From: Oscillospiraceae bacterium
GTDB taxonomy: Bacteria > Bacillota > Clostridia > Oscillospirales > Oscillospiraceae
Reading direction: 5' to 3'
DNA length: 64,000 nucleotides
Assembly (NCBI GenBank): GCA_021770845.1
Contig: JAETQF010000002.1
Span: forward strand, 1 to 64,000
In this document: positions 1 to 64,000 of the stretch, one piece after another
Layout of the letters: the number at the start of each line of letters is the position of its first letter
Position numbering within the stretch: the stretch's first letter is position 1
Made by a program: the position numbers and the translations under genes
The notes under the pieces: generated by a model
The model's database searches: none
What the model saw: the letters and a program-made list of their open reading frames with translations, nothing else
What the model was told of the DNA's origin: nothing

Positions 1-260
1 AAGCGTGTCTTTCGGTTCCTTTCTGCACGAGCAGAAAGGAACGCCCCCGGCAGGGGCGCTGAGCGCCGGTGGCGCTCGTCCAGCGCCGACCGAGCCGAAG
101 GCGAGACCCCCCTGCCACCCCCAGCGGCCCAGGGGGGCGCAGCCCCACCACCCCGGCGGTTGCCGGGCGGCCCCCCGGGGCCCACCGCCCCGCCCCACAC
201 CCGGCCGGTGTGCCCCCACCCCCGCAGGGGGTTCCCAGAAGGGGCCCCGCCCCATCTTTT
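1..260. repeat. Copy C of the composite intergenic repeat (inverted, cut by window edge)
   Basis: Positions 1-60 are the reverse complement of 23721-23778 and of 43704-43763, including a 28-bp hairpin at 15-42 with arms GTTCCTTTCTGC. Positions about 105-160 are the reverse complement of 43560-43615. The stretch at about 50-90 resembles the short repeat found beside dnaN (22291-22322) and dnaA (25891-25922). No credible gene lies before parA. The repeat runs off the left edge, so its full extent is unknown. Confidence 0.8.
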
Positions 261-272
261 TTCCCCAAACAG

Positions 273-301
273 TTGCAATCAACCGTCAAACAGGATATAA
301 T
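273..301 (+). promoter_or_regulatory. Promoter of parA
   Basis: TTGCAA at 273-278 and TATAAT at 296-301 are separated by 17 bp, a near-consensus vegetative promoter. A parS-like palindrome lies between it and the parA start, so ParB binding could feed back on parAB transcription. Confidence 0.75.
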
Positions 302-329
302 GAATTTTACCCGCCGCTGCCGCGGCGAA

Positions 330-345
330 CGTTTCACGTGAAACA
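330..345. promoter_or_regulatory. parS: parS-like site 1
   Basis: CGTTTCACGTGAAACA matches the widely conserved parS 16-mer TGTTTCACGTGAAACA at 15 of 16 positions. It lies in the parA 5' untranslated region. Two more copies occur at 2189-2204 and 2840-2855. Confidence 0.9.
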
Positions 346-360
346 AAGGGGGAGCCTCCT

Positions 361-1131
361 ATGGGCAAAAGTATTGCCGTTGTCAACCAAAAGGGCGGCG
401 TGGGCAAGACCACGTCCTGCGTCAATCTGGCCGCCGCCCTCACCGCCCAGGGCGCACGGGTGCTGGTGTGCGACTTCGACCCCCAGGGCAACGCCACCTC
501 CGGCTTCGGGCTGGACAAAACCCGCTCCCCCAGCGTCTATGACGTGATCCTGGGGGGCGTGCCCATCTCCAAGGCCATTGTGCCCACCAAGTGGGCGGAC
601 GTGGCCCCCTCCAACAAGGCCCTGTCCGGGGCCACGGTGGAGCTCATCGGGCTGGAGCGGCGGGAGTTCCGGCTGCGGGACGCGCTGGAGGAGGTCAAGG
701 ATCGCTATGACTTCCTGTTCATCGACTGCCCCCCCTCCCTGGAGCTGCTAACCCTGGACGGGCTGTGCGCCGCCGACGCCCTGCTGGTGCCGGTGCAGTG
801 CGAGTACTACGCCCTGGAGGGCTTGAGCGACCTGCTGTACACCGTCCGGCTGGCCAAGCAGCGGCTTAACCCCGCCCTGGAGCTGGAGGGGGTGGTGCTG
901 ACCATGTACGACGGGCGCACCAATCTGTCCCTCCAGGTGGCGGAGGAGGTCAAGCGGCACCTCCCCGGCAAGGTGTACGCCTCGGTGATCCCCCGGAACG
1001 TCCGGCTGTCCGAGGCCCCCAGCCACGGGGTGCCCGTCACGGTGTACGATCCCCTCTCCCGGGGGTCGGACGCCTATGTGGCGCTGGCCAAGGAGTTTTT
1101 GACGAAGAATCCGATTGCTGTACAGAAATAA
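361..1131 (+). CDS. parA: Chromosome-partitioning ATPase ParA (Soj)
   Basis: This 256-residue protein is a deviant Walker ATPase. The P-loop KGGVGKTT is at residues 11-18 and DFDPQGN follows at about residue 39. The length is normal for Soj-type ParA. It acts with ParB at parS to segregate origins and, in Bacillus, to regulate DnaA. The ATG follows GGGGGAGCC at a suitable distance. parB follows after about 20 bp, so the two form one unit from the promoter at 273-301. Confidence 0.95.
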   Translation: MGKSIAVVNQKGGVGKTTSCVNLAAALTAQGARVLVCDFDPQGNATSGFGLDKTRSPSVYDVILGGVPISKAIVPTKWADVAPSNKALSGATVELIGLERREFRLRDALEEVKDRYDFLFIDCPPSLELLTLDGLCAADALLVPVQCEYYALEGLSDLLYTVRLAKQRLNPALELEGVVLTMYDGRTNLSLQVAEEVKRHLPGKVYASVIPRNVRLSEAPSHGVPVTVYDPLSRGSDAYVALAKEFLTKNPIAVQK

Positions 1132-1152
1132 AAACGTTGGGAAGTGAACCAG

Positions 1153-2055
1153 ATGGGAAAGGCCAAAGGTCTGGGCAAGGGGCTGGACGCCCTCATGGGG
1201 GACGCCGCCACCCTGCAAAGCCAGGAGGCGGGCTCCGTGATGCTGCCCATCTCCCAGGTGGAGCCGGGGCTGAACCAGCCCAGAAAACGGTTTGACGACG
1301 AGGCGCTGGCGGATCTGTCCGCCTCCATTGAGGAGCACGGCATCATCCAGCCGCTGACGGTGCGGCGGCTGTCCACCGGCTACTATCAGATCATCGCCGG
1401 CGAACGGCGGTGGAGGGCGGCCAAGCTGGCCGGCCGGAAGGAGGTTCCGGTGGTCATCATCGAGGCGGACGACCGCAAGGTGATGGAGATCGGCCTCATT
1501 GAAAACCTCCAGCGGGAGGATCTGAACCCGGTGGAGGAGGCGGAGGGCTACCTGGCCCTGCTCACCGACTACGGGCTGACCCAGGAGGAGCTGGCCCGGC
1601 GGATGGGCAAGTCCCGGCCCGCCATCGCCAACGCTTTGCGGCTCACCGCCCTGCCCCCCGCCGTGCGGGAGCTGCTGGCGGCGGGGAAGCTGTCCGCCGG
1701 CCACGGCAGGGCCGTCCTCATGGTGGAGGGAGAGCAGGCCCAGGCCGCCTTCGCCCAGAAGATTGTGGACGAGGGCCTGAGCGTCCGGCAGGCGGAGAGC
1801 GCCGCCAAGCATTTCACCCTGGAGCCCCCCAGGGAGAAACAACCCAAGCCCGCCGACGAGAACCGCCTGTATATCGAGAGCGCCCAGAAGGATCTGTCCC
1901 AGCGGCTGGGCCGGAAGGTGACCATCTCCAACGGGCGGAAGAAGGGCAGGCTGGAGCTGGAATATTATAATGTGGACGACCTGAACGACCTGCTGGAGCA
2001 GCTGGCCCAGCTCAAGCCCGCCCAGCGGCCCGAGGAAGGGGGCGTTGAGGCGTGA
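1153..2055 (+). CDS. parB: Chromosome-partitioning protein ParB (Spo0J), CTPase clamp
   Basis: A 300-residue ParB. The N-terminal GLGKGLDALMG box, the GERRWRA nucleotide-binding motif and IENLQREDLNP are all present, followed by a KorB-like HTH (QEELARRMGKSRPAIANALR) and a C-terminal dimerisation domain. The ATG at 1153 was chosen over an in-frame GTG at 1144 because GGGAAG sits 8 bp upstream and family members start MxKxxGLGKGL. Its stop overlaps the next gene's GTG (GTGA), so the two are translationally coupled. Confidence 0.95.
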   Translation: MGKAKGLGKGLDALMGDAATLQSQEAGSVMLPISQVEPGLNQPRKRFDDEALADLSASIEEHGIIQPLTVRRLSTGYYQIIAGERRWRAAKLAGRKEVPVVIIEADDRKVMEIGLIENLQREDLNPVEEAEGYLALLTDYGLTQEELARRMGKSRPAIANALRLTALPPAVRELLAAGKLSAGHGRAVLMVEGEQAQAAFAQKIVDEGLSVRQAESAAKHFTLEPPREKQPKPADENRLYIESAQKDLSQRLGRKVTISNGRKKGRLELEYYNVDDLNDLLEQLAQLKPAQRPEEGGVEA

Positions 2056-2831
2056 GCGACAAGCCCTTTGACGCTTCCGGGGCCCCCATCGAAGCCCAGG
2101 GTCGCGGGTTCGATGGGGAGAGGAGGGACAGCGGAGCGGAGGAGCTTTCGCCGAAGGCGGAAGCGAGTGAGCGCAGCTCGTCCCGACGAGTTTCACGTGA
2201 AACACCGGAGACCCCCGCCGAGGTTTCCGCAAAGCCATCCCCCGGCCCGGAAAAGAAACAGCCCTCCACCCCGGCCAACAAGCGCACCTCCGTCTACCGC
2301 TATCTGCTGGTGCTGTTCGGGGCGGCCTTCGTCCTGCTGCTGCTGGCCTACTTCATCCAGCAGCGCAGCAGCGAGACCGCCATCAGCGACCTGCGGGACA
2401 CCATGAACCTGTCCCGGGCGGAGCTGATGGAGGAGATCGACGCTCTGAAGGAGGAGAAGGCGGCGCTGGAGGAGCAGGCCGGCCAACTCCAGGAGGAGCG
2501 GGATGACTTGGAAAAGCAGTTGGACGAGCTTCGAGAGCAGCACGCCGAACTGGCCGACGACTTCTCTGACCAGCATAAGAAGGTGGAGGGCTGGCTGAAC
2601 TTCTGGGTGCTGGAGGAGAGCTTCCTGGCCCGGGACTACGAGGCCTGCGCCCACTTCCTCCAGACGCTGGCCAACTCCGGCAGCCTCAACGTGCCGGATT
2701 CGGACAGCGCCCTGGCGCGGATGCGGGAGATCTGCGATATCCTGATCGAGCGGGGCTATCTGGACGAGGACGACCCTGCAAACCGGCTGTTCGGTACTCC
2801 GGAACCGGCGGAGCCGGAGCAGCAGGGCTGA
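2052..2831 (+). CDS. Single-pass membrane coiled-coil protein fused to the parAB operon
   Basis: The 259-residue product is not a family I recognise. Residues 1-80 are polar and Pro/Glu/Ser-rich. A single hydrophobic helix (about 84-102) precedes a strong coiled coil (about 108-175). The C-terminal part contains LEESFLARDYEACAHFLQTL and an acidic, Pro-rich tail. The GTG start overlaps the parB stop, which ties it to chromosome segregation by context. A parS-like site is embedded in the coding sequence at 2189-2204. The next gene has the same architecture, so the pair may be distant paralogues. Function unknown. Confidence 0.85.
   Translation: MSDKPFDASGAPIEAQGRGFDGERRDSGAEELSPKAEASERSSSRRVSRETPETPAEVSAKPSPGPEKKQPSTPANKRTSVYRYLLVLFGAAFVLLLLAYFIQQRSSETAISDLRDTMNLSRAELMEEIDALKEEKAALEEQAGQLQEERDDLEKQLDELREQHAELADDFSDQHKKVEGWLNFWVLEESFLARDYEACAHFLQTLANSGSLNVPDSDSALARMREICDILIERGYLDEDDPANRLFGTPEPAEPEQQG
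2189..2204. promoter_or_regulatory. parS: parS-like site 2 (inside a coding sequence)
   Basis: AGTTTCACGTGAAACA has 15 of 16 matches to the parS consensus. It is read as VSRETP in the membrane coiled-coil gene, so the site constrains that protein's sequence. Confidence 0.9.
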
Positions 2832-2839
2832 TGGCAGAT

Positions 2840-2855
2840 TGTTTCACGTGAAACC
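2840..2855. promoter_or_regulatory. parS: parS-like site 3
   Basis: TGTTTCACGTGAAACC has 15 of 16 matches to the parS consensus. It lies just after the stop codon of the first membrane coiled-coil gene. Confidence 0.9.
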
Positions 2856-2959
2856 CGTCAGGGCAAACAAGGTTCCTTGCATCTGCTCCCTTGCCCCTCC
2901 TCTCCCCACGAAAGCGGATGGGCGCTTTCGTGGGAGGGCCCGTTAGAAAGGAGACCCCC

Positions 2960-4003
2960 ATGGACGAAAAAAGGCCCCCGGCGGACATTCTGGACGAGAT
3001 CATGAGCCGGTGGTCGCAGCCCCTCCCCTCCCCCGTCTCCTATCCGCCCAAATCTGACCCGCCGCCTCCAGAGGACAGCCCCCCGCCAACCCCGACGGCG
3101 GAAAAGCCCCCGCTGGCGGAGCGGCTGCTGCCCTGGCTGTGCGCCCTGCTGGGCGGGGCGGTGCTGGCGGCGCTGGTGCTGGGGTTCCAGCTCTTTTCGG
3201 TGAACGCAAGGCTGGACGGGCTTCAGGCCGCCGTGGGGGAAATTAAGGCGGCGGACACCCTGCTGAATGAGAAGAAGCTGCTTCAGCGGGACATGGACAC
3301 GCTCCAAAACCAAGTGGAATCCTTAGAGGAGCAGTTGGACAGCGTCTATGAGCAATGGCGCGCTTCTATGCAGGACACCAGATTGGAACTGCGGCTTCGG
3401 CAGAGCGAATACCTCTATTATATGGAGCGGTTCGCGGCCAGCGGGGATCTGGCCATGGCGGCGCTGGTGATAACGCTGGAGGACGGCGTGCTCCGCCCGC
3501 CGGGGGAAGACGAGCCGGAACGTATACCCAATGGCGGCACCGCGGCCCCCCCGCTGAACTCCGTCCAGCAGGAGCGGTACGACGAGGTTCGGCGGGTTTT
3601 GGAGGAGAAGGGCGTGCTGTACAGCAGCGGCATGGCCAAGCAAAACGGCATCACGCCCCTCTGGCCCTCCGGCACCGGCCCCAGTGAGAACCCGGAGACG
3701 GCAGCCCTGGGCATCCTGTGGTGCGCGCTGGATGAGTACTATGTGCAGCGTGGTCAAGACGCGGCCACGCAGTTTCTGGTGGAGACCCCCTTGTCCAATC
3801 CAGACACCGGTTGGCCGGAGCTACTCCGGAACGGGGTCAGCAAATCCACCTACAGCTTGTATGAGGGTCTTCTCTCCGAGCTGATCAGCGCCGGATGCCT
3901 CCAGCGGGCCCCCAACGGCGCGATGGGCTGGAATCCAGGCTATGACCGTCTCGATATCTACTACCCCCTGCCCTTTACCCTGCCCGGACAAACCAACGGG
4001 TAA
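2960..4003 (+). CDS. Second single-pass membrane coiled-coil protein
   Basis: 347 residues from the ATG at 2960, which follows AAAGGAG. An upstream in-frame start at 2891 lacks comparable support. The N terminus is Pro-rich (about 24-52), one membrane helix spans about 57-80, and a coiled coil runs about 82-145. A globular C-terminal half follows with no motif I can name; it includes GDLAMAALVITLED and a YYP-rich end. It repeats the layout of the preceding gene and sits between parAB and serS. Probably N-in with the coiled coil outside the membrane. Function unknown. Confidence 0.85.
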   Translation: MDEKRPPADILDEIMSRWSQPLPSPVSYPPKSDPPPPEDSPPPTPTAEKPPLAERLLPWLCALLGGAVLAALVLGFQLFSVNARLDGLQAAVGEIKAADTLLNEKKLLQRDMDTLQNQVESLEEQLDSVYEQWRASMQDTRLELRLRQSEYLYYMERFAASGDLAMAALVITLEDGVLRPPGEDEPERIPNGGTAAPPLNSVQQERYDEVRRVLEEKGVLYSSGMAKQNGITPLWPSGTGPSENPETAALGILWCALDEYYVQRGQDAATQFLVETPLSNPDTGWPELLRNGVSKSTYSLYEGLLSELISAGCLQRAPNGAMGWNPGYDRLDIYYPLPFTLPGQTNG

Positions 4004-4025
4004 TCAAACAGAAAAAGGTGATATT

Positions 4026-5327
4026 ATGTTAGACATCAAATTTGTCCGGGACAACCCGGAGATCGTCAAGGAAAACATCAGGAAGAAGTTCCAGGAGGGC
4101 AAGCTCCCCCTGGTGGATCAGGTCATCGAGCTGGATCGCCGCAACCGGGACGCCATGACCGAGGCCAACAACCTGCGGGCCGCCCGGAACACCCTGTCCA
4201 AGCAGGTGGGGATGCTCATGGGGCAGGCCAAGAAGGATCCCTCCAAGCTCCAGGAGGCGGAGGAGGCCAAGGCCAAGGTGAAGGCCAACGCCGACCGGCT
4301 GGCGGAGCTGGAGGCGCTGGAGACCGAGCTGGCCGCCCAGATCCGGCACATCATGCTCCAGATCCCCAACATCATCGACCCCTCCGTGCCCATCGGCCCC
4401 GACGACTCCGCCAACGTGGAGGTGGAGCGGTTCGGCGAGCCGGTGGTGCCCGACTTCGAGATCCCCTACCACACCGAGATCATGGAGAGCTTCAACGGCG
4501 TGGACATGGACGCGGCGGGCCGGGTGTCCGGCGCCGGGTTCTACTACCTGATGGGGGACATCGCCCGCTTGCACGAGGCGGTGCTGGCCTACGCCCGGGA
4601 CTTCATGATCGGCAAGGGCTTCACCTTCTGCGTCCCCCCCTTCCTGATCCACGGCAACGTGGTGGAGGGGGTCATGTCCCAGACCGACATGGACGCCATG
4701 ATGTATAAAATTGAAGGGGAAGATCTCTATCTGATCGGCACCTCCGAGCACTCCATGATCGGCAAGTTCATCGACCAGATGATCCCGGAGGACACCCTGC
4801 CCCAGACCCTGACCTCCTACTCCCCCTGCTTCCGGAAGGAGAAGGGTTCCCACGGCATCGAGGAGCGGGGGGTGTACCGCATCCACCAGTTCGAGAAGCA
4901 GGAGATGATCGTCGTCTGCAAGCCGGAGGAGTCCATGGCCTGGTACGAGAAGATGTGGCGCTACAGCGTGGAGCTGTTCCGCTCCATGGACATCCCGGTG
5001 CGGCAGCTGGAGTGCTGCTCCGGCGACCTGGCCGACCTGAAGGTGAAGTCCTGCGACATCGAGGCGTGGAGCCCCCGGCAGCAAAAGTATTTCGAGGTGT
5101 GCTCCTGCTCCAACCTGGGGGACGCCCAGGCCCGCCGCCTGAAGATGCGCGTCCGGGGCGAGGGGGGCACCTACCTGCCCCACACCCTGAACAACACCGT
5201 GGCCGCGCCCCCCCGTATGCTCATCGCCCTGCTGGAGAACAACCTCCAGGCCGACGGCTCGGTGAAGATTCCCGCCGTCCTCCAGCCCTACATGGGGGGC
5301 ACCCAGGTGCTGATCCCCAAAAAGTAG
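4026..5327 (+). CDS. serS: Seryl-tRNA synthetase
   Basis: 433 residues. The N-terminal long coiled-coil arm (about 30-110) binds tRNA-Ser. The class II core shows TSEHSMIGKF, motif 2 FRKEKGSHG...EERGVYRIHQFEK and motif 3 ending in ALLENN. It charges tRNA-Ser with serine in the cytoplasm. The ATG at 4026 follows AAAGGTG and gives the usual N terminus MLDIKFVRDNPE. The motif 2 wording is of a variant bacterial SerRS type rather than the E. coli one. No T-box leader is visible upstream. Confidence 0.95.
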   Translation: MLDIKFVRDNPEIVKENIRKKFQEGKLPLVDQVIELDRRNRDAMTEANNLRAARNTLSKQVGMLMGQAKKDPSKLQEAEEAKAKVKANADRLAELEALETELAAQIRHIMLQIPNIIDPSVPIGPDDSANVEVERFGEPVVPDFEIPYHTEIMESFNGVDMDAAGRVSGAGFYYLMGDIARLHEAVLAYARDFMIGKGFTFCVPPFLIHGNVVEGVMSQTDMDAMMYKIEGEDLYLIGTSEHSMIGKFIDQMIPEDTLPQTLTSYSPCFRKEKGSHGIEERGVYRIHQFEKQEMIVVCKPEESMAWYEKMWRYSVELFRSMDIPVRQLECCSGDLADLKVKSCDIEAWSPRQQKYFEVCSCSNLGDAQARRLKMRVRGEGGTYLPHTLNNTVAAPPRMLIALLENNLQADGSVKIPAVLQPYMGGTQVLIPKK

Positions 5328-5410
5328 GGGCGGATGTCTCCATCCGCCCGTTTCCCCCCACCACGGCAGGGCCGATGAAGACATCGGCCCCTGCGGCATA
5401 CCCATCCGAC
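5328..5410. repeat. Hairpin-rich repeat, type B, copy 1
   Basis: A GGGGCGGATG...CATCCGCCC inverted repeat is followed by GGGCCGATGAAGACATCGGCCC. The second half is the inverted counterpart of 46128-46158 near the CmpB-type gene. It sits directly after the serS stop and could fold in the transcript. Confidence 0.65.
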
Positions 5411-5458
5411 CGGCCCAATGCCCCCTGACCGAACAATTTAATGTAAGGAGAGGTTCCC

Positions 5459-5848
5459 ATGAAAACATTCTGGAAAGCCCTTGGCGTCGCCGCCCTTGCC
5501 GCCCTTGTCCCCGTCCGTTTCCAAAAGGACGAGGAGACCGGCAGACAGACCTTCCAGTCCCTGCTGCTCTCGGTGGATGTGGACACCGACCAGGAGGGCA
5601 AGACCGTGGACATCGGCGTCAACCTGGGCGAGGGCGTGCTCACCGGCCTGGGCCGCAAGCTGGCCGGGGCCGTCCGGGAGTCGAAGATGTTCACCGACGA
5701 CCCCGCCGAGGCCGCCCTGGATCTGGAGGAGCTCCAGACCGTGGCCGACGACCTCCAGGCCGCGGCGGACGAGGCCCAGGCCGCTGCCGACGAGCTTCAG
5801 GCCGCCGCGGACGAGGCCACCGCCGCCGACTTCGACCCGGAATTCTGA
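5459..5848 (+). CDS. Small hypothetical protein with heptad-like C terminus
   Basis: 129 residues starting MKTFWKALGVAALAALVPV, which may be a weak membrane-associated helix. The C-terminal part (about 88-120) carries alanine-rich, acidic heptad-like units of the form LQAAADE repeated about three times, suggesting a helical bundle or coiled coil. The ATG follows AAGGAGAGG. It is followed 10 bp later by mscL, so the two are probably co-transcribed. I do not recognise the family. Confidence 0.75.
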   Translation: MKTFWKALGVAALAALVPVRFQKDEETGRQTFQSLLLSVDVDTDQEGKTVDIGVNLGEGVLTGLGRKLAGAVRESKMFTDDPAEAALDLEELQTVADDLQAAADEAQAAADELQAAADEATAADFDPEF

Positions 5849-5858
5849 GGAGGGCCCC

Positions 5859-6293
5859 ATGAAGAAGTTCTTTCACGAATTCAGGGAATTCATCAACAAG
5901 GGCAACGTGCTGGGCCTGGCGGTGGGCGTGATCATCGGCGGCGCCTTCTCCACCATCACCACCTCCCTGACCAACGACATCATCATGCCCATCGTGTCCA
6001 TCTTCCTGGGCGGGGTGGACTTCTCCTCCATGAGCGTGGCCCTGCCCACCTTCCACCCGGTGGCGGCGGACGCGCCCCCCAACACCCTGAACTACGGCAG
6101 CTTTATTTCCGCCGTCATCAACTTCCTGATCCTGGCCCTGGTGGTGTTCTGCATTGTCAAGGCGGTGAACCGGGTGATGGACGGCGTAAGGAAAAAGGAG
6201 GAGGCCGCGCCCCCTCCCCCGCCCGAGCCCTCCAACGAGGAAAAGCTGCTCACCGAGATCCGGGATCTGCTGAAGGAGCGCCGCAATGGCTGA
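5859..6293 (+). CDS. mscL: Large-conductance mechanosensitive channel MscL
   Basis: 144 residues. It opens with MKKFFHEFREFINKGNVLGLAVGVIIGG-type sequence, the conserved amphipathic N-terminal helix and pore-lining first membrane helix. TNDIIMPIV follows, then a periplasmic loop, a second membrane helix (about 82-103) and a cytoplasmic C-terminal helix ending in EEKLLTEIRDLLKER. A Pro stretch sits before that helix. It releases solutes at lytic turgor. The stop overlaps the next ORF by 8 bp. Confidence 0.95.
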   Translation: MKKFFHEFREFINKGNVLGLAVGVIIGGAFSTITTSLTNDIIMPIVSIFLGGVDFSSMSVALPTFHPVAADAPPNTLNYGSFISAVINFLILALVVFCIVKAVNRVMDGVRKKEEAAPPPPPEPSNEEKLLTEIRDLLKERRNG

Positions 6294-6618
6294 GCAGAAC
6301 AACGGGCAGGGCGGCTATACCCCGGCCTCCTTCGAGAAGCGGGCTGCCGCCTGGATGGGCATTGTGTACGTGCTCATGACCTCCTTTGTGATCACCTTCG
6401 CCATCTACACCGGCGGGCGGGAGTTGCCCGGCACCTTCCCCTTGTTTCTGGTTCCGGTGTCCGTCACCCTGGCGGTGATCCTGATCCGGCGGATGAAGCT
6501 GGGGATCTGCCCCGGCGGCATCCCGGGCGGCGTGCTGGGGCTGATCCTGTGCGCCGCCGGGATGGGGCTGGGGCTGGCCCTGGGCCTGCCCGCCCTGCTG
6601 GCCGCCCTGGGGGTGTGA
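6286..6618 (+). CDS. Small integral membrane protein
   Basis: 110 residues with three likely membrane helices (about 23-42, 49-67 and 82-106). A short Gly/Pro motif CPGGIPGG lies before the last helix. The ATG overlaps the mscL stop by 8 bp and the gene ends 2 bp before rsmG, so it belongs to the mscL-rsmG string. No family recognised. Confidence 0.75.
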   Translation: MAEQNNGQGGYTPASFEKRAAAWMGIVYVLMTSFVITFAIYTGGRELPGTFPLFLVPVSVTLAVILIRRMKLGICPGGIPGGVLGLILCAAGMGLGLALGLPALLAALGV

Positions 6619-6620
6619 CC

Positions 6621-7355
6621 ATGGAAACGCTGATTCAAACCGGCCTGGCCCAGCTGGGTCAGGCCGGACGCGTCCCCCAGGAGGCCCCCGCCCTGCTGGC
6701 CCGGTACGGGGCGCTGCTGGTGGAAAAGAACCGGGTGATGAACCTCACCGCCATCACCGAGCCCCGGGACGTGGCTACCCTGCATATGCTGGACTGCGCC
6801 GCCCTGCTGAACTGCGCCGGCTTTGAGGGCAAAACCCTCATCGACGTGGGCACCGGGGCGGGGTTCCCCGGCGTGCCCCTGGCCGTGCTGGCCCCCTCCC
6901 TGAGGGTCACCCTGCTGGATTCGCTGAACAAGCGGGTGGAGTGGCTGGGAGAAACCTGTAAAGTTCTTGGCCTTTCCAACGCCTGCGCCATCCAGGCTCG
7001 GGCGGAGGAGGCGGGCCGGGAGCCGGATCTGCGGGAGCGGTTCGACTTTGCCGCGGCCCGGGCGGTGGCCGACCTGCGGGTGCTGGCGGAGCTGTGCCTG
7101 CCCTTTGTGAGGGTGGGGGGCTGGTTCCTGGCCATGAAGGGGACGGACTGCGGGGCGGAGCTGAAACAGGCCCGGCCCGCCATTGAGGCCCTGGGGGGAC
7201 GGGCGGTGGAACCTTTCGATTACGCCATCCCCCACACAAATGTGACCCATCGGGTGGTGCGGATCGAAAAAATCGCGGCCACCCCGTCTCAATACCCCCG
7301 GCGCTGGGCAAAAATATCAAAGGAGGGGCAGAAGGCGGCCTCCTGCCCCCGGTGA
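6621..7355 (+). CDS. rsmG: 16S rRNA guanine-527 N7-methyltransferase RsmG
   Basis: 244 residues, normal length. The SAM-binding motif is LIDVGTGAGFPGVPLA, with the acidic LLDSLNKR after the second strand and the RAEE/ARAVADL region typical of RsmG (GidB). It methylates G527 of 16S rRNA; loss gives low-level streptomycin resistance in other bacteria. In many Firmicutes rsmG lies next to parA. Here it is about 5 kb downstream, with serS and mscL between. Confidence 0.93.
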   Translation: METLIQTGLAQLGQAGRVPQEAPALLARYGALLVEKNRVMNLTAITEPRDVATLHMLDCAALLNCAGFEGKTLIDVGTGAGFPGVPLAVLAPSLRVTLLDSLNKRVEWLGETCKVLGLSNACAIQARAEEAGREPDLRERFDFAAARAVADLRVLAELCLPFVRVGGWFLAMKGTDCGAELKQARPAIEALGGRAVEPFDYAIPHTNVTHRVVRIEKIAATPSQYPRRWAKISKEGQKAASCPR

Positions 7356-7384
7356 GGGGCGGTGCGCCGCCGCGCCCCCTTTTT
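7356..7384 (+). terminator. Probable terminator after rsmG
   Basis: A GC stem GGGGCG/CGCCCC with a GC-rich loop is followed by a T tract at 7380-7384, directly after the rsmG stop. Confidence 0.55.
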
Positions 7385-7447
7385 GTAAATCACGGATCGC
7401 AATGTTCCGAAAATCCGTCGTTTTTGAAAATTTTATTCAAAAATTTG

Positions 7448-7476
7448 TTGTCATTTTCCCTAAATTGTGGTATGCT
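7448..7476 (+). promoter_or_regulatory. Promoter of the MinD-like gene
   Basis: TTGTCA (7448-7453) and TATGCT (7471-7476) are separated by 17 bp within an AT-rich stretch that contrasts with the surrounding GC-rich sequence. Confidence 0.75.
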
Positions 7477-7507
7477 TTGCGTAGCGCGTTGGAAAGGAGG
7501 AAACCCC

Positions 7508-8239
7508 ATGGGATGCGCCCTCATGATCACATCGGGAAAGGGCGGCACAGGGAAAACCTCCCTCACCGCGGGGGTTGCCTCCTGCCTGGCCGCCCTGGGC
7601 CGCCGGGTGCTGTGCATCGACCTGGACGTGGGCCTGCGGAACCTGGATCTGGTGCTGGGCCTGTCCGACCGGGCGGTGATGGACTTCTCCGACGTGATGG
7701 CCTACCGCTGTCCCCTGCTGTCCGCCGCGGTGGAGCAGCCCGAGATCAAGGGCCTGTTCCTGCTCACCGCCCCCCTGGACGGGGACGGCCTGGACTTACA
7801 GCGGTTCCGGGAGCTGGTGGACGAGGCGAAGGGCGCCTTTGACTACGTGTTTATGGACTCTCCCGCGGGACTGGGGGTGGGCTTCCAGCTGGCCCGGGCC
7901 GCGGCCGACCGGGGCATCGTGGTGTCCGCCGTGGATCCCGCCGCCCTGCGGGACGCCCAGCGGGCGGTGGCCGAGCTCCACGACCTGCCCCAGCTCCACC
8001 TGGTGATGAACCGGGTGCAGCCCAGGCTGATCCGGAAGCTGCGCACCTCCATCGACAACGCCATGGACGAGGCGGGCCTGCCCCTTTTGGGCGTGGTGCC
8101 CGAGGACGCCGCCGTCACCATGTCCGCCGCCGCGGGGGTTCCCCTGGTACTGGCCTCCCACAGGCGGGCGGCCCACGCCTACCTCAACATCTCCAAACGA
8201 ATTTTGGGCCAGCGCGTGCCCCTGCTGCGCATCCGCTGA
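7508..8239 (+). CDS. minD: MinD-like septum-site ATPase
   Basis: 243 residues with deviant Walker A KGGTGKTS (residues 11-18) and DLDVGLRNLDLVLGL, the MinD-type sequence after the second strand. The C terminus YLNISKRILGQRVPLLRI resembles the amphipathic membrane-targeting helix of MinD. No minC or minE is adjacent, so a FlhG-like or other ParA-family role cannot be excluded. The ATG follows AAGGAGG. Confidence 0.8.
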   Translation: MGCALMITSGKGGTGKTSLTAGVASCLAALGRRVLCIDLDVGLRNLDLVLGLSDRAVMDFSDVMAYRCPLLSAAVEQPEIKGLFLLTAPLDGDGLDLQRFRELVDEAKGAFDYVFMDSPAGLGVGFQLARAAADRGIVVSAVDPAALRDAQRAVAELHDLPQLHLVMNRVQPRLIRKLRTSIDNAMDEAGLPLLGVVPEDAAVTMSAAAGVPLVLASHRRAAHAYLNISKRILGQRVPLLRIR

Positions 8240-8329
8240 CTTGAAATATCCCCTCTGCGATTATCCGCCATAACACACGCCTGGGAGCCGCGGCAGGGCG
8301 CTCAGCACCTCTGGGAAAGGAAGGGTTTC

Positions 8330-8743
8330 ATGAACATCGCGCTGATGAGCCACGACGACAAAAAGGAATTGATGGTGCAGTTCTGCATTGCCTACTGCGG
8401 CATCCTCTCCAAGCACACGGTCTGCGCTACCCACGACACTGGCAGCCAGGTTGCCGAGGCCACCGGCCTGCCGGTGCAGCTGTTCCTGGCCCACGCCCAG
8501 GGGGGAAGCCAGCAGATCGGCGCCCGGATCGCCTACGATGAGATCGACATGGTGCTGTTTTTCAACGATCCCAACTCGGAGGATCTGGACAAGGATCTCC
8601 ACTATATCAACAACCTGTGCGATCAGCACAACGTCCCCATGGCCACCAACGCCGCCACCGCCGAGATGCTCATCCACGGGCTGGCCCGGGGCGACCTGGA
8701 CTGGCGGGAGATCATCAAGCCCACCAAGCCGCTCAAGGTTTGA
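8330..8743 (+). CDS. mgsA: Methylglyoxal synthase
   Basis: 137 residues. MSHDDKK at residues 7-13, THDTGSQ, HAQGGSQQIGARI and FFNDP...NVPMATNAATAEMLI match the MgsA active-site segments. It converts dihydroxyacetone phosphate to methylglyoxal and phosphate, a bypass of lower glycolysis. A type A hairpin repeat follows directly. Confidence 0.93.
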   Translation: MNIALMSHDDKKELMVQFCIAYCGILSKHTVCATHDTGSQVAEATGLPVQLFLAHAQGGSQQIGARIAYDEIDMVLFFNDPNSEDLDKDLHYINNLCDQHNVPMATNAATAEMLIHGLARGDLDWREIIKPTKPLKV

Positions 8744-8745
8744 TC

Positions 8746-8821
8746 TGTAGGGGAGGGGCTTGCCCCTCCCGCCGCACCGATATGCTCTCTGTTCCCGGGA
8801 GGGGCAAGCCCCTCCCCTACA
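8746..8821. repeat. Type A hairpin repeat, copy 1 (loop subfamily 1)
   Basis: The ends TGTAGGGGAGGGGCTTGCC and GGCAAGCCCCTCCCCTACA are inverted repeats around a loop containing ATGCTCTCTGTTCC. The same arms occur at 22207-22283, 32148-32224 and 62883-62960, and one arm occurs at 43646-43670. It lies between mgsA and hisS. Confidence 0.9.
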
Positions 8822-8823
8822 CA

Positions 8824-8852
8824 TTGCGTTGATTGTGCCATTAGTGTATAAC
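8824..8852 (+). promoter_or_regulatory. Possible promoter of hisS
   Basis: TTGCGT (8824-8829), 17 bp spacing and TATAAC (8847-8852) lie immediately after the hairpin repeat and before the hisS Shine-Dalgarno. Confidence 0.45.
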
Positions 8853-8894
8853 GTCCCAAAAATAATTTGCTCATCCTATAAAGGAGACCTACCC

Positions 8895-10265
8895 ATGGCG
8901 AAACAAAAACCCCGGACGCTGTCCGGTTTTATGGAGCTGCTCCCCGCCGATCAGATGAAATTTGACCGGATGGCCGAGCTGCTCCGCCAGTCCTATGCCC
9001 TGTACGGCTTCACCCCGCTGGACACCCCCATCATCGAGGCCAGCGAGGTGCTGCTGGCCAAGGCCGGGGGCGAGACGGAAAAGCAGATCTACCGCTTCCA
9101 CAAGGGGGACAGCGACCTGTCCCTCCGTTTTGACCTCACCGTCCCTCTGGCCAAGTACGTGGCCCTCCACTACGCGGAGCTGTCCTTCCCCTTCCGCCGG
9201 TTCCAGATCGGCAAGGTCTACCGGGGGGAGCGGGCCCAGCGGGGCCGGTTCCGGGAGTTCTACCAGGCGGACATCGACGTGATTGGGGACGGCAAGCTGG
9301 ACATCGTCAACGAGGCGGAGATCCCCGCCGTCATCTGCCGCACCTTTACGGCCCTTGGGCTGGAGCGGTTCCAGATCCGGGTGAACAACCGGAAGATCCT
9401 CAGCGGGTTCTACGCCATGCTGAGCCTGTCGGACAAGTCCGGGGACATCATGCGGGTGGTGGATAAGCTGCCCAAGATCGGCCCGGACAAGGTGCGGGAA
9501 CTGCTTACCGACGAGGTGCTGGCCCTCACCGGGGCGCAGGCGGACGAGATCTTGAAGTTCATCTCCATTACGGGAAGTAATCAAACGGTGCTTTCCGCCC
9601 TGGAAGAATACAAGGGCCGCCACGAGCTGTTCGACGCCGGCCTGGACGAGCTGAACACCGTGGTGAAGTACCTGGGGGCCTTCGGGGTGCCGGAGGACAA
9701 GTTCGCCGTGGATCTCACCATCGCCCGAGGGCTGGACTACTACACCGGCACCGTGTACGAGACCTTTATGCTGGATCACCCGGAGATCGGCTCCATCTGC
9801 TCCGGGGGACGGTATGACAACCTGGCGGAATATTACACCGACAAACAACTCCCCGGCGTGGGCATTTCCATCGGCCTCACCCGGCTGTTCTACGTGCTCC
9901 AGGAGCAGAACTACCTGAACGGCGCGGTGATCACCGCCCCCGCCGACGTGCTGGTGCTGCCCATGACGGAGGATCTCTCCCCCGCCATCGCCCTGGCCAC
10001 CCGGCTGCGGGAGGCGGGGGTGCGCACCCAGCTCTACACCGAGCAGAAGAAGTTCAAGCAGAAGATGTCCTACGCCGACAAGCTGGGCGTGCCCTACATC
10101 CTGTTATTGGGTGAGGATGAAATTACTCAGGGGAAAGCCTCCCTGAAGGACATGGCCACCGGGGAGCAGACGCTGGTTGCCGCCGATGAGGCGGCGGATC
10201 GGATTCTGGCCGGGCTGGCCCCGGCCCGTTCCGCCCCGCCCATCCGGGAGCCGGGACAGGTCTGA
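8895..10265 (+). CDS. hisS: Histidyl-tRNA synthetase
   Basis: 456 residues, class II synthetase. Motif 2 region is FRRFQIGKVYRGERAQRGRFREFYQ and the histidine-binding motif is ARGLDYYTG. The C-terminal anticodon-binding domain (about 355-440) is intact, so it is HisRS rather than the catalytic-only HisZ. The N terminus (SGFMELLP) and NNRKILSGFY look like the archaeal/eukaryal-style HisRS branch rather than the common bacterial one. ATG follows AAAGGAG. aspS lies downstream beyond a sigma/anti-sigma insertion. Confidence 0.93.
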   Translation: MAKQKPRTLSGFMELLPADQMKFDRMAELLRQSYALYGFTPLDTPIIEASEVLLAKAGGETEKQIYRFHKGDSDLSLRFDLTVPLAKYVALHYAELSFPFRRFQIGKVYRGERAQRGRFREFYQADIDVIGDGKLDIVNEAEIPAVICRTFTALGLERFQIRVNNRKILSGFYAMLSLSDKSGDIMRVVDKLPKIGPDKVRELLTDEVLALTGAQADEILKFISITGSNQTVLSALEEYKGRHELFDAGLDELNTVVKYLGAFGVPEDKFAVDLTIARGLDYYTGTVYETFMLDHPEIGSICSGGRYDNLAEYYTDKQLPGVGISIGLTRLFYVLQEQNYLNGAVITAPADVLVLPMTEDLSPAIALATRLREAGVRTQLYTEQKKFKQKMSYADKLGVPYILLLGEDEITQGKASLKDMATGEQTLVAADEAADRILAGLAPARSAPPIREPGQV

Positions 10266-10306
10266 ATAGAAAGGAGCGTTTGACCGCCAAAAATTTCAAC
10301 ATAATC

Positions 10307-10334
10307 TGTAACAAACCCGCCTCTTGTGCGTTAG
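10307..10334 (+). promoter_or_regulatory. ECF-type promoter before the sigma factor gene
   Basis: TGTAAC (10307-10312) and CGTTAG (10329-10334) are 16 bp apart. TGTAAC/TGAAAC with CGT-starting -10 elements is the usual pattern for ECF sigma factors of Firmicutes, so the sigma factor may drive its own transcription. The assignment is by pattern only. Confidence 0.55.
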
Positions 10335-10356
10335 TAAGGTGAAGGGGGTGGAGGCC

Positions 10357-10854
10357 ATGCTGTTTGAGGAGATCTACCGGCGGTATTTCCGGGACGTCTA
10401 CCGCTTCGCCCGGGGGCTAACCCAAGACGAGGCCCTGGCGGAGGAGATCACCCAGGAGACCTTTTTCAAGGCCCTGAAGGCCGTGGACAAATTCGACGGC
10501 TCCAAGGATATCCGGGCGTGGCTGTTCACCATCGCCCGCAACGCCTGGTACTCCTACTGCCGCGCCCACAAGCGCACCATCTCCGCGGAGGATCTCCCCC
10601 AGGAACTTCCCAGCGGCGTGCGGCTTGAGGACAAGGTGGAGGACGGGGAGACCGCCTTTGCCATCCACCAATTTCTCCACGGCATGGCGGAGCCCTACAA
10701 AGAGGTGTTCACCCTGCGGGTGTTCGGGGAGCTGCCCTATGAGAAGATCGGGCGGCTGTTCGGCAAGAGCGCCAACTGGGCGCGGGTGACCTTCTACCGG
10801 GCCAAGGTACAGATTATGGAGCATATGGAGGCGATCAACCGTGAAAGAGGTTAG
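10357..10854 (+). CDS. ECF-type RNA polymerase sigma factor
   Basis: 165 residues from the ATG at 10357; a GTG at 10348 is an alternative. Region 2 is YRRYFRDVYRFARGLTQDEALAEEITQETFFKAL and region 4 is EVFTLRVFGELPYEKIGRLFG followed by a helix with WARVTFYRAK. The absence of regions 1 and 3 is typical of ECF factors. The stop overlaps the anti-sigma gene by 14 bp, which indicates coupled synthesis. Confidence 0.9.
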   Translation: MLFEEIYRRYFRDVYRFARGLTQDEALAEEITQETFFKALKAVDKFDGSKDIRAWLFTIARNAWYSYCRAHKRTISAEDLPQELPSGVRLEDKVEDGETAFAIHQFLHGMAEPYKEVFTLRVFGELPYEKIGRLFGKSANWARVTFYRAKVQIMEHMEAINRERG

Positions 10855-11599
10855 CTGCGAGGTCATCCGGGATCTGCTGCCCCTGTATGAGGACGGGGCG
10901 GCCAGCGAGGAGAGCCAGGCCCTGGTGCGGGAGCACTTGAAGGACTGCCCCGCCTGCCGGGATGAACTGGGAAAGTTCCGGGCCCCGGTGTCCCTCCCCC
11001 CCGAGCCGGAGGAGGACGCCTTTTGGACGCGCTTCCGGGAGGGGCAGGCCCAGCACCGGCGGGCTGTGCGCAGGCGGATCCTCTGCGCGGCGGTGGTTTT
11101 GGCGGCGCTGATTGGGGCCGCGCTGTGGTACACCCGGCCCATGACGCTGGGCGAGCTGTGCCCCGGACTGGATCGGGGTAAGGTCACTTCCCTGTCCAGT
11201 TCTTGTAAAGTCCAAGAAACCCATTCGGACGGAAAAGTAGATACGCTTTTCCATTCCGTGAACCTGTATGGTGAGGAAGCCGGCGAGGCCATCGAGGAAC
11301 TGCTCCAGATTTTGAACGCCCAGACCTACCGCCGCAGCCTCACCAGCCTGCTACCCCGGCCGCAGGCCTACACCTCCACGGAGAAAAGCCCCTTCCAATG
11401 GCAATTTGGGTTGGGCGGGGGGTTGCACCTTTCCATGGACAGCTTTTTCCCCCACAAGCTGGATCTGAGCTATGATTATGGTGAAAACAAGACACAGGTG
11501 TACTGCGCCGTGGCGGATCAGGAGGCATTCTACCGGGAGGTCTACCTGTTCTTGGAAAAACTTGTTCTGGAAAGTGATTCTAAGGTGTTATCACAATGA
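10841..11599 (+). CDS. Anti-sigma factor with zinc-binding HC2 motif and one membrane helix
   Basis: 252 residues from the GTG at 10841. The N-terminal domain has H32, C36 and C39 (HLKDCPAC), the zinc-binding anti-sigma signature. A membrane helix (about 83-102) separates it from an outer-surface domain of about 150 residues with no recognised family. It would hold the upstream sigma factor inactive until an envelope signal is sensed. The coding sequence becomes less GC-rich toward its 3' end. Confidence 0.88.
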   Translation: MKEVSCEVIRDLLPLYEDGAASEESQALVREHLKDCPACRDELGKFRAPVSLPPEPEEDAFWTRFREGQAQHRRAVRRRILCAAVVLAALIGAALWYTRPMTLGELCPGLDRGKVTSLSSSCKVQETHSDGKVDTLFHSVNLYGEEAGEAIEELLQILNAQTYRRSLTSLLPRPQAYTSTEKSPFQWQFGLGGGLHLSMDSFFPHKLDLSYDYGENKTQVYCAVADQEAFYREVYLFLEKLVLESDSKVLSQ

Positions 11600-11627
11600 C
11601 TCATTTTACTAAATGGAGATGATTCCA

Positions 11628-13406
11628 ATGGTTCAATCACGCACCCATACCTGCAACGACCTGCGCATGGAACACGTGGGCGAGCAGGTCAAGCTGGTGG
11701 GCTGGATGGAGAACGTCCGGGAGGTGGGCCAGAACCTGGCCTTCGTGGTGCTCCGGGACTTCTACGGCACCACCCAGATCGTCATCGAGACCGAGGACAT
11801 GATGGCGGCGGTGAAGGGGCTGAACAAGGAGTCCACCATCTCGGTGGAGGGCGTAGTCCGGGAGCGGGACAGCAAGAACCCCAAGCTGCCCACCGGCGAC
11901 ATTGAGGTGGTGCCCTCCAAGATCGAGGTGCTGGGCCGTTGCCAGCACAACGAGCTGCCCTTCCAGATCAACCGCTCCCGGGAGGCGGACGAGACCCAGC
12001 GGCTGAAGTACCGCTACCTCGACCTGCGCAACCCGGAGGTGAAGAACAACATCATCCTGCGGTGCAACGTGGTGGCCGCCCTCCGGGCCGCCATGCTGGC
12101 CGAGGGCTTCCTGGAGATCACCACCCCCATCCTCACCGCCTCCTCCCCCGAGGGGGCCCGGGACTATCTGGTGCCCAGCCGCAAACACCCCGGCAAGTTC
12201 TACGCCCTGCCCCAGGCCCCCCAGCAGTTCAAGCAGCTGCTCATGGCCTCCGGCTTCGACAAGTATTTCCAGATCGCCCCCTGCTTCCGAGACGAGGACG
12301 CCCGGGGCGACCGCTCCCCCGGCGAGTTCTACCAGCTGGACATGGAGATGGCCTTCGCCACCCAGGAAGACGTATTCGCCGTGCTGGAGCGGGTGCTCCC
12401 CCCCATCTTCGCCGAGTACGGCAAATACAATGTGGCCTCCGCCGCCCCCTTTGCCCGCATCCCCTATTTGGAAGCTATGGACAAGTACGGCTCTGACAAG
12501 CCCGACCTGCGCATCGACCTGACCCTCACCGATGCCACAGCGCTGCTGGCCGGCTGCGGCTTTGGCCCCTTCGAGGGGAACACTGTGAAGGCCATCGTGG
12601 TATCCAGCTTTGAGGGCACCCGGAAGCAGATCGACAAGCTGTGCGCCGACGTGGAGGTGCAGTCCGGCGAGAAGGCGTACTGGTTCCGCTATGACGAGAG
12701 CAGCGAGCTCGTGGGCGGCATCGCCAAGTTTGTCCAGCCCATCAAGGATCAGGTGGTGGAGGCCCTAAAGCTCACCCCCGGCTGCTTCGTGGGGCTGACG
12801 GCGGGCCCCCTGCTGGCCGCCCAGAAAACGGCGGGTGTGCTCCGGAACAAGCTGGGGGCCTTCTGCCCCGGCCACATAGACGTGGAGCGGTACGAGTTCT
12901 GCTGGATCGTGGACTTCCCCATGTACGAGATCGGGGAGGAGTCCGGGGAGCTGGAGTTCTGCCACAACCCCTTCTCCATGCCCTCCGGCGGACTGGCCAC
13001 CATTGAGAAGGCCATCGCGGGGGAACTCGACCCGCTGAGCATCACCGCCGATCAGTACGATCTGGTGTGCAACGGCGTGGAGCTGTCCTCCGGCGCGGTG
13101 CGGAACCACGACCCGGAGATCATGATCAAGGCTTTCCAGATGGTGGGCCTGGGCGAGGAGGATGTGAAGGCCAAGTTCCCCGCCATGTACAACGCCTTCA
13201 CCTACGGCGCCCCCCCCCACGCAGGCATCGCCCCGGGGGTGGATCGCATGGTGATGCTGCTGGCCGGGGAGGACTCCATCCGGGAGATCATCCCCTTCCC
13301 CATGAACAAGAACGCCCAAGACGTGATGATGGGGGCCCCCAGCTTTGTGGATCAGCGGCAGCTGGACGAATTGAACATCGCTTGCACCGCAAAAGAGGAA
13401 GAATAA
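11628..13406 (+). CDS. aspS: Aspartyl-tRNA synthetase
   Basis: 592 residues, the bacterial-length form with the GAD insertion domain. The N-terminal OB fold contains RTHTCNDLR and GWMENVRE. Motif 2 is FRDEDARGDRSPGEFYQLD, and motif 3 is GIAPGVDRMVMLLAG. The ATG at 11628 was chosen because GGAG sits 9 bp upstream; ATGs at 11613 and 11619 are too close to it. I cannot tell from sequence alone whether it also charges tRNA-Asn. Confidence 0.95.
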   Translation: MVQSRTHTCNDLRMEHVGEQVKLVGWMENVREVGQNLAFVVLRDFYGTTQIVIETEDMMAAVKGLNKESTISVEGVVRERDSKNPKLPTGDIEVVPSKIEVLGRCQHNELPFQINRSREADETQRLKYRYLDLRNPEVKNNIILRCNVVAALRAAMLAEGFLEITTPILTASSPEGARDYLVPSRKHPGKFYALPQAPQQFKQLLMASGFDKYFQIAPCFRDEDARGDRSPGEFYQLDMEMAFATQEDVFAVLERVLPPIFAEYGKYNVASAAPFARIPYLEAMDKYGSDKPDLRIDLTLTDATALLAGCGFGPFEGNTVKAIVVSSFEGTRKQIDKLCADVEVQSGEKAYWFRYDESSELVGGIAKFVQPIKDQVVEALKLTPGCFVGLTAGPLLAAQKTAGVLRNKLGAFCPGHIDVERYEFCWIVDFPMYEIGEESGELEFCHNPFSMPSGGLATIEKAIAGELDPLSITADQYDLVCNGVELSSGAVRNHDPEIMIKAFQMVGLGEEDVKAKFPAMYNAFTYGAPPHAGIAPGVDRMVMLLAGEDSIREIIPFPMNKNAQDVMMGAPSFVDQRQLDELNIACTAKEEE

Positions 13407-13410
13407 CAAG

Positions 13411-13438
13411 AAGCGCCGGGAGCATTCCCGGCGCTTTC
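13411..13438 (+). terminator. Terminator after aspS
   Basis: An 11-bp perfect stem AAGCGCCGGGA/TCCCGGCGCTT with a GCAT loop is followed by a short T-rich stretch. Confidence 0.8.
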
Positions 13439-13443
13439 TCATT

Positions 13444-13722
13444 TCACGCGATGTGGTTGGACTTCTTGAGCTTTTCGATCTCCCGGCTGTGGACTTTTAC
13501 CACCGCCTCCAGCACATCGATTCGGTCGGTGGTCTCCTCCAAATCTTCACGGCTGACGCACTTCTCCTTGAGCAGCTCCAGCCCATCGGCAAGAGCGTTG
13601 AACTTGGGGTCGAAATAGGATTCCATCAGCAGATTGACCTCGTGCATGATCTCCTTTTTCTGCTGGGAAAGCTGCTGATTAAGAAGCTGGGAAATTACCT
13701 GTATATCCTTTTCATCAAGCAT
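13444..13722 (-). CDS. Small coiled-coil protein
   Basis: 92 residues, almost entirely helical and charged (QLLNQQLSQQKKEIMHEVNLL, then REDLEETTDRIDVLEAVVKVHSREIEKLKK). No family recognised. Small helical proteins of this kind are common in mobile elements. It follows the 58-residue gene on the same strand and probably shares its promoter at 13935-13963. Confidence 0.7.
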   Translation of the reverse strand: MLDEKDIQVISQLLNQQLSQQKKEIMHEVNLLMESYFDPKFNALADGLELLKEKCVSREDLEETTDRIDVLEAVVKVHSREIEKLKKSNHIA

Positions 13723-13741
13723 CTGTCTCCCCCCTTATCAA

Positions 13742-13918
13742 TTATGATACCACACCCGGCGCCGTTTGTCCACCGTCGATCTGTCTGTCCTCAGTTGCCG
13801 CATTCCAGCCCGCTTCATATGCCGCGCACACCGTCTCCAGCAGTGCTTCATTTATCTTTTGGCACTCCGGGCTGTCCACAAAAGCGGACAATGCCTGATC
13901 CAATTTGATCTGATTCAT
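13742..13918 (-). CDS. 58-residue hypothetical protein
   Basis: Reads MNQIKLDQALSAFVDSPE... and includes LLETVCAAYEAGWNAATED, a helical segment. GGGTGATG lies just before the ATG at 13918. It is the first gene of the leftward pair under the TTGACA/TAAAAT promoter with a palindromic operator. No family recognised. Confidence 0.65.
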   Translation of the reverse strand: MNQIKLDQALSAFVDSPECQKINEALLETVCAAYEAGWNAATEDRQIDGGQTAPGVVS

Positions 13919-13929
13919 CACATCACCCT

Positions 13930-13946
13930 ATGATATTTTATATCAT
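13930..13946. promoter_or_regulatory. Palindromic operator over the leftward promoter
   Basis: ATGATAT TTT ATATCAT is a perfect 7-bp inverted repeat covering the -10. It lies about 60 bp from a divergent ribbon-helix-helix gene, whose product is the obvious candidate repressor. Confidence 0.6.
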
Positions 13947-13963
13947 TCTCAATCATGTGTCAA
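13935..13963 (-). promoter_or_regulatory. Leftward promoter of the 58-residue/coiled-coil pair
   Basis: On the minus strand, TTGACA (13963-13958) and TAAAAT (13940-13935) have 17 bp spacing. The -10 lies inside a perfect palindrome. Confidence 0.8.
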
Positions 13964-13983
13964 TATATAATCATAAATAATGG

Positions 13984-13989
13984 TATAAT
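13984..13989 (+). promoter_or_regulatory. -10 element for the ribbon-helix-helix gene
   Basis: TATAAT lies 17 bp before the ATG at 14007. No good -35 is visible at 16-18 bp, so activity may be weak or regulated. Confidence 0.5.
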
Positions 13990-14006
13990 TCTTATGGGTG
14001 ATGCCT

Positions 14007-14168
14007 ATGAAACAGAAGCCATTAAAAACGCAAATCAGTATTACGATTGACGAGCCGATCTATGAGAGGGTCAAAGAATTGGCAGACATGGATGACCGGG
14101 GAGTATCAAGCTATATCAATCTTGTTCTGCGAAAGCATCTGGCGGAACTGGACAAAGCGCAGGAATAG
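14007..14168 (+). CDS. Ribbon-helix-helix (CopG/Arc-like) DNA-binding protein
   Basis: 53 residues from the ATG at 14007; an in-frame ATG at 14001 also exists. The sequence KTQISITIDEPIYERVKELA...GVSSYINLVLRKHL has the strand-helix-helix pattern of RHH repressors, with a QISITI beta strand and SSYINLVL second helix. It is divergent from the 58-residue gene across a promoter with a perfect palindrome. Such proteins are often antitoxins or autorepressors; no recognisable toxin is adjacent. Confidence 0.75.
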   Translation: MKQKPLKTQISITIDEPIYERVKELADMDDRGVSSYINLVLRKHLAELDKAQE

Positions 14169-14170
14169 AA

Positions 14171-14198
14171 AAGCGCCGGGGTGCCCCGGCGCTTTTTG
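14171..14198. terminator. Terminator after the RHH gene, shared with the DUF1508 gene
   Basis: The stem AAGCGCCGGGG/CCCCGGCGCTT is followed by TTTT on the plus strand and has the mirrored arrangement on the minus strand, so it could end both converging transcripts. Confidence 0.8.
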
Positions 14199-14228
14199 TT
14201 TACCCTCGACCTGCCCGGCCGCGGCGGG

Positions 14229-14606
14229 TTACTCCTCCTCGATCACCACATCGGCCTCCGGGGCGTTCTTCCCGATGGACGCGATGCCGTTCAGGGCGCT
14301 GGCCTTGGCCTTGTAGCCCTCGCTGCGGCCGATGTTCTCGCCGTTGCGGGCCTTCAGGCGGAAGCGGAACTCCCCGGCCTTGTCGGCGTACAGCTCAAAC
14401 TTGGGGTGGGTGAGCTGCTCAAAGCCCTCCTTGGTCTGATCCTCCACGTGGGCATCGGCGTTCTTCCGCACGGACTCCACCCCGGCCTTGCAGCTGTCCA
14501 GGGAGGCGTAGGTCTCGGAGGCGGAGAGGATCACCTCGCCGTTGCCCGCCCTCAGGTTAAAGGTGTATTCGCCATTCTTCGCCTTGGAAATCACAAATTT
14601 ACCCAT
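14229..14606 (-). CDS. DUF1508 (YegP-like) tandem-domain protein
   Basis: 125 residues with two copies of the DUF1508 repeat: GKFVISKAKNGEYTFNLRA at the start and HPKFELYADKAGEFRFRLKARNGE from about residue 66. E. coli YegP has the same two-repeat layout. The molecular function of the family is not established. It ends in an acidic tail DVVIEEE. Confidence 0.9.
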   Translation of the reverse strand: MGKFVISKAKNGEYTFNLRAGNGEVILSASETYASLDSCKAGVESVRKNADAHVEDQTKEGFEQLTHPKFELYADKAGEFRFRLKARNGENIGRSEGYKAKASALNGIASIGKNAPEADVVIEEE

Positions 14607-14649
14607 TTTACTGCCTTCTTTCCTTATTTTTTCCCGCCCTGCGGGTGAA

Positions 14650-15087
14650 CTATTTCAGCTTTTGCCACTCGGACACCGCCAGCTCGTCACAGCGGTTATT
14701 AAAGGGGTTGTCCCCGTGGCCCTTGACCCAGTGGAGCTTGACGGTGTGGATCTCACACAGCTCCAGCAGTCTCCCCCACAGGTCTGGATTGAGGGCGGGC
14801 TTCTTGTCCGACTTCACCCAGCCCCGGGCCCGCCAGCCCTTGGCCCAGCCCTTTTCCAAGGCGTCGATCACATATTTGGAGTCGGAGTAGAGCTCCACCA
14901 CACAGGGCTCCTTCAGGGCCTCCAGCCCCCGGATGACGGCGGTGAGCTCCATGCGGTTATTGGTGGTGCTCGCCTCGCCGCCGCTGAGCTCCTTCTTGTG
15001 CTCGCCCAGCATGAGGATGGCCCCCCAGCCCCCGGGGCCGGGGTTGCCCGAGCAGGCGCCGTCGGTGTATAACGTTACTGTTTTCAT
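14650..15087 (-). CDS. rnhA: Ribonuclease HI
   Basis: 145 residues from the ATG at 15087, the usual RNase HI start ([12 protein letters not shown]). Catalytic residues D9, E47, D69 and D134 and the assisting H124 are present. It degrades the RNA of RNA-DNA hybrids. The reading frame stays open upstream to an ATG at 15309 that has its own AGGTGG and TATAAT, so a 219-residue form with an N-terminal membrane helix is possible. Confidence 0.92.
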
Positions 15088-15309
15088 CCGCCGCTTCCTT
15101 TTCTTCCATTTATACTCTGTCCATCTATGGCAAAGATTTTTCCATTTCCAAGGATACATGATATCAGTGAGAAAGTCAATTATATTATACGCTGTCTCCC
15201 ATTTACATAGATGGGAAGCGTGAAGTCCGCTCCCGATACATTGCGGCGTGACAAAATACAGGATCAACAGGAGAAGAAGTTTCCACCAATTTCCCAACAG
15301 CCAATTCAT
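15088..15309 (-). other. Open, AT-richer 74-codon extension upstream of rnhA
   Basis: Encodes an in-frame segment with the hydrophobic helix [13 protein letters not shown] near its N terminus and a Trp/Lys-rich end KWKKRKRR that runs directly into RNase HI. An ATG at 15309 is preceded by AGGTGG and by TATAAT at 15335-15330 (minus strand). It may be an N-terminal membrane anchor, a separate small peptide reading through, or chance. Confidence 0.45.
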
Positions 15310-15438
15310 AATACCACCTCATGGATGGTATTATAACATTATTTCAATTTAAATACATACAATTTATGCGTATTTACAAATATTTTATTTGCATACATTC
15401 TTCATTGGCGCGGGTAAAATAACCATAGAGGTGATCCT

Positions 15439-15675
15439 ATGGATATCCGGCATCACAAAGAATGGATTCAAATCGGTTTGAATATTTTACATTATCGAAA
15501 AGAACGGCGTTTAACACAAGAAGAACTTGCCGATCTTTGCGGGGAGAATGGGATTAGCCGGAACTATATTCAAAAAATTGAAACAGCGGCAAGTTCATGC
15601 AGCTTGGACAGGCTGATTGATATCGCAAAAGCATTGAATGTTCCTTTGTATAAGCTATTTGAGTTTAAAGATTAA
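15439..15675 (+). CDS. XRE-family helix-turn-helix regulator
   Basis: 78 residues forming a single Cro/CI-type HTH domain: LNILHYRKERRLTQEELADLCG...SRNYIQKIE...DRLIDIAKALNVPLYKLFEF. No additional sensor domain. The coding sequence is much lower in GC than its neighbours, consistent with acquisition by transfer. AGAGGTGATC precedes the ATG. Targets unknown. Confidence 0.88.
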   Translation: MDIRHHKEWIQIGLNILHYRKERRLTQEELADLCGENGISRNYIQKIETAASSCSLDRLIDIAKALNVPLYKLFEFKD

Positions 15676-15708
15676 AAAGCGGACAGGTTGCCAGCCTGCC
15701 CGCTTTTT
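15674..15708. terminator. Bidirectional terminator between the XRE gene and gyrA
   Basis: An imperfect inverted repeat AAAAAGCGG-CAGG / CCTG-CCGCTTTTTTT lies between convergent genes and gives T tracts on both strands. Confidence 0.85.
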
Positions 15709-18216
15709 TTATTCCTCGCTTTCAGGTGCTTCCGATGTCTCCGCCGGCTCCTTCTCCGCCAAGGAGAGGGCGATCACCCGATCCCCCTCCTCCTTGAACC
15801 GCATGACGATGACGCCCTGAGTGGAGCGGCTCATGAGCCGGATCTCGTCCACATCCATGCGGATGATGGTGCCCGACTGGGTGACCAGCAGCAGATCCTC
15901 GCTGCCGTCCACCACCTTCACACCGGCCACCGGGCCGGTCTTGTCGGTGAGACCGTAATTCTTGATGCCGTGAGCCCCCCGTTTGGTGATCCGGTAGTCC
16001 TCCACCGGGGAGCGCTTGCCGTAGCCGTGCTCCGTGATGGTGAGCACCGCCTTCCCCGGCTTGGCCCGGGCGGCGGCCACCACGTAGTCGCCCTCCCGCA
16101 GGCGGATGCCGATGACGCCCATGGAGGTGCGGCCGGTGGTGCGGATCTCCTCCTCGGGGAAGCAGGCGGCCATGCCGTCGTGGGTGGCGATGAGCAGGTT
16201 CTGCTTGCCGTCCGTCTCCCGCACCTCGATGAGCTCGTCGCCCTCCTCCAGGGTGATCACCCGCAGGCCGTTGTTCCGCAGGTTCTTCAGCGCCGAGGCG
16301 TCCAGCCGCTTCACGGTGCCCCGCCGGGTAAACATGGTGAGGTAGCGGGGGTTCTCGCCCTCGCTGATGTCCCGGGTGTGGATCATGACGGCCACCTTCT
16401 CCCCCGCCTCCACCTGGAGGACGTTGACGATATTGGTGCCCTTGGCGGTGCGGCCCGCCTCCGGGATCTGATAGCCCTTCTTGCGGAACACCCGGCCCTT
16501 GTCGGTGAAGAACAGGATATAGTCGTGGGTGGAGGCGGTGAACACGGTGTTCACATAGTCCTCCTCCCGGGCGGTCATGCCCTTGCGGCCCACGCCCCCC
16601 TTGCCCTGGGCGGCGTACTCGCTGGCGGAGGTGCGCTTGATATAGCCGTTGGCCGTCATGGTAAAGACGGACTGCTCCTCCTCAATCAGATCCTCGATGT
16701 CGATGTCGTTTTCCGCAAAGCCGATCTCGGTCTTGCGCTCGTCGCCGTACTTGTCGCGGATCTCGATGAGCTCGTCCTTCAGCACGCCCCGGAGCTTGCC
16801 CTCGTCTTCCAGCAGGGAGTTGAAATAGGCGATCCGCTCCTCCAGCTCCTTGTACTCCGCTTCCAGCTTCTCCCGGTTCAGCCCCTGGAGGGCGATGAGC
16901 CGCATATCGCAAATGGCCTGGGCCTGTACGTCGTCCAGCCCGAACCGCTCCATCAGCCGCTCCTTGGCGTTGTCGTAGCTGGAGCGGATGATGCGGATGA
17001 CCTCGTCGATGTTGTCCTGGGCGATGAGCAGGCCCTCCAACAGGTGGGCCCGCTCCTGGGCCTTTTTCAGATCAAAGCGGGTGCGCCGGGTGAGCACCTC
17101 CTCCTGGAAGGCGATGTACTCGTCCAGGATCTGGCGCAGGGTGAGGATCCGGGGCTGCTTCTGGTTGTCCACCAGGGCCAGCAGGATCACGCCGAAGGTG
17201 ATCTGCATCTGGGTCTGGGCAAACAGCCGGTTCAGCGTCACCTGGGGGTTGGCGTCCTTCTTCAGCTCGATGACGATCCGCATCCCCTTTTTGCCGTCGG
17301 ACTCGTCCCGCAGGCCGGACACGCCCTCCAGGCGCTTGTCCTTCACCTGATCGGCGATGGCCTCCACCAGCCGGGACTTGTTCACCTGGTAGGGCAGCTC
17401 GGTGACGATGATCCGGGTGCGGCCCTGGCCGAACTCCTCCATCTCCGTCCGGGCCCTGACCTGGATCTTCCCCCGCCCGGTGGCGTAGGCCGCCCGGATG
17501 CCGGAGCGGCCCAGGATGATGCCCTTGGTGGGGAAATCCGGGCCCTTGATGTGCTCCATCAGGTCGTCCAGGGTGGCGTGCTCATTGTCCAGCACGCAGA
17601 TCACCGCGTTGATGACCTCCCGCAGGTTGTGGGGGGGGATGTTGGTGGTCATGCCCACGGCGATGCCGGAGGAGCCGTTCACCAGCAGGTTGGGGAAGCG
17701 GCTGGGCAGCACCCGGGGCTCTTTGAGGGACTCGTCGAAGTTGGGATCCCAGTCCACGGTGTCCTTGTCGATGTCCCGCAGCATCTCGTTGGCGATCTTG
17801 GACATACGGGCCTCGGTATAACGGTAGGCCGCGGGAGGATCGCCGTCCACGGAGCCGAAGTTGCCGTGGCCGTCCACCAGCATATAGCGCATGGAGAAGT
17901 CCTGGGCCAGCCGCACCAGGGCATCGTACACGGACTGGTCGCCGTGGGGGTGGTACTTGCCCAGCACCTCGCCCACGCAGGTGGCGGACTTCTTGAAGGG
18001 CTTGTCCGAGGTCAAGCCGGTGTCGTACATGGAGTACAAAATACGGCGGTGGACGGGCTTCAGGCCGTCCCGCACGTCGGGCAGGGCCCGGCCCTTGATC
18101 ACCGACATGGCGTACTCGATGTACGCGGTCTGCATCTCGTGCTCCAGGTTGATCTCCACAATCTTCTGGTTGGGATAGGAGATATCCCTGGTCATATATT
18201 CATCATTCTTTGCCAT
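15709..18216 (-). CDS. gyrA: DNA gyrase subunit A
   Basis: 835 residues. The N-terminal breakage-reunion domain contains the catalytic-Tyr region [11 protein letters not shown] and the quinolone pocket. The C-terminal beta-pinwheel carries a degenerate GyrA box QGKGGVG, supporting gyrase rather than topoisomerase IV. The position equivalent to E. coli Ser83 is Gln (HGDQSVYD) and Asp87 is kept. Start follows AGGAGG. It lies 18 bp after gyrB in the dnaN-to-gyrA gene string. Confidence 0.97.
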
Positions 18217-18234
18217 GCTACAGGATCCTCCTGC

Positions 18235-20061
<1,827 letters not shown>

Positions 20062-20095
20062 CTAATTTGTGCTTCTTTTGGGTTTGGCCGCTCTA

Positions 20096-20518
20096 TCAGT
20101 CGGCTTCGCACCCATCATCGTCGTCAAAGTCCAGCTCGTCCCCGTCGTGATAGGACGGCCCGTCGTCCTGGCCCAGCAGCTCCGTGGCCCGCATCCGCCG
20201 GCGGTTCTTGGCCTCCTCCACGTTCCGGTGGATGAGCTCCTTCACCTCCCGGGGGTGCTTCACGTTTTTCAGATCCAGGTGGGGCATACTCTTATCCGAC
20301 GAATGGACGCACACCGTGCCCACCCCGAACATCCGCTGGCCCAGGGTCATAGTGAGCTCCAGATCCTGCACCCGGTAGAGCAGCACCTCGTCGGACTTCA
20401 GGTTCAGAAACCCGGTCTCGCAAAACAGCCGATCCTCGCTGAGGGCATAGCGGGTGAAGGACAAAGGCAGCCCCAGGCGGCGCTTGCGATCCCTCCACAG
20501 GTATTCGATGGACTCCAT
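20096..20518 (-). CDS. PH-like domain protein between remB and gyrB
   Basis: 140 residues. The first about 90 residues (FTRYALSEDRLFCETGFLNLKSDEVLLYRVQDLELTMTLGQRMFGVGTVCVHSSD) match the bacterial PH-like (DUF304/YdbS-type) pattern, but without membrane helices. The rest is a basic helix and a strongly acidic C-terminal tail. Its position in the remB-gyrB interval is unusual. AAGGAGG precedes the ATG. Function unknown. Confidence 0.75.
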   Translation of the reverse strand: MESIEYLWRDRKRRLGLPLSFTRYALSEDRLFCETGFLNLKSDEVLLYRVQDLELTMTLGQRMFGVGTVCVHSSDKSMPHLDLKNVKHPREVKELIHRNVEEAKNRRRMRATELLGQDDGPSYHDGDELDFDDDDGCEAD

Positions 20519-20545
20519 AGAAACAAGCCTCCTTTTTTCGTTTCC

Positions 20546-20809
20546 CTATACGGGCAAATTCCGCTCAGCCCGGGCGGACAGCGCCGCCGAAGACAGCGGG
20601 ACGAGATAGATCACGGGTGCTCCGTCCCTTCCGTCCGCCAGGACGAAGGAGCGGGGCAGATCCTCCCCCAGAGGAATCACCCTGCCCTTCCGCTCCGCCT
20701 GTTCCAGAAAGCGGCGGGTACGGAAAGACCATGTAGTATTATCCAGATCAAAGATACCGATCACATCCTGGTTTCGCACCATGACGTTTTGCCCTAAATG
20801 CAGATACAC
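20546..20809 (-). CDS. remB: RemB/DUF370 extracellular-matrix regulator-like protein
   Basis: 87 residues from a GTG at 20809, which follows AAAGGAG. The core YLHLGQNVMVRNQDVIGIFDLDNTT is the DUF370 signature. In Bacillus subtilis remB (yaaB) has the same place between recF and gyrB, which supports the call. Longer in-frame starts upstream lack a ribosome-binding site. Family members are proposed DNA-binding regulators of matrix genes; the role here is inferred. Confidence 0.85.
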   Translation of the reverse strand: MYLHLGQNVMVRNQDVIGIFDLDNTTWSFRTRRFLEQAERKGRVIPLGEDLPRSFVLADGRDGAPVIYLVPLSSAALSARAERNLPV

Positions 20810-20863
20810 CTGCAGGACTCCTTTCTGAGGGTTGCCGCCCTCGGGGGGCCCTGCCACCATCCC

Positions 20864-21973
20864 CTATGAGGAGATGAGCGTCCCGTCCTTGACCCGGAAG
20901 GCCCTACCCTCCCGAAGCCGGGTGAGCTTTTCCTCCTCACAGCAGGTGATGAACACCTGCCCGGAGGTGATCCGGTTGAGCACGAACTCCTGACGCCGGG
21001 AATCCAGCTCGCTGAGCACGTCGTCCAGCAGGAGGACGGGCCATTCCCCGCCGTCCGCGTGAAAGATCTCCCGGGCCGCCAGCTTCAGGGCCAGCGCCGC
21101 CGTCCTGGTCTGGCCCTGGGAGGCGTAGCTTTTGGCCGGGGCGCCGTCGATCTCCACCGCCAGCTCGTCCTTGTGGGGGCCGGACAGGCAGGAGCGGGAC
21201 TCGATCTCCGCCCGCCGGTGGGCCTCCTGATGGGCCAGCAGCTGGGGCAAAAGGGCCTTGGGCGCTGCCTCCGGGTCGGTAACGGTGGACACCGTCTCAT
21301 ACCGCAGCTCCAGCCTCTCCCGCCCCCCGGAGCAGTCCCGGTGAATCTCCGGGGCGGCGTCCTGAAGGCGGCGGATGAAGTGGGCCCGGTAGTGGATGAG
21401 GATCGCCCCGCACTGGGCCATCCGCAGGGAGAAGTCGTCCAGCGTATCCAGCAGGGCGGGGTGCTCCTCTGCGTCCTTCAAAATCCGGGTCTTATGCTGG
21501 TACAGCCGCTTGTACTCCGCCAGGGCCTGGGCGTACCGGGGCCGGAGCTGGCAGATGCAGCCGTCCAAAAACCGCCGCCGGGCCTCCGCCCCCTCCCGGA
21601 TCAGGTACAGATCCTCCGGGCAGAACAGCACCGTCCGCAGCAGGCCGGACAGCTCCCCCGCCGTCTTCAGCCGCACTCCGTTGCACCGCAGCTGCCGCCG
21701 CTGGCCCCGGCGGAGATCCGCCTCCAGCGCCAGCTGCCGCCCCCGGCTGGTGATCCCGGCCTTGATAAAGGCGTGATCCACCCCGTGGCGGATCAGCTCC
21801 CGGTCAAACCGGGCCCGGTGGGAGGAGGCAGAGGACAGGTAGGCCACCGCCTCCAGCAGGTTGGTCTTGCCCTGGGCGTTTTCCCCGGCGATGACATTCA
21901 CCCCGGGGTGGAAGTCCGCCTCCCCGTGGACATAGTTCCGGAAAAAGTCCAGGCTGATCCGATCGACGGTCAT
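20864..21973 (-). CDS. recF: DNA replication and repair protein RecF
   Basis: 369 residues from the ATG at 21973. Walker [15 protein letters not shown], the ABC-like signature around [15 protein letters not shown] and Walker [12 protein letters not shown] are present. RecF loads RecA at gaps with RecO and RecR. The start overlaps the yaaA stop by 4 bp, giving translational coupling. The stop is followed after about 55 bp by remB. Confidence 0.95.
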
Positions 21974-22182
21974 TCCACCACAAACCGGCGGCCGTCCAGC
22001 TCCGCCCAATCCCCGGGGCACAGCTTCTTGCCCCGCATGGTGCAAACCTGGCCGTTGACCTTGACCTCGCCCTCCTGTATGAGCACCTTGGCCTCCCCGC
22101 CGGTCTCCACCGCCCCGGCGAATTTCAGCAGATCCTGGAGCTTAATAAATGGGGTCTCGATTTTGACGCGCTCCTCACCCAT
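21970..22182 (-). CDS. yaaA: S4-domain RNA-binding protein YaaA/RlbA-like
   Basis: 70 residues from the ATG at 22182, preceded by AAGGAG. The S4 fold is visible in [32 protein letters not shown]. This small gene lies between dnaN and recF in most Firmicutes. An upstream ATG in frame would translate the type A hairpin repeat and is rejected. Confidence 0.9.
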
Positions 22183-22206
22183 ATTGATCTCCTTCATTTC
22201 ACGCAT

Positions 22207-22283
22207 TGTAGGGGAGGGGCTTGCCCCTCCCGCCTTGGCGGTGTGCTCTCTGTTCCCCGGGAGGGGCAAGCCCCTCCCCTACA
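22207..22283. repeat. Type A hairpin repeat, copy 2 (loop subfamily 1)
   Basis: Same inverted arms as 8746-8821 and nearly the same loop (GTGCTCTCTGTTCC). It lies between dnaN and yaaA inside the apparent operon, so its transcript would fold into a long GC hairpin. Confidence 0.9.
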
Positions 22284-22290
22284 TGGTCGT

Positions 22291-22322
22291 GCGGTGGACG
22301 TGTGCCACCGGCACACACCGCC
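22291..22322. repeat. Short GC repeat abutting the dnaN stop
   Basis: A 32-bp sequence beginning GCGGTGGACG and ending CACACACCGCC touches the dnaN stop codon. A closely similar 32-mer occurs at 25891-25922 on the other side of dnaA, and a more diverged one at about 52-90. Confidence 0.6.
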
Positions 22323-23440
22323 TATTCTCCTGCCCTCAATCTCACAGGCAGCACCATATACAGGAAGGTGTCCTCCGCGCCCTCCGGGGGCAGCACCAGG
22401 CAGGGGGAGGTGGGAGTGTTCAGCTCCAGCCGTACCCGCTGGGCGGGGGCCGCCTTCACCGCGTCCATGAGAAACCGGTTGTTAAAGCCGATCTCCAGCC
22501 CCTTGCCGTCCCCGGAGATGGGGCAGCGGTCAAAGGCGGAGCCGATGGCGGTCTTGGAGGTGATGGACAGGGATCCGTCCTCAAACTTGCAGCGTAGCGG
22601 GCTTTTCAGCTTGTCGTTGATGATCAGGGACGCCCGGTCGATGGAGCGCTGAAGGTCGGCGGTGTCCGCCTCCAGGACAATGGAGTTGTTACGGGGGATG
22701 GTCTGCCGATAGTTGAGGAACTCCCCCTCCAGCCGGCGGGCCACCAGCAGGGTGCCGCCCATCTCAAAGGTGACGTGCCGATCCCCCTGGGTGATGGTCG
22801 CTGGCTCGTCGCTGTCGGCGCAGATCTTCTCCACCTCGCTGAGGGCCGCCCCGGGCACCACGAAGGACAGGGCCTCCGCCCCCTCCTGGGCCAGCTTGCC
22901 CCGGCGAAGGGCCAGCCGGTAGCCGTCCACCGCCACCATGGTGAGGCTGTCCCCCTCCGTCTCAAACAGGGCCCCGGTGTGGATGGGCCGGCTCTCGTTG
23001 TCGCTGACGGCAAAAATGGTCTGTGAGATCATAGAGCGCAGCTCCCCCTGGACAATGGTCAGCCCCGTTCCCTCGCTGACGGAGGGAAGCTCCGGGAAAT
23101 CCTCATCGCTGCTGCCCTTGATATCAAAGGAGGTGGGCCCGCACTGGATATGGACGGACAGATCCGCCCCGGCGGACAGGGACACCGCGTCGTCCGGCAT
23201 CCGCCGCAGGATCTCCCCCAGCAGCCGGGCGGACAGCACGATGGCCCCGGGCTCGGTTACGGCGGCCTCCACCCGGGTGATAATCCCCGTCTCCAGGTTA
23301 TAGCCGCTGATCCGCAGGCCGTTTCCCTCCGCCTCCAGCAGCACGCCCTCCAGAGCCTGAATGGTGCTCTTAGCGGCCACCACCCGGCCGGCGGTGGTAA
23401 CGGCGGTTTGCAGGATCGCTTTTTCACAGGAAAATTTCAT
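22322..23440 (-). CDS. dnaN: DNA polymerase III beta subunit (sliding clamp)
   Basis: 372 residues, normal length, with three clamp domains. MKFSCEKAILQTAV starts the first, and the C terminus ends EDTFLYMVLPVRL, the usual M-P-x-R/R-type ending of clamps. The ATG at 23440 follows AAAGGA. In Bacillus dnaN is about 190 bp from dnaA. Here the gap is 990 bp and contains repeats and DnaA-box-like sites. Confidence 0.96.
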   Translation of the reverse strand: MKFSCEKAILQTAVTTAGRVVAAKSTIQALEGVLLEAEGNGLRISGYNLETGIITRVEAAVTEPGAIVLSARLLGEILRRMPDDAVSLSAGADLSVHIQCGPTSFDIKGSSDEDFPELPSVSEGTGLTIVQGELRSMISQTIFAVSDNESRPIHTGALFETEGDSLTMVAVDGYRLALRRGKLAQEGAEALSFVVPGAALSEVEKICADSDEPATITQGDRHVTFEMGGTLLVARRLEGEFLNYRQTIPRNNSIVLEADTADLQRSIDRASLIINDKLKSPLRCKFEDGSLSITSKTAIGSAFDRCPISGDGKGLEIGFNNRFLMDAVKAAPAQRVRLELNTPTSPCLVLPPEGAEDTFLYMVLPVRLRAGE

Positions 23441-23518
23441 AGGAAGCATCCTTTCTCCCCCCTCCGCAGGAGAGGGAGGGATTAAAATTTCGTAGTAGTC
23501 CGTAGGGGCTGCGGAGCC

Positions 23519-23664
23519 TGTGGAAAACTCCGCAACCCTATGCGTACCAGGGACTTTGCCCTCCACAGCGGGATCCGCAAAGCTTCCACAGCCTGTACTG
23601 GTTGAAAGTGGGTGGAGAAAGGCTCCACAGCCTTCCACAGCACAGGTCACAAAATTGTGGAAAA
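23519..23664. other. oriC: Candidate origin: cluster of DnaA-box-like sites between dnaN and dnaA
   Basis: TTTTCCACA occurs in reverse orientation at 23519-23527 and 23656-23664. Weaker forms ending in TCCACA are at 23559-23567, 23582-23590, 23621-23629 and 23631-23639. None is a perfect TTATCCACA. The location next to dnaN fits the downstream half of a Bacillus-like bipartite origin. A short AT-rich stretch sits at about 23481-23492. Confidence 0.6.
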
Positions 23665-23720
23665 GGGGGGATCCCCTTTTTCCGATTTTCCCCTTGTCCC
23701 AGGGGGAGGAGTGGCAGGGT

Positions 23721-24400
23721 GCGCCCTGCCGGGGGCGTTCCTTTCTGCTCGTGCAGAAAGGAACCGAAAGACACGCTTAGGGGGTGGCCACCGGTTCGAC
23801 TCCGGGCCGAAGGGCGGCCCTCCGCTCACAGGATGGCCATGGTGCTTCACGGGTGCTTATTGGGTGCGCTGTTTGGGGCGGGGCGGTTAGCCTGAGAGGC
23901 TTAGGCGCTGTAAAGAGAACCCGGGCTTGTCCGTGTCGCAGAAACGCAGGCCCGGTGTGGGCCGGAAAAAGAAGTGGAACCCATTCGTAACCCGCAATAG
24001 CCGGTCACTCCCCCACAACCTGAAATCGACGGTGCACCTCCCACCGCCCCGAAACATCCACCGCACCACCCAGGCGCCAACCGAGGGAACCACCCAGGGC
24101 CAGTCCCCACACACGGGCGGCAGCACTAATGGGAAGCCCACCAGTCCAGCCCCGCGCGCCGGTCACTTCCCACCCCGTAAAATCGGCGTGCCCTTGACCT
24201 TAACGGGGGTTCTTAGGGGGTGGCCAACCTGTGAGCGCAGGGCCGCCCTCTGGCCCGGAGTCGAACCGGTGGCCACCCCCTAAGCGCGCTCTTTGGTTAC
24301 TTTCTCTCGCGCGAGAGAAAGTAATGCCCCCCGCAGGGGCGCCCCCCGGGGGCACCCGGGCAAGGTCAAGCAGGGACTCCCCCTGCCGCCCTCCCCGTTG
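23721..24400. repeat. Copy A of the composite intergenic repeat, inside the dnaN-dnaA gap
   Basis: Modules in order: hairpin block 23721-23778; 73-bp-type unit 23776-23839; block 23848-24000; one about 158-bp unit from 24000; an inverted 73-bp unit 24212-24284; and a block with a 28-bp perfect palindrome at 24297-24324. The same order of modules recurs at 43704-44650. Open frames across it are repeat-derived, and I do not call genes here. Confidence 0.85.
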
Positions 24401-24430
24401 GCCGGGGGTTCAGATAAGGGGGCTGCCCCC

Positions 24431-25753
24431 TTAATAAGCCGAATTTACCGCATTGGTGATGTCTCGGATGATTTCGGACAGCTCCGGCTGGGTTTTCATC
24501 ATCTTCTCCACCCGGTTGATGGAGTTGAGCACCGTGGTGTGGTGCCGCCCGCCGAACTGCTGGCCAATCTCCGACAGAGACAGCTGGGTCATCTCCCGGA
24601 TGATATACATGGCCACGTTCCGGGCCGTGCTGATCTCCTTGTTCTGGCTCTGGCCCCGGAGGGCGGCCCCGTCCAGCTCGTAGAACCGGGCCACCTCCTG
24701 GATGATGGTGTCCGCCGAGGGGAGAAAGTTCTCCTTGGCCCGGAGAATGTCCCGCACCGCCCGCACGGTGGTCTCCACGTCCACCTGGGCCCCCATCAGC
24801 TCCTGGAAGGCCATGATCTTGTTGACTACGCCCTCGATCTGCCGCACGTTGGAGGTGATGTTCTCCGCCACGTAGGACAGCACCGGGTCGGGCAGGGAGA
24901 TGCCCCGCTCCAGGGCCTTGTTCTTCAGCAGGGCCACCCGGGTCTCATAGTCCGGGGGCTGGATGTCGGCGGGCAGGCCCTGCTCGAACCGGGTTCTCAG
25001 CCGCTGCTCCAGCCGGAGCATCTCGTGAGGAGGCCGGTCGGAGGTGAACACAATCTGTTTCTTCTGCTCGTACAGGGTGTTAAAGGTGTGGAACAGCTCC
25101 TCCTCGCTGGAGTCCTTGCCGGCGATGAACTGCACGTCGTCCATGAGGAACAGATCCACGTTCCGGTACTTGTCCCGGAAGCCCTGCATATCAATGCCCC
25201 GGCGCAGGCTGCTGATGAGCTCGTTGACAAAGTCCTCGCTCTGAACATACAGGATCCGGAAGCCCGGATGGTCGTGCCGCACCTGATTGGCGATGGCGTG
25301 GAGCAGATGGGTCTTGCCCAGCCCCGACTGGCCATAGATGAACAGAGGGTTATAGATCCCCCCGGGCTCGTCCGCCACCTTCTTGGCGGCGGTGTAGGCA
25401 AACCGGTTGGTGGAGCCCACCACGAACCGCTCAAAGGTGTACCGCTCCGCGCCCTCCCCGCCGATAGGGGCGGGGGCGGCCTCCTGGGCCAGATAGGAGT
25501 CCCGCTCCTCGGGGAGCAGCAGGGCCACGTCCACGTCGAAGGAGAACAGCTCCCGGAGGGCCTGCTCCAGGTTGGCCTGAAACCGGCTGCGGATAATGTT
25601 CCGCTTGAAGTCGGTGGGGACGCACAGCACCAGCCGGGTGTCCTCCAGGGCCACCGCCTCCATGTCGCCGAACCAGGTTTCAATGGCCACGGCGGTCATT
25701 GTCCCCTCCATCAGGCTCTTTACTTTTTCCCAGACGTCGGCGGCAGATTTCAT
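24431..25753 (-). CDS. dnaA: Chromosomal replication initiator DnaA
   Basis: 440 residues. Domain I is at the N terminus. The AAA+ domain has Walker A GQSGLGKTH and Walker B LFLMDDVQF, with sensor 2 region TRFEQGL upstream of the lid. The C-terminal HTH reads FGGRHHTTVLNS, where most DnaA proteins have GGRDHTTV; the Asp is His404 here (codon 24542-24544). AGGAGG precedes the ATG. A promoter with an adjacent TTTTCCACA box lies upstream, consistent with autoregulation. Confidence 0.97.
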   Translation of the reverse strand: MKSAADVWEKVKSLMEGTMTAVAIETWFGDMEAVALEDTRLVLCVPTDFKRNIIRSRFQANLEQALRELFSFDVDVALLLPEERDSYLAQEAAPAPIGGEGAERYTFERFVVGSTNRFAYTAAKKVADEPGGIYNPLFIYGQSGLGKTHLLHAIANQVRHDHPGFRILYVQSEDFVNELISSLRRGIDMQGFRDKYRNVDLFLMDDVQFIAGKDSSEEELFHTFNTLYEQKKQIVFTSDRPPHEMLRLEQRLRTRFEQGLPADIQPPDYETRVALLKNKALERGISLPDPVLSYVAENITSNVRQIEGVVNKIMAFQELMGAQVDVETTVRAVRDILRAKENFLPSADTIIQEVARFYELDGAALRGQSQNKEISTARNVAMYIIREMTQLSLSEIGQQFGGRHHTTVLNSINRVEKMMKTQPELSEIIRDITNAVNSAY

Positions 25754-25793
25754 GGGCGGGGCCTCCTCAAAAACATAGCGTATGAACTAACCT

Positions 25794-25822
25794 ATTATAT
25801 CAGAAAGAGGCGTATGACACAA
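25794..25822 (-). promoter_or_regulatory. Promoter of dnaA
   Basis: On the minus strand TTGTGT (25822-25817) and TATAAT (25799-25794) have 17 bp spacing. A DnaA-box-like TTTTCCACA (25827-25835) lies directly upstream. Confidence 0.75.
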
Positions 25823-25826
25823 GCCA

Positions 25827-25835
25827 TTTTCCACA
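25827..25835 (+). promoter_or_regulatory. DnaA-box-like site upstream of dnaA
   Basis: TTTTCCACA matches TTATCCACA at 8 of 9 positions. It is followed by an AT-rich stretch (25836-25855) that could be an unwinding element or simply promoter-upstream DNA. Confidence 0.6.
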
Positions 25836-25852
25836 ATTCTTTTTTAATAATG

Positions 25853-25985
25853 TAGGGGAGGGGCAAGGGTCTCGCCTTCAGCTGGGTCTTGCGGTGGACG
25901 AGCGCCGCCGGTACACACCGCCCCCATCGGCCCGCCTCATGAGGAACCGCGGGACGGTGAGGACACCGTCCCCTACGCAAAACCA
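25853..25985. repeat. Hybrid of type A hairpin arms and the short GC repeat
   Basis: It starts TGTAGGGGAGGGGCAAGGG and ends CCGTCCCCTACG, with the 32-bp GCGGTGGACG repeat at 25891-25922 between. It looks like a rearranged member of the type A family. No gene fits in this stretch between dnaA and hemZ. Confidence 0.55.
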
Positions 25986-25999
25986 TGGCAGGGCGGCGG

Positions 26000-26041
26000 A
26001 AAAGGGGCGGTTCCGGCAAATCTCCCGGAACCGCCCCTTTT
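26000..26041 (-). terminator. Terminator after hemZ
   Basis: A 17-bp perfect inverted repeat (AAAAGGGGCGGTTCCGG and its complement) with an 8-bp loop ends in TTTT and lies 9 bp past the hemZ stop. Confidence 0.85.
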
Positions 26042-26050
26042 CAAACCTGT

Positions 26051-27559
26051 TTACAAAAGCCCCGCCTGGAAATCGGCGGCGGCCCGCTTGTCTGCGGCCA
26101 CGTCCTCCCAGCGATCCAGGTACTCCTTGGCGTACTTGGGGTTGTTCAGCCGGACGATCTTCCGCCTGTCCGGATCCACCAGCTTGGTGATCCCCCCCGC
26201 CCCCAGGGACTGCACGCTTTGCAGCTCCTCCATCATCACGATGTTGTAGGCGCACACCGCCCCTGGCTGCGTCCAGCCCACATTCTCGAAGGAGCCGGAC
26301 ATATACTTCTGCCGGTAGAGGTAATAGGGCGCGTACCCCGCCCCCCGCAGCCGCTGGGATGCCAAGGTGAGCATGGCCTCCACCGTTTCCTGAGCGCAGG
26401 CTGCCCCTCCTTCTTCCGTGAGCCGGGCGCCCTTTTTCAGCGCCAGGGTGTGGACGGTGATATTGGCCGGGGTCATGGCCAGCACCCTGTCCAGGGTGCG
26501 CGCAAAGCCCTCCGGCGTGTCCGTGGGCAGGCCCGCGATGAGATCCATGTTCACCAGCCCCCTGAACCGCTCCCCCGCCAGCGCCATGGCCTGCTCGATC
26601 TGGTCAGAGGTGTGGGCCCGTCCAATGGCCTTGAGCACGCCGTCCTCCATGGTCTGGGGGTTGATGGAGATGCGCTGTATGCCGTGGGCGCGCAGCACCT
26701 CCAGCTTGTCCGCGGTGATGGTATCCGGCCGGCCCGCCTCTACGGTGAACTCCCCGCAGCCCTCCATGGGCAGGGACCGCTCCACCGCGGACAGCACCCG
26801 GTCAAGCTGCTCCGCAGACAGGGTGGTGGGGGTGCCGCCCCCCATATAGGCGCAGGAGATCCCCAGCCCCCGCTCACGCAAAAGCGTGCCCGCCAGCTCG
26901 ATCTCCCGGCACAGAGCGTCCACGTAGGGCTCCACCAGCGCCAGGGAGCCCTTCACGTCGGCGGAGATGAAGGAGCAGTAGGCGCACCGGGTGGGGCAGA
27001 AGGGCACACCGAGGTACAGCGCCATCCCGTCCCGGGACAGCCCCCGCTCCACGTCCAGTGCCGCCTTTGCGCACTCCACCGCCAGCGCCGCCCGGGGAGC
27101 GGAGACGTGGTACTCCTTTTCCAGCTCCCGCTGGGCCTGCTTGGCCGTCTTGCCCGACAGCATGGCCCGGGTGGGCAGCTTCACCGGCCGCACCCCCGTC
27201 AGCGAGCCCCAGGGCAGGTCATGGCCCAGCAGGGCCGTCCCGGCCTGATAAAAGGCCTGCTTCAGGGCGTGGGAAACGGTGTGGTACACCTGCTCCTGCG
27301 GCTCGTCCAGCTTGTCCGATGGGAAGCTGACCACCCCGTTCCGGAGCCGGCCCCCCTGCTTCACCAGCACGCTGATACTGGCCTTGGCCCTCCCCCGGCT
27401 CAGGCCGATGAGGACGCCCTGATCGCCCTCCATATCCGGGGACGTCTCCGGGTACTCCGGCCTCTCGCCGGGGAACAGGGTGAGCAGCATCTGCTCTGTG
27501 GGAAAACGGTACCTCTCCGGGTTCCAGGGCCAGTTGTGCTCAGCAAACCAGATTCTCAT
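26051..27559 (-). CDS. hemZ: Radical SAM coproporphyrinogen dehydrogenase-type protein HemZ
   Basis: 502 residues. The radical SAM motif CPTRCAYC lies near residue 190, with GGGTPTTL downstream and an N-terminal domain of about 170 residues typical of HemZ rather than HemN. Family members act on coproporphyrinogen III under anaerobic conditions, although a role as a heme chaperone-like protein is not excluded. The ATG overlaps the upstream MBL gene's stop by 4 bp, so the two are coupled. Confidence 0.88.
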   Translation of the reverse strand: MRIWFAEHNWPWNPERYRFPTEQMLLTLFPGERPEYPETSPDMEGDQGVLIGLSRGRAKASISVLVKQGGRLRNGVVSFPSDKLDEPQEQVYHTVSHALKQAFYQAGTALLGHDLPWGSLTGVRPVKLPTRAMLSGKTAKQAQRELEKEYHVSAPRAALAVECAKAALDVERGLSRDGMALYLGVPFCPTRCAYCSFISADVKGSLALVEPYVDALCREIELAGTLLRERGLGISCAYMGGGTPTTLSAEQLDRVLSAVERSLPMEGCGEFTVEAGRPDTITADKLEVLRAHGIQRISINPQTMEDGVLKAIGRAHTSDQIEQAMALAGERFRGLVNMDLIAGLPTDTPEGFARTLDRVLAMTPANITVHTLALKKGARLTEEGGAACAQETVEAMLTLASQRLRGAGYAPYYLYRQKYMSGSFENVGWTQPGAVCAYNIVMMEELQSVQSLGAGGITKLVDPDRRKIVRLNNPKYAKEYLDRWEDVAADKRAAADFQAGLL

Positions 27560-28185
27560 GACCCCATCGCCATGCGGACGCAGTAGTTGGTTTTCCGCTC
27601 CTGCTCCAGGGTAGTCTGTCCCTCGTGGCCGGGGAGCACCTGATAGTCCCCTTCCAGCCCTGCCAGCCGCCGGAGGGAGGCCATCATGGCCTTCTCGTCC
27701 CCGCCCTCAAAGTCGGTGCGGCCCATGGAGCCGGCGAACAGGGTGTCCCCGGTGAACAGCACGTCCTCCGCCCGCAGCGTCACCGAGCCGGGGGTGTGGC
27801 CCGGAGTCTCCAGCACCTCCAGCTCCACCCCCGCCACGGTCACCCGGTCCCCTTCCCGGTAGGGGGTGACGTTCCCGAAGGAGGAGACGGTGGGGAAGCG
27901 CTGGCCGAACAGGTTTGTGGTCTCCCCCGTCCCGAAGTCGGCGGGGTGGCAGTAGATGGGCAGGTCGGGCCAGACGGCTCGCAGGCCGGGGATACCCAGA
28001 ATGTGGTCAAAGTGCCCGTGGGTGAGGAGGATGGCCTCCGGCTCCAGCCCCTTGCCCTTCAGCCATTGGGCCAGCTGCTCCCCCTGATCGCCGGGATCCA
28101 CAATCCCGCATTTGGAGCCGCCCTTCTGGTGGAAGATATAGCAGTTGGTGCCCAGCTGGCCCAACGGCAGAACGTTGATTTCCAT
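27556..28185 (-). CDS. Metallo-beta-lactamase-fold hydrolase (glyoxalase II-like)
   Basis: 209 residues. The zinc motif THGHFDH is at residues 55-61, followed by TPGHTPGS, TGDTLFAGSMGR and PGHEGQTT. This is the YcbL/YqgX group, which resembles glyoxalase II. GAGGTG precedes the ATG. Promoter at 28239-28267. It is coupled to hemZ. Confidence 0.9.
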   Translation of the reverse strand: MEINVLPLGQLGTNCYIFHQKGGSKCGIVDPGDQGEQLAQWLKGKGLEPEAILLTHGHFDHILGIPGLRAVWPDLPIYCHPADFGTGETTNLFGQRFPTVSSFGNVTPYREGDRVTVAGVELEVLETPGHTPGSVTLRAEDVLFTGDTLFAGSMGRTDFEGGDEKAMMASLRRLAGLEGDYQVLPGHEGQTTLEQERKTNYCVRMAMGS

Positions 28186-28238
28186 AGAATCACCTCAAAG
28201 TAGAATGGACGGGATACAAAATAGTTTCTATATTCTGT

Positions 28239-28267
28239 ATCATACGATATTTTGACCTGTTTGTAAA
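28239..28267 (-). promoter_or_regulatory. Promoter of the MBL-hemZ pair
   Basis: On the minus strand TTTACA (28267-28262), 17 bp and TATGAT (28244-28239). The sequence following the -35 (AACAGGTCAAA) closely resembles that of the promoter at 28820-28848. Confidence 0.75.
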
Positions 28268-28272
28268 TATAA

Positions 28273-28302
28273 AACATCCCAGCGCAAGGGCGCTGGGATG
28301 TT
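28273..28302 (-). terminator. Terminator after the DUF5412-like gene
   Basis: The 13-bp perfect stem AACATCCCAGCGC/GCGCTGGGATGTT is followed by TT and an AT-rich stretch on the minus strand. Confidence 0.8.
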
Positions 28303-28335
28303 CCAGGTTTTCCAAATCCGGATGGCTGGGATCCC

Positions 28336-28800
28336 TCAAGCCCGCCTGTAGTCAAACACCTGGCCAGGGACTTTTAAGGCAATCTCATTGATCACAACAG
28401 TGGAGTCATCTTCCCAGGCCACCGAGATATCGGAATGATCATAGCGATCGAAAAAAATGATCTTTGAATTCTCTCCAGACCAGACCTTGGAGCCGTCTGT
28501 TTCCACAGTTGGATCCCAGTTCAGATGAGCGATTACATATGCGTCAACGTCGTTTTGCGCGAGATAGGACAACATTTCCTCAGAGCGATCCAGGTGCGGC
28601 GGGATATCTCCAACGGGATAGATCCCCACAGAAACCATATAGTTTCCTTCCGGTGATTCAGAAGCGCCCTGCCCAATGCAGAGGTTCATCTGATTTGTGT
28701 TGATGTAAAACAATTTAAAGTAGATGATTCCCGCAAAAACCAAAAGGGACGCTGTTACAACGGCAAAAATGAGGATAGATTTTGTTTTATGCCGCATCAT
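28336..28800 (-). CDS. Membrane-anchored protein, DUF5412-like
   Basis: 154 residues from the ATG at 28800, which follows AGGAGG. One N-terminal membrane helix (about 9-30) precedes an outside domain with SPEGNYMVSVGIYPVGD, SKIIFFDRYDHSDISVAWEDDSTVVIN and a terminal VFDYRR. The pattern resembles DUF5412, but I am not certain. The gene is clearly lower in GC than its neighbours, suggesting acquisition. Confidence 0.7.
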   Translation of the reverse strand: MMRHKTKSILIFAVVTASLLVFAGIIYFKLFYINTNQMNLCIGQGASESPEGNYMVSVGIYPVGDIPPHLDRSEEMLSYLAQNDVDAYVIAHLNWDPTVETDGSKVWSGENSKIIFFDRYDHSDISVAWEDDSTVVINEIALKVPGQVFDYRRA

Positions 28801-28819
28801 AATCACCTCCTGCTTCCAT

Positions 28820-28848
28820 ATGATACAATAGTTTGGCCCGTTTGTAAA
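28820..28848 (-). promoter_or_regulatory. Promoter of the DUF5412-like gene
   Basis: On the minus strand TTTACA (28848-28843), 17 bp and TATCAT (28825-28820). It shares TTTACAAACNGGNCAAA with the promoter at 28239-28267. Confidence 0.75.
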
Positions 28849-28865
28849 TAGAAAGCTGCCGATCA

Positions 28866-28897
28866 AAAAGGCCCGATGCGCCTGCATCGGGCCTTTT
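28866..28897 (-). terminator. Terminator after jag
   Basis: The 14-bp perfect stem AAAAGGCCCGATGC/GCATCGGGCCTTTT has a GCCT loop and a T tract on the minus strand. Confidence 0.85.
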
Positions 28898-28899
28898 GC

Positions 28900-29751
28900 T
28901 TACTGTTTGCTGGGGTCGTAGGCCACCACCGTCCGGCGGTTGGGCTCGGTGCCGGTGGAGTAGGTGGTGACGCCGGGGTAGTCCTGCAGGGCGGTGTGGA
29001 TCACGTGCCGCTCGTAGGCGTTCATGGCCTCCAGGGTGATGTTCCGGCGGTACTTCACCACCTTGCCCGCCGTCTTGCGGGCCAGGCGGTTCAGCGACTC
29101 CTCCCGGCGGGCCCGGTAGCCCTCCGCGTCCACATGGATGCGCACCCGGTGGCTGCGGCCCTTGTTGACGGCGTAGCCGGTGAGCTGCTGGATGGCGTCC
29201 AGGGTCTCCCCCCGGTGGCCGATGAGGGCGCCCATGTTCTCCCCCTCCAGCACCACCTGATACGTGTCCCCCTCCCGGGTGACCACGGGGGCGGCGTCCA
29301 CGCCCATGTGCTCAAACAGCCCGGTCTGGAACTTGACAATGGCCGCGGCCACGTCGTCGTCCGCGGCGGGGGCCTGGGCCCGCTCCGGAGCGGGGGCGGC
29401 AGCCTGGGGCGGAACAGTCTGAGACTGAATAGTCTGAGACTGGGCCTCCGCCCTGGGCGCGGGCCTGGGCTTGGGTTCGGCCTTGGGCTGAGGCTTGGGC
29501 TTGGGCGCGGGAGGCGGAACGGGCTTCTCCTCCGCCACAGGCGGGGCGGGGGTGGGCTCCGGCTCGGGCGCATCCGGGGCCTCGTAGGTCAGCTTGACCT
29601 TGGCGGGGACGGAGCCGATGCCCAGAAAGCCGGTTCTGCCCCGCTCCAGGATCTCCAGAGACACGTCGTCCCGCTCCAGACCCAGCTGGGCCAGACCCTT
29701 GGCGACGGCCTCCTCCTCGGTTTTGCCGGTGACTTCGATATATTTCAACAC
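28900..29751 (-). CDS. jag: Jag/KhpB RNA-binding protein
   Basis: 283 residues. A Jag_N domain (residues about 1-55) with TGKTEEEAV...GRTGFLGIG is followed by a Pro/Ala/Lys linker (about 58-135), a KH domain with the loop IGHRGE, and an R3H domain with ITLEAMNAYERHVIH. It binds RNA with KhpA and affects cell elongation and division. Start is a GTG with AAGGAG 10 bp upstream. It follows yidC, the usual order. Confidence 0.92.
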   Translation of the reverse strand: MLKYIEVTGKTEEEAVAKGLAQLGLERDDVSLEILERGRTGFLGIGSVPAKVKLTYEAPDAPEPEPTPAPPVAEEKPVPPPAPKPKPQPKAEPKPRPAPRAEAQSQTIQSQTVPPQAAAPAPERAQAPAADDDVAAAIVKFQTGLFEHMGVDAAPVVTREGDTYQVVLEGENMGALIGHRGETLDAIQQLTGYAVNKGRSHRVRIHVDAEGYRARREESLNRLARKTAGKVVKYRRNITLEAMNAYERHVIHTALQDYPGVTTYSTGTEPNRRTVVAYDPSKQ

Positions 29752-29780
29752 AGGAAACGCACTCCTTTTTTGTTGATTGG

Positions 29781-31094
29781 TTACCGCTCCTCATCCTCGT
29801 CGGAGTAGGCCTCCTCGTAGCCCTCCTCCTCGTCCTGGGCGGCGGTGGGCTTGTCCTCCTGAACCGCAGGGGCCTGGGCGGCCGCCTGCTCCGCCGCCTC
29901 CGCCTGGGCCATCAGCTCGGGGTTGCTCTCGGCCAGGATGGCCTTCTCCTCCTCGGTGAGCTCCTTGGGCTCCTCCTCCACGGGCTTGGCGGGGCCGTTG
30001 GGATCCCGGTAGGGGGTGGTGGGGTAGCGGTTGGGGTCATAGGCCCGGCCCCGGGCGTAGGTGCGCAGGCCCTCCCGGCTGGCGGACACGTCCACGCCCT
30101 TGTGCTTGGCCTGGGGCTGCTTCTTGCCGGACTTGCCGGCGGCGATGGCGGCGGCCTTCTTCTCGGCGGCCTTGCGGCGGCGCTCCTTCTCGGCCTCCTT
30201 GGCCTTTTTCCTCTGCTCCTCGATCTCCCGCTGGGCGGCCTCATAGTCCTTGCGGAGCATCCGGCCGCAGATGACCTCCTGCACCATGCCCAGCAGGGAG
30301 TTGGCGATCCAGTAGATACACAGGCCGGCGGGCATGGCGAAGCCAATCCACAGGGAGATGAGCGGGCCCATGAGGATCATGGTGAAGTTCATCTTCACCT
30401 GCTGATCCTTGTTCATCTGGTTGGTTTTCTGGGACACGAACATGGACGCCAGGGACAGGGCGGCGGAGATCAGGGGCAGCAGGAACAGCCCCACGCTGCC
30501 CCAGGTGACCCCGTTCTCCCAGAACTTGAGCTGGGGGATCTGGGACAGGTCGATGCCGAAGAAGTTGAAGTTGACGACGAACAGGCTGGCGGCGGACGCG
30601 CCCACGGCGGCCTTGGCGGTGTCCAGGTTGCCCGCATTCATCATGGCGCCCAGGGTCAGCTCGTTGTAGCCGCCGATCTGGAAGTCGGCCCAGCCCAGGG
30701 CGTGGGCCACGGCGGTGACGGCCTCCTCGGAGAGCCACATCATGTACTTGAGCGGGCGGCGGATGATGGCGTACAGGGGGTACAGGAACACGATGGGCAG
30801 CAAAGACCACCCGCAGCCCCCCAGGGGGTTGACGTTGTTCTCGGCGTAGAACTTCTGGAGCTCCTGGTTGTAACGCTCCTTGTCGTTGCCGCACCGCCTC
30901 TGGATCTCCTGGATCTGGCCGCTGAGCACGTTCTGCTTGATCATGCTTTTCTTGCCCTTCAGGTTAAGGGGAAAGAGGACGACCTTAACCACCAGGGTGA
31001 ACAGGAACAGGGCGATGCCGTAGCTGTTGAACACCTGGCAGAACAGCTTGAGCAGCCAGCTGAACGGTGTCATGAGTATTTGCCAAATATCCAT
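29781..31094 (-). CDS. yidC: Membrane protein insertase YidC (Oxa1 family)
   Basis: 437 residues from the ATG at 31094. Five membrane helices fit the Gram-positive layout, and a Lys (VVKVVLFP) takes the place of the conserved groove Arg in the first core helix. There is no lipoprotein signal. The C-terminal tail (from about residue 290) is long: first basic and helical, then Pro-rich and strongly acidic. It inserts membrane proteins with or without Sec. Adjacent to jag and yidD. Confidence 0.94.
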   Translation of the reverse strand: MDIWQILMTPFSWLLKLFCQVFNSYGIALFLFTLVVKVVLFPLNLKGKKSMIKQNVLSGQIQEIQRRCGNDKERYNQELQKFYAENNVNPLGGCGWSLLPIVFLYPLYAIIRRPLKYMMWLSEEAVTAVAHALGWADFQIGGYNELTLGAMMNAGNLDTAKAAVGASAASLFVVNFNFFGIDLSQIPQLKFWENGVTWGSVGLFLLPLISAALSLASMFVSQKTNQMNKDQQVKMNFTMILMGPLISLWIGFAMPAGLCIYWIANSLLGMVQEVICGRMLRKDYEAAQREIEEQRKKAKEAEKERRRKAAEKKAAAIAAGKSGKKQPQAKHKGVDVSASREGLRTYARGRAYDPNRYPTTPYRDPNGPAKPVEEEPKELTEEEKAILAESNPELMAQAEAAEQAAAQAPAVQEDKPTAAQDEEEGYEEAYSDEDEER

Positions 31095-31104
31095 GTTTGG
31101 CCTC

Positions 31105-31344
31105 CTACAGTTTTCGGATTTTCTTGGGTGGGACGGGGTCGTAGACAAAGGTTTTCTGCCGGTGCAGGGGGTGGCAGCGCAAAATCCGCCACAGGGCCAG
31201 CAGCCCGCCCTTCACCGCCCCGTGCACCTCCACGGCCTCCAGGGCGTAGGCGGAGCAGGAGGGGATGAACCGGCAGCAGGGGGGCCGGCAGGGGGAAATG
31301 TCCCGCCTGTACCACCGGATCAGGGCCAGCAGCAGGCGCTTCAT
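31105..31344 (-). CDS. yidD: Membrane protein insertion efficiency factor YidD
   Basis: 79 residues. The family signature is clear: [32 protein letters not shown]...WRILRCHP. The stop lies 10 bp before yidC and the start overlaps the rnpA stop by 4 bp. It is thought to assist YidC-dependent insertion at the inner face of the membrane. Confidence 0.93.
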
Positions 31345-31691
31345 GCCACCGGCTCCTTCTTCAGCAGGGTCAGCTTGTCCGCCAGCCGGAGGAAGGACTT
31401 CTCCAGCTGCCGGTAGCTGCTCTCCGCCGCCCGTACACGGGCCACCACCACCACGTCGCAGCCGGTGATCAGCCTGCCCTCGTTGAGCCGGTAGATCTCC
31501 CGCAGGCGGCGGCGCACCCGGTTGCGCACCACGGCGCAGCCCACCTTGGTGGACACGGTGAGCCCCAGGCGGCTGCCCTTCCGCCCGTTCCGGCGGACAT
31601 AGAGGGCCAGCCTGCCGTCGGCGGCGGTCTTGCCCCGGCTGTAGGCCCGGCGGAACAGGTGGTTTTCCTTCAGCGAAACGGTGTTTTTCAT
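31341..31691 (-). CDS. rnpA: Ribonuclease P protein component
   Basis: 116 residues from the ATG at 31691, preceded by GGAGG. The RNR motif lies in [15 protein letters not shown]. It is the protein subunit of RNase P, which trims tRNA 5' ends with the RNA subunit encoded elsewhere. rpmH is about 90 bp upstream, as in almost all bacteria. Confidence 0.94.
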
Positions 31692-31782
31692 ACGACCTCC
31701 GTTGGGACAGGCCAAATGCACGCAGGGGCGAGGGAAATCTCCCGCGCCCCGGTGGTGTATGTCTATCCCGATGTGTGCGCCA

Positions 31783-31917
31783 TCAATGGCTCAGGCGGGC
31801 GCGGCCCTTGGCGCGGCGGCGGGCCAGAACCTTCCGGCCGTTGGCGGTAGCCATGCGCTTGCGGAAGCCGTGCACCTTGGAACGCTGGCGCTTCTTGGGC
31901 TGATAGGTACGAACCAT
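31783..31917 (-). CDS. rpmH: 50S ribosomal protein L34
   Basis: 44 residues: [18 protein letters not shown], then [26 protein letters not shown]. This is the full length for L34. AGGAGG precedes the ATG. It is transcribed from the consensus promoter at 32026-32054. It points toward dnaA, whereas in most bacteria rpmH and dnaA diverge. Confidence 0.96.
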
Positions 31918-32025
31918 GCGGGAACACCTCCTGTATCATGTTGGCGCGCGCCGGAGCGCGGCCCTCCACAACGCCCCCGCGGGGGCGCGGTTGGCAAACC
32001 ATACGCGTAGAATCGCGTACCAAAA

Positions 32026-32054
32026 AGTATAACCTGTTTTTTTTCGTCTGTCAA
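32026..32054 (-). promoter_or_regulatory. Promoter of rpmH
   Basis: On the minus strand TTGACA (32054-32049), 17 bp with an A-rich spacer, and TATACT (32031-32026). Confidence 0.88.
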
Positions 32055-32086
32055 CACAATTTTTCAAAAAAGCCGGGGGAAACCCC

Positions 32087-32115
32087 TTGACATTCCAAAT
32101 TTCCACTGATATACT
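32087..32115 (+). promoter_or_regulatory. Promoter of rplU-prp-rpmA
   Basis: TTGACA (32087-32092), 17 bp and TATACT (32110-32115). It diverges from the rpmH promoter. The about 200-nt leader contains a type A hairpin repeat. Confidence 0.88.
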
Positions 32116-32147
32116 ACTAAAGCCGCATTGACCGGGTGAAGACGCGC

Positions 32148-32224
32148 TGTAGGGGAGGGGCTTGCCCCTCCCGCTTTGAAGGGTCAGAGACCCTTTCCCC
32201 GGGAGGGGCAAGCCCCTCCCCTAC
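32148..32224. repeat. Type A hairpin repeat, copy 3 (loop subfamily 2), in the rplU leader
   Basis: Same arms as the other type A copies. The loop (TTTGAAGGGTCAGAGACCC) matches the reverse complement of the loop in 62883-62960 and differs from copies 1 and 2. It lies between promoter and rplU, so it is transcribed. Confidence 0.9.
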
Positions 32225-32318
32225 GAAATGTCTCTTGAGAACAGGCACAGCGCGACAACAAGTGGGAATATTCCCCGCCCCCGACAGCGAGCCCGTAATA
32301 AAGGAAAGGAGTGCAGAT

Positions 32319-32630
32319 ATGCACGCGATCATCGAGACCGGCGGCAAGCAGTACAAGGTGGCCGAGGGCGACACCCTCTACATCGAGAAGCTGAACGTGG
32401 AGGCCGGCGATTCCGTCACCTTCGACAAGGTGCTGGCCGTCGTGGACGGCGACAGCGCCAGGTTCGGCGCCCCCACCGTGGACGGCGCCTCCGTCACCGC
32501 CAACGTGGTGAAGAACGGCAAGGGCAAGAAGATTCTGGTGTTCAAGTACAAGCCCAAGAAGAACTACCGCCGCCGTCAGGGCCATCGTCAGCCCTACACC
32601 AAGGTGGAGATCACCAAGGTCAACGCCTGA
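32319..32630 (+). CDS. rplU: 50S ribosomal protein L21
   Basis: 103 residues, normal size. [18 protein letters not shown] and the [19 protein letters not shown] segment are characteristic. AAAGGAG precedes the ATG. Followed by prp and rpmA in the conserved L21-Prp-L27 order. Confidence 0.96.
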
Positions 32631-32643
32631 GAGGGCTGAGACT

Positions 32644-33000
32644 ATGACCACCGTCACCTTCCACAGCGCCGACAGCCGTCTGGACGGCTTCGTGGTGGAG
32701 GGCCACAGCGGGTACGCCGAGGCGGGCGCGGACATCGTGTGCGCCGCCATCTCCGCCGCCGTGGGACTCACCGAGTGCACCATCAACGAGGTGATGGGCC
32801 TGGGCGCCCCGGTGAAGGCCAAGGAGGGCAGCGCCCGCATCTCCCTCAAGCTCCCCCCCAAGCTGAACGAGGCCAGCGACAGCCTGTGCCAGACGCTGCT
32901 CACCGGCCTGCTGGTGTACCTCCAGGCCATGGGGGAGGAATACCCCGACAATCTCACCGTAATGTTAGATGACGAGGACGACAAGGATGGAAATCCTTAA
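32644..33000 (+). CDS. prp: Ribosomal-processing cysteine protease Prp
   Basis: 118 residues. The catalytic His21 and Cys33 are in GHSGYAEAGADIVCAAIS. In Firmicutes Prp removes the N-terminal extension of L27, and here rpmA directly follows and encodes such an extension. Confidence 0.93.
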   Translation: MTTVTFHSADSRLDGFVVEGHSGYAEAGADIVCAAISAAVGLTECTINEVMGLGAPVKAKEGSARISLKLPPKLNEASDSLCQTLLTGLLVYLQAMGEEYPDNLTVMLDDEDDKDGNP

Positions 33001-33027
33001 CCTTTGACAGAAAGGACGGAAACGACA

Positions 33028-33312
33028 ATGCTGAAGCTCAATATCCAGTTTTTCGCCCATAAAAAGGGCGGCGGCTCCACCAAGAACGGCCGCGACTCCA
33101 ACGCCAAGCGGCTGGGCGTGAAGCGCAGCGACGGCCAGTTCGTGCTGGCGGGCAACATCATCGTGCGCCAGCGCGGCACCCACATCCACCCCGGCGTCAA
33201 CGTGGGCAAGGGCAGTGACGACACCCTGTTCGCCTTGAAGGACGGCAAGGTGAAGTTCGAGCGCCTGGGCAAGGATCGCAAGCAGGTCTCCATCGTGGAG
33301 ATCGCCCAGTAA
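33028..33312 (+). CDS. rpmA: 50S ribosomal protein L27 with Prp-cleavable N terminus
   Basis: 94 residues. The N terminus [19 protein letters not shown] carries the QFFA site after which Prp cuts, exposing the HKKGGG end that reaches the peptidyl-transferase centre. The rest matches L27 ([13 protein letters not shown]). A terminator follows. Confidence 0.95.
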
Positions 33313-33324
33313 GTTTTGACGCAG

Positions 33325-33359
33325 AAGGCCGCGGACGGTTCCCCGTTCGCGGCCCTTTT
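33325..33359 (+). terminator. Terminator after rpmA
   Basis: Stem GGCCGCGGACGG / CCGTTCGCGGCC with a short loop, then CTTTT. Confidence 0.75.
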
Positions 33360-33379
33360 CTTCAAAGGAGCGTAATTGT

Positions 33380-33821
33380 ATGCCCAAAACCGTTAATCAT
33401 TTACCACTCCAGCCACCACGGGAACACGAAAAAGCTGGTGGACGCCATCGCCCAGGGCCATGACGTGGATCTTATCGACGCGTCCTCGCAAAAACACGCC
33501 GAGTTGGGGCAATATGATCTCATCGGCTTCGCCTCCGGCATCTACGGCGGGAGCTTTCACCCGGATGTGCTGGACTTCGTCAAGAGGAATCTGACTGAGG
33601 GGAAACGGGTATTCTTTTTGTATACCAGTGCCGGGCTGGGCAATGCCAAATCCATCGCGAAGGCCGTCGAAGGAAAATCCGCCGTAGTAGCCGGGGAGTT
33701 CGGCTGCAAGGGCTTCAACACCTTCGGGCCCTTCAAACTTATCGGGGGCACCGGCAAGGGGCACCCGGACGAGACGGATCTGGAAAACGCCCGCCGGTTC
33801 TTTGACAGCATCTGCGAATAA
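33380..33821 (+). pseudogene. Flavodoxin-like gene disrupted by a one-base frameshift near its start
   Basis: The ATG at 33380 follows AAAGGAG and reads MPKTV. After codon 5 one extra base (33395) shifts the frame. From 33396 the other frame reads IIYHSSHHGNTKKLVDAIA and continues to 33821 as a complete flavodoxin fold, with SSHHGNT as the FMN phosphate loop and FFLYTSAGLGN and GEFGCKGFNTFGPF downstream. An in-frame GTG at 33438 would lack the FMN loop. Cause could be mutation or a sequencing error. Confidence 0.85.
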
Positions 33822-33845
33822 GCGATTCACAAAAAGGAGGGCCCT

Positions 33846-35129
33846 ATGGCCAATCAATTCATCGACACCGCCCGGATCACCGTCCGGGCCGGGGACGGCG
33901 GCGGCGGGGCCGTGGCCTTCCACCGGGAGAAGTACGTGGCCGCAGGCGGCCCCGACGGCGGGGACGGCGGCCGGGGCGGGGATATCATCCTGCGGGTGGA
34001 TCCCCATATGTCCACCCTGATGGACTTCCGCTACAAGCGCAAATACGTGGCGGAGAACGGCAAGGAGGGCCAGGGCAAGCGGTGCTCCGGCAAGGACGGC
34101 AATGATCTGGTGATCCGGGTGCCCCGGGGCACCGTGGTGCGGGATCTGGAGACGAAGGAGATCATCTGCGATATGTCCGGGGATCAGGACTTCGTGCTGG
34201 CCCGGGGGGGCAACGGCGGCTGGGGCAACCAGCACTTTGCCACCCCCACCCGCCAGTGCCCCCGGTTCGCCAAGGCGGGCCTGCCCGGTCAGGCCCGGGA
34301 AGTGCTGCTGGAGCTGAAGCTGCTGGCGGACGTGGGGCTGGTGGGCTTCCCCAACGTGGGCAAGTCCACCCTGCTCAGCGTGGTGACCCGGGCCCAGCCC
34401 AAGATCGCCAACTACCACTTCACCACCCTGTTCCCCAATTTGGGCGTGGTGGCGGTGGACGAGGACACCTCCTTCGTGCTGGCCGACATCCCCGGCATCA
34501 TCGAGGGGGCGGCGGAGGGCGCGGGGCTGGGCCACGACTTCCTGCGCCATGTGGATCGGTGCCGCCTGCTGATCCACGTGGTGGACGTGTCCGGCAGCGA
34601 GGGCCGGGATCCGGTGGCCGACTTCGACGCCATCTGCGAGGAGCTCCAGCGCTGGTCGCCGGAGCTGGCCTCCCGGCGGATGCTGGTGGCGGCCAACAAG
34701 GTGGACATCATGGAGGATCCCGAGCTTTTGCAGAAGCTTCGCCAGCACGTGGAGGCCAAGGGCTGCCCCCTGTTCGAGCTGTCCGCCGCCACCCACCAGG
34801 GGACGAAGGAGCTGATGTACGCCGCCGCCCGGGAGCTGTCCGACCTGCCGCCGGTGATCGTATTCGAGCCCACCTACGTGGAGCGGCCCCCCGAGGTGGA
34901 CACATCCGCCGCCCTGGACATACAGCGGGAGCCGGACGGCACCTGGCTGGTGGACGGGCCCTGGCTGCGCCAGCTCATGGCCAACGTGAACTTCGGCGAC
35001 TACGAGAGCCGCAACTGGTTCGAGCGGCGGCTCCGGGACGCGGGGGTGTACCAGCAGCTGGAGGACAGGGGCATCCAGGACGGGGACGTGGTGTGCCTGT
35101 ACAATTTGGAGTTTGAGTACCAGCATTAA
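33846..35129 (+). CDS. obgE: GTPase Obg/CgtA
   Basis: 427 residues. The glycine-rich Obg fold (FIDTARITVRAGDGGGGAVAF, GGDGGRGGD) is followed by the G domain with GFPNVGKS, the switch region, DIPG and NKVD, and a C-terminal OCT domain (VDGPWLRQLMANVNFGDYES...GVYQQLEDRGIQDGD). It is a ribosome-associated GTPase linked to 50S assembly and stress. The gene follows L21-L27 in the usual order, with the flavodoxin remnant in between. AAGGAGG precedes the ATG. Confidence 0.96.
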   Translation: MANQFIDTARITVRAGDGGGGAVAFHREKYVAAGGPDGGDGGRGGDIILRVDPHMSTLMDFRYKRKYVAENGKEGQGKRCSGKDGNDLVIRVPRGTVVRDLETKEIICDMSGDQDFVLARGGNGGWGNQHFATPTRQCPRFAKAGLPGQAREVLLELKLLADVGLVGFPNVGKSTLLSVVTRAQPKIANYHFTTLFPNLGVVAVDEDTSFVLADIPGIIEGAAEGAGLGHDFLRHVDRCRLLIHVVDVSGSEGRDPVADFDAICEELQRWSPELASRRMLVAANKVDIMEDPELLQKLRQHVEAKGCPLFELSAATHQGTKELMYAAARELSDLPPVIVFEPTYVERPPEVDTSAALDIQREPDGTWLVDGPWLRQLMANVNFGDYESRNWFERRLRDAGVYQQLEDRGIQDGDVVCLYNLEFEYQH

Positions 35130-35133
35130 GGGC

Positions 35134-35165
35134 CTTCCTTTTTTCTTTGAAAAGAAAAAAGGAAG
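35134..35165 (+). terminator. Hairpin after obgE
   Basis: A perfect 15-bp pyrimidine/purine inverted repeat CTTCCTTTTTTCTTT with a GA loop. It lacks a T tract after the stem but belongs to the same class of palindromes as 42219-42248. Confidence 0.5.
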
Positions 35166-35218
35166 CGAAAAAAGAAACTTTAAGCTGGGCAAAGAGCGCC
35201 CAAGGGCTGCTGTCCGCC

Positions 35219-35247
35219 TTGCAATCCGGGGCGGGCCGTGGTATAAT
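35219..35247 (+). promoter_or_regulatory. Promoter of the Uma2 gene
   Basis: TTGCAA (35219-35224), 17 bp and TATAAT (35242-35247). Confidence 0.78.
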
Positions 35248-35297
35248 TGGAGCATCGGAAAAAGTTCAGCGTGCCGCTACAGCGAGGAGTGATAGGA

Positions 35298-35876
35298 ATG
35301 GCACTGCCAGCGGAAAGGCCCCGGTATACGTTCGCGGATGCTCTCACTTGGGACGAGGGCGAACGGGCGGAAATCATTGATGGGGAGATTGTGATGATGG
35401 CCCCGTCGCCGGCCAGGATCCACCAGGGGATCAGCATGGAGCTGTCTTTACAGCTCGGCAATTATTTGAAGGGAAAGAAGTGTAAGGTCTACGCCGCCCC
35501 CTTCGACGTCCGGCTGTTTGAAGCGGATGGCGACAGGCCGGAGGATGTGGACACGGTGGTGGAGCCGGACATCTCCGTGGTGTGCGACCCCTCCAAGCTG
35601 GATGAGCGGGGCTGCAAGGGCGCGCCGGACATGGTGGTGGAGATCCTGTCCCCCTCCACCCAGCGGCACGACCGCTTCACCAAATTCAGCTTGTATCAGA
35701 GGGCCGGCGTCCGGGAATACTGGATCGTTGACCCCGACAACAAGATCGTACAATCCTTTGTCCTGGAGGATGGCCGCTATTCCGTGAAGGAGTTTGGCGC
35801 GGCCGGGGACAAGATCAAGGTGAACGTGTTAGAGGACTGCGTCATTGACCTGTCGGAGGTTTTTTCGGAAGCATAG
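35298..35876 (+). CDS. Uma2-family (DUF820) putative restriction-like endonuclease
   Basis: 192 residues. The PD-(D/E)XK-type core shows in VEPDISVV, DMVVEILSPSTQRHDRFTKF and [28 protein letters not shown] precedes the ATG. The family is abundant in cyanobacteria and some Clostridia and its role is unsettled. A stand-alone gene with its own promoter and terminator. Confidence 0.88.
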   Translation: MALPAERPRYTFADALTWDEGERAEIIDGEIVMMAPSPARIHQGISMELSLQLGNYLKGKKCKVYAAPFDVRLFEADGDRPEDVDTVVEPDISVVCDPSKLDERGCKGAPDMVVEILSPSTQRHDRFTKFSLYQRAGVREYWIVDPDNKIVQSFVLEDGRYSVKEFGAAGDKIKVNVLEDCVIDLSEVFSEA

Positions 35877-35911
35877 GAACATGGGGCAGGCCCTGTCTGT
35901 TGGACAGGCTG

Positions 35912-35946
35912 AGACCGCCGGGGGATATCCTCCCGGCGGTCTTTTT
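35912..35946 (+). terminator. Terminator after the Uma2 gene
   Basis: An 11-bp stem AGACCGCCGGG/CCCGGCGGTCT is followed by TTTTT. It also lies at the 3' end of the convergent GNAT gene. Confidence 0.85.
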
Positions 35947-35954
35947 CTACCGCT

Positions 35955-36812
35955 TCACACCGTCAGCCGGTGGCAGACAAACGTCCCCACCAGCCGGAAG
36001 CTCAGGGCCTTTAGCAGTTCCCCCTGGGGGCAGCCCTCGTCCACAAAGAAGGTAAGCCACTTTGTCCCGTGGGCTTTCAAAAGGTTCAGCGCGGCGGTGA
36101 GCAGCGCCTGGAAGGCCTCGTCATGGGATTGCCCGTCCACAAACTCCAGGGCGAAAATCTCCTCGTGGGGCTTGCCGTCCAGGGTCATGAGCACCTCCCC
36201 GGCGGTCTCTCCCTCCCCGGTGACGAAGATGACCCACCGGTTCAGGGCGGCCCGCACCCGTTCGCAGTTCCAGAACATATCCTCCTGGATTTGGCGGTGG
36301 ACGGCGGCAAACTCCTCAAAATTCTCCGCCGTGATCCGCTTCACCCCAGAGGGCTCCGGCAGGGGCTTATACCGATCCAAGTTGAGCAGGAAGTTCCATG
36401 ACCGCTCGTTGCAGGGGATTCCCTGTCCCTCCAGCCAGCTCGTGGCCTCCACATTCTCCGCCGGGAAGGCCAGATCCAGGGTGAATCCCGGCCACCGCTC
36501 CCGGCAGTAGTCCAGAAACTCCGCCAGGGCCGTCCCCGTGTCCCGCCGGATGCTGAAGATAAAGGTGTGGAGGTAGTGCTCCTCCTCCGGATGCTCAAAG
36601 GCGATGAGGCCCTCCACCTCCCCGTCCTCCTCAAACAGGAGGACGTCCTCGCCGGGGCGTTCCAGGGCCTTCCAGGCGCGGGACACAAAGTCCTCCCGGG
36701 TTTTCATCCCGTCGTAGTAGACGTGGTAGCCCGACCGGGCGGGATCCAGGGCCAGCTCGTAGGCGAAGCCGATGTAGCGGTCAAATTCCGCTTCTTTGAT
36801 CAGTCTTAACAT
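35955..36812 (-). CDS. GNAT-fold acetyltransferase-like protein
   Basis: 285 residues. Both halves resemble GNAT folds: DVLLFEEDGEVEGLIAFEHP in the first and RWVIFVTGEGETAGEVLMTL...FALEFVDGQSHDEAFQALLTAALNLLKAHG in the second. The acetyl-CoA loop is not textbook. The start overlaps the CLC transporter stop by 7 bp, so both are probably one transcript. Substrate unknown. Confidence 0.65.
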   Translation of the reverse strand: MLRLIKEAEFDRYIGFAYELALDPARSGYHVYYDGMKTREDFVSRAWKALERPGEDVLLFEEDGEVEGLIAFEHPEEEHYLHTFIFSIRRDTGTALAEFLDYCRERWPGFTLDLAFPAENVEATSWLEGQGIPCNERSWNFLLNLDRYKPLPEPSGVKRITAENFEEFAAVHRQIQEDMFWNCERVRAALNRWVIFVTGEGETAGEVLMTLDGKPHEEIFALEFVDGQSHDEAFQALLTAALNLLKAHGTKWLTFFVDEGCPQGELLKALSFRLVGTFVCHRLTV

Positions 36813-38101
36813 GATATGTGCTCCTTTTCCAGTTCTTTGTCTTTCTTGTATTGTTCATCCAGCTGGGCCTCCAGCTTGGAGTAAACCAGGTGCTGGCTGG
36901 AATACAGCGAGAACCGCCCGCTGAGCAGGAAGGCCAGGGCGCAGGCCAGGGCGAAGAAGGGCAGCGCCCCGCCGCCAAACAGCTCCACGGCCAGAAAGAG
37001 GGAGGCCAGGGGGCAGTTGGTCACCCCGCAGAACAGGGCGATCATGCCGATGGCCGCCCCGAAGGCGGGCTCCAGCCCCAGCAGAGGGGCGGCGGCGCAG
37101 CCGAAGGTGGAGCCGATGAACAGGGTGGGCACGATCTCACCCCCCTTGAAGCCCGCGCCCAGGGTGAGGGCGGTGAACAGCATCTTCCAGGCGAAGGCCC
37201 AGGGCACGTGTACCTGGCCCTCCACCGCCAGCTCGATGATGTGGCCCCCCGCGCCGTTGTAGTCGCCGCTGCCCTCCAGCAGGGTGAGCAGGATCACCAG
37301 CCCCGCCCCGGCCAGCACCCGCAGGTAGGGGTTGGGCAGCCGTTTTTGATACAGCCGCCCCGCGCCGTGCATGAGGACGCAGAACAGGATGGACAGCACC
37401 GCCGCCCCCGCCGCCAGCACCCCGCACTGGAGCAGCGGCAGAACGGTGGGATCGGGGGCGCCGGACAGGACGTACCCCTCCCCAGGCAGGCCCAGCAGGG
37501 GGGGCACCCCGGCGGCGATGAGGGCGGACAGCAGGCAGGGGAACAGGGCCGCGTAGTGGAAATGGCCCACGTTGATGACCTCCAGGCTGAACACCACCGC
37601 CGCCACCGGCGTGCCGAACAGGGCGGAGAACAGCCCCGCCATGCCGCACTGGATGATGGTGTTGGTGTTGCGCTGATCCAGCCGGAGCAGGCGGCCCAGC
37701 CCGGCGGCCAGGCTTCCGCCGATCTGGAGGGCGGCCCCCTCCCGGCCCGCGCTGCCGCCGGTGAGGTGGGTGAGGGCGGAGCCCAGGAAGATCAGCGGCG
37801 CCAGCCGCAGCGGGGGCCGGGCCCCGCCCCGGACGCTGGCGATGATCTGGTTGGTGCCGGTGTCGTGCTCCAGTCCGGCGGCCCGGTAGGAGAACACAAT
37901 GGCCAGCCCCGCCGCCGGCATCAGGAACAGCAGCCAGGGGAACCGCTCCCGCAGAACCCCGGCCTGGGCCACCGTCCAGGTAAAGGCCGCCCCCGCCAGC
38001 CCGCAGGCCAGCCCCGTCAATCCCGCCAGCACCAGCCAGCGCCCCAGCGTCCGGAGGGAGGGCCCCGCCGCCCGGATCCGGTTTTTCAGCTCCACACTCA
38101 T
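36806..38101 (-). CDS. CLC-family anion transporter, possibly fluoride type
   Basis: 431 residues with about ten or more membrane helices. CLC motifs are GGSAGREGAALQIGG and GAGFKGGEIVPTLFIG. At the position of the GSGIP selectivity motif the sequence is TGTNQIIASV, which resembles the fluoride-exporting CLC-F branch (GNNL/TNL type) more than chloride carriers. No fluoride riboswitch is visible upstream. The CLC call is firm; the ion is inferred. Confidence 0.85.
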   Translation of the reverse strand: MSVELKNRIRAAGPSLRTLGRWLVLAGLTGLACGLAGAAFTWTVAQAGVLRERFPWLLFLMPAAGLAIVFSYRAAGLEHDTGTNQIIASVRGGARPPLRLAPLIFLGSALTHLTGGSAGREGAALQIGGSLAAGLGRLLRLDQRNTNTIIQCGMAGLFSALFGTPVAAVVFSLEVINVGHFHYAALFPCLLSALIAAGVPPLLGLPGEGYVLSGAPDPTVLPLLQCGVLAAGAAVLSILFCVLMHGAGRLYQKRLPNPYLRVLAGAGLVILLTLLEGSGDYNGAGGHIIELAVEGQVHVPWAFAWKMLFTALTLGAGFKGGEIVPTLFIGSTFGCAAAPLLGLEPAFGAAIGMIALFCGVTNCPLASLFLAVELFGGGALPFFALACALAFLLSGRFSLYSSQHLVYSKLEAQLDEQYKKDKELEKEHISC

Positions 38102-38160
38102 GGTTTTCCTCCGTTCCTCAAAGAGAATCCACCCCTTATCATACCAGCCCTGTCAAGGGG

Positions 38161-38189
38161 TTGCGCCCCGCCCCGGGGGATGCTATAAT
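38161..38189 (+). promoter_or_regulatory. Promoter of the small lipoprotein gene
   Basis: TTGCGC (38161-38166), 17 bp and TATAAT (38184-38189). Confidence 0.65.
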
Positions 38190-38238
38190 GGAGGCCGGCC
38201 TCCGGGCCGGACAATGCTGCTGTGAAGGAGAGAGTGCA

Positions 38239-38748
38239 ATGAAGAAGAAAATCCTGCCCCTGCTTGCCCTGATGCTGGTATTCCTGGCGGGCTGCGGGCC
38301 CAAGCTCAACGATCACGTGACGGACTATCAGATCGACCTGCCCGCCGGCTTTGAGGAGATTGAGATGGAGGGCGTGGACGCCTGCTGGGCCAACACCGGG
38401 CTGACCGGCAACGTCAACCTGAAGACCACCGCCAAGGCCGGTACCACCAACGCCGCCTTCAAGGCCATCACCGCCGACATCGCCCGGGATACCATCAGCT
38501 CCGCCTGGAAGGAGCAGTACGGCAGCGAGCCCACCATCACCGACCGCTACTTCACCAAGGATCCCGTGTGCGGCCTGCCCGCCTACCAGTACAGCTATGT
38601 CCTGGAGTACGAGGGCCAGCAGGTGACCCAGATCCTGGTGTCCATCAACGCCGACAAGACCTACGCCTTCGCCTACACCACCAACGACGACGGCATTCTC
38701 AAGGAATTTGACGCCAGCGCCAAAAACATCCAGCTCACCATAGAGTAA
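38239..38748 (+). CDS. Small lipoprotein of unknown function
   Basis: 169 residues. The signal peptide ends in the lipobox LAGC (Cys20), so the mature protein is anchored to the outer membrane face. The body (DYQIDLPAGFEEIEMEGVDACWANTG...) is a single compact domain with no recognised family. GAAGGAG precedes the ATG. It stands alone before gapA. Confidence 0.8.
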   Translation: MKKKILPLLALMLVFLAGCGPKLNDHVTDYQIDLPAGFEEIEMEGVDACWANTGLTGNVNLKTTAKAGTTNAAFKAITADIARDTISSAWKEQYGSEPTITDRYFTKDPVCGLPAYQYSYVLEYEGQQVTQILVSINADKTYAFAYTTNDDGILKEFDASAKNIQLTIE

Positions 38749-38825
38749 ACGGCCAAAAATCCGCCAAAAAAGATTGAAAATTTTTTCACAAATCCCCTTC
38801 CCTTTAAGGGCGGGATAGAGTATAA

Positions 38826-39881
<1,056 letters not shown>

Positions 39882-39901
39882 TCCAAACCCGTTATCAGCA
39901 C

Positions 39902-39937
39902 AAAAAGCCCGCACGGTGAGAACCGTGCGGGCTTTTT
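39902..39937 (+). terminator. Terminator after gapA
   Basis: A 16-bp perfect stem AAAAAGCCCGCACGGT/ACCGTGCGGGCTTTTT with loop GAGA. Confidence 0.9.
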
Positions 39938-39948
39938 GATCGTGGAGT

Positions 39949-40095
39949 TTAATCCTCCAGGGTTTTTTGAAGATTGTCGATGATTTTCTCAACCTTTGCG
40001 GCCTTTTTTTCCTCGTCTGTCTCGGTTTGGAGTTCTTTGATGTCATCCAGGATGAAACGGATAAACGCCTTAAACTGGCTGTCGGTTTGGCCCAT
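39949..40095 (-). CDS. 48-residue helical small protein
   Basis: Reads MGQTDSQFKAFIRFILDDIK, then ELQTETDEEKKAAKVEKIIDNLQKTLED. It is wholly helical and charged. AAAGGAGG lies 8 bp before the ATG, so translation is very likely. It sits downstream of divIVA on the same strand, separated by about 17 bp. No family recognised. Confidence 0.75.
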   Translation of the reverse strand: MGQTDSQFKAFIRFILDDIKELQTETDEEKKAAKVEKIIDNLQKTLED

Positions 40096-40112
40096 CTCGA
40101 TAACCTCCTTTG

Positions 40113-40832
40113 TCACTCGATCTTATAATCCTTCCCAAACTGCATATCGGAGAACCGCCGGGTGGCGTCCGCGTCCAGCTCCCCGTCGTCCATGCCGGGC
40201 AGCAGATCGTCGGGCATGGGGGGCACGTCGTCGTCCGGCCCCACCGCCACCAGCCGGGGGGCGGGCTTGTCCTCCTCCTGGGGGGGAGGCGCCGTCTCGG
40301 TGAACACCTGGGCGGCCACCGCGGCCTCAATCTCGGCGGAGGGGTCGTCCTTCTCCTCCTGGGCCTGGGCCAGCTCGGGGGGCACCAGTTCCCCCAGGCC
40401 GGACAGGAACTCCATCTCCTTGTCGTGGAACTCCGCCAGCTTGCGCACATAGGCGGCGGTGGACTCCTGGGCCTGCTTCAGCCGGTATTCCTCGGCGGCC
40501 ACGGACTTCTCCAGCTCCTTGACGCGCTTGCGGGCGTCCTTCTCCGCGTCGCCCATGAGCTGGGCCTGCTTCTTCTTGGCCTCGTCCACCAGATCGTCCG
40601 CCATCTTCTGGGCGGCCAGCAGGGTTTTCCGCATGGCGTCGTCGGTGGCGCGGTACTCCTCCACCGTGTCGGAGAGCACCTTCAGCTTGTTCTTCAAAAT
40701 GGTGTTCTCGTTGTAGAGCGCCGTATAGTCGTCGGTGAGCGTGTCCAGAAACTCGTCCACCTGGGCCAGATTATATCCGCCCAGGGTGGCCTTGGCAAAG
40801 GAGCGGCTGGCCACTTCCTGCGGTGTCAGCAT
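40113..40832 (-). CDS. divIVA: DivIVA cell-division/polarity scaffold
   Basis: 239 residues from the ATG at 40832; an in-frame TTG lies 9 bp upstream. The N-terminal membrane-binding motif MLTPQEVASRSFAKATLGGYN and QVDEFLDTL are conserved. A long coiled coil (about 30-140) is followed by a Pro/Glu-rich tail longer than in Bacillus. It marks curved membrane at septa and poles. It lies in the conserved yggS-sepF-divIVA string. Confidence 0.93.
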   Translation of the reverse strand: MLTPQEVASRSFAKATLGGYNLAQVDEFLDTLTDDYTALYNENTILKNKLKVLSDTVEEYRATDDAMRKTLLAAQKMADDLVDEAKKKQAQLMGDAEKDARKRVKELEKSVAAEEYRLKQAQESTAAYVRKLAEFHDKEMEFLSGLGELVPPELAQAQEEKDDPSAEIEAAVAAQVFTETAPPPQEEDKPAPRLVAVGPDDDVPPMPDDLLPGMDDGELDADATRRFSDMQFGKDYKIE

Positions 40833-40917
40833 AGGATCCAATCCCCCTTATGTATCTCGATTGCGGTATCCGACTGGTGTAACCGCCCTCACCGGGGGCG
40901 GTTGCCGTGTCTGTCTC

Positions 40918-41376
40918 TCAGAAGTACAGCCCGTTGTTTTCCAGCTCGTCGATGAGATCGCCCAGGATCTCCACATTGTAGGGGGTGATGATGTAGGTGG
41001 ACAGGGCCACCTTCTTGATGGTGCCCTCGTTGGCGTAGGCCACGCCGGACAAAAAGTCGATGAGGCGGCGGGCGATGTTCTTGTCGGTCTGCTCCAGGTT
41101 GAGCACCACGGTGCGCTTGTCCCGCAGGTGGTCGGCGATCTCGGAGGCGTTCTCAAACCGGGTGGGGCTCACCAGCACCACCTGGAGCTGGGTGGTGGTG
41201 TGGATGTTCACCACTTTATTGCTGCGGCGCTCCATGTCCCGATCCCGGTCGCGATCCCGATCCCTGGCGGGTTCCCGGACGGCGCTGCCCACCGGGGCAA
41301 ACTCCTCCTCGTAGCCATCGTCCTCCTCGTCCTCATAGGGGCGGGCCAGACGCTTCAGTTCATCAAAAATGCTCAT
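40918..41376 (-). CDS. sepF: Cell-division protein SepF
   Basis: 152 residues from the ATG at 41376, preceded by GAAGGAGAACC. The N-terminal amphipathic helix MSIFDELKRLARP is followed by a linker with an unusual RDRDRDRDRD dipeptide run (about residues 39-48) and the SepF domain (VVLVSPTRFENASEIADHL...RLIDFLSGVAYA). It tethers FtsZ to the membrane. Located between yggS and divIVA. Confidence 0.94.
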   Translation of the reverse strand: MSIFDELKRLARPYEDEEDDGYEEEFAPVGSAVREPARDRDRDRDRDMERRSNKVVNIHTTTQLQVVLVSPTRFENASEIADHLRDKRTVVLNLEQTDKNIARRLIDFLSGVAYANEGTIKKVALSTYIITPYNVEILGDLIDELENNGLYF

Positions 41377-41416
41377 TAACGGTTCTCCTTCCAATCGAGA
41401 GGGTAACGGGGGCGGT

Positions 41417-42127
41417 TCAGCCCTCCGGCAAAACAGGCGGGCGGGGGCCAAACAGCGCCGAGCCCACCCGGACACAAGTGGAGCCCGCGGCGACTGCGTC
41501 CTGGTAATCGCCGCTCATGCCCATGGACAGCACGTCCATATCCCTGTTATTATCCACCATTTTCTGTCTTATGTCAACAGCTAATTGTCGCAAAGTCATG
41601 AAATGGTGGAAATTCTCCCCGGAATGGCGGGCGGCGGGGGGGATACACATCAGGCCCCGGAGCCGTACACCGTCCAGACAGGCGGCCAGCCGGGCGGCGG
41701 CCAGGGCTTCCTCGGGGGCAAATCCGGACTTGGACGCCTCCCCCGCCAGGTTGATCTCCAGCAGAATGTCCTGGACAAGCCCCAGCTTGTCCGCCTGGGC
41801 GGCGACGGCCCGGAGCAGCTTGTCCGAGGACACGGAGTGGATCAGAGCCACCTTTCCCACCACGTACTTCACCTTGTTGGTCTGGAGGTGGCCGATGAAG
41901 TGAATCTCCGCGCCCCGGTAGGCGCCGTCCGCCAGGTGGGCGGTGAGCTCCTGCACCCGGTTCTCCCCGCAGGCGGTGATCCCGGCGGCGATGGCGGCCC
42001 GGATGGTGTCCGAGCTCTGGGTCTTGGTGGCGGCCAGCAGGGTGACGGACGCTGGATCCCGGCCAGCGGCCCGGGCGGCCTCCGCGATGCCCGCCTGTAC
42101 GCGCTTTATATTTTCTTCTAATCCCAT
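41417..42127 (-). CDS. yggS: PLP-homeostasis protein YggS/YlmE
   Basis: 236 residues from the ATG at 42127 with GGAGG upstream. The PLP-binding Lys is in LLAATKTQ, and GENRVQEL, HFIGHLQTNK and the C-terminal LSMGMSGDYQDAVAAGSTCVRVGSALFG are diagnostic. A fold-type III PLP carrier affecting B6 and amino-acid balance. First of the yggS-sepF-divIVA run. Confidence 0.94.
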   Translation of the reverse strand: MGLEENIKRVQAGIAEAARAAGRDPASVTLLAATKTQSSDTIRAAIAAGITACGENRVQELTAHLADGAYRGAEIHFIGHLQTNKVKYVVGKVALIHSVSSDKLLRAVAAQADKLGLVQDILLEINLAGEASKSGFAPEEALAAARLAACLDGVRLRGLMCIPPAARHSGENFHHFMTLRQLAVDIRQKMVDNNRDMDVLSMGMSGDYQDAVAAGSTCVRVGSALFGPRPPVLPEG

Positions 42128-42218
42128 GTCACAAGCCTCCAATCCAAGGGGACGTGCCGTTACCGGGCGGTGGCGAACCGATCTGGAGTTACGGCCGTCA
42201 GCGAACTCAAGCTCTTTT

Positions 42219-42248
42219 TGGTTCCTTTTTCTCTCGAGAAAAAGGAAC
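42219..42248. repeat. Perfect palindrome after the HlyD-like gene
   Basis: TTCCTTTTTCTC and its complement GAGAAAAAGGAA around a central CGAG/TCGA form a stand-alone hairpin related in style to those at 23737-23764, 24297-24324 and 35134-35165. Confidence 0.6.
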
Positions 42249-43511
42249 TCAGCGCACCACCTTGCCGTCGTAGATGTCGGAGGAATTCAGGATCACCTCG
42301 TCCCCCGCCCGCAGCCGCTTGGCGGCGGAGGGATCCACCGGGCGCACCAGGTAGAAGTTCTCGTCGGTGTACAGTATGTCCACCTCCCGCCCCCAGGACT
42401 GGGAGCGCTCCACGGTGTAGACCTTGTAGCGGTTCACCGTCCGGGTGGAGCCGTCCTCCTGCTCCTCCTCCACCGTCTCCACCCGCAGGGCCTTTCGGGG
42501 GATGCGGATGCCCTCCAGGTGGTGGATCACCACGTCCACCGCCTGCACCCGCAGCAGGGTGGTGTCGGACAGATGGGTGCGGCAGGAGAAGATGGCCAGG
42601 GTCTGCTCCCCCTCCAGGGACACCCGCTCCAGCACCATGGGGATCTGGCCGTAGTAGTCGCCGGAGAAGGTGAGGGAGTATGTTTTGCCGGATTGCAGCC
42701 CGGTGTCGGTGCCGGGGAGGAGGGCGGCGAAGTACCAGGTGGAGCCGGTGATCAGCTTGCCCACCGGCCCGGAAACAGGAGCGGGGGTCTGGGAGAGCAG
42801 ATCAGACAGGGACTGGGCGGTGAGGCCGTCCAGCCGGCTGGGGTTGATAAGGCCCTCCCAGCCGTCCACGGTGCCGGAGAACACCCCGGCGGCGGGGGTG
42901 TACACCACCTGGGCCACCTGGTTCAGCGAGGCGTTGAGCTGGGCCAGCTGCTCCTGCTTGCTCTGGATGAGCTGGCTGAGCTGTCCGGCGGCGCTGCCGT
43001 CGCCGTAGGCGAAGTCCCGCTTGAACACCATGGTGCGCAGATTGAGGGCGCAGTCGTCTAGGGTGGTGAGATCCCCCTGGGCGGTGAGGGATCGCAGGGC
43101 GGTGATGGAGTCGAGCACCTGGCCGTCCAGCCGGGAGGCGTCCCCCGTCTGGGTGCGGTCGTCCAGGGCGTACTGGAGCTGCTCAATCTCGGCGGTGAGG
43201 GTGCGGATGGCCTGCCGGGTGGTGAGGGCGGCGGAATCGGTGTAGAGCAGGGCGGCGGCCTGTCCGGCGGCGGCCTTCTCCCCCTCCCCCAGGATGTGAT
43301 CCACATAGCTGCCCCCGGCGTCGGGCAGGATCGTCTCGTCCCGCACCAGGATGCCGCTGGCCTCCATGCCCACGTCCTGGGTATAGGCGTAGGCCCGGGT
43401 GGTGACCAGGGGCTCCTCCCAGCCCCGGACGAAGTAGACGGCCAGGTAGACCGCCACCCCCAGGCAGAGGATGGCGATCATGACCTTGGTGGCAAGGGTG
43501 CTTTCTCTCAT
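42249..43511 (-). CDS. HlyD-like membrane-anchored protein near the division cluster
   Basis: 420 residues. An N-terminal membrane helix (about 9-28) leads into an outside region with a biotinyl-lipoyl-like half (GILVRDETILPDAGGSYVDHILGEGEKAAAGQAAALLY), a helical coiled-coil segment, and an adaptor-like C-terminal part. The layout is that of HlyD/membrane-fusion proteins. In related Clostridia such a gene is often found by sepF-yggS. No exporter is adjacent, so its partner is unknown. Confidence 0.75.
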   Translation of the reverse strand: MRESTLATKVMIAILCLGVAVYLAVYFVRGWEEPLVTTRAYAYTQDVGMEASGILVRDETILPDAGGSYVDHILGEGEKAAAGQAAALLYTDSAALTTRQAIRTLTAEIEQLQYALDDRTQTGDASRLDGQVLDSITALRSLTAQGDLTTLDDCALNLRTMVFKRDFAYGDGSAAGQLSQLIQSKQEQLAQLNASLNQVAQVVYTPAAGVFSGTVDGWEGLINPSRLDGLTAQSLSDLLSQTPAPVSGPVGKLITGSTWYFAALLPGTDTGLQSGKTYSLTFSGDYYGQIPMVLERVSLEGEQTLAIFSCRTHLSDTTLLRVQAVDVVIHHLEGIRIPRKALRVETVEEEQEDGSTRTVNRYKVYTVERSQSWGREVDILYTDENFYLVRPVDPSAAKRLRAGDEVILNSSDIYDGKVVR

Positions 43512-43759
43512 AGTAGGGTTCCTTTCTTTCTCTGGGGCGGGCCCCCTGAACCCCCCGAAGGGGGAGGGGTGGTGGGGCTGCGCCCCCCTGGCCCGCTGGG
43601 GGTGGCAGGGTTGCGCCCTGCCGGGTGCGTTCCGTTTCCGGAGCCTGTAGGGGAGGGGCTTGCCCCTCCCGTGCCGGTTTCTTGCCCGGTTTTCGGGCCC
43701 CGGTGCGCCCTGCCGGGGGCGTTCCTTTCTGCTCGTGCAGAAAGGAACCGAAAGACACG

Positions 43760-43832
43760 CTTAGGGGGTGGCCACCGGTTCGACTCCGAGCCGAAGGGCG
43801 GCCCTGCGCTCACAGGATGGCCACCCCCTAAG
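43760..43832 (+). repeat. 73-bp unit with 15-bp terminal inverted repeats
   Basis: Ends are CTTAGGGGGTGGCCA and TGGCCACCCCCTAAG. The core contains a tRNA T-arm-like segment (CCGGTTCGACTCC at A1; one base differs here). An intact inverted copy lies at 24212-24284 and a right-truncated one at 23776-23839. Confidence 0.85.
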
Positions 43833-44147
43833 AACCCCCTTTTACGGGGGCCGTCAGATCGGGGGGCTTTCTGTGACCCTTCCGGCGCGGAGGTGATACG
43901 GACGCGGGGGCCCCTGTCGCCGCTGCCGCTGAGGGTGTGGGTACTGAGAAGTGGGTGGGATCCACGTCAGATGCGCCTGGGTGTCGGGTGGTGCTTACGG
44001 GTGCGTATTGGGTGCGCTGCTTGTGGCGGGGCGGTTAGCCTGAGAAGCTCAGGCGCTGTAAAGAGAACCCCATGTTTTCAGTGTCTGCGAAAGTCAGGCC
44101 CGGTGTGGGCCGGAAAAAGAAGGACAGCCCATTCGTCACCCGCAATA

Positions 44148-44464
44148 GCCGGTCACTCTCCCACAACCTGAAATCGACGGTGCACCTCCCACCGCCCCTG
44201 AACACCCACCGCACCCCCCAGGCGCCAACCGAGGGCACCGCCTGGGGGTTGTCCCCACACACGAGCGGCAGCACTAATGGGAAGCCCACCAGTCCAGCCC
44301 CCGCGCGCCGATCACTCCCCCACCCCTCGAAATCGACGGTGCACCTCCCACCGCCCCGAACGTCCGGCGCACCACCCAGGCGCCAACCGAGGGCACCACC
44401 CAGGGGTTGTCCCCACACACGGGCGGCAGCACCAATGGGGAGTCCACCAGTCCAGCCCCCCCGC
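44148..44464 (+). repeat. Two tandem 158/159-bp direct repeats
   Basis: Unit 1 spans 44148-44306 and unit 2 44307-44464, with the start of a third unit at 44465. Each contains GAAATCGACGGTGCACCTCC. Copy A has one unit (24000-24157) plus the start of another. Confidence 0.88.
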
Positions 44465-44676
44465 GCCGGTCACTCCCCCGCCACGTATTCCAAGGAAAGA
44501 AGGGGGTACATAGGGGCGCAGCCCCTATGCGCGCTCTTTGGTTACTTTCTCTCGCGTGAGAGAAAGTAACCCCCCGCGGAGCGGCGCCCCCCCGGGGGCA
44601 CCCGGGCGAGGTCAAGCAGGGGCTCCCCCCTGCCCCCCCACGGGGGCCGGGGGGAATCGGGGCAGGGGGCTCCCCC

Positions 44677-44922
44677 CTACCCCTCCAACTCAACCGGATG
44701 CTCCGGTGCAATGGTGGAGATGGCGTGCTTGTAGATGACCTGCTGCTTGCCGTCGGAGGTCACCACCACCACGTAGGGATCGAAGGCGGTGATCACCCCC
44801 CGGAGCTGGTAGCCGTTCATCAGAAAGACGGTGACCCGGGCGGCGGCGCGGCGGGCGGCGGACAGGAAGGCGTCCTGAATGTTGGGCTGCTTGTTGACGG
44901 AAATGGTGGATGTAAGGCTCAT
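44677..44922 (-). CDS. hfq: RNA chaperone Hfq
   Basis: 81 residues from the ATG at 44922, preceded by AGGAG. Sm1 (QDAFLSAARRAAARVTVFLMNGYQLRGVITAFD) and Sm2 (YKHAISTI) motifs are present. It forms hexamers that bind small RNAs and mRNA tails. It follows miaA, the common arrangement. The coding sequence ends directly at composite repeat copy B. Confidence 0.94.
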   Translation of the reverse strand: MSLTSTISVNKQPNIQDAFLSAARRAAARVTVFLMNGYQLRGVITAFDPYVVVVTSDGKQQVIYKHAISTIAPEHPVELEG

Positions 44923-45005
44923 GGTAAACACTCCTCTTTATTTTGGAGCCGCGGGACAGTCCGGCGCAGAAATCTGCCCCGGGTTCCGTTTGGATTCGAG
45001 CCTGT

Positions 45006-45950
45006 TTATTGTAATCCAGCTTCCCTGATAAGTTCTGTCGAAAAAGCGAGGGCGTCGGAAAGATTTGGTATTTTCTCCCATTCAAACCAGCGGGCCTCCC
45101 GGTTCCGGCGGAACCAGGTGATCTGCCGCTTGGCGTACTGCCGGGAGCGGAGCTTGACCTCCTCCGCCCCCTCCGAGACGGGGCGGCCCGACTGGATGGC
45201 GGCGGCGATCTCTTTATAGCCGATGGCCTGCATGGCGGTGCAGTCCGGGGGGATCCCGTCCGCCAGCAGGGATCGCACCTCTCCCTCCAGCCCCCGGGCC
45301 AGCATCTCGTCCACCCGGCGGTCGATGCGCTCCCACAGCCAGGGGCGCTCCTGGAAGTTCAAGGCGATGGTCAGCGGCGTGTAGCGGTTGGGCAGGGCGC
45401 GGCTCTCCGCGTCAAACTGGGACAGGGGCTTGCCGGTGGATAAAAACACCTCCAGCGCCCGGATGATCCGCTTCTCGTCGTTGGGGTGGAGGCGGGCGGC
45501 GGCCTGGGGATCCGCCCGCTCCAGCCGGGCGTAGAGGGCGGGCAGGCCCTCCGCTTTCGCCTGGGCCTGAAGCTCCGCCCGCAGGCCGCTGTCCGGCGCG
45601 AAGGGGGCGAACTGCCGGCCCGCGATGAGGTGGTCGATGTAAAGCCCCGTCCCGCCGGCCACGATGGGCAGCTTCCCCCGGGCCAGGATGCCGTCCACGA
45701 TGGGCACGGCCTCCTGGACATACCGGGCCACGGAGTAGTTCTCCCTCGGATCGGCCACGTCGATCATGTGGTGGGGGACGCCCCGGGTCTCCTCCGGCGT
45801 GGGCTTGGCGGTGCCGATGTCCATGCGGCGGTAGACCTGCATGGAGTCGGCGGACACCACCTCTCCCCCGAAGCGGAGGGCCAGCTCCACGGCCAGGGCG
45901 GTCTTGCCGGACGCCGTGGGGCCGCAGATCACCAGGATGTTCGGTTTCAT
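45006..45950 (-). CDS. miaA: tRNA dimethylallyltransferase MiaA
   Basis: 314 residues. P-loop GPTASGKT (residues 10-17), SADSMQVYRRMDIGTAKP and VAGGTGLYIDHLIAG are diagnostic. It adds the dimethylallyl group to A37 of tRNAs reading UNN codons. Promoter at 45983-46011; hfq is downstream on the same strand. Confidence 0.95.
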   Translation of the reverse strand: MKPNILVICGPTASGKTALAVELALRFGGEVVSADSMQVYRRMDIGTAKPTPEETRGVPHHMIDVADPRENYSVARYVQEAVPIVDGILARGKLPIVAGGTGLYIDHLIAGRQFAPFAPDSGLRAELQAQAKAEGLPALYARLERADPQAAARLHPNDEKRIIRALEVFLSTGKPLSQFDAESRALPNRYTPLTIALNFQERPWLWERIDRRVDEMLARGLEGEVRSLLADGIPPDCTAMQAIGYKEIAAAIQSGRPVSEGAEEVKLRSRQYAKRQITWFRRNREARWFEWEKIPNLSDALAFSTELIREAGLQ

Positions 45951-45982
45951 GGGCGGCCCCCCTCAAAAGGATAGTACCTTGT

Positions 45983-46011
45983 AGAATACCATAAATTCCG
46001 CCGGGATTCAA
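45983..46011 (-). promoter_or_regulatory. Promoter of miaA-hfq
   Basis: On the minus strand TTGAAT (46011-46006), 17 bp and TATTCT (45988-45983). Confidence 0.6.
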
Positions 46012-46064
46012 TAGGGGCAAGCAGGTGTCCACGGAAGTCAATTTCGTGTATGCTCTGTGTGCAA

Positions 46065-46168
46065 TGAGGGCGGGCCGGTGGGGACACCACGGGCCGGTGG
46101 GGACACCGGCCCCTACGACCGGGGCCATACCGCAGGGGCCGATGTCCTCATCGGCCCTTTCCGTGTCC
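46065..46168. repeat. Hairpin-rich repeat, type B, copy 2
   Basis: Contains two direct GGGCCGGTGGGGACACC units and CAGGGGCCGATG-TCATCGGCCC, the latter being the inverted form of the second hairpin at 5328-5410. It lies in the 345-bp gap between miaA and the CmpB-type gene, which otherwise holds only the miaA promoter. Confidence 0.65.
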
Positions 46169-46295
46169 TCCGCCTCCGTCAAAAAAATTGCACCGCCAAA
46201 TTCTCCAGCGGCTCCCAAAAAGTTCCCCGCATGAAACGCCGCCCCCGATCCATCCTAACTGTCAGGACGACATGACACGAGGGGGCGGAATTTTG

Positions 46296-46820
46296 ATGGC
46301 GCGGTGGCTCTGGTATTTTTATCTGTACAGCTTTTTGGGCTTCCTGCTGGAGGTGGCCTTCGCCCGGGCGTCCGGCCACCCCAAGCGGGATCGGAAGTGT
46401 CTGATCCTCCTGCCCCTGTGCCCGGTGTACGGCCTGGGGGCCTGCCTGATCCTGGGGCTGGCCCCGCTGGGGAACGGCCCCTTGTGGGTGGCGCTGTCCG
46501 GGGGGCTGGCCGCCACCGCCGTGGAGTTGGTTCTGGGGGCCTTTTACCGCTATGTCCTGGGGGTAAAATTCTGGGATTACGAGGGCATCCCCGGCAGCCT
46601 GGGGGGGCTGGTGTGTCCGGCGTTCTCCCTGTGCTGGACGGTGCTGGCCCTGGTGCTGGTGTACGGGGTGCACCCCCTGGCGGCGGGGGCGGCGGCCCGC
46701 ATACCGGCCTGGCTGGTGCCCCCGGCCCTGATCGTGCTGGCGGCGGACGCGGCGGTGTCCTGCGCGGCCCTGCGGCAGACGGGCAGCACCGAGGTGCTGA
46801 AATGGTACGCGGTGGAATAA
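46296..46820 (+). CDS. CmpB-type (PF06541-like) integral membrane protein
   Basis: 174 residues with about five membrane helices. YSFLGFLLEVAFA at the N terminus and CPVYGLGACLI match the pattern of the putative ABC-transporter CmpB family, which is common in Clostridia and of unknown function. The ATG at 46296 was chosen as the first start before the hydrophobic region; a longer ORF start would translate the repeat. Confidence 0.75.
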   Translation: MARWLWYFYLYSFLGFLLEVAFARASGHPKRDRKCLILLPLCPVYGLGACLILGLAPLGNGPLWVALSGGLAATAVELVLGAFYRYVLGVKFWDYEGIPGSLGGLVCPAFSLCWTVLALVLVYGVHPLAAGAAARIPAWLVPPALIVLAADAAVSCAALRQTGSTEVLKWYAVE

Positions 46821-46912
46821 GCCCCCTTGCACGGCAGGCCGGGGCGGACATTATCCCCGCCGTATTCGGGACAGGACAGAGGGACGGCGGGCGCACAGTG
46901 TGTACCCCTGCA

Positions 46913-46944
46913 AAACCGGGAGGTTCTTGACAACCTCCCGGTTT
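46913..46944. terminator. Hairpin overlapping the metN promoter
   Basis: A 13-bp perfect stem AAACCGGGAGGTT/AACCTCCCGGTTT with a 6-nt loop CTTGAC. It lacks a T tract on the plus strand. Its loop contains most of the -35 TTGACA of the metN promoter. Confidence 0.55.
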
Positions 46945-46955
46945 CGGCATACAAT
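46927..46955 (+). promoter_or_regulatory. Promoter of metN-metI
   Basis: TTGACA (46927-46932), 17 bp and TACAAT (46950-46955). The -35 and spacer overlap the hairpin at 46913-46944. No SAM riboswitch or T-box is visible in the leader to 47110. Confidence 0.75.
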
Positions 46956-47110
46956 AAAGGCCATTACAAGGAACCCCAAGGGGGCCCCCGCAAAGCCGCT
47001 CTTTGGCTTTGTGGGGAGAGGAGAAGCAAGGGAGCGAACGCAGTTTTCGCCGCAGGCGGAAAGGTCGTAGAGCGGACTTTGCTTCGACGACAGAAAGGGG
47101 GGAGAACCCC

Positions 47111-48115
47111 ATGATTGAACTGAAAAACATCTCCAAGGTGTTCCCCACCGCCGAGGGGGAGCTCCACGCCCTGACGGACGTGACCCTCACCATCGGCGAC
47201 GGCGACGTGTACGGCATCGTGGGCATGAGCGGCGCGGGCAAGTCCACCCTGGTGCGGTGCATCAACCTGCTGGAGCGGCCCACCTCCGGCCAGGTGCTCA
47301 TCGATGGCGCGGATCTGTGCGCCATGGATCAGAAGGCCCTTATCGCCCAGCGGCGCTCCATCAGCATGATCTTCCAGCAGTTTAACCTGCTCATGCAGCG
47401 CACCTGCCTGAAAAACATCTGCTTCCCCATGGAGATCGCCAAGGTAAAAAGGGCGGACGCGGAGAAGCGGGCCCGGGAGCTGCTGGACGTGGTGGGCCTG
47501 CCCGACAAGGCGGACGCCTACCCCGCCCAGCTGTCCGGCGGGCAGAGGCAGCGTATCGCCATCGCCCGGGCCCTGGCCTGCGACCCCAGGATCCTGCTGT
47601 GCGACGAGGCCACCTCCGCCCTGGATCCCAAAACCACCCGGGACATCCTGCGGCTGATCAAGGACATCAACAAGCGGCTGGGGATCACCGTGGTGGTGAT
47701 CACCCACGAGATGGCAGTGGTGGAGGAGATCTGCACCCACGTGGCCATCCTGGATCACGGCCGGGTGATGGAGACGGGCACGGTGGAGGAGGTTTTCTCC
47801 AACCCCCAGACCGAGGCGGGCCGCCGCCTGGTCTATCCCGACGGGGTACATATCGCCCAGCTCCCCGCCGCCCAGGTGATCCGCATCGCCTTTAACGGCG
47901 GCTCCAGCTACGAGCCCCTCATCGCGTCCCTGGCCATCGACTGCGGCGTGAAGGTGAACATCCTGGGGGCGGACACCCGGAACGTGAACGGCCAGGCCTT
48001 TGGCACCATGCTGCTGGGCCTGCCGGAGGATCCGCCGGAGGCCGCCAAGGCGGTGGCCTACCTGAAAAACCAGCCCAACATCACCATGGAGGAGGTGCGG
48101 GATTACCATGGCTGA
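47111..48115 (+). CDS. metN: Methionine ABC transporter ATP-binding protein
   Basis: 334 residues. Walker A GMSGAGKST, signature LSGGQRQRIAIARAL and Walker B ILLCDEATSALD are present. The C-terminal NIL domain (about residues 255-330, AFNGGSSYEPLIASLAIDCGVKVNILGAD) is the methionine-sensing domain of MetN that inhibits transport. The ATG follows GGGGGGAG. It overlaps metI by 8 bp. Confidence 0.95.
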   Translation: MIELKNISKVFPTAEGELHALTDVTLTIGDGDVYGIVGMSGAGKSTLVRCINLLERPTSGQVLIDGADLCAMDQKALIAQRRSISMIFQQFNLLMQRTCLKNICFPMEIAKVKRADAEKRARELLDVVGLPDKADAYPAQLSGGQRQRIAIARALACDPRILLCDEATSALDPKTTRDILRLIKDINKRLGITVVVITHEMAVVEEICTHVAILDHGRVMETGTVEEVFSNPQTEAGRRLVYPDGVHIAQLPAAQVIRIAFNGGSSYEPLIASLAIDCGVKVNILGADTRNVNGQAFGTMLLGLPEDPPEAAKAVAYLKNQPNITMEEVRDYHG

Positions 48116-48833
48116 CTTCTTCAGCGACCCCAAGACGGCGGCGCAGATCTCCTTCCTGCTGGAGAACATCCCCTTCGCCATCTGGGAGACGATCTACTCC
48201 ACCGTCATCGCCACCGTGTTCGCCTATCTCATTGGGCTGCCCCTGGGGGTGATCCTGGTCACCGGGGCCAAGGACGGCATCCGCCCCCTGCCCGCCCCCC
48301 TCATGCAGGCGTTGAACGTGGTGGTCAACCTGCTGCGCTCCGTCCCCTTCCTGATCCTCATGGTGCTGGTCATGCCCCTGTCCCGGATCATCCTGGGCAC
48401 CACCATCGGCACGCCCGGTATCCTCGTCCCCCTCACCGTGGCGGCCTTCCCCTTCGCCGCCCGGCTGGTGGAGTCCTCCATCCGTGAGATGGACAAGGGC
48501 CTCATCGAGGCCGCCCAGTCCATGGGCTGCTCTACCCTCCAGATCGTGTGGAAGGTGATGCTGCCCGAGAGCCTGCCCTCCCTGCTGTCCGGCTTCCTCA
48601 CCGCTTTCATCACCATCCTGGGCTACGGCGCCATGGCCGGGGCCATCGGCGGCGGCGGGCTGGGGGCCATGGCCCTGATGAAGGGCTGGGCGCTCCAGCA
48701 GTTCCTGGTGATCTACGGGGCGGTGATCGTCATCGTGATTCTGGTGCAGATCTTCCAGTCGGCGGGCTCCCATCTGGTGAACCGGATGGACAGGCGCACC
48801 GCCAGCGGACAGAAAAAGGGCGGGAAGCACTGA
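48108..48833 (+). CDS. metI: Methionine ABC transporter permease
   Basis: 241 residues with five to six membrane helices. The cytoplasmic coupling loop EAAQSMGCSTLQIVWKVMLPESLPS is the usual EAA motif of MetI. The TIYSTVIATVFAYLIGLPLGV start also fits. Its partner metQ is 492 bp downstream with a separate T-box-controlled promoter. Confidence 0.95.
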   Translation: MADFFSDPKTAAQISFLLENIPFAIWETIYSTVIATVFAYLIGLPLGVILVTGAKDGIRPLPAPLMQALNVVVNLLRSVPFLILMVLVMPLSRIILGTTIGTPGILVPLTVAAFPFAARLVESSIREMDKGLIEAAQSMGCSTLQIVWKVMLPESLPSLLSGFLTAFITILGYGAMAGAIGGGGLGAMALMKGWALQQFLVIYGAVIVIVILVQIFQSAGSHLVNRMDRRTASGQKKGGKH

Positions 48834-48930
48834 TCATCCTTTGTGGGGCGGGGCGCCCCGGCGGGCCGTTGATGGGCAGATTGCGTCAACGGCGGGCCGG
48901 GTCGTCCCGCCCTACTGTGCAAACTGCCCC

Positions 48931-48959
48931 TTGACAAAAGCACTTTGATGCGTTAAACT
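48931..48959 (+). promoter_or_regulatory. Promoter of the T-box/metQ transcript
   Basis: TTGACA (48931-48936), 17 bp and TAAACT (48954-48959). Confidence 0.8.
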
Positions 48960-48965
48960 GAATCC

Positions 48966-49255
48966 ACAACGGAACAGCACTGCAAAGGCAATGATGGGGA
49001 GAGTAAGCGCGCGGCCACGGCACAGAGAGCCCGGGGAGCTGAAAACGGGTACGGAGGGACGCGCCGAACATGGCCCCGGAGCCGCGTGGCCGACGGACGC
49101 AAGCCGCCCATAGGTCACGCCGGGTTCGCCCGTCACAGCGATAGGGTATGTCAGTACCCGATAAGGCCCGGCCCCGCGAGGGGCGGGTGAAGCAAGGTGG
49201 TACCACGAAGCCGGGAAGGCTCTCGTCCTTGACAATCTGTCGGGGGCGTTTTTTT
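48966..49255 (+). ncRNA. T-box riboswitch (methionine) in the metQ leader
   Basis: The leader has AGAGTA (48999-49005 region), a long Stem I closed by CGGCCACG (49012-49019) and CGTGGCCG (49084-49091), the AGAGAG and GAGCTGAAAAC segments, and a specifier candidate AUG at 49070-49072. The T-box AGGTGGTACCACG is at 49195-49207; its UGGU pairs with the ACCA end of an A73 tRNA such as tRNA-Met. An 11-bp terminator stem (49224-49234/49238-49248) with seven Ts follows. Uncharged tRNA-Met should prevent termination. Confidence 0.9.
49224..49255 (+). terminator. T-box regulated terminator
   Basis: CGTCCTTGACA pairs with TGTCGGGGGCG (including G-U pairs), loop ATC, then TTTTTTT. Confidence 0.88.
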
Positions 49256-49325
49256 GTGCCCTTGGGTTTGGTGAACCCCGCCCGGCGGGCGGTTCACATA
49301 GATCAAAGCAAAAGGAGATACGGAT

Positions 49326-50132
49326 ATGAAGAAGAAAGCTCTGGCCCTGGCTCTGGCCGCGGCGCTGTGCCTGACCCTGCTGTCCGCCTGCGGCGGCAAG
49401 CAGAACACCACCATCAAGGTGGGCGCGTCCCCCACGCCCCACGCCGAGATCCTGGAGAAGGCCAAGGAGATCCTGGCTAAGGAGGGTGTCACCCTGGAGA
49501 TCGTCTCCTATGACGACTACGTGCTGCCCAACAACAACGTGGAGGACGGCCAGCTGGACGCCAACTACTTCCAGCACATCACCTACATGAATAACTTCAA
49601 CGCCAACAACGGCACCCATCTGGTGAGCGTGGCCGGCCTGCACTATGAGCCCTTCGGCATCTACGCCGGCAAGACCGCCAGCCTGGACGCCCTGGCCGAC
49701 GGCGCGGTGGTGGCCATCCCCAACGACCCCACCAACGGCGGCCGGGCCCTGCTGCTGCTCCAGGAGCAGGGGCTCATCAAGCTGAAGGACGGTTCCGGCC
49801 TGGAGCCCCGGCTGGACGACGTGGCGGAGAACCCCAAGAACCTGGACATCAAGGAGCTGGAGGCCAAGCTGCTGACCACCACCCTCCAGGACGTGGACAT
49901 CGCCATCATCAACGGCAACTACGCCATCGGCGCGGGGCTGAAATTCAGCGAGGCCCTGGCGGTGGAGTCCCCCGACGGCATCGCGGGCACCGCCTACGTG
50001 AACGTGCTGGCCGTGAAGGAGGGCCGGGAGAAGGACGAGGCCATCCTGAAGCTGGTGGAGGCGCTGAGGTCCGACGAGGTGCGCCAGTTCATCGACGAGA
50101 AGTACGCCGGCGGCGTGGTGGTTGTGGACTAA
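49326..50132 (+). CDS. metQ: Methionine-binding lipoprotein
   Basis: 268 residues. A signal peptide ends in the lipobox LSAC (Cys21), and the mature part begins NTTIKVGASPTPHAEILE, as in the NlpA/MetQ family. DGQLDANYFQHITYMNNF is a further family signature. It delivers methionine to MetNI. The gene is transcribed from its own promoter through a methionine T-box, unlike metNI just upstream. Confidence 0.95.
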   Translation: MKKKALALALAAALCLTLLSACGGKQNTTIKVGASPTPHAEILEKAKEILAKEGVTLEIVSYDDYVLPNNNVEDGQLDANYFQHITYMNNFNANNGTHLVSVAGLHYEPFGIYAGKTASLDALADGAVVAIPNDPTNGGRALLLLQEQGLIKLKDGSGLEPRLDDVAENPKNLDIKELEAKLLTTTLQDVDIAIINGNYAIGAGLKFSEALAVESPDGIAGTAYVNVLAVKEGREKDEAILKLVEALRSDEVRQFIDEKYAGGVVVVD

Positions 50133-50141
50133 TACAGGCAG

Positions 50142-50175
50142 ACGCCCCTGATTTCCGAGGAAATCAGGGGCGTTT
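50142..50175 (+). terminator. Terminator after metQ
   Basis: A 15-bp perfect stem ACGCCCCTGATTTCC/GGAAATCAGGGGCGT with loop GA, then TT. Confidence 0.85.
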
Positions 50176-50206
50176 CTCCGCCCGGATCTGGGGCGGAACG
50201 GCGAAA

Positions 50207-50234
50207 AAGCGCCCGGTCAAACGACCGGGCGCTT
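50207..50234 (-). terminator. Terminator after rplT
   Basis: A 12-bp perfect stem AAGCGCCCGGTC/GACCGGGCGCTT followed by TTT on the minus strand. Confidence 0.85.
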
Positions 50235-50247
50235 CGGTGTTTCGTTG

Positions 50248-50604
50248 TCAGGCCAGCTTGCCCTTGGCCAGCTCGGTGAGCTGGGTGAAGGCGGCCTTGT
50301 CGTTGACGGCCAGCTCGGCCAGCATCTTGCGGTTGATCTCCACGTTGGCCAGCTTCAGGCCGTGCATGAAGGTGGAGTAGTTCATACCGTTCATCTTGCA
50401 GCCGGCGCTGATCCGGGCGATCCACAGCTGCCGGAAGTCGCGCTTCTTCAGCCGGCGGCCCACGTAGGCGTACTGCAGGGACTTCATCACCTGCTCGTTG
50501 GCCATCTTGAAGTGCTTGCTCTTGGCGCCCCAGTAGCCCTTGGCCAGCTTGAGGATCTTATTCCTTCTCTTGCGCGTCATCATCGCGCCTTTCACTCGTG
50601 CCAT
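50248..50604 (-). CDS. rplT: 50S ribosomal protein L20
   Basis: 118 residues. [29 protein letters not shown] and LWIARISAG are typical. Last gene of infC-rpmI-rplT. In Bacillus and E. coli L20 represses this operon by binding its leader. Confidence 0.96.
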
Positions 50605-50644
50605 ATCTGTTCAGCCTCCTGTATTGAGTAAAATGTGGGTTCCC

Positions 50645-50848
50645 TTATTTATAGGGGATCATGCGCTTGATGGTGGCGGCGTTGGTGACGTCGGCGTAAC
50701 CGGCCTTGCGGAGGCTCCTCTTGAGCTTGCGGGTCTTGCCGTGGCCGTTGAGCAGGTGGCTCTTGTTGGCGTGGGCCCGTTTGACCTGGCCGTTCTTGGT
50801 CAGCTTGAAGCGCTTCTTGGCGCCGCTGTGGGTTTTGACTTTAGGCAT
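50645..50848 (-). CDS. rpmI: 50S ribosomal protein L35
   Basis: 67 residues: [20 protein letters not shown] and [20 protein letters not shown] are characteristic of L35. AAAAGGAG precedes the ATG. Middle gene of infC-rpmI-rplT. Confidence 0.96.
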
Positions 50849-50899
50849 GGCGGTTGTCTCCTTTTCGTAAGTTGATACGCGGCGTATGCCGCAGGGGGA

Positions 50900-51427
50900 T
50901 CACTTATTGGTTTTCGCGCTCTTGGCGGACAGGAAGATGCTCATGTGCCGGCCCTCCAGCTTGGGCTCCTTGTCCAGCACCGCCAGCTCGCCGCACTGCT
51001 CGGCGAAGTCCAGCAGCAGCTTCCGGCCGATGTCGGTGTGGGCCATCTCCCGGCCCCGGAAGCGGACGGTGACCTTCACCCGGTTCCCCTCGCCCAAAAA
51101 CTTCTGGGCGTTGCGCAGCTTGGTATTGAAGTCGCCGATGTCGATGCCGGGGGACATCCGCACCTCCTTGACCTCCACCACGTGCTGGTTCTTCTTGGCC
51201 TCTTTCTCCCGCTTGGCCTGCTCGAACTTGAACTTGCCGTAGTCCATGAGCTTGCACACAGGGGGGGTGGCGGTGGGGGAGATCTTCACCAGGTCCAGCC
51301 CGGCCTCGTCGGCGCGTGCCTGGGCCTCCCGGGCGGACATGACGCCCAGCTGCGCTCCGTCGGCGCCGATGAGCCGCACCTCCCGGTCGCGGATTTCCTC
51401 GTTGATCTGATGAGCCGTACTTGCTAT
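50900..51427 (-). CDS. infC: Translation initiation factor IF-3
   Basis: About 175 residues from a proposed AUA start at 51427; a GTG two codons upstream (51433) is the alternative. The N-domain INEEIRDREVRLIGADGAQLGVMS and the C-domain with GNRVKVTVRFRGREMAHTDIG are conserved. AGGAGG (51442-51437) is 9 nt before the AUA but only 3 nt before the GTG. Rare AUU/AUA/AUC starts are a known feature of infC and allow IF-3 to control its own synthesis. Confidence 0.93.
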   Translation of the reverse strand: MASTAHQINEEIRDREVRLIGADGAQLGVMSAREAQARADEAGLDLVKISPTATPPVCKLMDYGKFKFEQAKREKEAKKNQHVVEVKEVRMSPGIDIGDFNTKLRNAQKFLGEGNRVKVTVRFRGREMAHTDIGRKLLLDFAEQCGELAVLDKEPKLEGRHMSIFLSAKSAKTNK

Positions 51428-51585
51428 GGTCACGCACCTCCTCAAAAACGTCAAAACGTGAGCGCGAAGGCGCCCACGTCCACAACAAGCTCCCACCAGT
51501 CCTGGGAGAGCTCACCATGTTAACCCCTTCGCCCGCGGCGGGAGGTGAGGACGGCGGCGCCGTTCCTGCTTCCTTTTGCCCAAAC

Positions 51586-51614
51586 ATCATAACAGATGGG
51601 GCGCGGTTTGTCAA
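51586..51614 (-). promoter_or_regulatory. Promoter of infC-rpmI-rplT
   Basis: On the minus strand TTGACA (51614-51609), 17 bp and TATGAT (51591-51586). The about 150-nt leader contains a hairpin with arms GCTCTCCCA/TGGGAGCT (about 51489-51513), a possible L20 target. Confidence 0.82.
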
Positions 51615-51641
51615 CCGCTTTTTTTGCCCGCCCCTTTTTGA

Positions 51642-51647
51642 TATAAT
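51642..51647 (+). promoter_or_regulatory. -10 element of addB-addA
   Basis: TATAAT lies about 50 bp before addB. The -35 region is only a T run (about 51619-51626), so the promoter is partial. Confidence 0.5.
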
Positions 51648-51698
51648 GATATCCCAGCCCTCCGGGGCGGGATACTGAAAGAAAAGGGGGCCGGGGCC

Positions 51699-54600
51699 AT
51701 GTTGACGCTGCTGTACGCCCGGGCGGGGCAGGATATCCGGGGGGAGCTGCTGGAGCGGATGGGGGCCTCCCCCGCCCGCCGCCGGCTGCTCATTGTGCCC
51801 GAGCAGTATTCCCACGAGAGCGAGCGGGCCATGTGCGCCGCCCTCCCCGCCGGGGCGCTGCTGGACTGCGAGGTGCTGTCCTTCACCCGGCTGGCGGGGC
51901 GGCTCACCGACGCCGCCGGGGGCGGGGCCGCCCCCATGCTGGACGGGGGCGGGCGGATGCTGCTGATGTACGCCGCCCTGGGCCGGGTGGCGGACGCTTT
52001 GAGCGCCTACCGCTCCCCGTCCCGGAAGCCCGCCTTCCTCACCGGCCTGCTGGCCACGGTGGACGAGTGCCGCGCCTACCGGGTGGAGCCGGAGGCCCTC
52101 ATGGCCGCCGGGGAGGAGCTGGGGGGCCGGCAGGGGGACAAGCTGCGGGATTTAGGGCTGATCTACGCCGCCTACCGGGCCCTGGAGGCGGAGGGACACG
52201 CCGACCCCCGGGGCCGCCTCGACCGGCTGGCCCGCCAGCTGGAGGAGACCCGGTGGGGGGCGGGTATGTCCTTCTACGTCTACGGCTTCACCGACTTCAC
52301 CCCCCAGGAGGAGGGGGTGCTGTCCGCCCTCATGGCCCAGGGGGAGCTCACCGCCGCCTTTGTGTGCGACCCCGGGGACGATCCGGCCGGCATCTTCCAG
52401 CCCGCCCTCCGGGCCGCCGGACGGCTGGAGCGGCTGGCGAAGGCCAATGCCGTTCCCGTCCGCCGGGAGACGCTGGCCCGCCCCCTGCCCCGCCACCCCT
52501 CCCTGGCCTTTTTGGAGGAGCGCCTGTTCGGCCCCCTGCCGGACAAGCCCTGGGAAGGAGAATGCGCCGTCACCCGGATCGCCGCCGGGGATCCCCGGCA
52601 GGAGGCGGAGTGGTGCGCGGCGGAGATCCTGCGCCTGCTGCGGGAGGAGGGCTACCGCTGCCGGGACATCGCCGTGTGCGCCCGGCGGATGGACGGCTTC
52701 GGGGAGCTCATTGACAGCGTGTTTGAGCGCTACGGGGTGCCGGTGTTCCGCTCCGCCATGGAGGACATTTTGGAGAAGCCGGTGCTGGCCCTGGTGACCT
52801 CCGCCCTGGCCGCGGCGGGGTCGGACTACCCCTACGAGGAGCTGTTCCGCTACCTGAAAACCGGGCTGACGGGGATCTCGGAGGAGGAGCGGGATCTGCT
52901 GGAGAACTACGTGCTCACCTGGGATCTGAAGGGATCGGCCTGGACGCGGAAAAAGCCCTGGGAGATGCACCCGGAGGGCTACGGCCGGGAGTTTTCCGAG
53001 GAGGACAGGGCCCATGTGGCCTGGCTGGACGGCCTGCGCCGCCGGGTCATCGCCCCCCTGGAGGGGCTGCGGAAGAACCCGGACAAGACGGGGCGGGGAC
53101 GGGCCCTGGCCCTGTACCAATTCTTAGAGGACATCGATCTGCCCACCCGGCTGGCCCAGCGGGCGGACGGGCTGGAGCGGCGGGGGGATCGGAACACCGC
53201 CGCCCAGTACCGCCAGCTGTGGGACATCCTGGTGGGGGGGCTGGAGCAGTGCGCCCTGCTGCTGGGGGACAGGGAGCTGGAGCTGGACGAGTTCTCCCGG
53301 CTGTTCTCCCTGGTGCTCAGCCAGTACGACGTGGGGGCCATCCCCGTCTCCCTGGACGCGGTGACGGTGGGGGACGCCCCCCGGATGGCCCACAAGGAGG
53401 TCAAGGCGCTGTTCCTCTTAGGCGCGGACAGCGGCTCCATCCCCGACTGCGCCCTGTCGCCGGGGCTGTTCACCGATCAGGATCGGGACGCGCTGGCGGC
53501 GATGGAGGTGGAGCTGGCCCCCCGGCAGGAGGACAAGCTGCGCCGGGAGATGACCATCGCCTATGAGACCTGCTGCCGCCCCTCGGAGCGGCTGTACGTC
53601 AGCTTTTCCGCCGGGACGGGGGACAACCGGAAAACCCCCTGCTTCCTGTGGGAGCGCATCGGGGCGCTGTTCCCGGAGGAGCCGGTGCGGGACGGGGCCG
53701 ACCCCCTGGCCCGCCTGTCCGCCCCGGACGCGGCGCTGGAGCTGGCGGGCCGGTATGACAACCTGGCGGCGGCGCTGAAGGAGATCCCCGGCCTGAGGGA
53801 GCGGGTGGCGCGCATCGAGAGCGCGGCGCTCTGGCGGCGGGGGCGGCTGTCCCGGGCGGCGGTGGACGCCCTGTTCGGGCCGGTGGTGCCCATGTCCGCC
53901 ACCAAGCTGGATCTGGTGAACTCCTGCCACTTCAACTATTTCCTGCGGTTCGGGCTGGACGCAAAGCCCCGGCAGCGGGCGGCCTTCCGGGCCACCGACT
54001 ACGGCACCTTCGTCCACGCCGTGTTGGAGGACACCCTCCGGGCGGCCCGGGAGGAGAACGTCCCCCTCAGCGACGGGGCGGCGGTGGAGCGGCTGTCCCG
54101 GGCGGCGGCGGATCGCTATGAGCGGGAGGTGCTGGCGGGGCTGGAGGGGGAGACGGCCCGGTTCCGCCACCTCTTTGCCCGGATGAAGCAGGCGGCGCTG
54201 GCGGTGGCCCGCAGCGTGTGCGCGGAGCTGGCCGTGTCCGACTTCACCCCCGCCGCCTTCGAGCTGGGCTTCGGCCCGGGCCGGGAGCTGCCCCCGGTGG
54301 AGGTGGAGCAGGGGGTGCGGCTGCGGCTGTCCGGCTTCGTGGATCGGGTGGATCAGTGGGAGCACAACGGGACGCGCTACCTCCGGGTGGTGGACTACAA
54401 GACGGGAAAAAAGAGCTTCGACTTCTCCGACGTGGAGGACGGCCGGGGGCTGCAGATGCTGCTCTACCTGTTCGCCCTCACCCGGGAGGGGGAGCGGGTG
54501 TTCGGCCCCGGGGCCATCGCCCCCGCCGGGGTGCTGTACGTACCCGCCCGGACGCCCCTGGTGGACGGCGAGCGGGGCATGACCGAGGAGGAGATCCAGG

Positions 54601-55001
54601 TAAGCCGGGACAGGCTGCTGCGGCGGCAGGGGCTGGTGCTGGACGATCCCGAGGTGCTGTCCGCCATGGAGCGCACGGCCGGGGGCTTCCGCTTCCTGCC
54701 CGTGGGGACGGGCCGGGGGGGCGGGGACGCCCTGGCCACCGGGGAGCAGCTGAACGCGCTGGACGGCTACATCACCGCCGCCCTGAAGCGGGCCGCCGGG
54801 GAGCTGGCGGCGGGCAACATCGACGCGGATCCCTATTGGCACAACGCGGACAAAAACCCCTGCCGCTGGTGCGACTACCGGGCGGCCTGCCACTTCGAGG
54901 AGGGCTGCGGGGACAGGCGGCGGTACCGCCGTGGGGTGCGGGCGGCGGAATTCTGGGCGTGGCTGGCCCAGCGGGAGGAGGGCGGACAGGATGGCCATTG
55001 A
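51699..55001 (+). CDS. addB: ATP-dependent nuclease subunit B (AddB), degenerate Walker A
   Basis: 1100 residues, normal size. The C-terminal nuclease domain shows GFVDRVDQ and VVDYKTGKK, and the iron-sulfur cysteines occur as NSCHFN plus CRWCDYRAAC. At the N terminus the usual GRxGSGKT P-loop is replaced by YARAGQDIRGEL, so Lys and Ser/Thr are absent. With AddA it resects double-strand breaks and loads RecA. The stop overlaps addA by 11 bp. Confidence 0.93.
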   Translation: MLTLLYARAGQDIRGELLERMGASPARRRLLIVPEQYSHESERAMCAALPAGALLDCEVLSFTRLAGRLTDAAGGGAAPMLDGGGRMLLMYAALGRVADALSAYRSPSRKPAFLTGLLATVDECRAYRVEPEALMAAGEELGGRQGDKLRDLGLIYAAYRALEAEGHADPRGRLDRLARQLEETRWGAGMSFYVYGFTDFTPQEEGVLSALMAQGELTAAFVCDPGDDPAGIFQPALRAAGRLERLAKANAVPVRRETLARPLPRHPSLAFLEERLFGPLPDKPWEGECAVTRIAAGDPRQEAEWCAAEILRLLREEGYRCRDIAVCARRMDGFGELIDSVFERYGVPVFRSAMEDILEKPVLALVTSALAAAGSDYPYEELFRYLKTGLTGISEEERDLLENYVLTWDLKGSAWTRKKPWEMHPEGYGREFSEEDRAHVAWLDGLRRRVIAPLEGLRKNPDKTGRGRALALYQFLEDIDLPTRLAQRADGLERRGDRNTAAQYRQLWDILVGGLEQCALLLGDRELELDEFSRLFSLVLSQYDVGAIPVSLDAVTVGDAPRMAHKEVKALFLLGADSGSIPDCALSPGLFTDQDRDALAAMEVELAPRQEDKLRREMTIAYETCCRPSERLYVSFSAGTGDNRKTPCFLWERIGALFPEEPVRDGADPLARLSAPDAALELAGRYDNLAAALKEIPGLRERVARIESAALWRRGRLSRAAVDALFGPVVPMSATKLDLVNSCHFNYFLRFGLDAKPRQRAAFRATDYGTFVHAVLEDTLRAAREENVPLSDGAAVERLSRAAADRYEREVLAGLEGETARFRHLFARMKQAALAVARSVCAELAVSDFTPAAFELGFGPGRELPPVEVEQGVRLRLSGFVDRVDQWEHNGTRYLRVVDYKTGKKSFDFSDVEDGRGLQMLLYLFALTREGERVFGPGAIAPAGVLYVPARTPLVDGERGMTEEEIQVSRDRLLRRQGLVLDDPEVLSAMERTAGGFRFLPVGTGRGGGDALATGEQLNALDGYITAALKRAAGELAAGNIDADPYWHNADKNPCRWCDYRAACHFEEGCGDRRRYRRGVRAAEFWAWLAQREEGGQDGH

Positions 55002-58000
55002 GCTGACAAGGGAACAGCGGGCGGCGGTGGACAACCGGGGGGGAAACCTGCTGGTGTCGGCGGCGGCGGGCTCGGGCAAGACCCGGGTGCTGGTGGAGCG
55101 GCTGATGGGCTGGGTGGAGCGGGGGGAGGACATTGACCGCTTCCTGGTGATCACCTTCACCAACGCCGCGGCGGCGGAGCTGCGGGATCGGATCTCGGCG
55201 GGCATACACGCCCGCCTGGCCCAAAAGCCCGGAGACCGGCACCTGCGGCGCAACGCCACCCTGGTGTACAAGGCCCCCATCTGCACCATTGACGCCTTCT
55301 GCCTGGACTTCCTGCGCCAGTGGGGCCACCTGGCGGACTTGGATCCCGACTTCCGCCTGTGCGACGAGGCCGAGGGGGACGAGCTGCGCCGGCAGGCCCT
55401 GGAGGAGGTGCTGGAGGGGCGGTACGCCAACATTGAAAACGACCCGGCCTTCGCCGCCCTGGTGGACGCCCTGGCGGGGGAGCGGGACGACCAGACCCTG
55501 GAGGACGTGATCCTGGACATCCACCGCCGGGTGCAGGCCCAGGCGGATCCGGCGGGCTGGCTGCGGTTGCGGAAGCGGGACTACCTCCTCCCCCCCGGCA
55601 TAGGCCCGGAGGACACCCCCTGGGGCCGGGCCCTGCTGGCAGACGCGGAGGAGCTGGCAGGCTACTGGCTGGGGGCGCTGTCCGCCCTCCGGGACGAGAT
55701 CGCCTGGGACGCCCTGCTGGACAAGAACTACGGCCCCACCCTGGAGGACACCATCGCAGGGCTGGAGGGGCTGCGGGACGCCCTGGGCCAGGGCTGGGAC
55801 GGGGCGGCTACCTGCTTCCCCATCCCCTTCCCCCGGCCGGGGCTGAAGCGGGGCGAGCACGACGAGGCCCTGAAGGCCCGGATGACCGCCCAGCGGGACG
55901 AGTGCAGGAAGCAACTGAAAAAGCTGGGGGAGCGGTTCGACGTGGGCGGGGACGAGGCCATGGAGGATCTGCGGGCCATGGGCCCCGCCATGGAGGCCCT
56001 GCTGGACGTGACGGCGGAGTTCGACCGGGCCTTTACCGCCCTGAAGGGTCGCCGCCGCCTCATCGACTTCGCCGACGGCGAGCACCTCACCGCCGCCCTG
56101 CTCACCGGGGAGGACGGCGCCCCCTCCCCCCTGGCCCGGGACGTGGGGCGGCAGTACCGGGAGATCATGGTGGATGAGTACCAGGACACCAACGCCGTGC
56201 AGAACGCCATCTTCGGGGCGCTGTCCAGCGGGGACAACCTGTTCCTGGTGGGGGACGTGAAGCAGTCCATCTACCGCTTCCGGCTGGCGGAGCCGGGGAT
56301 CTTCCTGCAAAAGTACGAGCAGTACCCCCGGTTGGAGGAGGCCGCCCCCGGCCAGGGGCGGAAGATCCTGCTGTCGGACAACTTCCGATCCCGGCCCGAG
56401 GTGCTCAGCGGGGTGAATTTCATCTTCCGGAACGTGATGACCCGGGCGGTGGGAGAGCTGGACTATACGGACGCGGAGGCCCTGCGGCCCGGACGGGCGG
56501 AGCTGACCCCCGACCCCCGGTACGCCGTGGAGCTGAACTGCGTGGATCTGTCCGCCCTGCCCGACCGGTCGGAGGAGGCCGGGGAGGAGGAGCAGCCGGA
56601 CAAGGATCTGCTCACCGCCCGGGCCGCCGCCCAGCGTGTCCGGGAGCTGCTGGCGTCGGGCCTGCCCGTGGGGGACAGGCCGGTGCGGCCGGAGGATATC
56701 GTCATCCTTCTGCGTTCCCCCGGCCCGGTGCTGCGGTACTACGCCGCCGCCCTGGACGAGCAGGGCGTCCCCTGGAGTGCCGAGGGAGGGCAGGAGTTTT
56801 TCGGCACCACCGAGATCTCGGTGGCCGTGGCCCTGCTCCAGGTGCTGGACAACCCCCGGCAGGACGTGGCCCTGCTGGCGGCGCTGCGCTCCCCCCTGTT
56901 CGACTTCCCCCCCGACCGGCTGGCGGCGCTGCGCACACTGGGGGAGGGCTCGGTGTACGACTGCCTGTGTGCCGGGGCGGAGCGGGGGGAGCAGGACTGC
57001 GCCCACTTCCTCTCCCTCCTGTCCGAGCTGCGGGAGCTGGCGGCGGAGGAGGGCAGCCACCGGCTGCTGTGGCGGCTCTACGGGCGGCTGGATATCCCCG
57101 CCGTGTTCGCCGCCCTGCCCGACGGGGAGCGGCGGCGGGCCAACCTGATGGCCCTGTACGACGAGGCCGCCCGGTTTGAGAGCGGGGGCCACCGGGGGCT
57201 GATGGCCTTCCTGCTCCACCTGAGCCGGATGGCGGAGAACGGCATCCCGGTGCCCGTCCCCAGCGGGGAGGGGGGCGGGGTGCGCCTGCTGTCCATCCAC
57301 CGCTCCAAGGGGCTGGAGTTCCCGGTGGTGCTGCTGTGCGGCCTGGACAGGCAGTTCAACGAGGCGGACGCCAAGGCCCCCATCCTGTTCCACCCGGAGC
57401 TGGGGCTGGGCCCCAAGCGGGTGGATCGCCAGCGGGGGCTGCGGTACACCACCATCGCCCGGGACGCCCTGGCCCTGCGGCTCCGGCGGGAGCTGCGCTC
57501 GGAGGAGCTGCGGCTGCTCTACGTGGCCATGACCCGGGCGGAGCACAAGCTGATTTTGTTTGCCGCCGTCAACGGCCGGGGCGGGCAGCTGGCGGCCCTG
57601 GCGGCCCAGGCCCAGTGCCCGCCGCCCCCCCGGCAGATGGCCTCCGCCCGCTCCATGGCGGAGTGGGTGCTCTCGCCGGCGCTGTGCCGGGGGGACAGCG
57701 CCCCCCTGTGGGCGGGGCTGGACGCCCCCCGTCCCCTGCCCCCGGCGGAGGAGGGCCTGCCCTGGGACATCCGGCTGCTGTCCGCCGGGGTCTTCCTGGC
57801 CCTTGAGGGGCTGGGGGCTGAGGAGACGGCCCGGGCCGGGGAGACCGCGCCCATCCGGCCGGAGCTGGGGGAGCGGCTGGGGTGGCGGTATCCCCATATG
57901 GCCTGCGCGGACATCCCCTCCAAGCTCACCGCCACCCAGCTCAAGGGCCGGGAGAAGGACAGCGAGGCGGCGGAACACGGGGTGGAGCTGTCCCCCGCCC

Positions 58001-58563
58001 CGCCCCAGACCGTCCTGCGCCGCCCGGTGTTCCAGGGGGAGCGGCCCCTCACCGCCACCCAGCGGGGCACCGCCCTGCATATGGTGATGCAGTACCTGAA
58101 CTATGACCGGACGGGCAGCTTTGCCGACATCGCCGACGAGATCACCCGGCTGGTGGAGGGCCAGTACATCACCCCCCAGCAGGGGAACGCGGTGAACCCG
58201 GCGGACATTCTGGCCTTCTTCCGGTCGGAGCTGGGCCTGCGGCTGCGGCGCTCCCCCCGGGTGGAGCGGGAGTTCAAATTCTCCCTGCTGTGCCCCGCGG
58301 CGGACTACTACCCCGGGGCCCCGGCGGGGGAGGAGGTGCTGCTCCAGGGGGTGGTGGACTGCTGGTTCGTGGAGGAGGACGGCAGGGCCACCGTGCTGGA
58401 CTTCAAGACCGACCGGGTGGGGCTGGAGCAGGCGGAGACCCGGGCAGAGGGCTACCGGCCCCAGCTGGAGGCGTACAGCCGGGCCCTGTCCCAGGCGGCG
58501 GGGGTGACGGTGGGCCGGAAGTGCCTGTGGTTTTTCAGCGTGGGGAAAGCGGTAGAAGTATAA
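54991..58563 (+). CDS. addA: ATP-dependent helicase/nuclease subunit A (AddA)
   Basis: 1190 residues from the ATG at 54991. UvrD-type helicase motifs are Q motif LTREQRAAVDN, Walker A SAAAGSGKTRVL, Walker B VDEYQDTN, VGDVKQSIYRFR, and motif VI LLYVAMTRAEHKL. The C-terminal nuclease has VVDCWFVEEDG and VLDFKTDR. It is the motor and one nuclease of AddAB. The start overlaps addB, so they are translated together. Confidence 0.95.
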   Translation: MAIELTREQRAAVDNRGGNLLVSAAAGSGKTRVLVERLMGWVERGEDIDRFLVITFTNAAAAELRDRISAGIHARLAQKPGDRHLRRNATLVYKAPICTIDAFCLDFLRQWGHLADLDPDFRLCDEAEGDELRRQALEEVLEGRYANIENDPAFAALVDALAGERDDQTLEDVILDIHRRVQAQADPAGWLRLRKRDYLLPPGIGPEDTPWGRALLADAEELAGYWLGALSALRDEIAWDALLDKNYGPTLEDTIAGLEGLRDALGQGWDGAATCFPIPFPRPGLKRGEHDEALKARMTAQRDECRKQLKKLGERFDVGGDEAMEDLRAMGPAMEALLDVTAEFDRAFTALKGRRRLIDFADGEHLTAALLTGEDGAPSPLARDVGRQYREIMVDEYQDTNAVQNAIFGALSSGDNLFLVGDVKQSIYRFRLAEPGIFLQKYEQYPRLEEAAPGQGRKILLSDNFRSRPEVLSGVNFIFRNVMTRAVGELDYTDAEALRPGRAELTPDPRYAVELNCVDLSALPDRSEEAGEEEQPDKDLLTARAAAQRVRELLASGLPVGDRPVRPEDIVILLRSPGPVLRYYAAALDEQGVPWSAEGGQEFFGTTEISVAVALLQVLDNPRQDVALLAALRSPLFDFPPDRLAALRTLGEGSVYDCLCAGAERGEQDCAHFLSLLSELRELAAEEGSHRLLWRLYGRLDIPAVFAALPDGERRRANLMALYDEAARFESGGHRGLMAFLLHLSRMAENGIPVPVPSGEGGGVRLLSIHRSKGLEFPVVLLCGLDRQFNEADAKAPILFHPELGLGPKRVDRQRGLRYTTIARDALALRLRRELRSEELRLLYVAMTRAEHKLILFAAVNGRGGQLAALAAQAQCPPPPRQMASARSMAEWVLSPALCRGDSAPLWAGLDAPRPLPPAEEGLPWDIRLLSAGVFLALEGLGAEETARAGETAPIRPELGERLGWRYPHMACADIPSKLTATQLKGREKDSEAAEHGVELSPAPPQTVLRRPVFQGERPLTATQRGTALHMVMQYLNYDRTGSFADIADEITRLVEGQYITPQQGNAVNPADILAFFRSELGLRLRRSPRVEREFKFSLLCPAADYYPGAPAGEEVLLQGVVDCWFVEEDGRATVLDFKTDRVGLEQAETRAEGYRPQLEAYSRALSQAAGVTVGRKCLWFFSVGKAVEV

Positions 58564-58573
58564 AAGAGACCCC

Positions 58574-58735
58574 ATAGCGCCGGAGTATCTGCGGAACACG
58601 GAGAAAACGCCCTGAGCTGGAAGCAATTAACGTCCGGATCAGGGCGGTTTCCGGCGCTTCGGGCCGCAGCGCACCTGGCTTCCTGTCCGGAGCTCAGGGG
58701 CCGGCGGGAAAAATGGCGGGCCGGGGCGATTTTTT
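58574..58735 (+). other. Structured non-coding stretch after addA, possible RNA with terminator
   Basis: GCGCCGGA and TCCGGCGC can close an outer stem, and AACGCCCTGA with TCAGGGCGGTT an inner one, leaving unpaired stretches of about 20 nt on the 5' side and in the loop. Further downstream CCGGC/GCCGG is followed by TTTTTT (58730-58735). No ORF fits. It may be only the addA 3' end. It matches no RNA family I can recall. Confidence 0.4.
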
Positions 58736-58736
58736 C

Positions 58737-58765
58737 TTGACACCAGCGCGTTAAAGCGTTATACT
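58737..58765 (+). promoter_or_regulatory. Promoter of the three-gene ABC importer
   Basis: TTGACA (58737-58742), 17 bp and TATACT (58760-58765). It follows directly on a T tract. Confidence 0.88.
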
Positions 58766-58853
58766 GTCAGGCGTGGGCCTCCGGGCCCGGCCTTTTGCCG
58801 TTGGCACTTTGGCGGCTAAAAGCAGTAAAGCAACCCAAATGGAGGAATTCAGA

Positions 58854-59882
58854 ATGAAAAAATTGTCCAAACTCACCGCGCTGCTGCTGGCGCTGACCAT
58901 GGCCCTGTCTCTGGCCGCCTGCTCCAACAACCCCGGCGCGGCCGATACCCAGCCAGCCGAGACCAAAGACTCCCAGGGCGAGCCCGCCGGCGACGGCAAG
59001 ACCTACACCGTGGGCATCTGCCAGCTGGCCCCCCATGAGGCGCTGGACGCCGCCACCCAGGGCTTCAAAGACGCCCTCGTCGAGAAGCTGGGCGAGGGCA
59101 ACGTGAAGTTCGAGGAGGGCAACGCCAGCGGCGACTCCAGCCTGTGCCCCACCATCATTGACGGCTTCGTGTCCAAGAAGGTGGATCTGATCCTGGCCAA
59201 CGCCACCGCCCCCCTCCAGGCCGCCGCCTCCGCCACCAGCACCATCCCCGTGCTGGGCACCTCCGTCACCGACTACGCCACCGCCCTGGAGATCAGCGAC
59301 TGGAACGGCACCGTGGGCACCAACGTGTCCGGCACCTCCGATCTGGCCCCCCTGGATCAGCAGGCCGCCATGATCCAGGAGATCTTCCCCGACGCCCAGA
59401 CCGTGGGCCTGCTCTACTGCTCCGGCGAGCCCAACTCCGCCTATCAGTGCGACGTGATCGAGGGCCACCTGAAGGGCATGGGCTACGAGGTCAAGCGGTT
59501 CGCCTTCAACGACACCAACGACGTGGCCTCCGTCACCCAGACCGCCTGCGAGGGCAGCGACGTGATCTATATCCCCACCGACAACACCGCCGCCGACAAC
59601 ACCGAGGCCATCGCCAATGTGGTGCTGCCCGCCAAGGTGCCCGTGGTGACCGGCGAGGAGGGCCTGTGCAGGGGCTGCGGCGTGGTGACGCTGACCATCA
59701 GCTATTACGACATCGGCCACATCGCCGGCGAGATGGCCTGCGACATCCTGGTGAACGGCGCGGACGTGTCCACCATGCCCGTCAAATCCGCCCCCCAGGT
59801 GGTGAAGAAGTACAACGCCGCCAACTGCGAGGCCCTGGGCATCACCGCCCCCGAGGGCTACGAGGCCATCGCGGCGGAGTGA
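58854..59882 (+). CDS. ABC transporter substrate-binding lipoprotein (TrpX/ABC_sub_bind type)
   Basis: 342 residues. The lipobox is LAAC (Cys22) after a signal peptide. The mature part TYTVGICQLAPHEALDAATQGFKDAL and IYIPTDNT...GVVTLTISYYDIGHIAGEMA are typical of the PF04392-like family, which includes tryptophan/tyrosine binding proteins. GGAGGAATTC precedes the ATG. No Trp T-box is visible. Substrate not determinable from sequence alone. Confidence 0.88.
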   Translation: MKKLSKLTALLLALTMALSLAACSNNPGAADTQPAETKDSQGEPAGDGKTYTVGICQLAPHEALDAATQGFKDALVEKLGEGNVKFEEGNASGDSSLCPTIIDGFVSKKVDLILANATAPLQAAASATSTIPVLGTSVTDYATALEISDWNGTVGTNVSGTSDLAPLDQQAAMIQEIFPDAQTVGLLYCSGEPNSAYQCDVIEGHLKGMGYEVKRFAFNDTNDVASVTQTACEGSDVIYIPTDNTAADNTEAIANVVLPAKVPVVTGEEGLCRGCGVVTLTISYYDIGHIAGEMACDILVNGADVSTMPVKSAPQVVKKYNAANCEALGITAPEGYEAIAAE

Positions 59883-59901
59883 CGCGACCGGAGGGATTTT
59901 C

Positions 59902-60855
59902 ATGGCTTTCCTGACTTCTCTGCTCAACTCCATGCCCGGGGCCGCGGCCCAGGGCCTCGCCTGGGGCGTGATGGCCATCGGCGTGTATATCACCTATAAA
60001 ATACTGGACGTGGCCGACCTGACGGTGGACGGATCCATCGGCACCGGGGCGGCGGTGTGCGTCCTGCTCACCCTCAACGGGGCGCCGGTGGGCGTGGCCA
60101 TGGCGTGCGCCGTGCTGGCGGGGCTGCTGGCGGGACTGGTCACCGGCCTGCTCCACACCGCCTGCGGCATCCCCGCCATCCTGTCCGGCATCCTGACCCA
60201 GCTGGCCCTGTACTCCATCAATCTTCGGATCATGGGCTGGGGCACCGGGGGCGGCAAGGCCAACCTGCCCATCAGCGTGGACAAGTACGGCCTGCTGGTG
60301 TCCGCCCGCTATGTGCGGGACCTGGCCCTGAACAACCCGCTGATCCCGCTGGCCGTCCTTCTGGCCGTGGTCATCGCCGTGCTGTACTGGTTCTTCGGCA
60401 CCGAGCTGGGCTGCGCCCTGCGGGCCACCGGCTCCAACGGCAATATGGCCCGGGCCCAGGGCATCAGCACCAACTGGTGCAAGGTGCTGGGGCTGATGGT
60501 GTCCAACGCCCTGGTGGCCCTGGCCGGGGCGCTGCTGGCCCAGTACCAGGGGTTTGCCGACGTGAACATGGGCCGGGGCGCCATCGTCATCGGCCTGGCC
60601 GCCGTCATCATCGGCGAGGTGCTGTTCTCCAGGGTGTTCCGCAACTTCGCGCTGAAGCTGCTGGCCTGCGCCATCGGCGCGGTGATCTACTACATCGTGA
60701 TCCAGTTTGTGCTGCGGCTGGGGCTGTCCACCGACGATCTGAAGCTGCTCACCGCCCTGGTGGTGGCCCTGTTCCTGGCGGTGCCCCACTGGAAGGGGCG
60801 GTACTTCGCCAAAAAGGTGATCCCCGCGGGAAAGGGGGGCGGCGCCCATGCTTGA
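59902..60855 (+). CDS. ABC transporter permease (TrpY-like)
   Basis: 317 residues with eight to ten membrane helices. DVADLTVDGSIGTGAAV near residue 35 and ELGCALRATGSNGNMARAQGIS are family features of the permeases paired with ABC_sub_bind proteins. It overlaps the ATPase gene by 8 bp. GGAGGG precedes the ATG. Confidence 0.9.
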   Translation: MAFLTSLLNSMPGAAAQGLAWGVMAIGVYITYKILDVADLTVDGSIGTGAAVCVLLTLNGAPVGVAMACAVLAGLLAGLVTGLLHTACGIPAILSGILTQLALYSINLRIMGWGTGGGKANLPISVDKYGLLVSARYVRDLALNNPLIPLAVLLAVVIAVLYWFFGTELGCALRATGSNGNMARAQGISTNWCKVLGLMVSNALVALAGALLAQYQGFADVNMGRGAIVIGLAAVIIGEVLFSRVFRNFALKLLACAIGAVIYYIVIQFVLRLGLSTDDLKLLTALVVALFLAVPHWKGRYFAKKVIPAGKGGGAHA

Positions 60856-61642
60856 CGTGCAGAACATCTACAAGACCTTCAACCCCGGCACCGTCAACGA
60901 AAAGACGGCGCTGAACGGGGTGTCCCTCACCCTGAACGACGGGGATTTCGTCACCGTCATCGGCGGCAACGGGGCGGGCAAGTCCACCCTGCTCAACGCG
61001 GTGGCGGGGGTGTGGCCGGTGGACTCCGGGCGGATCTCCATCGGCGGCACGGACGTGACCAAGCTGCCCGAGCACAAGCGGGCCAAGTATATCGGCCGGG
61101 TGTTCCAGGATCCCATGATGGGCACCGCCGCCACCATGCAGATTGAGGAGAACCTGGCCCTGGCCTCCCGCCGGGGACGGGGCCGCACCCTCCGCCCCGG
61201 CATCACCCGGGACGAGCGGGAGCACTACCGGGAGGTGCTCAAAATTCTGGATCTGGGGCTGGAGGATCGGCTCACCTCCAAGGTGGGGCTGCTGTCCGGC
61301 GGGCAGCGGCAGGCCCTGACCCTGCTGATGGCCACCCTGCAAAAGCCCGACCTGCTGCTGCTGGACGAGCACACCGCGGCGCTGGATCCCAAGACGGCGG
61401 CCAAGGTGCTGGAGGCCACCGAGCGCATCGTCCAGAAGGATCACCTCACCACCCTGATGATCACCCACAACATGAAGGACGCCATCGTCCACGGCAACCG
61501 GCTGATCATGATGTACGAGGGGCGCGTCGCCCTGGACATCGCCGGGGAGGACAAGAAGAAGCTCACCGTGGAGGATCTGCTGGCCCGGTTCGGCCAGGCC
61601 ACGGGATCCGACGAGGCGGACGACAAGCTGCTGCTGGGCTGA
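60848..61642 (+). CDS. ABC transporter ATP-binding protein (TrpZ-like)
   Basis: 264 residues. Walker A GGNGAGKST, Q-loop VFQDP, signature LSGGQRQALTLL, Walker B LLLLDEHTAALD and switch His in MITHNM are all present. It powers the upstream permease. The operon ends with a strong terminator. Confidence 0.93.
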   Translation: MLDVQNIYKTFNPGTVNEKTALNGVSLTLNDGDFVTVIGGNGAGKSTLLNAVAGVWPVDSGRISIGGTDVTKLPEHKRAKYIGRVFQDPMMGTAATMQIEENLALASRRGRGRTLRPGITRDEREHYREVLKILDLGLEDRLTSKVGLLSGGQRQALTLLMATLQKPDLLLLDEHTAALDPKTAAKVLEATERIVQKDHLTTLMITHNMKDAIVHGNRLIMMYEGRVALDIAGEDKKKLTVEDLLARFGQATGSDEADDKLLLG

Positions 61643-61650
61643 GTGATAAG

Positions 61651-61687
61651 AAAATCGGCGCATGGAAGATCCATGCGCCGATTTTTT
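61651..61687 (+). terminator. Terminator after the ABC importer operon
   Basis: A 15-bp perfect stem AAAATCGGCGCATGG/CCATGCGCCGATTTT followed by TT. Confidence 0.9.
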
Positions 61688-61708
61688 GCGCAATCTTGGA
61701 TAAATCCC

Positions 61709-61737
61709 TTGACAAACGCAGAGAATAAGCATATGCT
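61709..61737 (+). promoter_or_regulatory. Promoter of psuK-psuG
   Basis: TTGACA (61709-61714), 17 bp and TATGCT (61732-61737). Confidence 0.85.
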
Positions 61738-61740
61738 TAT
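61725..61740. promoter_or_regulatory. Palindromic operator over the psuK promoter
   Basis: ATAAGCATATGCTTAT is a perfect 16-bp palindrome that includes the -10. The first gene product has an N-terminal HTH, so autoregulation is plausible. Confidence 0.6.
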
Positions 61741-61770
61741 CAAAAAGAGAGAAGTTTAGGAGTGAGGCCC

Positions 61771-62853
61771 ATGACCCAGCGGGAACGGCAGATCCTCCGG
61801 TGGATTGAGGAAAACCCCCTGATCTCCCAGCAGGAGCTGGCGGACAGGGCGGGCATCGCCCGCTCCTCGGTGGCGGTGCATATCTCCAACCTGATGAAAA
61901 AGGGCCACATCGCCGGCAAGGGCTACATCGTCACCTCCGCCCCCTACGCGGTGGTGGTGGGCGGGGTCAATATGGACATCGGCGGCGCCTCCGCCGCCCC
62001 GCTGGTGGCCGCCGACTCCAACCCCGGCGTGGTGCGCATGAGCCTGGGGGGCGTGGGCCGGAACATCGCCCACAACATGGCCCTGCTGGGGCTGGACGCA
62101 CGGATGCTCACCGCCTTCGGGGACGACCTGTACGCCCAGCGCATCGCCGCCTCCTGCGGGGAGCTGGGCATTGACATCAGCCGCTCCCTCCAGGTGCCGG
62201 GGGGGCGCACGTCCACCTACCTGTTCATCGCCGACGAGGGGGGCGAGATGCGGCTGGCCCTGTCCGACATGGAGATCTACCGGCACATCACCCCGGCCTT
62301 CCTGGCCTCTCGGGCCCAGCTGCTGCAAAACGCCCAGCTGGTGATCGTGGATACCAACATCCCTGCCGACGCCATCCGCTGGATCGCTGAGCACGTCACC
62401 CCGCCCATCTTCGCCGACCCGGTGTCCACCGCCAAGGCGGAGCGCCTGGGGCCGGTGCTGGGGAAGCTCCACACGCTGAAGCCCAACCGCCTGGAGGCGG
62501 AGCTGTTGTCCGGCGTGGCCATCACCGACGAGGCCAGCCTGAACCGGGCGGCGGACGTTTTGCTGGACACCGGCCTGCGGCGGGTGTTTGTCTCCCTGGG
62601 GGGAGAGGGGGTGCTGGCGGCGGATCACAGCGGCCGGGTGCGGCTGCCCTGCCTGCCGGGGAAGCGGGTGAACACCACCGGCTGCGGGGACGCCTTCATG
62701 GCGGCGCTGGCCTGGGCCTACCTGGAGGGCACCGATCTGGAGGGCACCGCCCTGGCGGGCTCGGCGGCGGCGTCCCTCGCCATGGAGAGCGCCGAGACCA
62801 TCAACGAGGCCATGAGCGTGGAGGCCCTGACGGCGCGGATGGCGGCGGGATGA
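61771..62853 (+). CDS. psuK: HTH-PfkB fusion, pseudouridine kinase-like
   Basis: 360 residues. Residues 1-50 form a winged HTH (REROILRWIEENPLISQQELA-type pattern, then SSVAVHISNLMKKG). The rest is a PfkB/ribokinase fold with GGVGRNIAHNMALLG and the catalytic VNTTGCGDAFMAALA. psuG follows, so phosphorylation of pseudouridine to its 5'-phosphate is the likely reaction. AGGAG lies 8 bp before the ATG at 61771. Confidence 0.88.
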   Translation: MTQRERQILRWIEENPLISQQELADRAGIARSSVAVHISNLMKKGHIAGKGYIVTSAPYAVVVGGVNMDIGGASAAPLVAADSNPGVVRMSLGGVGRNIAHNMALLGLDARMLTAFGDDLYAQRIAASCGELGIDISRSLQVPGGRTSTYLFIADEGGEMRLALSDMEIYRHITPAFLASRAQLLQNAQLVIVDTNIPADAIRWIAEHVTPPIFADPVSTAKAERLGPVLGKLHTLKPNRLEAELLSGVAITDEASLNRAADVLLDTGLRRVFVSLGGEGVLAADHSGRVRLPCLPGKRVNTTGCGDAFMAALAWAYLEGTDLEGTALAGSAAASLAMESAETINEAMSVEALTARMAAG

Positions 62854-62882
62854 GAACATACCCGCGCCATAAAAAATGTATG

Positions 62883-62960
62883 TGTAGGGGAGGGGCTTGC
62901 CCCTCCCGGGGCAAGGGTTTTTGACCCTTCAAGGCGGGAGGGGCAAGCCCCTCCCCTACA
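62883..62960. repeat. Type A hairpin repeat, copy 4 (loop subfamily 2, inverted)
   Basis: Same arms as the other copies. The loop is the inverted form of the one in the rplU leader (32148-32224). It lies between psuK and psuG in the operon. Confidence 0.9.
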
Positions 62961-63005
62961 GACAAATAATAGAACCAATACCAATATAATCAGGAGGTTT
63001 TACCC

Positions 63006-63923
63006 ATGGCATTGAACAAGTATCTGGACGTTTCCCCCGAGGTGGCCCAGGCCCTGGCCAACCACAAGCCCGTGGTGGCTCTGGAGTCCACCATCATCTC
63101 CCACGGAATGCCCTACCCCCAGAACGTGGAGACCGCCCTGGCGGTGGAGAACATCATCCGGGAGAACGGCGCCGTCCCCGCCACCATCGCCGTCATCGGC
63201 GGGCGGCTGAAGGCGGGCTGCACCAAGGAGGAGATCGAGTACCTGGGCAAGGCGGGCACCAAGGTCACCAAGGCCAGCCGCCGGGATCTGGCGGTGCTGT
63301 GCGCCCGGGGGCAGGACGGGGCCACCACCGTCACCACCACCATGATCATCGCCCACATGGCGGGCATCAAGGTATTCGCCACCGGCGGCATCGGCGGCGT
63401 CCACCGGGGGGCGGAGACCACCATGGACATCTCCGCCGACCTGGAGGAGCTGGCCCATACCCCCGTCATGGTGGTGTGCGCCGGGGCCAAGTCCATCCTG
63501 GATCTGGGCCTCACCCTGGAGTATCTGGAGACCCACGGCGTGCCCGTGCTGGGCTTCGGCACGGAGGAGCTGCCCGCCTTCTACACCCGGCACAGCGGCT
63601 TTCAGGTGGACTACCGGGTGGACACCCCCCAGGAGCTGGCGGCGGCCTTCCGGGCCAGCCTGGAGCTGGGCTTTGAGGGCGGTATGCTGGTGACCAACCC
63701 CATCCCGGAGGAGTACTCCATGGATCCGGCGGTGATCAACGCCGCCATCGACGAGGCCCTGCGGCAGGCCAAGGGGAACGGCATCCACGGCAAGGAGACC
63801 ACCCCCTTCCTGCTGGCCAAGGTGAAGGAGCTCACCGGCGGGGACAGCCTGGACTCCAACATCCAGCTGGTGTTCAACAACGCGCGGGTGGCGGCCCAGA
63901 CCGCCGCCTGTCTGGCAGAGTAA
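63006..63923 (+). CDS. psuG: Pseudouridine-5'-phosphate glycosidase
   Basis: 305 residues, normal length. VALESTIISHGMPYPQN, ENGAVPATIAVI, KASRRDLA, FATGGIGGVHRGAETT and a terminal SLDSNIQLVFNNA region match PsuG. It splits pseudouridine-5'-phosphate into uracil and ribose-5-phosphate. AGGAGG precedes the ATG. Confidence 0.95.
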   Translation: MALNKYLDVSPEVAQALANHKPVVALESTIISHGMPYPQNVETALAVENIIRENGAVPATIAVIGGRLKAGCTKEEIEYLGKAGTKVTKASRRDLAVLCARGQDGATTVTTTMIIAHMAGIKVFATGGIGGVHRGAETTMDISADLEELAHTPVMVVCAGAKSILDLGLTLEYLETHGVPVLGFGTEELPAFYTRHSGFQVDYRVDTPQELAAAFRASLELGFEGGMLVTNPIPEEYSMDPAVINAAIDEALRQAKGNGIHGKETTPFLLAKVKELTGGDSLDSNIQLVFNNARVAAQTAACLAE

Positions 63924-63928
63924 AAGGG

Positions 63929-63953
63929 CAGCCCCCGCCGGCGGCGGGGGCTG
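63929..63953 (+). terminator. GC hairpin after psuG
   Basis: CAGCCCCCGCC/GGCGGGGGCTG around GGC, 5 bp after the stop. No T tract follows, so it may not terminate on its own. Confidence 0.45.
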
Positions 63954-64000
63954 TGCTGTCGCCAATGTGCGGGTGGCGGCCCCGCGGCCTGTCTGGCGAA

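Follow-up and report, generated by a model that had tools for sequence, protein, structure and literature searches.

The gap between dnaN (22325-23440, minus strand) and dnaA (24434-25753, minus strand), both confirmed with NCBIfam models, measures 993 bp in the genome studied here (G000), which raises the question of what fills it. A first-pass annotation of the window, by which we mean the whole 64,000-nucleotide stretch of DNA analysed, had described a modular composite repeat in this gap and at two other loci, and had offered three readings: a non-autonomous mobile element, a structural chromosomal element, or an RNA gene family. The window is the start of contig C28 in a draft of 48 contigs that is 82% complete.

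Modules of the window copies

The repeat is not a chance resemblance, since matches within the window reach 98% over 122 bp and 89% over 300 bp, and our module map confirmed that ordered modules are shared by the regions 23721-24400 and 43704-44650. The copy between dnaN and dnaA (23716..24365, plus strand) is a short form without a gene cassette. It begins with an L end (23724-23778) bearing a left terminal hairpin of the 'a' type, GTTCCTTTCTGC..GCAGAAAGGAAC (23737..23764, plus strand), followed on the same strand by a truncated subterminal 73-bp hairpin unit (23776..23839), a 151-bp arm block H (23849..23999) and one 158-bp arm unit (24000..24158). The right arm contributes a subterminal 73-bp hairpin inverted relative to the left one (24212..24284, minus strand) and an R end (24284-24352), where the right terminal hairpin is of the 'b' type and contains TTACTTTCTCTCGCGCGAGAGAAAGTAA (24295..24324, plus strand). 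The second copy (43700..44640, plus strand) is also a short form, with two 158-bp units. Its L end (43708-43762) and R end (44529-44597) carry the left (43721..43748) and right (44542..44571) terminal hairpins, and between them lie a subterminal 73-bp hairpin (43760..43832), a 164-bp arm block G (43833..43996), the 151-bp block H (43997..44147), two tandem 158/159-bp units (44148..44463) and a short hairpin block before R (44464-44528); hairpins, arm blocks and tandem units are all mapped on the plus strand. The vicinity of the G-H junction is where longer copies hold their gene cassette. Module order is thus kept between the two copies as first described, but not every module is: the 164-bp block is absent from the dnaA-dnaN copy, and the block adjoining R is an inverted 73-bp unit there and another short hairpin in the second copy.

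The inverted first modules reported at positions 1-160 proved to be the left end of a third element (1..119, minus strand) broken by the contig edge. Within it, positions 1-55 form an L end in inverted orientation with 100% complementarity to the other two window copies. Judging by synteny with a related genome (G060, L097), the rest of this element lies where contig C32 ends (L066:3490-4525). Contigs of G000 end inside elements at both ends of C28, at the end of C32 and at the start of C9. The element accounts for these assembly breaks; copy number in the draft is probably an underestimate and repeat-spanning joins need care.

Two further repeats were seen in the window. One is a second family, TGTAGGGGAGGGGCTTGCCCCTCCC, often in inverted pairs about 25 nt apart (8743-8824, 22201-22283, 32142-32224, 43640-43676 and 62876-62967), with a core resembling the GI REP seed of P. 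fluorescens as given in PMC3116915; no Y1 transposase was found in the draft. The other is a solo hairpin, GTTCCTTTTTCTCTCGAGAAAAAGGAAC, at 42221-42248, directly behind the stop of an ORF at 42249-43511 (minus strand), which resembles the terminal hairpins and has a like counterpart behind the dnaN stop in G027 (L178:2623).

Architecture of the element

A model of the terminal ends, run on 20 own and 40 relative sources, returned 109 ends forming 36 inward-facing pairs. Each element consists of two inverted arms that are built alike, face each other and meet centrally. From the centre outward an arm comprises one to three units of about 150 bp, a subterminal hairpin that mostly starts with CTTAGGGG and ends with CCCCTAAG, a short conserved spacer, a terminal palindromic hairpin and a GC-rich outer inverted repeat. 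The inverted ends span 85 nt and are 88% complementary. Three main types of terminal hairpin occur (a, ..CTGC/GCAG..; b, ..CTCTC/GAGAG..; c, ..TCCC/GGGA..), and the 36 paired elements divide into 18 a/b, 7 b/b, 5 b/c and 6 with at least one end untyped. They also fall into two size classes. The short class (22/36; 518-927 bp), to which both complete window copies belong, has no AT-rich centre, its lowest 120-nt GC being 0.50 or more, and the long class (13/36; 1041-1406 bp) has one, with a lowest 120-nt GC of 0.26-0.40. The remaining pair (L123) is 778 bp long, with a lowest 120-nt GC of 0.39 and an ORF with an HTH domain.

Among the copies of G000 every internal gap in the arms is 1 bp, variable columns are spread across the three codon positions and every frame has stops in some copies; the arms therefore look non-coding. 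The first-pass view that neither strand looks convincingly coding suits the arms, but longer copies elsewhere do contain genes, in their central cassette. None of the copies contains a recognised transposase or recombinase gene, and the ORFs listed for the 36 paired elements (those under 58% GC) reach at most 147 aa. Nor was an autonomous transposon with shared ends noticed in the fetched loci, which derive from draft genomes and for which PF01797 was the transposase family searched.

The gene cassette

The cassette is a roughly 500-bp AT-rich centre with two small divergent ORFs pointing outward into the arms; it escaped the first-pass annotation, both complete window copies being cassette-free. 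The second, divergent ORF is present in 13/13 long pairs, which are not 13 independent sites, several being one site in different species. Four types of cassette were distinguished: an XRE protein with a DUF6809-like protein of 84-87 aa, XRE with an RHH-like protein, an Arc/RHH-like protein with one of 53-62 aa, and XRE with a 57-aa ORF without a match. The Pfam HTH_3 cut-off was passed in 10/13 long pairs (by a tested protein or one identical to it) and by every XRE protein tested, and the L071 protein is 98.5% identical to a tested one that passes. L064 and L098 gave PHROGs Arc-like repressor matches (E about 1e-4), Pfam RHH_1 and DUF6809 matches stayed below their cut-offs, and the RHH63 type had weak PHROGs Arc-like matches alone, with no Pfam RHH match. 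One ORF of the cassette is thus likely a DNA-binding regulator of the XRE type; the alternative of a ribbon-helix-helix or Arc-like regulator is more weakly supported.

With a simple Nei-Gojobori script, in which distant pairs were extended ungapped and not relied on, dN/dS was 0.12-0.44 in six DUF6809-like pairs, 0.12-0.14 in three close XRE pairs (0.16-0.31 if a different query was used to extract them) and 0.39 for YKEMY; values for RHH75 (0.62-0.81, three pairs) and RHH63 (0.49 and 0.82) indicate weak constraint. Judged from these substitution ratios, most of the compared cassette-gene pairs look constrained. Palindromes in the spacer exceeded all 60 mononucleotide shuffles in 5/14 cassettes, the best being a 41-bp palindrome spanning a TATAAT box in L060.

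The cassette genes are not exclusive to the element, as DUF6809-like and YKEMY-like genes occur without an end within 1.5 kb: ends were found within that distance at 13/29 fetched DUF6809-like and 2/30 fetched YKEMY-like loci. A search of phage references with the DUF6809-like and YKEMY proteins gave no match at E 0.001; for the XRE protein the matches were to distant regulators, in 4 plasmid records. A known defence system was considered and rejected, two XRE proteins giving HTH-type matches only and the other three proteins none.

Distribution among genomes and phages

The three loci first described are real, but many more copies exist. In G000 there were 77 matches to the copy at 43.7 kb (40/77 candidates scored), making up 24 stretches and, once the halves of the broken element are joined, 23 sites. 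With at most 8 candidates scored per genome, 25/59 relatives had a match, 23/36 within the genus and 2/23 outside it, so the repeat is confined neither to the window loci nor to a single assembly. Both matches outside the genus are weak: G042 has an end-type hairpin adjoining another hairpin (L055, L297; judged by eye), and the end model found no end in L055 or in G039 (L052). A scan of named genomes with the end pattern gave 40 stretches in records titled Oscillospiraceae, Clostridiales, Bacillota or plain 'bacterium', for which we infer a gut origin. With such records as the matching ones, the earlier comparison with the short dnaA-dnaN interval of Bacillus is beside the point. A DNA search of plasmid and phage reference collections gave no element match at E 1e-5, and the literature matches listed, whose coverage leaves out most subscription papers and bioRxiv preprints, included no account of the element.

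Among the viral contigs of IMG/VR a first, narrower end pattern found nothing, and a loose hairpin pattern found six stretches on five contigs. An arm is carried by L291, L294 and L296, and the neighbours of the arm in L291 are phage terminase, head, portal and tail-sheath genes. A search with the head protein yielded 46 relatives, these three included, and in 26 of them both the terminase and a small structural gene could be placed. Five of the 26 viral contigs have an arm between the two genes, found by hairpin search in L306-L308 and confirmed by eye in L309 and L312, the last of which the hairpin search did not detect. L307 and L308 have an identical arm at the same positions, and L312 shows a c-type end and a subterminal loop of the genus kind. 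The same interval measures 34-42 bp in three relatives (L310, L311 and L314, with L310 the same as L311), 99 bp in one contig and 2.0-2.8 kb in 17, with no hairpin found nearby. These arms between phage terminase and structural genes are the strongest sign of horizontal mobility.

A bare GGTTACTTT-N-AAAGTAAC hairpin with no clear arm around it was seen at L292:10340, L293:2051 and L295:1553. The terminal motif may thus have a wider distribution than the element itself.

Presence and absence at individual sites

We compared 22 of the 23 sites (L073a was left out) with those of G060, the closest relative found, whose flanks are mostly 90-97% identical and down to 88%. An element or part of one is present in G060 at 13/22 sites (L060, L061, L063, L064, L066b, L069-L072, L073b and L074-L076), with L063, L070 and L076 judged by one flank only, at contig ends. 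Seven sites lack it: 43.7 kb, L065, L066a, L067, L068, L077 and dnaA-dnaN. The length left between the flanks is 17-46 bp at 43.7 kb (20 bp between matching flanks), L065, L067 and L077, and 134 bp at L068; L066a and dnaA-dnaN hold otherwise different sequence in G060 and so are not clean empty sites. At the L062 site G060 keeps the outer flanks around a single hybrid hairpin, left half c and right half b, and L059 is the sole site of the 22 without a clear call. Conversely, the own genome is empty at 20849-20851 of the window, where G060, G028 and G036 have elements or parts. Contents change as well: the L060 site holds an XRE/DUF6809-like cassette in the own genome vs an XRE/RHH-like one in G060 and G002 (L117, L094). 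No clean target-site duplication was found at the sites inspected by eye.

With 13 of the judged sites common to G060, movement is slow. The two loss-like junctions, at 20.85 kb and L062, both fall within the ends, each at a short repeat of its own. Structure-driven deletion accounts for this better than a fixed-site recombinase would, and both junctions could be products of passive deletion. For 12 of the 13 own paired elements the best-scoring partner is a further own element, by a score that adds up the matching pieces and so is higher for copies with many units, and seven of the 13 have a paired counterpart at the same site in G060.

The shared sites and the likeness of copies within a genome raise the possibility that these are long-lived, hardly mobile loci, reshaped by gene conversion, deletion from hairpin to hairpin and exchange of cassettes through recombination between arms. 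The left end at the L062 site, of type c in G017, a in G000 and a c/b hybrid in G060, would suit such a history. We nonetheless regard it as unlikely, given the seven sites without an element in G060, a partial element at L077 found in G000 only among five genomes (the other four having 3-46 bp there), and phage relatives both with and without the arm.

The subterminal hairpin and the RNA reading

Pattern extraction gave 73 distinct subterminal hairpins, and 23/109 ends yielded none. An alignment was made of 41/73, a selection by eye within the 71-76-nt class (the remaining 32 are other variants or failed extractions), and 10 test pairs were named from the consensus fold. Across the 41 sequences, 94.1% of cells pair at these positions vs 85.7% when shuffled, and 7/10 pairs are changed on both sides, a number reached by 7/500 shuffles. 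Covariation was 0.284 vs 0.169 in shuffles (0/500 reach it) and at most 0.121 when slid, in a shuffle control that leaves relatedness in place; further pair types showed no excess (12 vs 10.9 shuffled; 148/500 reach). RNAalifold alone proposed 14 pairs, and a double change was present in 8 of these. The hairpin also contains two stretches that hardly vary, GGTTCG and GCTCACAGG. The search for compensatory changes was therefore rewarded in this unit, and the structure of the subterminal hairpin is under constraint. A tRNA-like nature of the 73-bp unit was rejected, ARAGORN finding no tRNA in the window and the T-arm-like stretch lying at the wrong end.

If the family were one of structured RNAs, its arms would be long 3' tails or antisense pairs that regulate transcription or translation of the neighbouring genes and are kept for that role. 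The compensating hairpin with its conserved motifs is in keeping with this, as are the strong hairpins predicted when four end fragments were folded (z -5.1 to -6.6) and the co-directional flanking genes at 16 of the 19 own sites for which both flanks could be called with a simple GC3 heuristic. However, the hairpins are laid out as inverted termini, so that one is in sense on each strand; copies are present or absent between species whose flanks are 90-97% identical; arms also lie in phage operons; and a 143-nt stretch of the 158-bp unit folds about as well as shuffles on either strand (z -0.7 and -0.9). Rfam gave no match at gathering score over the whole window, and over 43600-44700 one miRNA match far below cut-off (E 0.47). 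The RNA gene family first suggested thus has a conserved, compensating hairpin in its favour, but the layout of the termini and the empty Rfam result speak against it, and we consider it improbable. The arms may be no more than 3' tails to the cassette genes.

The gap between dnaN and dnaA

A dnaN match was present in 41 genomes including the own one, and 30 loci were fetched. The dnaA-dnaN gap contains an element or arm in 3/30 (G000, 993 bp; G005, 629 bp; G028, 524 bp), and no end was found in the other 27. A reading as a structural chromosomal element of the origin is accordingly unsupported. In G060, whose dnaN is 96% identical, the gap is 368 bp and holds no element and a different short repeat. 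Two DnaA-box-like sites, TTTTCCACA (23519-23527 and 23656-23664, minus strand), lie outside the element on the dnaN side. The copy in the gap, one more insertion, is not thought to act in the initiation of replication. The element accounts for some large and variable dnaA-dnaN gaps, which could be misread as origin features.

In the G060 gap (L171) an inverted pair of the GGGGCAAGC / GCTTGCCCC type was seen in the element's place, which makes the gap look like a spot where insertions are tolerated.

Discussion

What fills the gap probably belongs to a family of non-autonomous mobile elements that occupy intergenic sites and have their centre of distribution in one Oscillospiraceae-type genus. 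Sites without an element in G060, the presence of many copies across species and the arms in phage operons together make this the best supported of the three readings first offered. Under such a mechanism, an enzyme supplied in trans would act on the structured ends, the element would insert into intergenic spaces of chromosomes and phages, and deletion between short direct repeats of the terminal hairpins would remove it, while recombination would homogenise the copies among themselves. The cassette would be an autoregulated module, phage-repressor-like or addiction-like, that aids persistence of the element. Only tentatively would we go further and propose a new class of self-regulated miniature mobile element, with the inverted structured arms as its moving frame, in which the swapped gene pair is the element's own control or addiction module and frames shuttle between Oscillospiraceae-type bacteria and their phages by means of a trans-acting enzyme with the terminal or subterminal hairpins as its target.

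Least probable of all, in our view, is a REPIN or BIME type, in which a Y1 (RAYT) transposase from elsewhere in the cell would mobilise the terminal hairpins as REP sequences: the intergenic location, the doublet of inverted palindromic ends (36 inward-facing pairs), the solo hairpins that follow stop codons (at window 42221 and, after dnaN, at L178:2623) and the hairpin-centre junction at the L062 site of G060 speak for it, but the own genome, 82% complete, has 0 matches to Y1_Tnp (PF01797), a Y1 match shows no association with the element across G001-G024 (4/9 genomes with at least 5 element matches vs 4/10 element-free ones), and the elements may carry genes and are several times longer than the ~70-bp doublets described in PMC3116915.

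The mobile-element reading, which we prefer, invites comparison with known systems. Like a MITE, the element has terminal inverted repeats, occupies about 23 sites and contains no recognised transposase; a clean target-site duplication, as expected of a MITE, was not found at the sites inspected by eye. MITE-like and REPIN-like repeats are usually described as being without genes. Integrons hold interchangeable small genes adjoining a folded DNA site in their cassettes. Unlike integrons, however, our elements show no integrase and no array, and the cassette sits between inverted arms at many scattered sites. Set against a type II toxin-antitoxin or phage-repressor module, the cassette shows HTH_3 above cut-off in most cases and weak Arc-like matches.

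BOX repeats of Streptococcus pneumoniae, as described in PMC3049150, are modular and intergenic, vary in the number of units and are inferred to be parasitic and slow to insert; there the repeat itself makes up the ORFs, whose only matches are hypothetical proteins from mitis-group streptococci. Our element shares the modular plan on which we compare the two, with named modules, variable unit number and ORFs in large copies; unlike BOX as described there, it has its own ORFs in a separate AT-rich cassette, these are interchangeable, and most of the regulators match DNA-binding families. BrickBuilt of Porphyromonas gingivalis is described in PMC4596501 as a MITE containing a minisatellite, made up of a leader, tandem units and a tail and present in 19 copies. 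It is intergenic and transposase-free, occupies sites that are partly conserved and partly variable, and has variable or unclear target duplications and 12-bp terminal inverted repeats resembling IS5-family ISs. The tandem units, intergenic location, partly conserved and partly variable sites and lack of an internal transposase are common to both, whereas palindromic hairpin termini, the gene cassette and the failure to find an IS partner set our element apart from BrickBuilt as that source portrays it. REPINs, according to PMC3116915, are short doublets with about 70 bp between invariant 16-mers and are tied to Y1 transposases. They resemble our element in having two inverted palindromic ends and a spacer, an extragenic position, solo ends and excision junctions inside the ends; unlike them, ours measures 0.5-1.4 kb, may carry genes and has no Y1 tie.

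By analogy, then, the element appears to work like REPINs, BOX repeats and MITEs of the BrickBuilt type. We claim no membership in REPIN, BOX or MITE; the novel part is the cassette within a hairpin-bounded frame, which repeatedly carries conserved, exchangeable pairs of small genes in several species, with arms also at a phage locus. This makes it a tractable system in which to ask how gene-carrying miniature elements move without a transposase of their own, and whether their tiny regulators serve the element.
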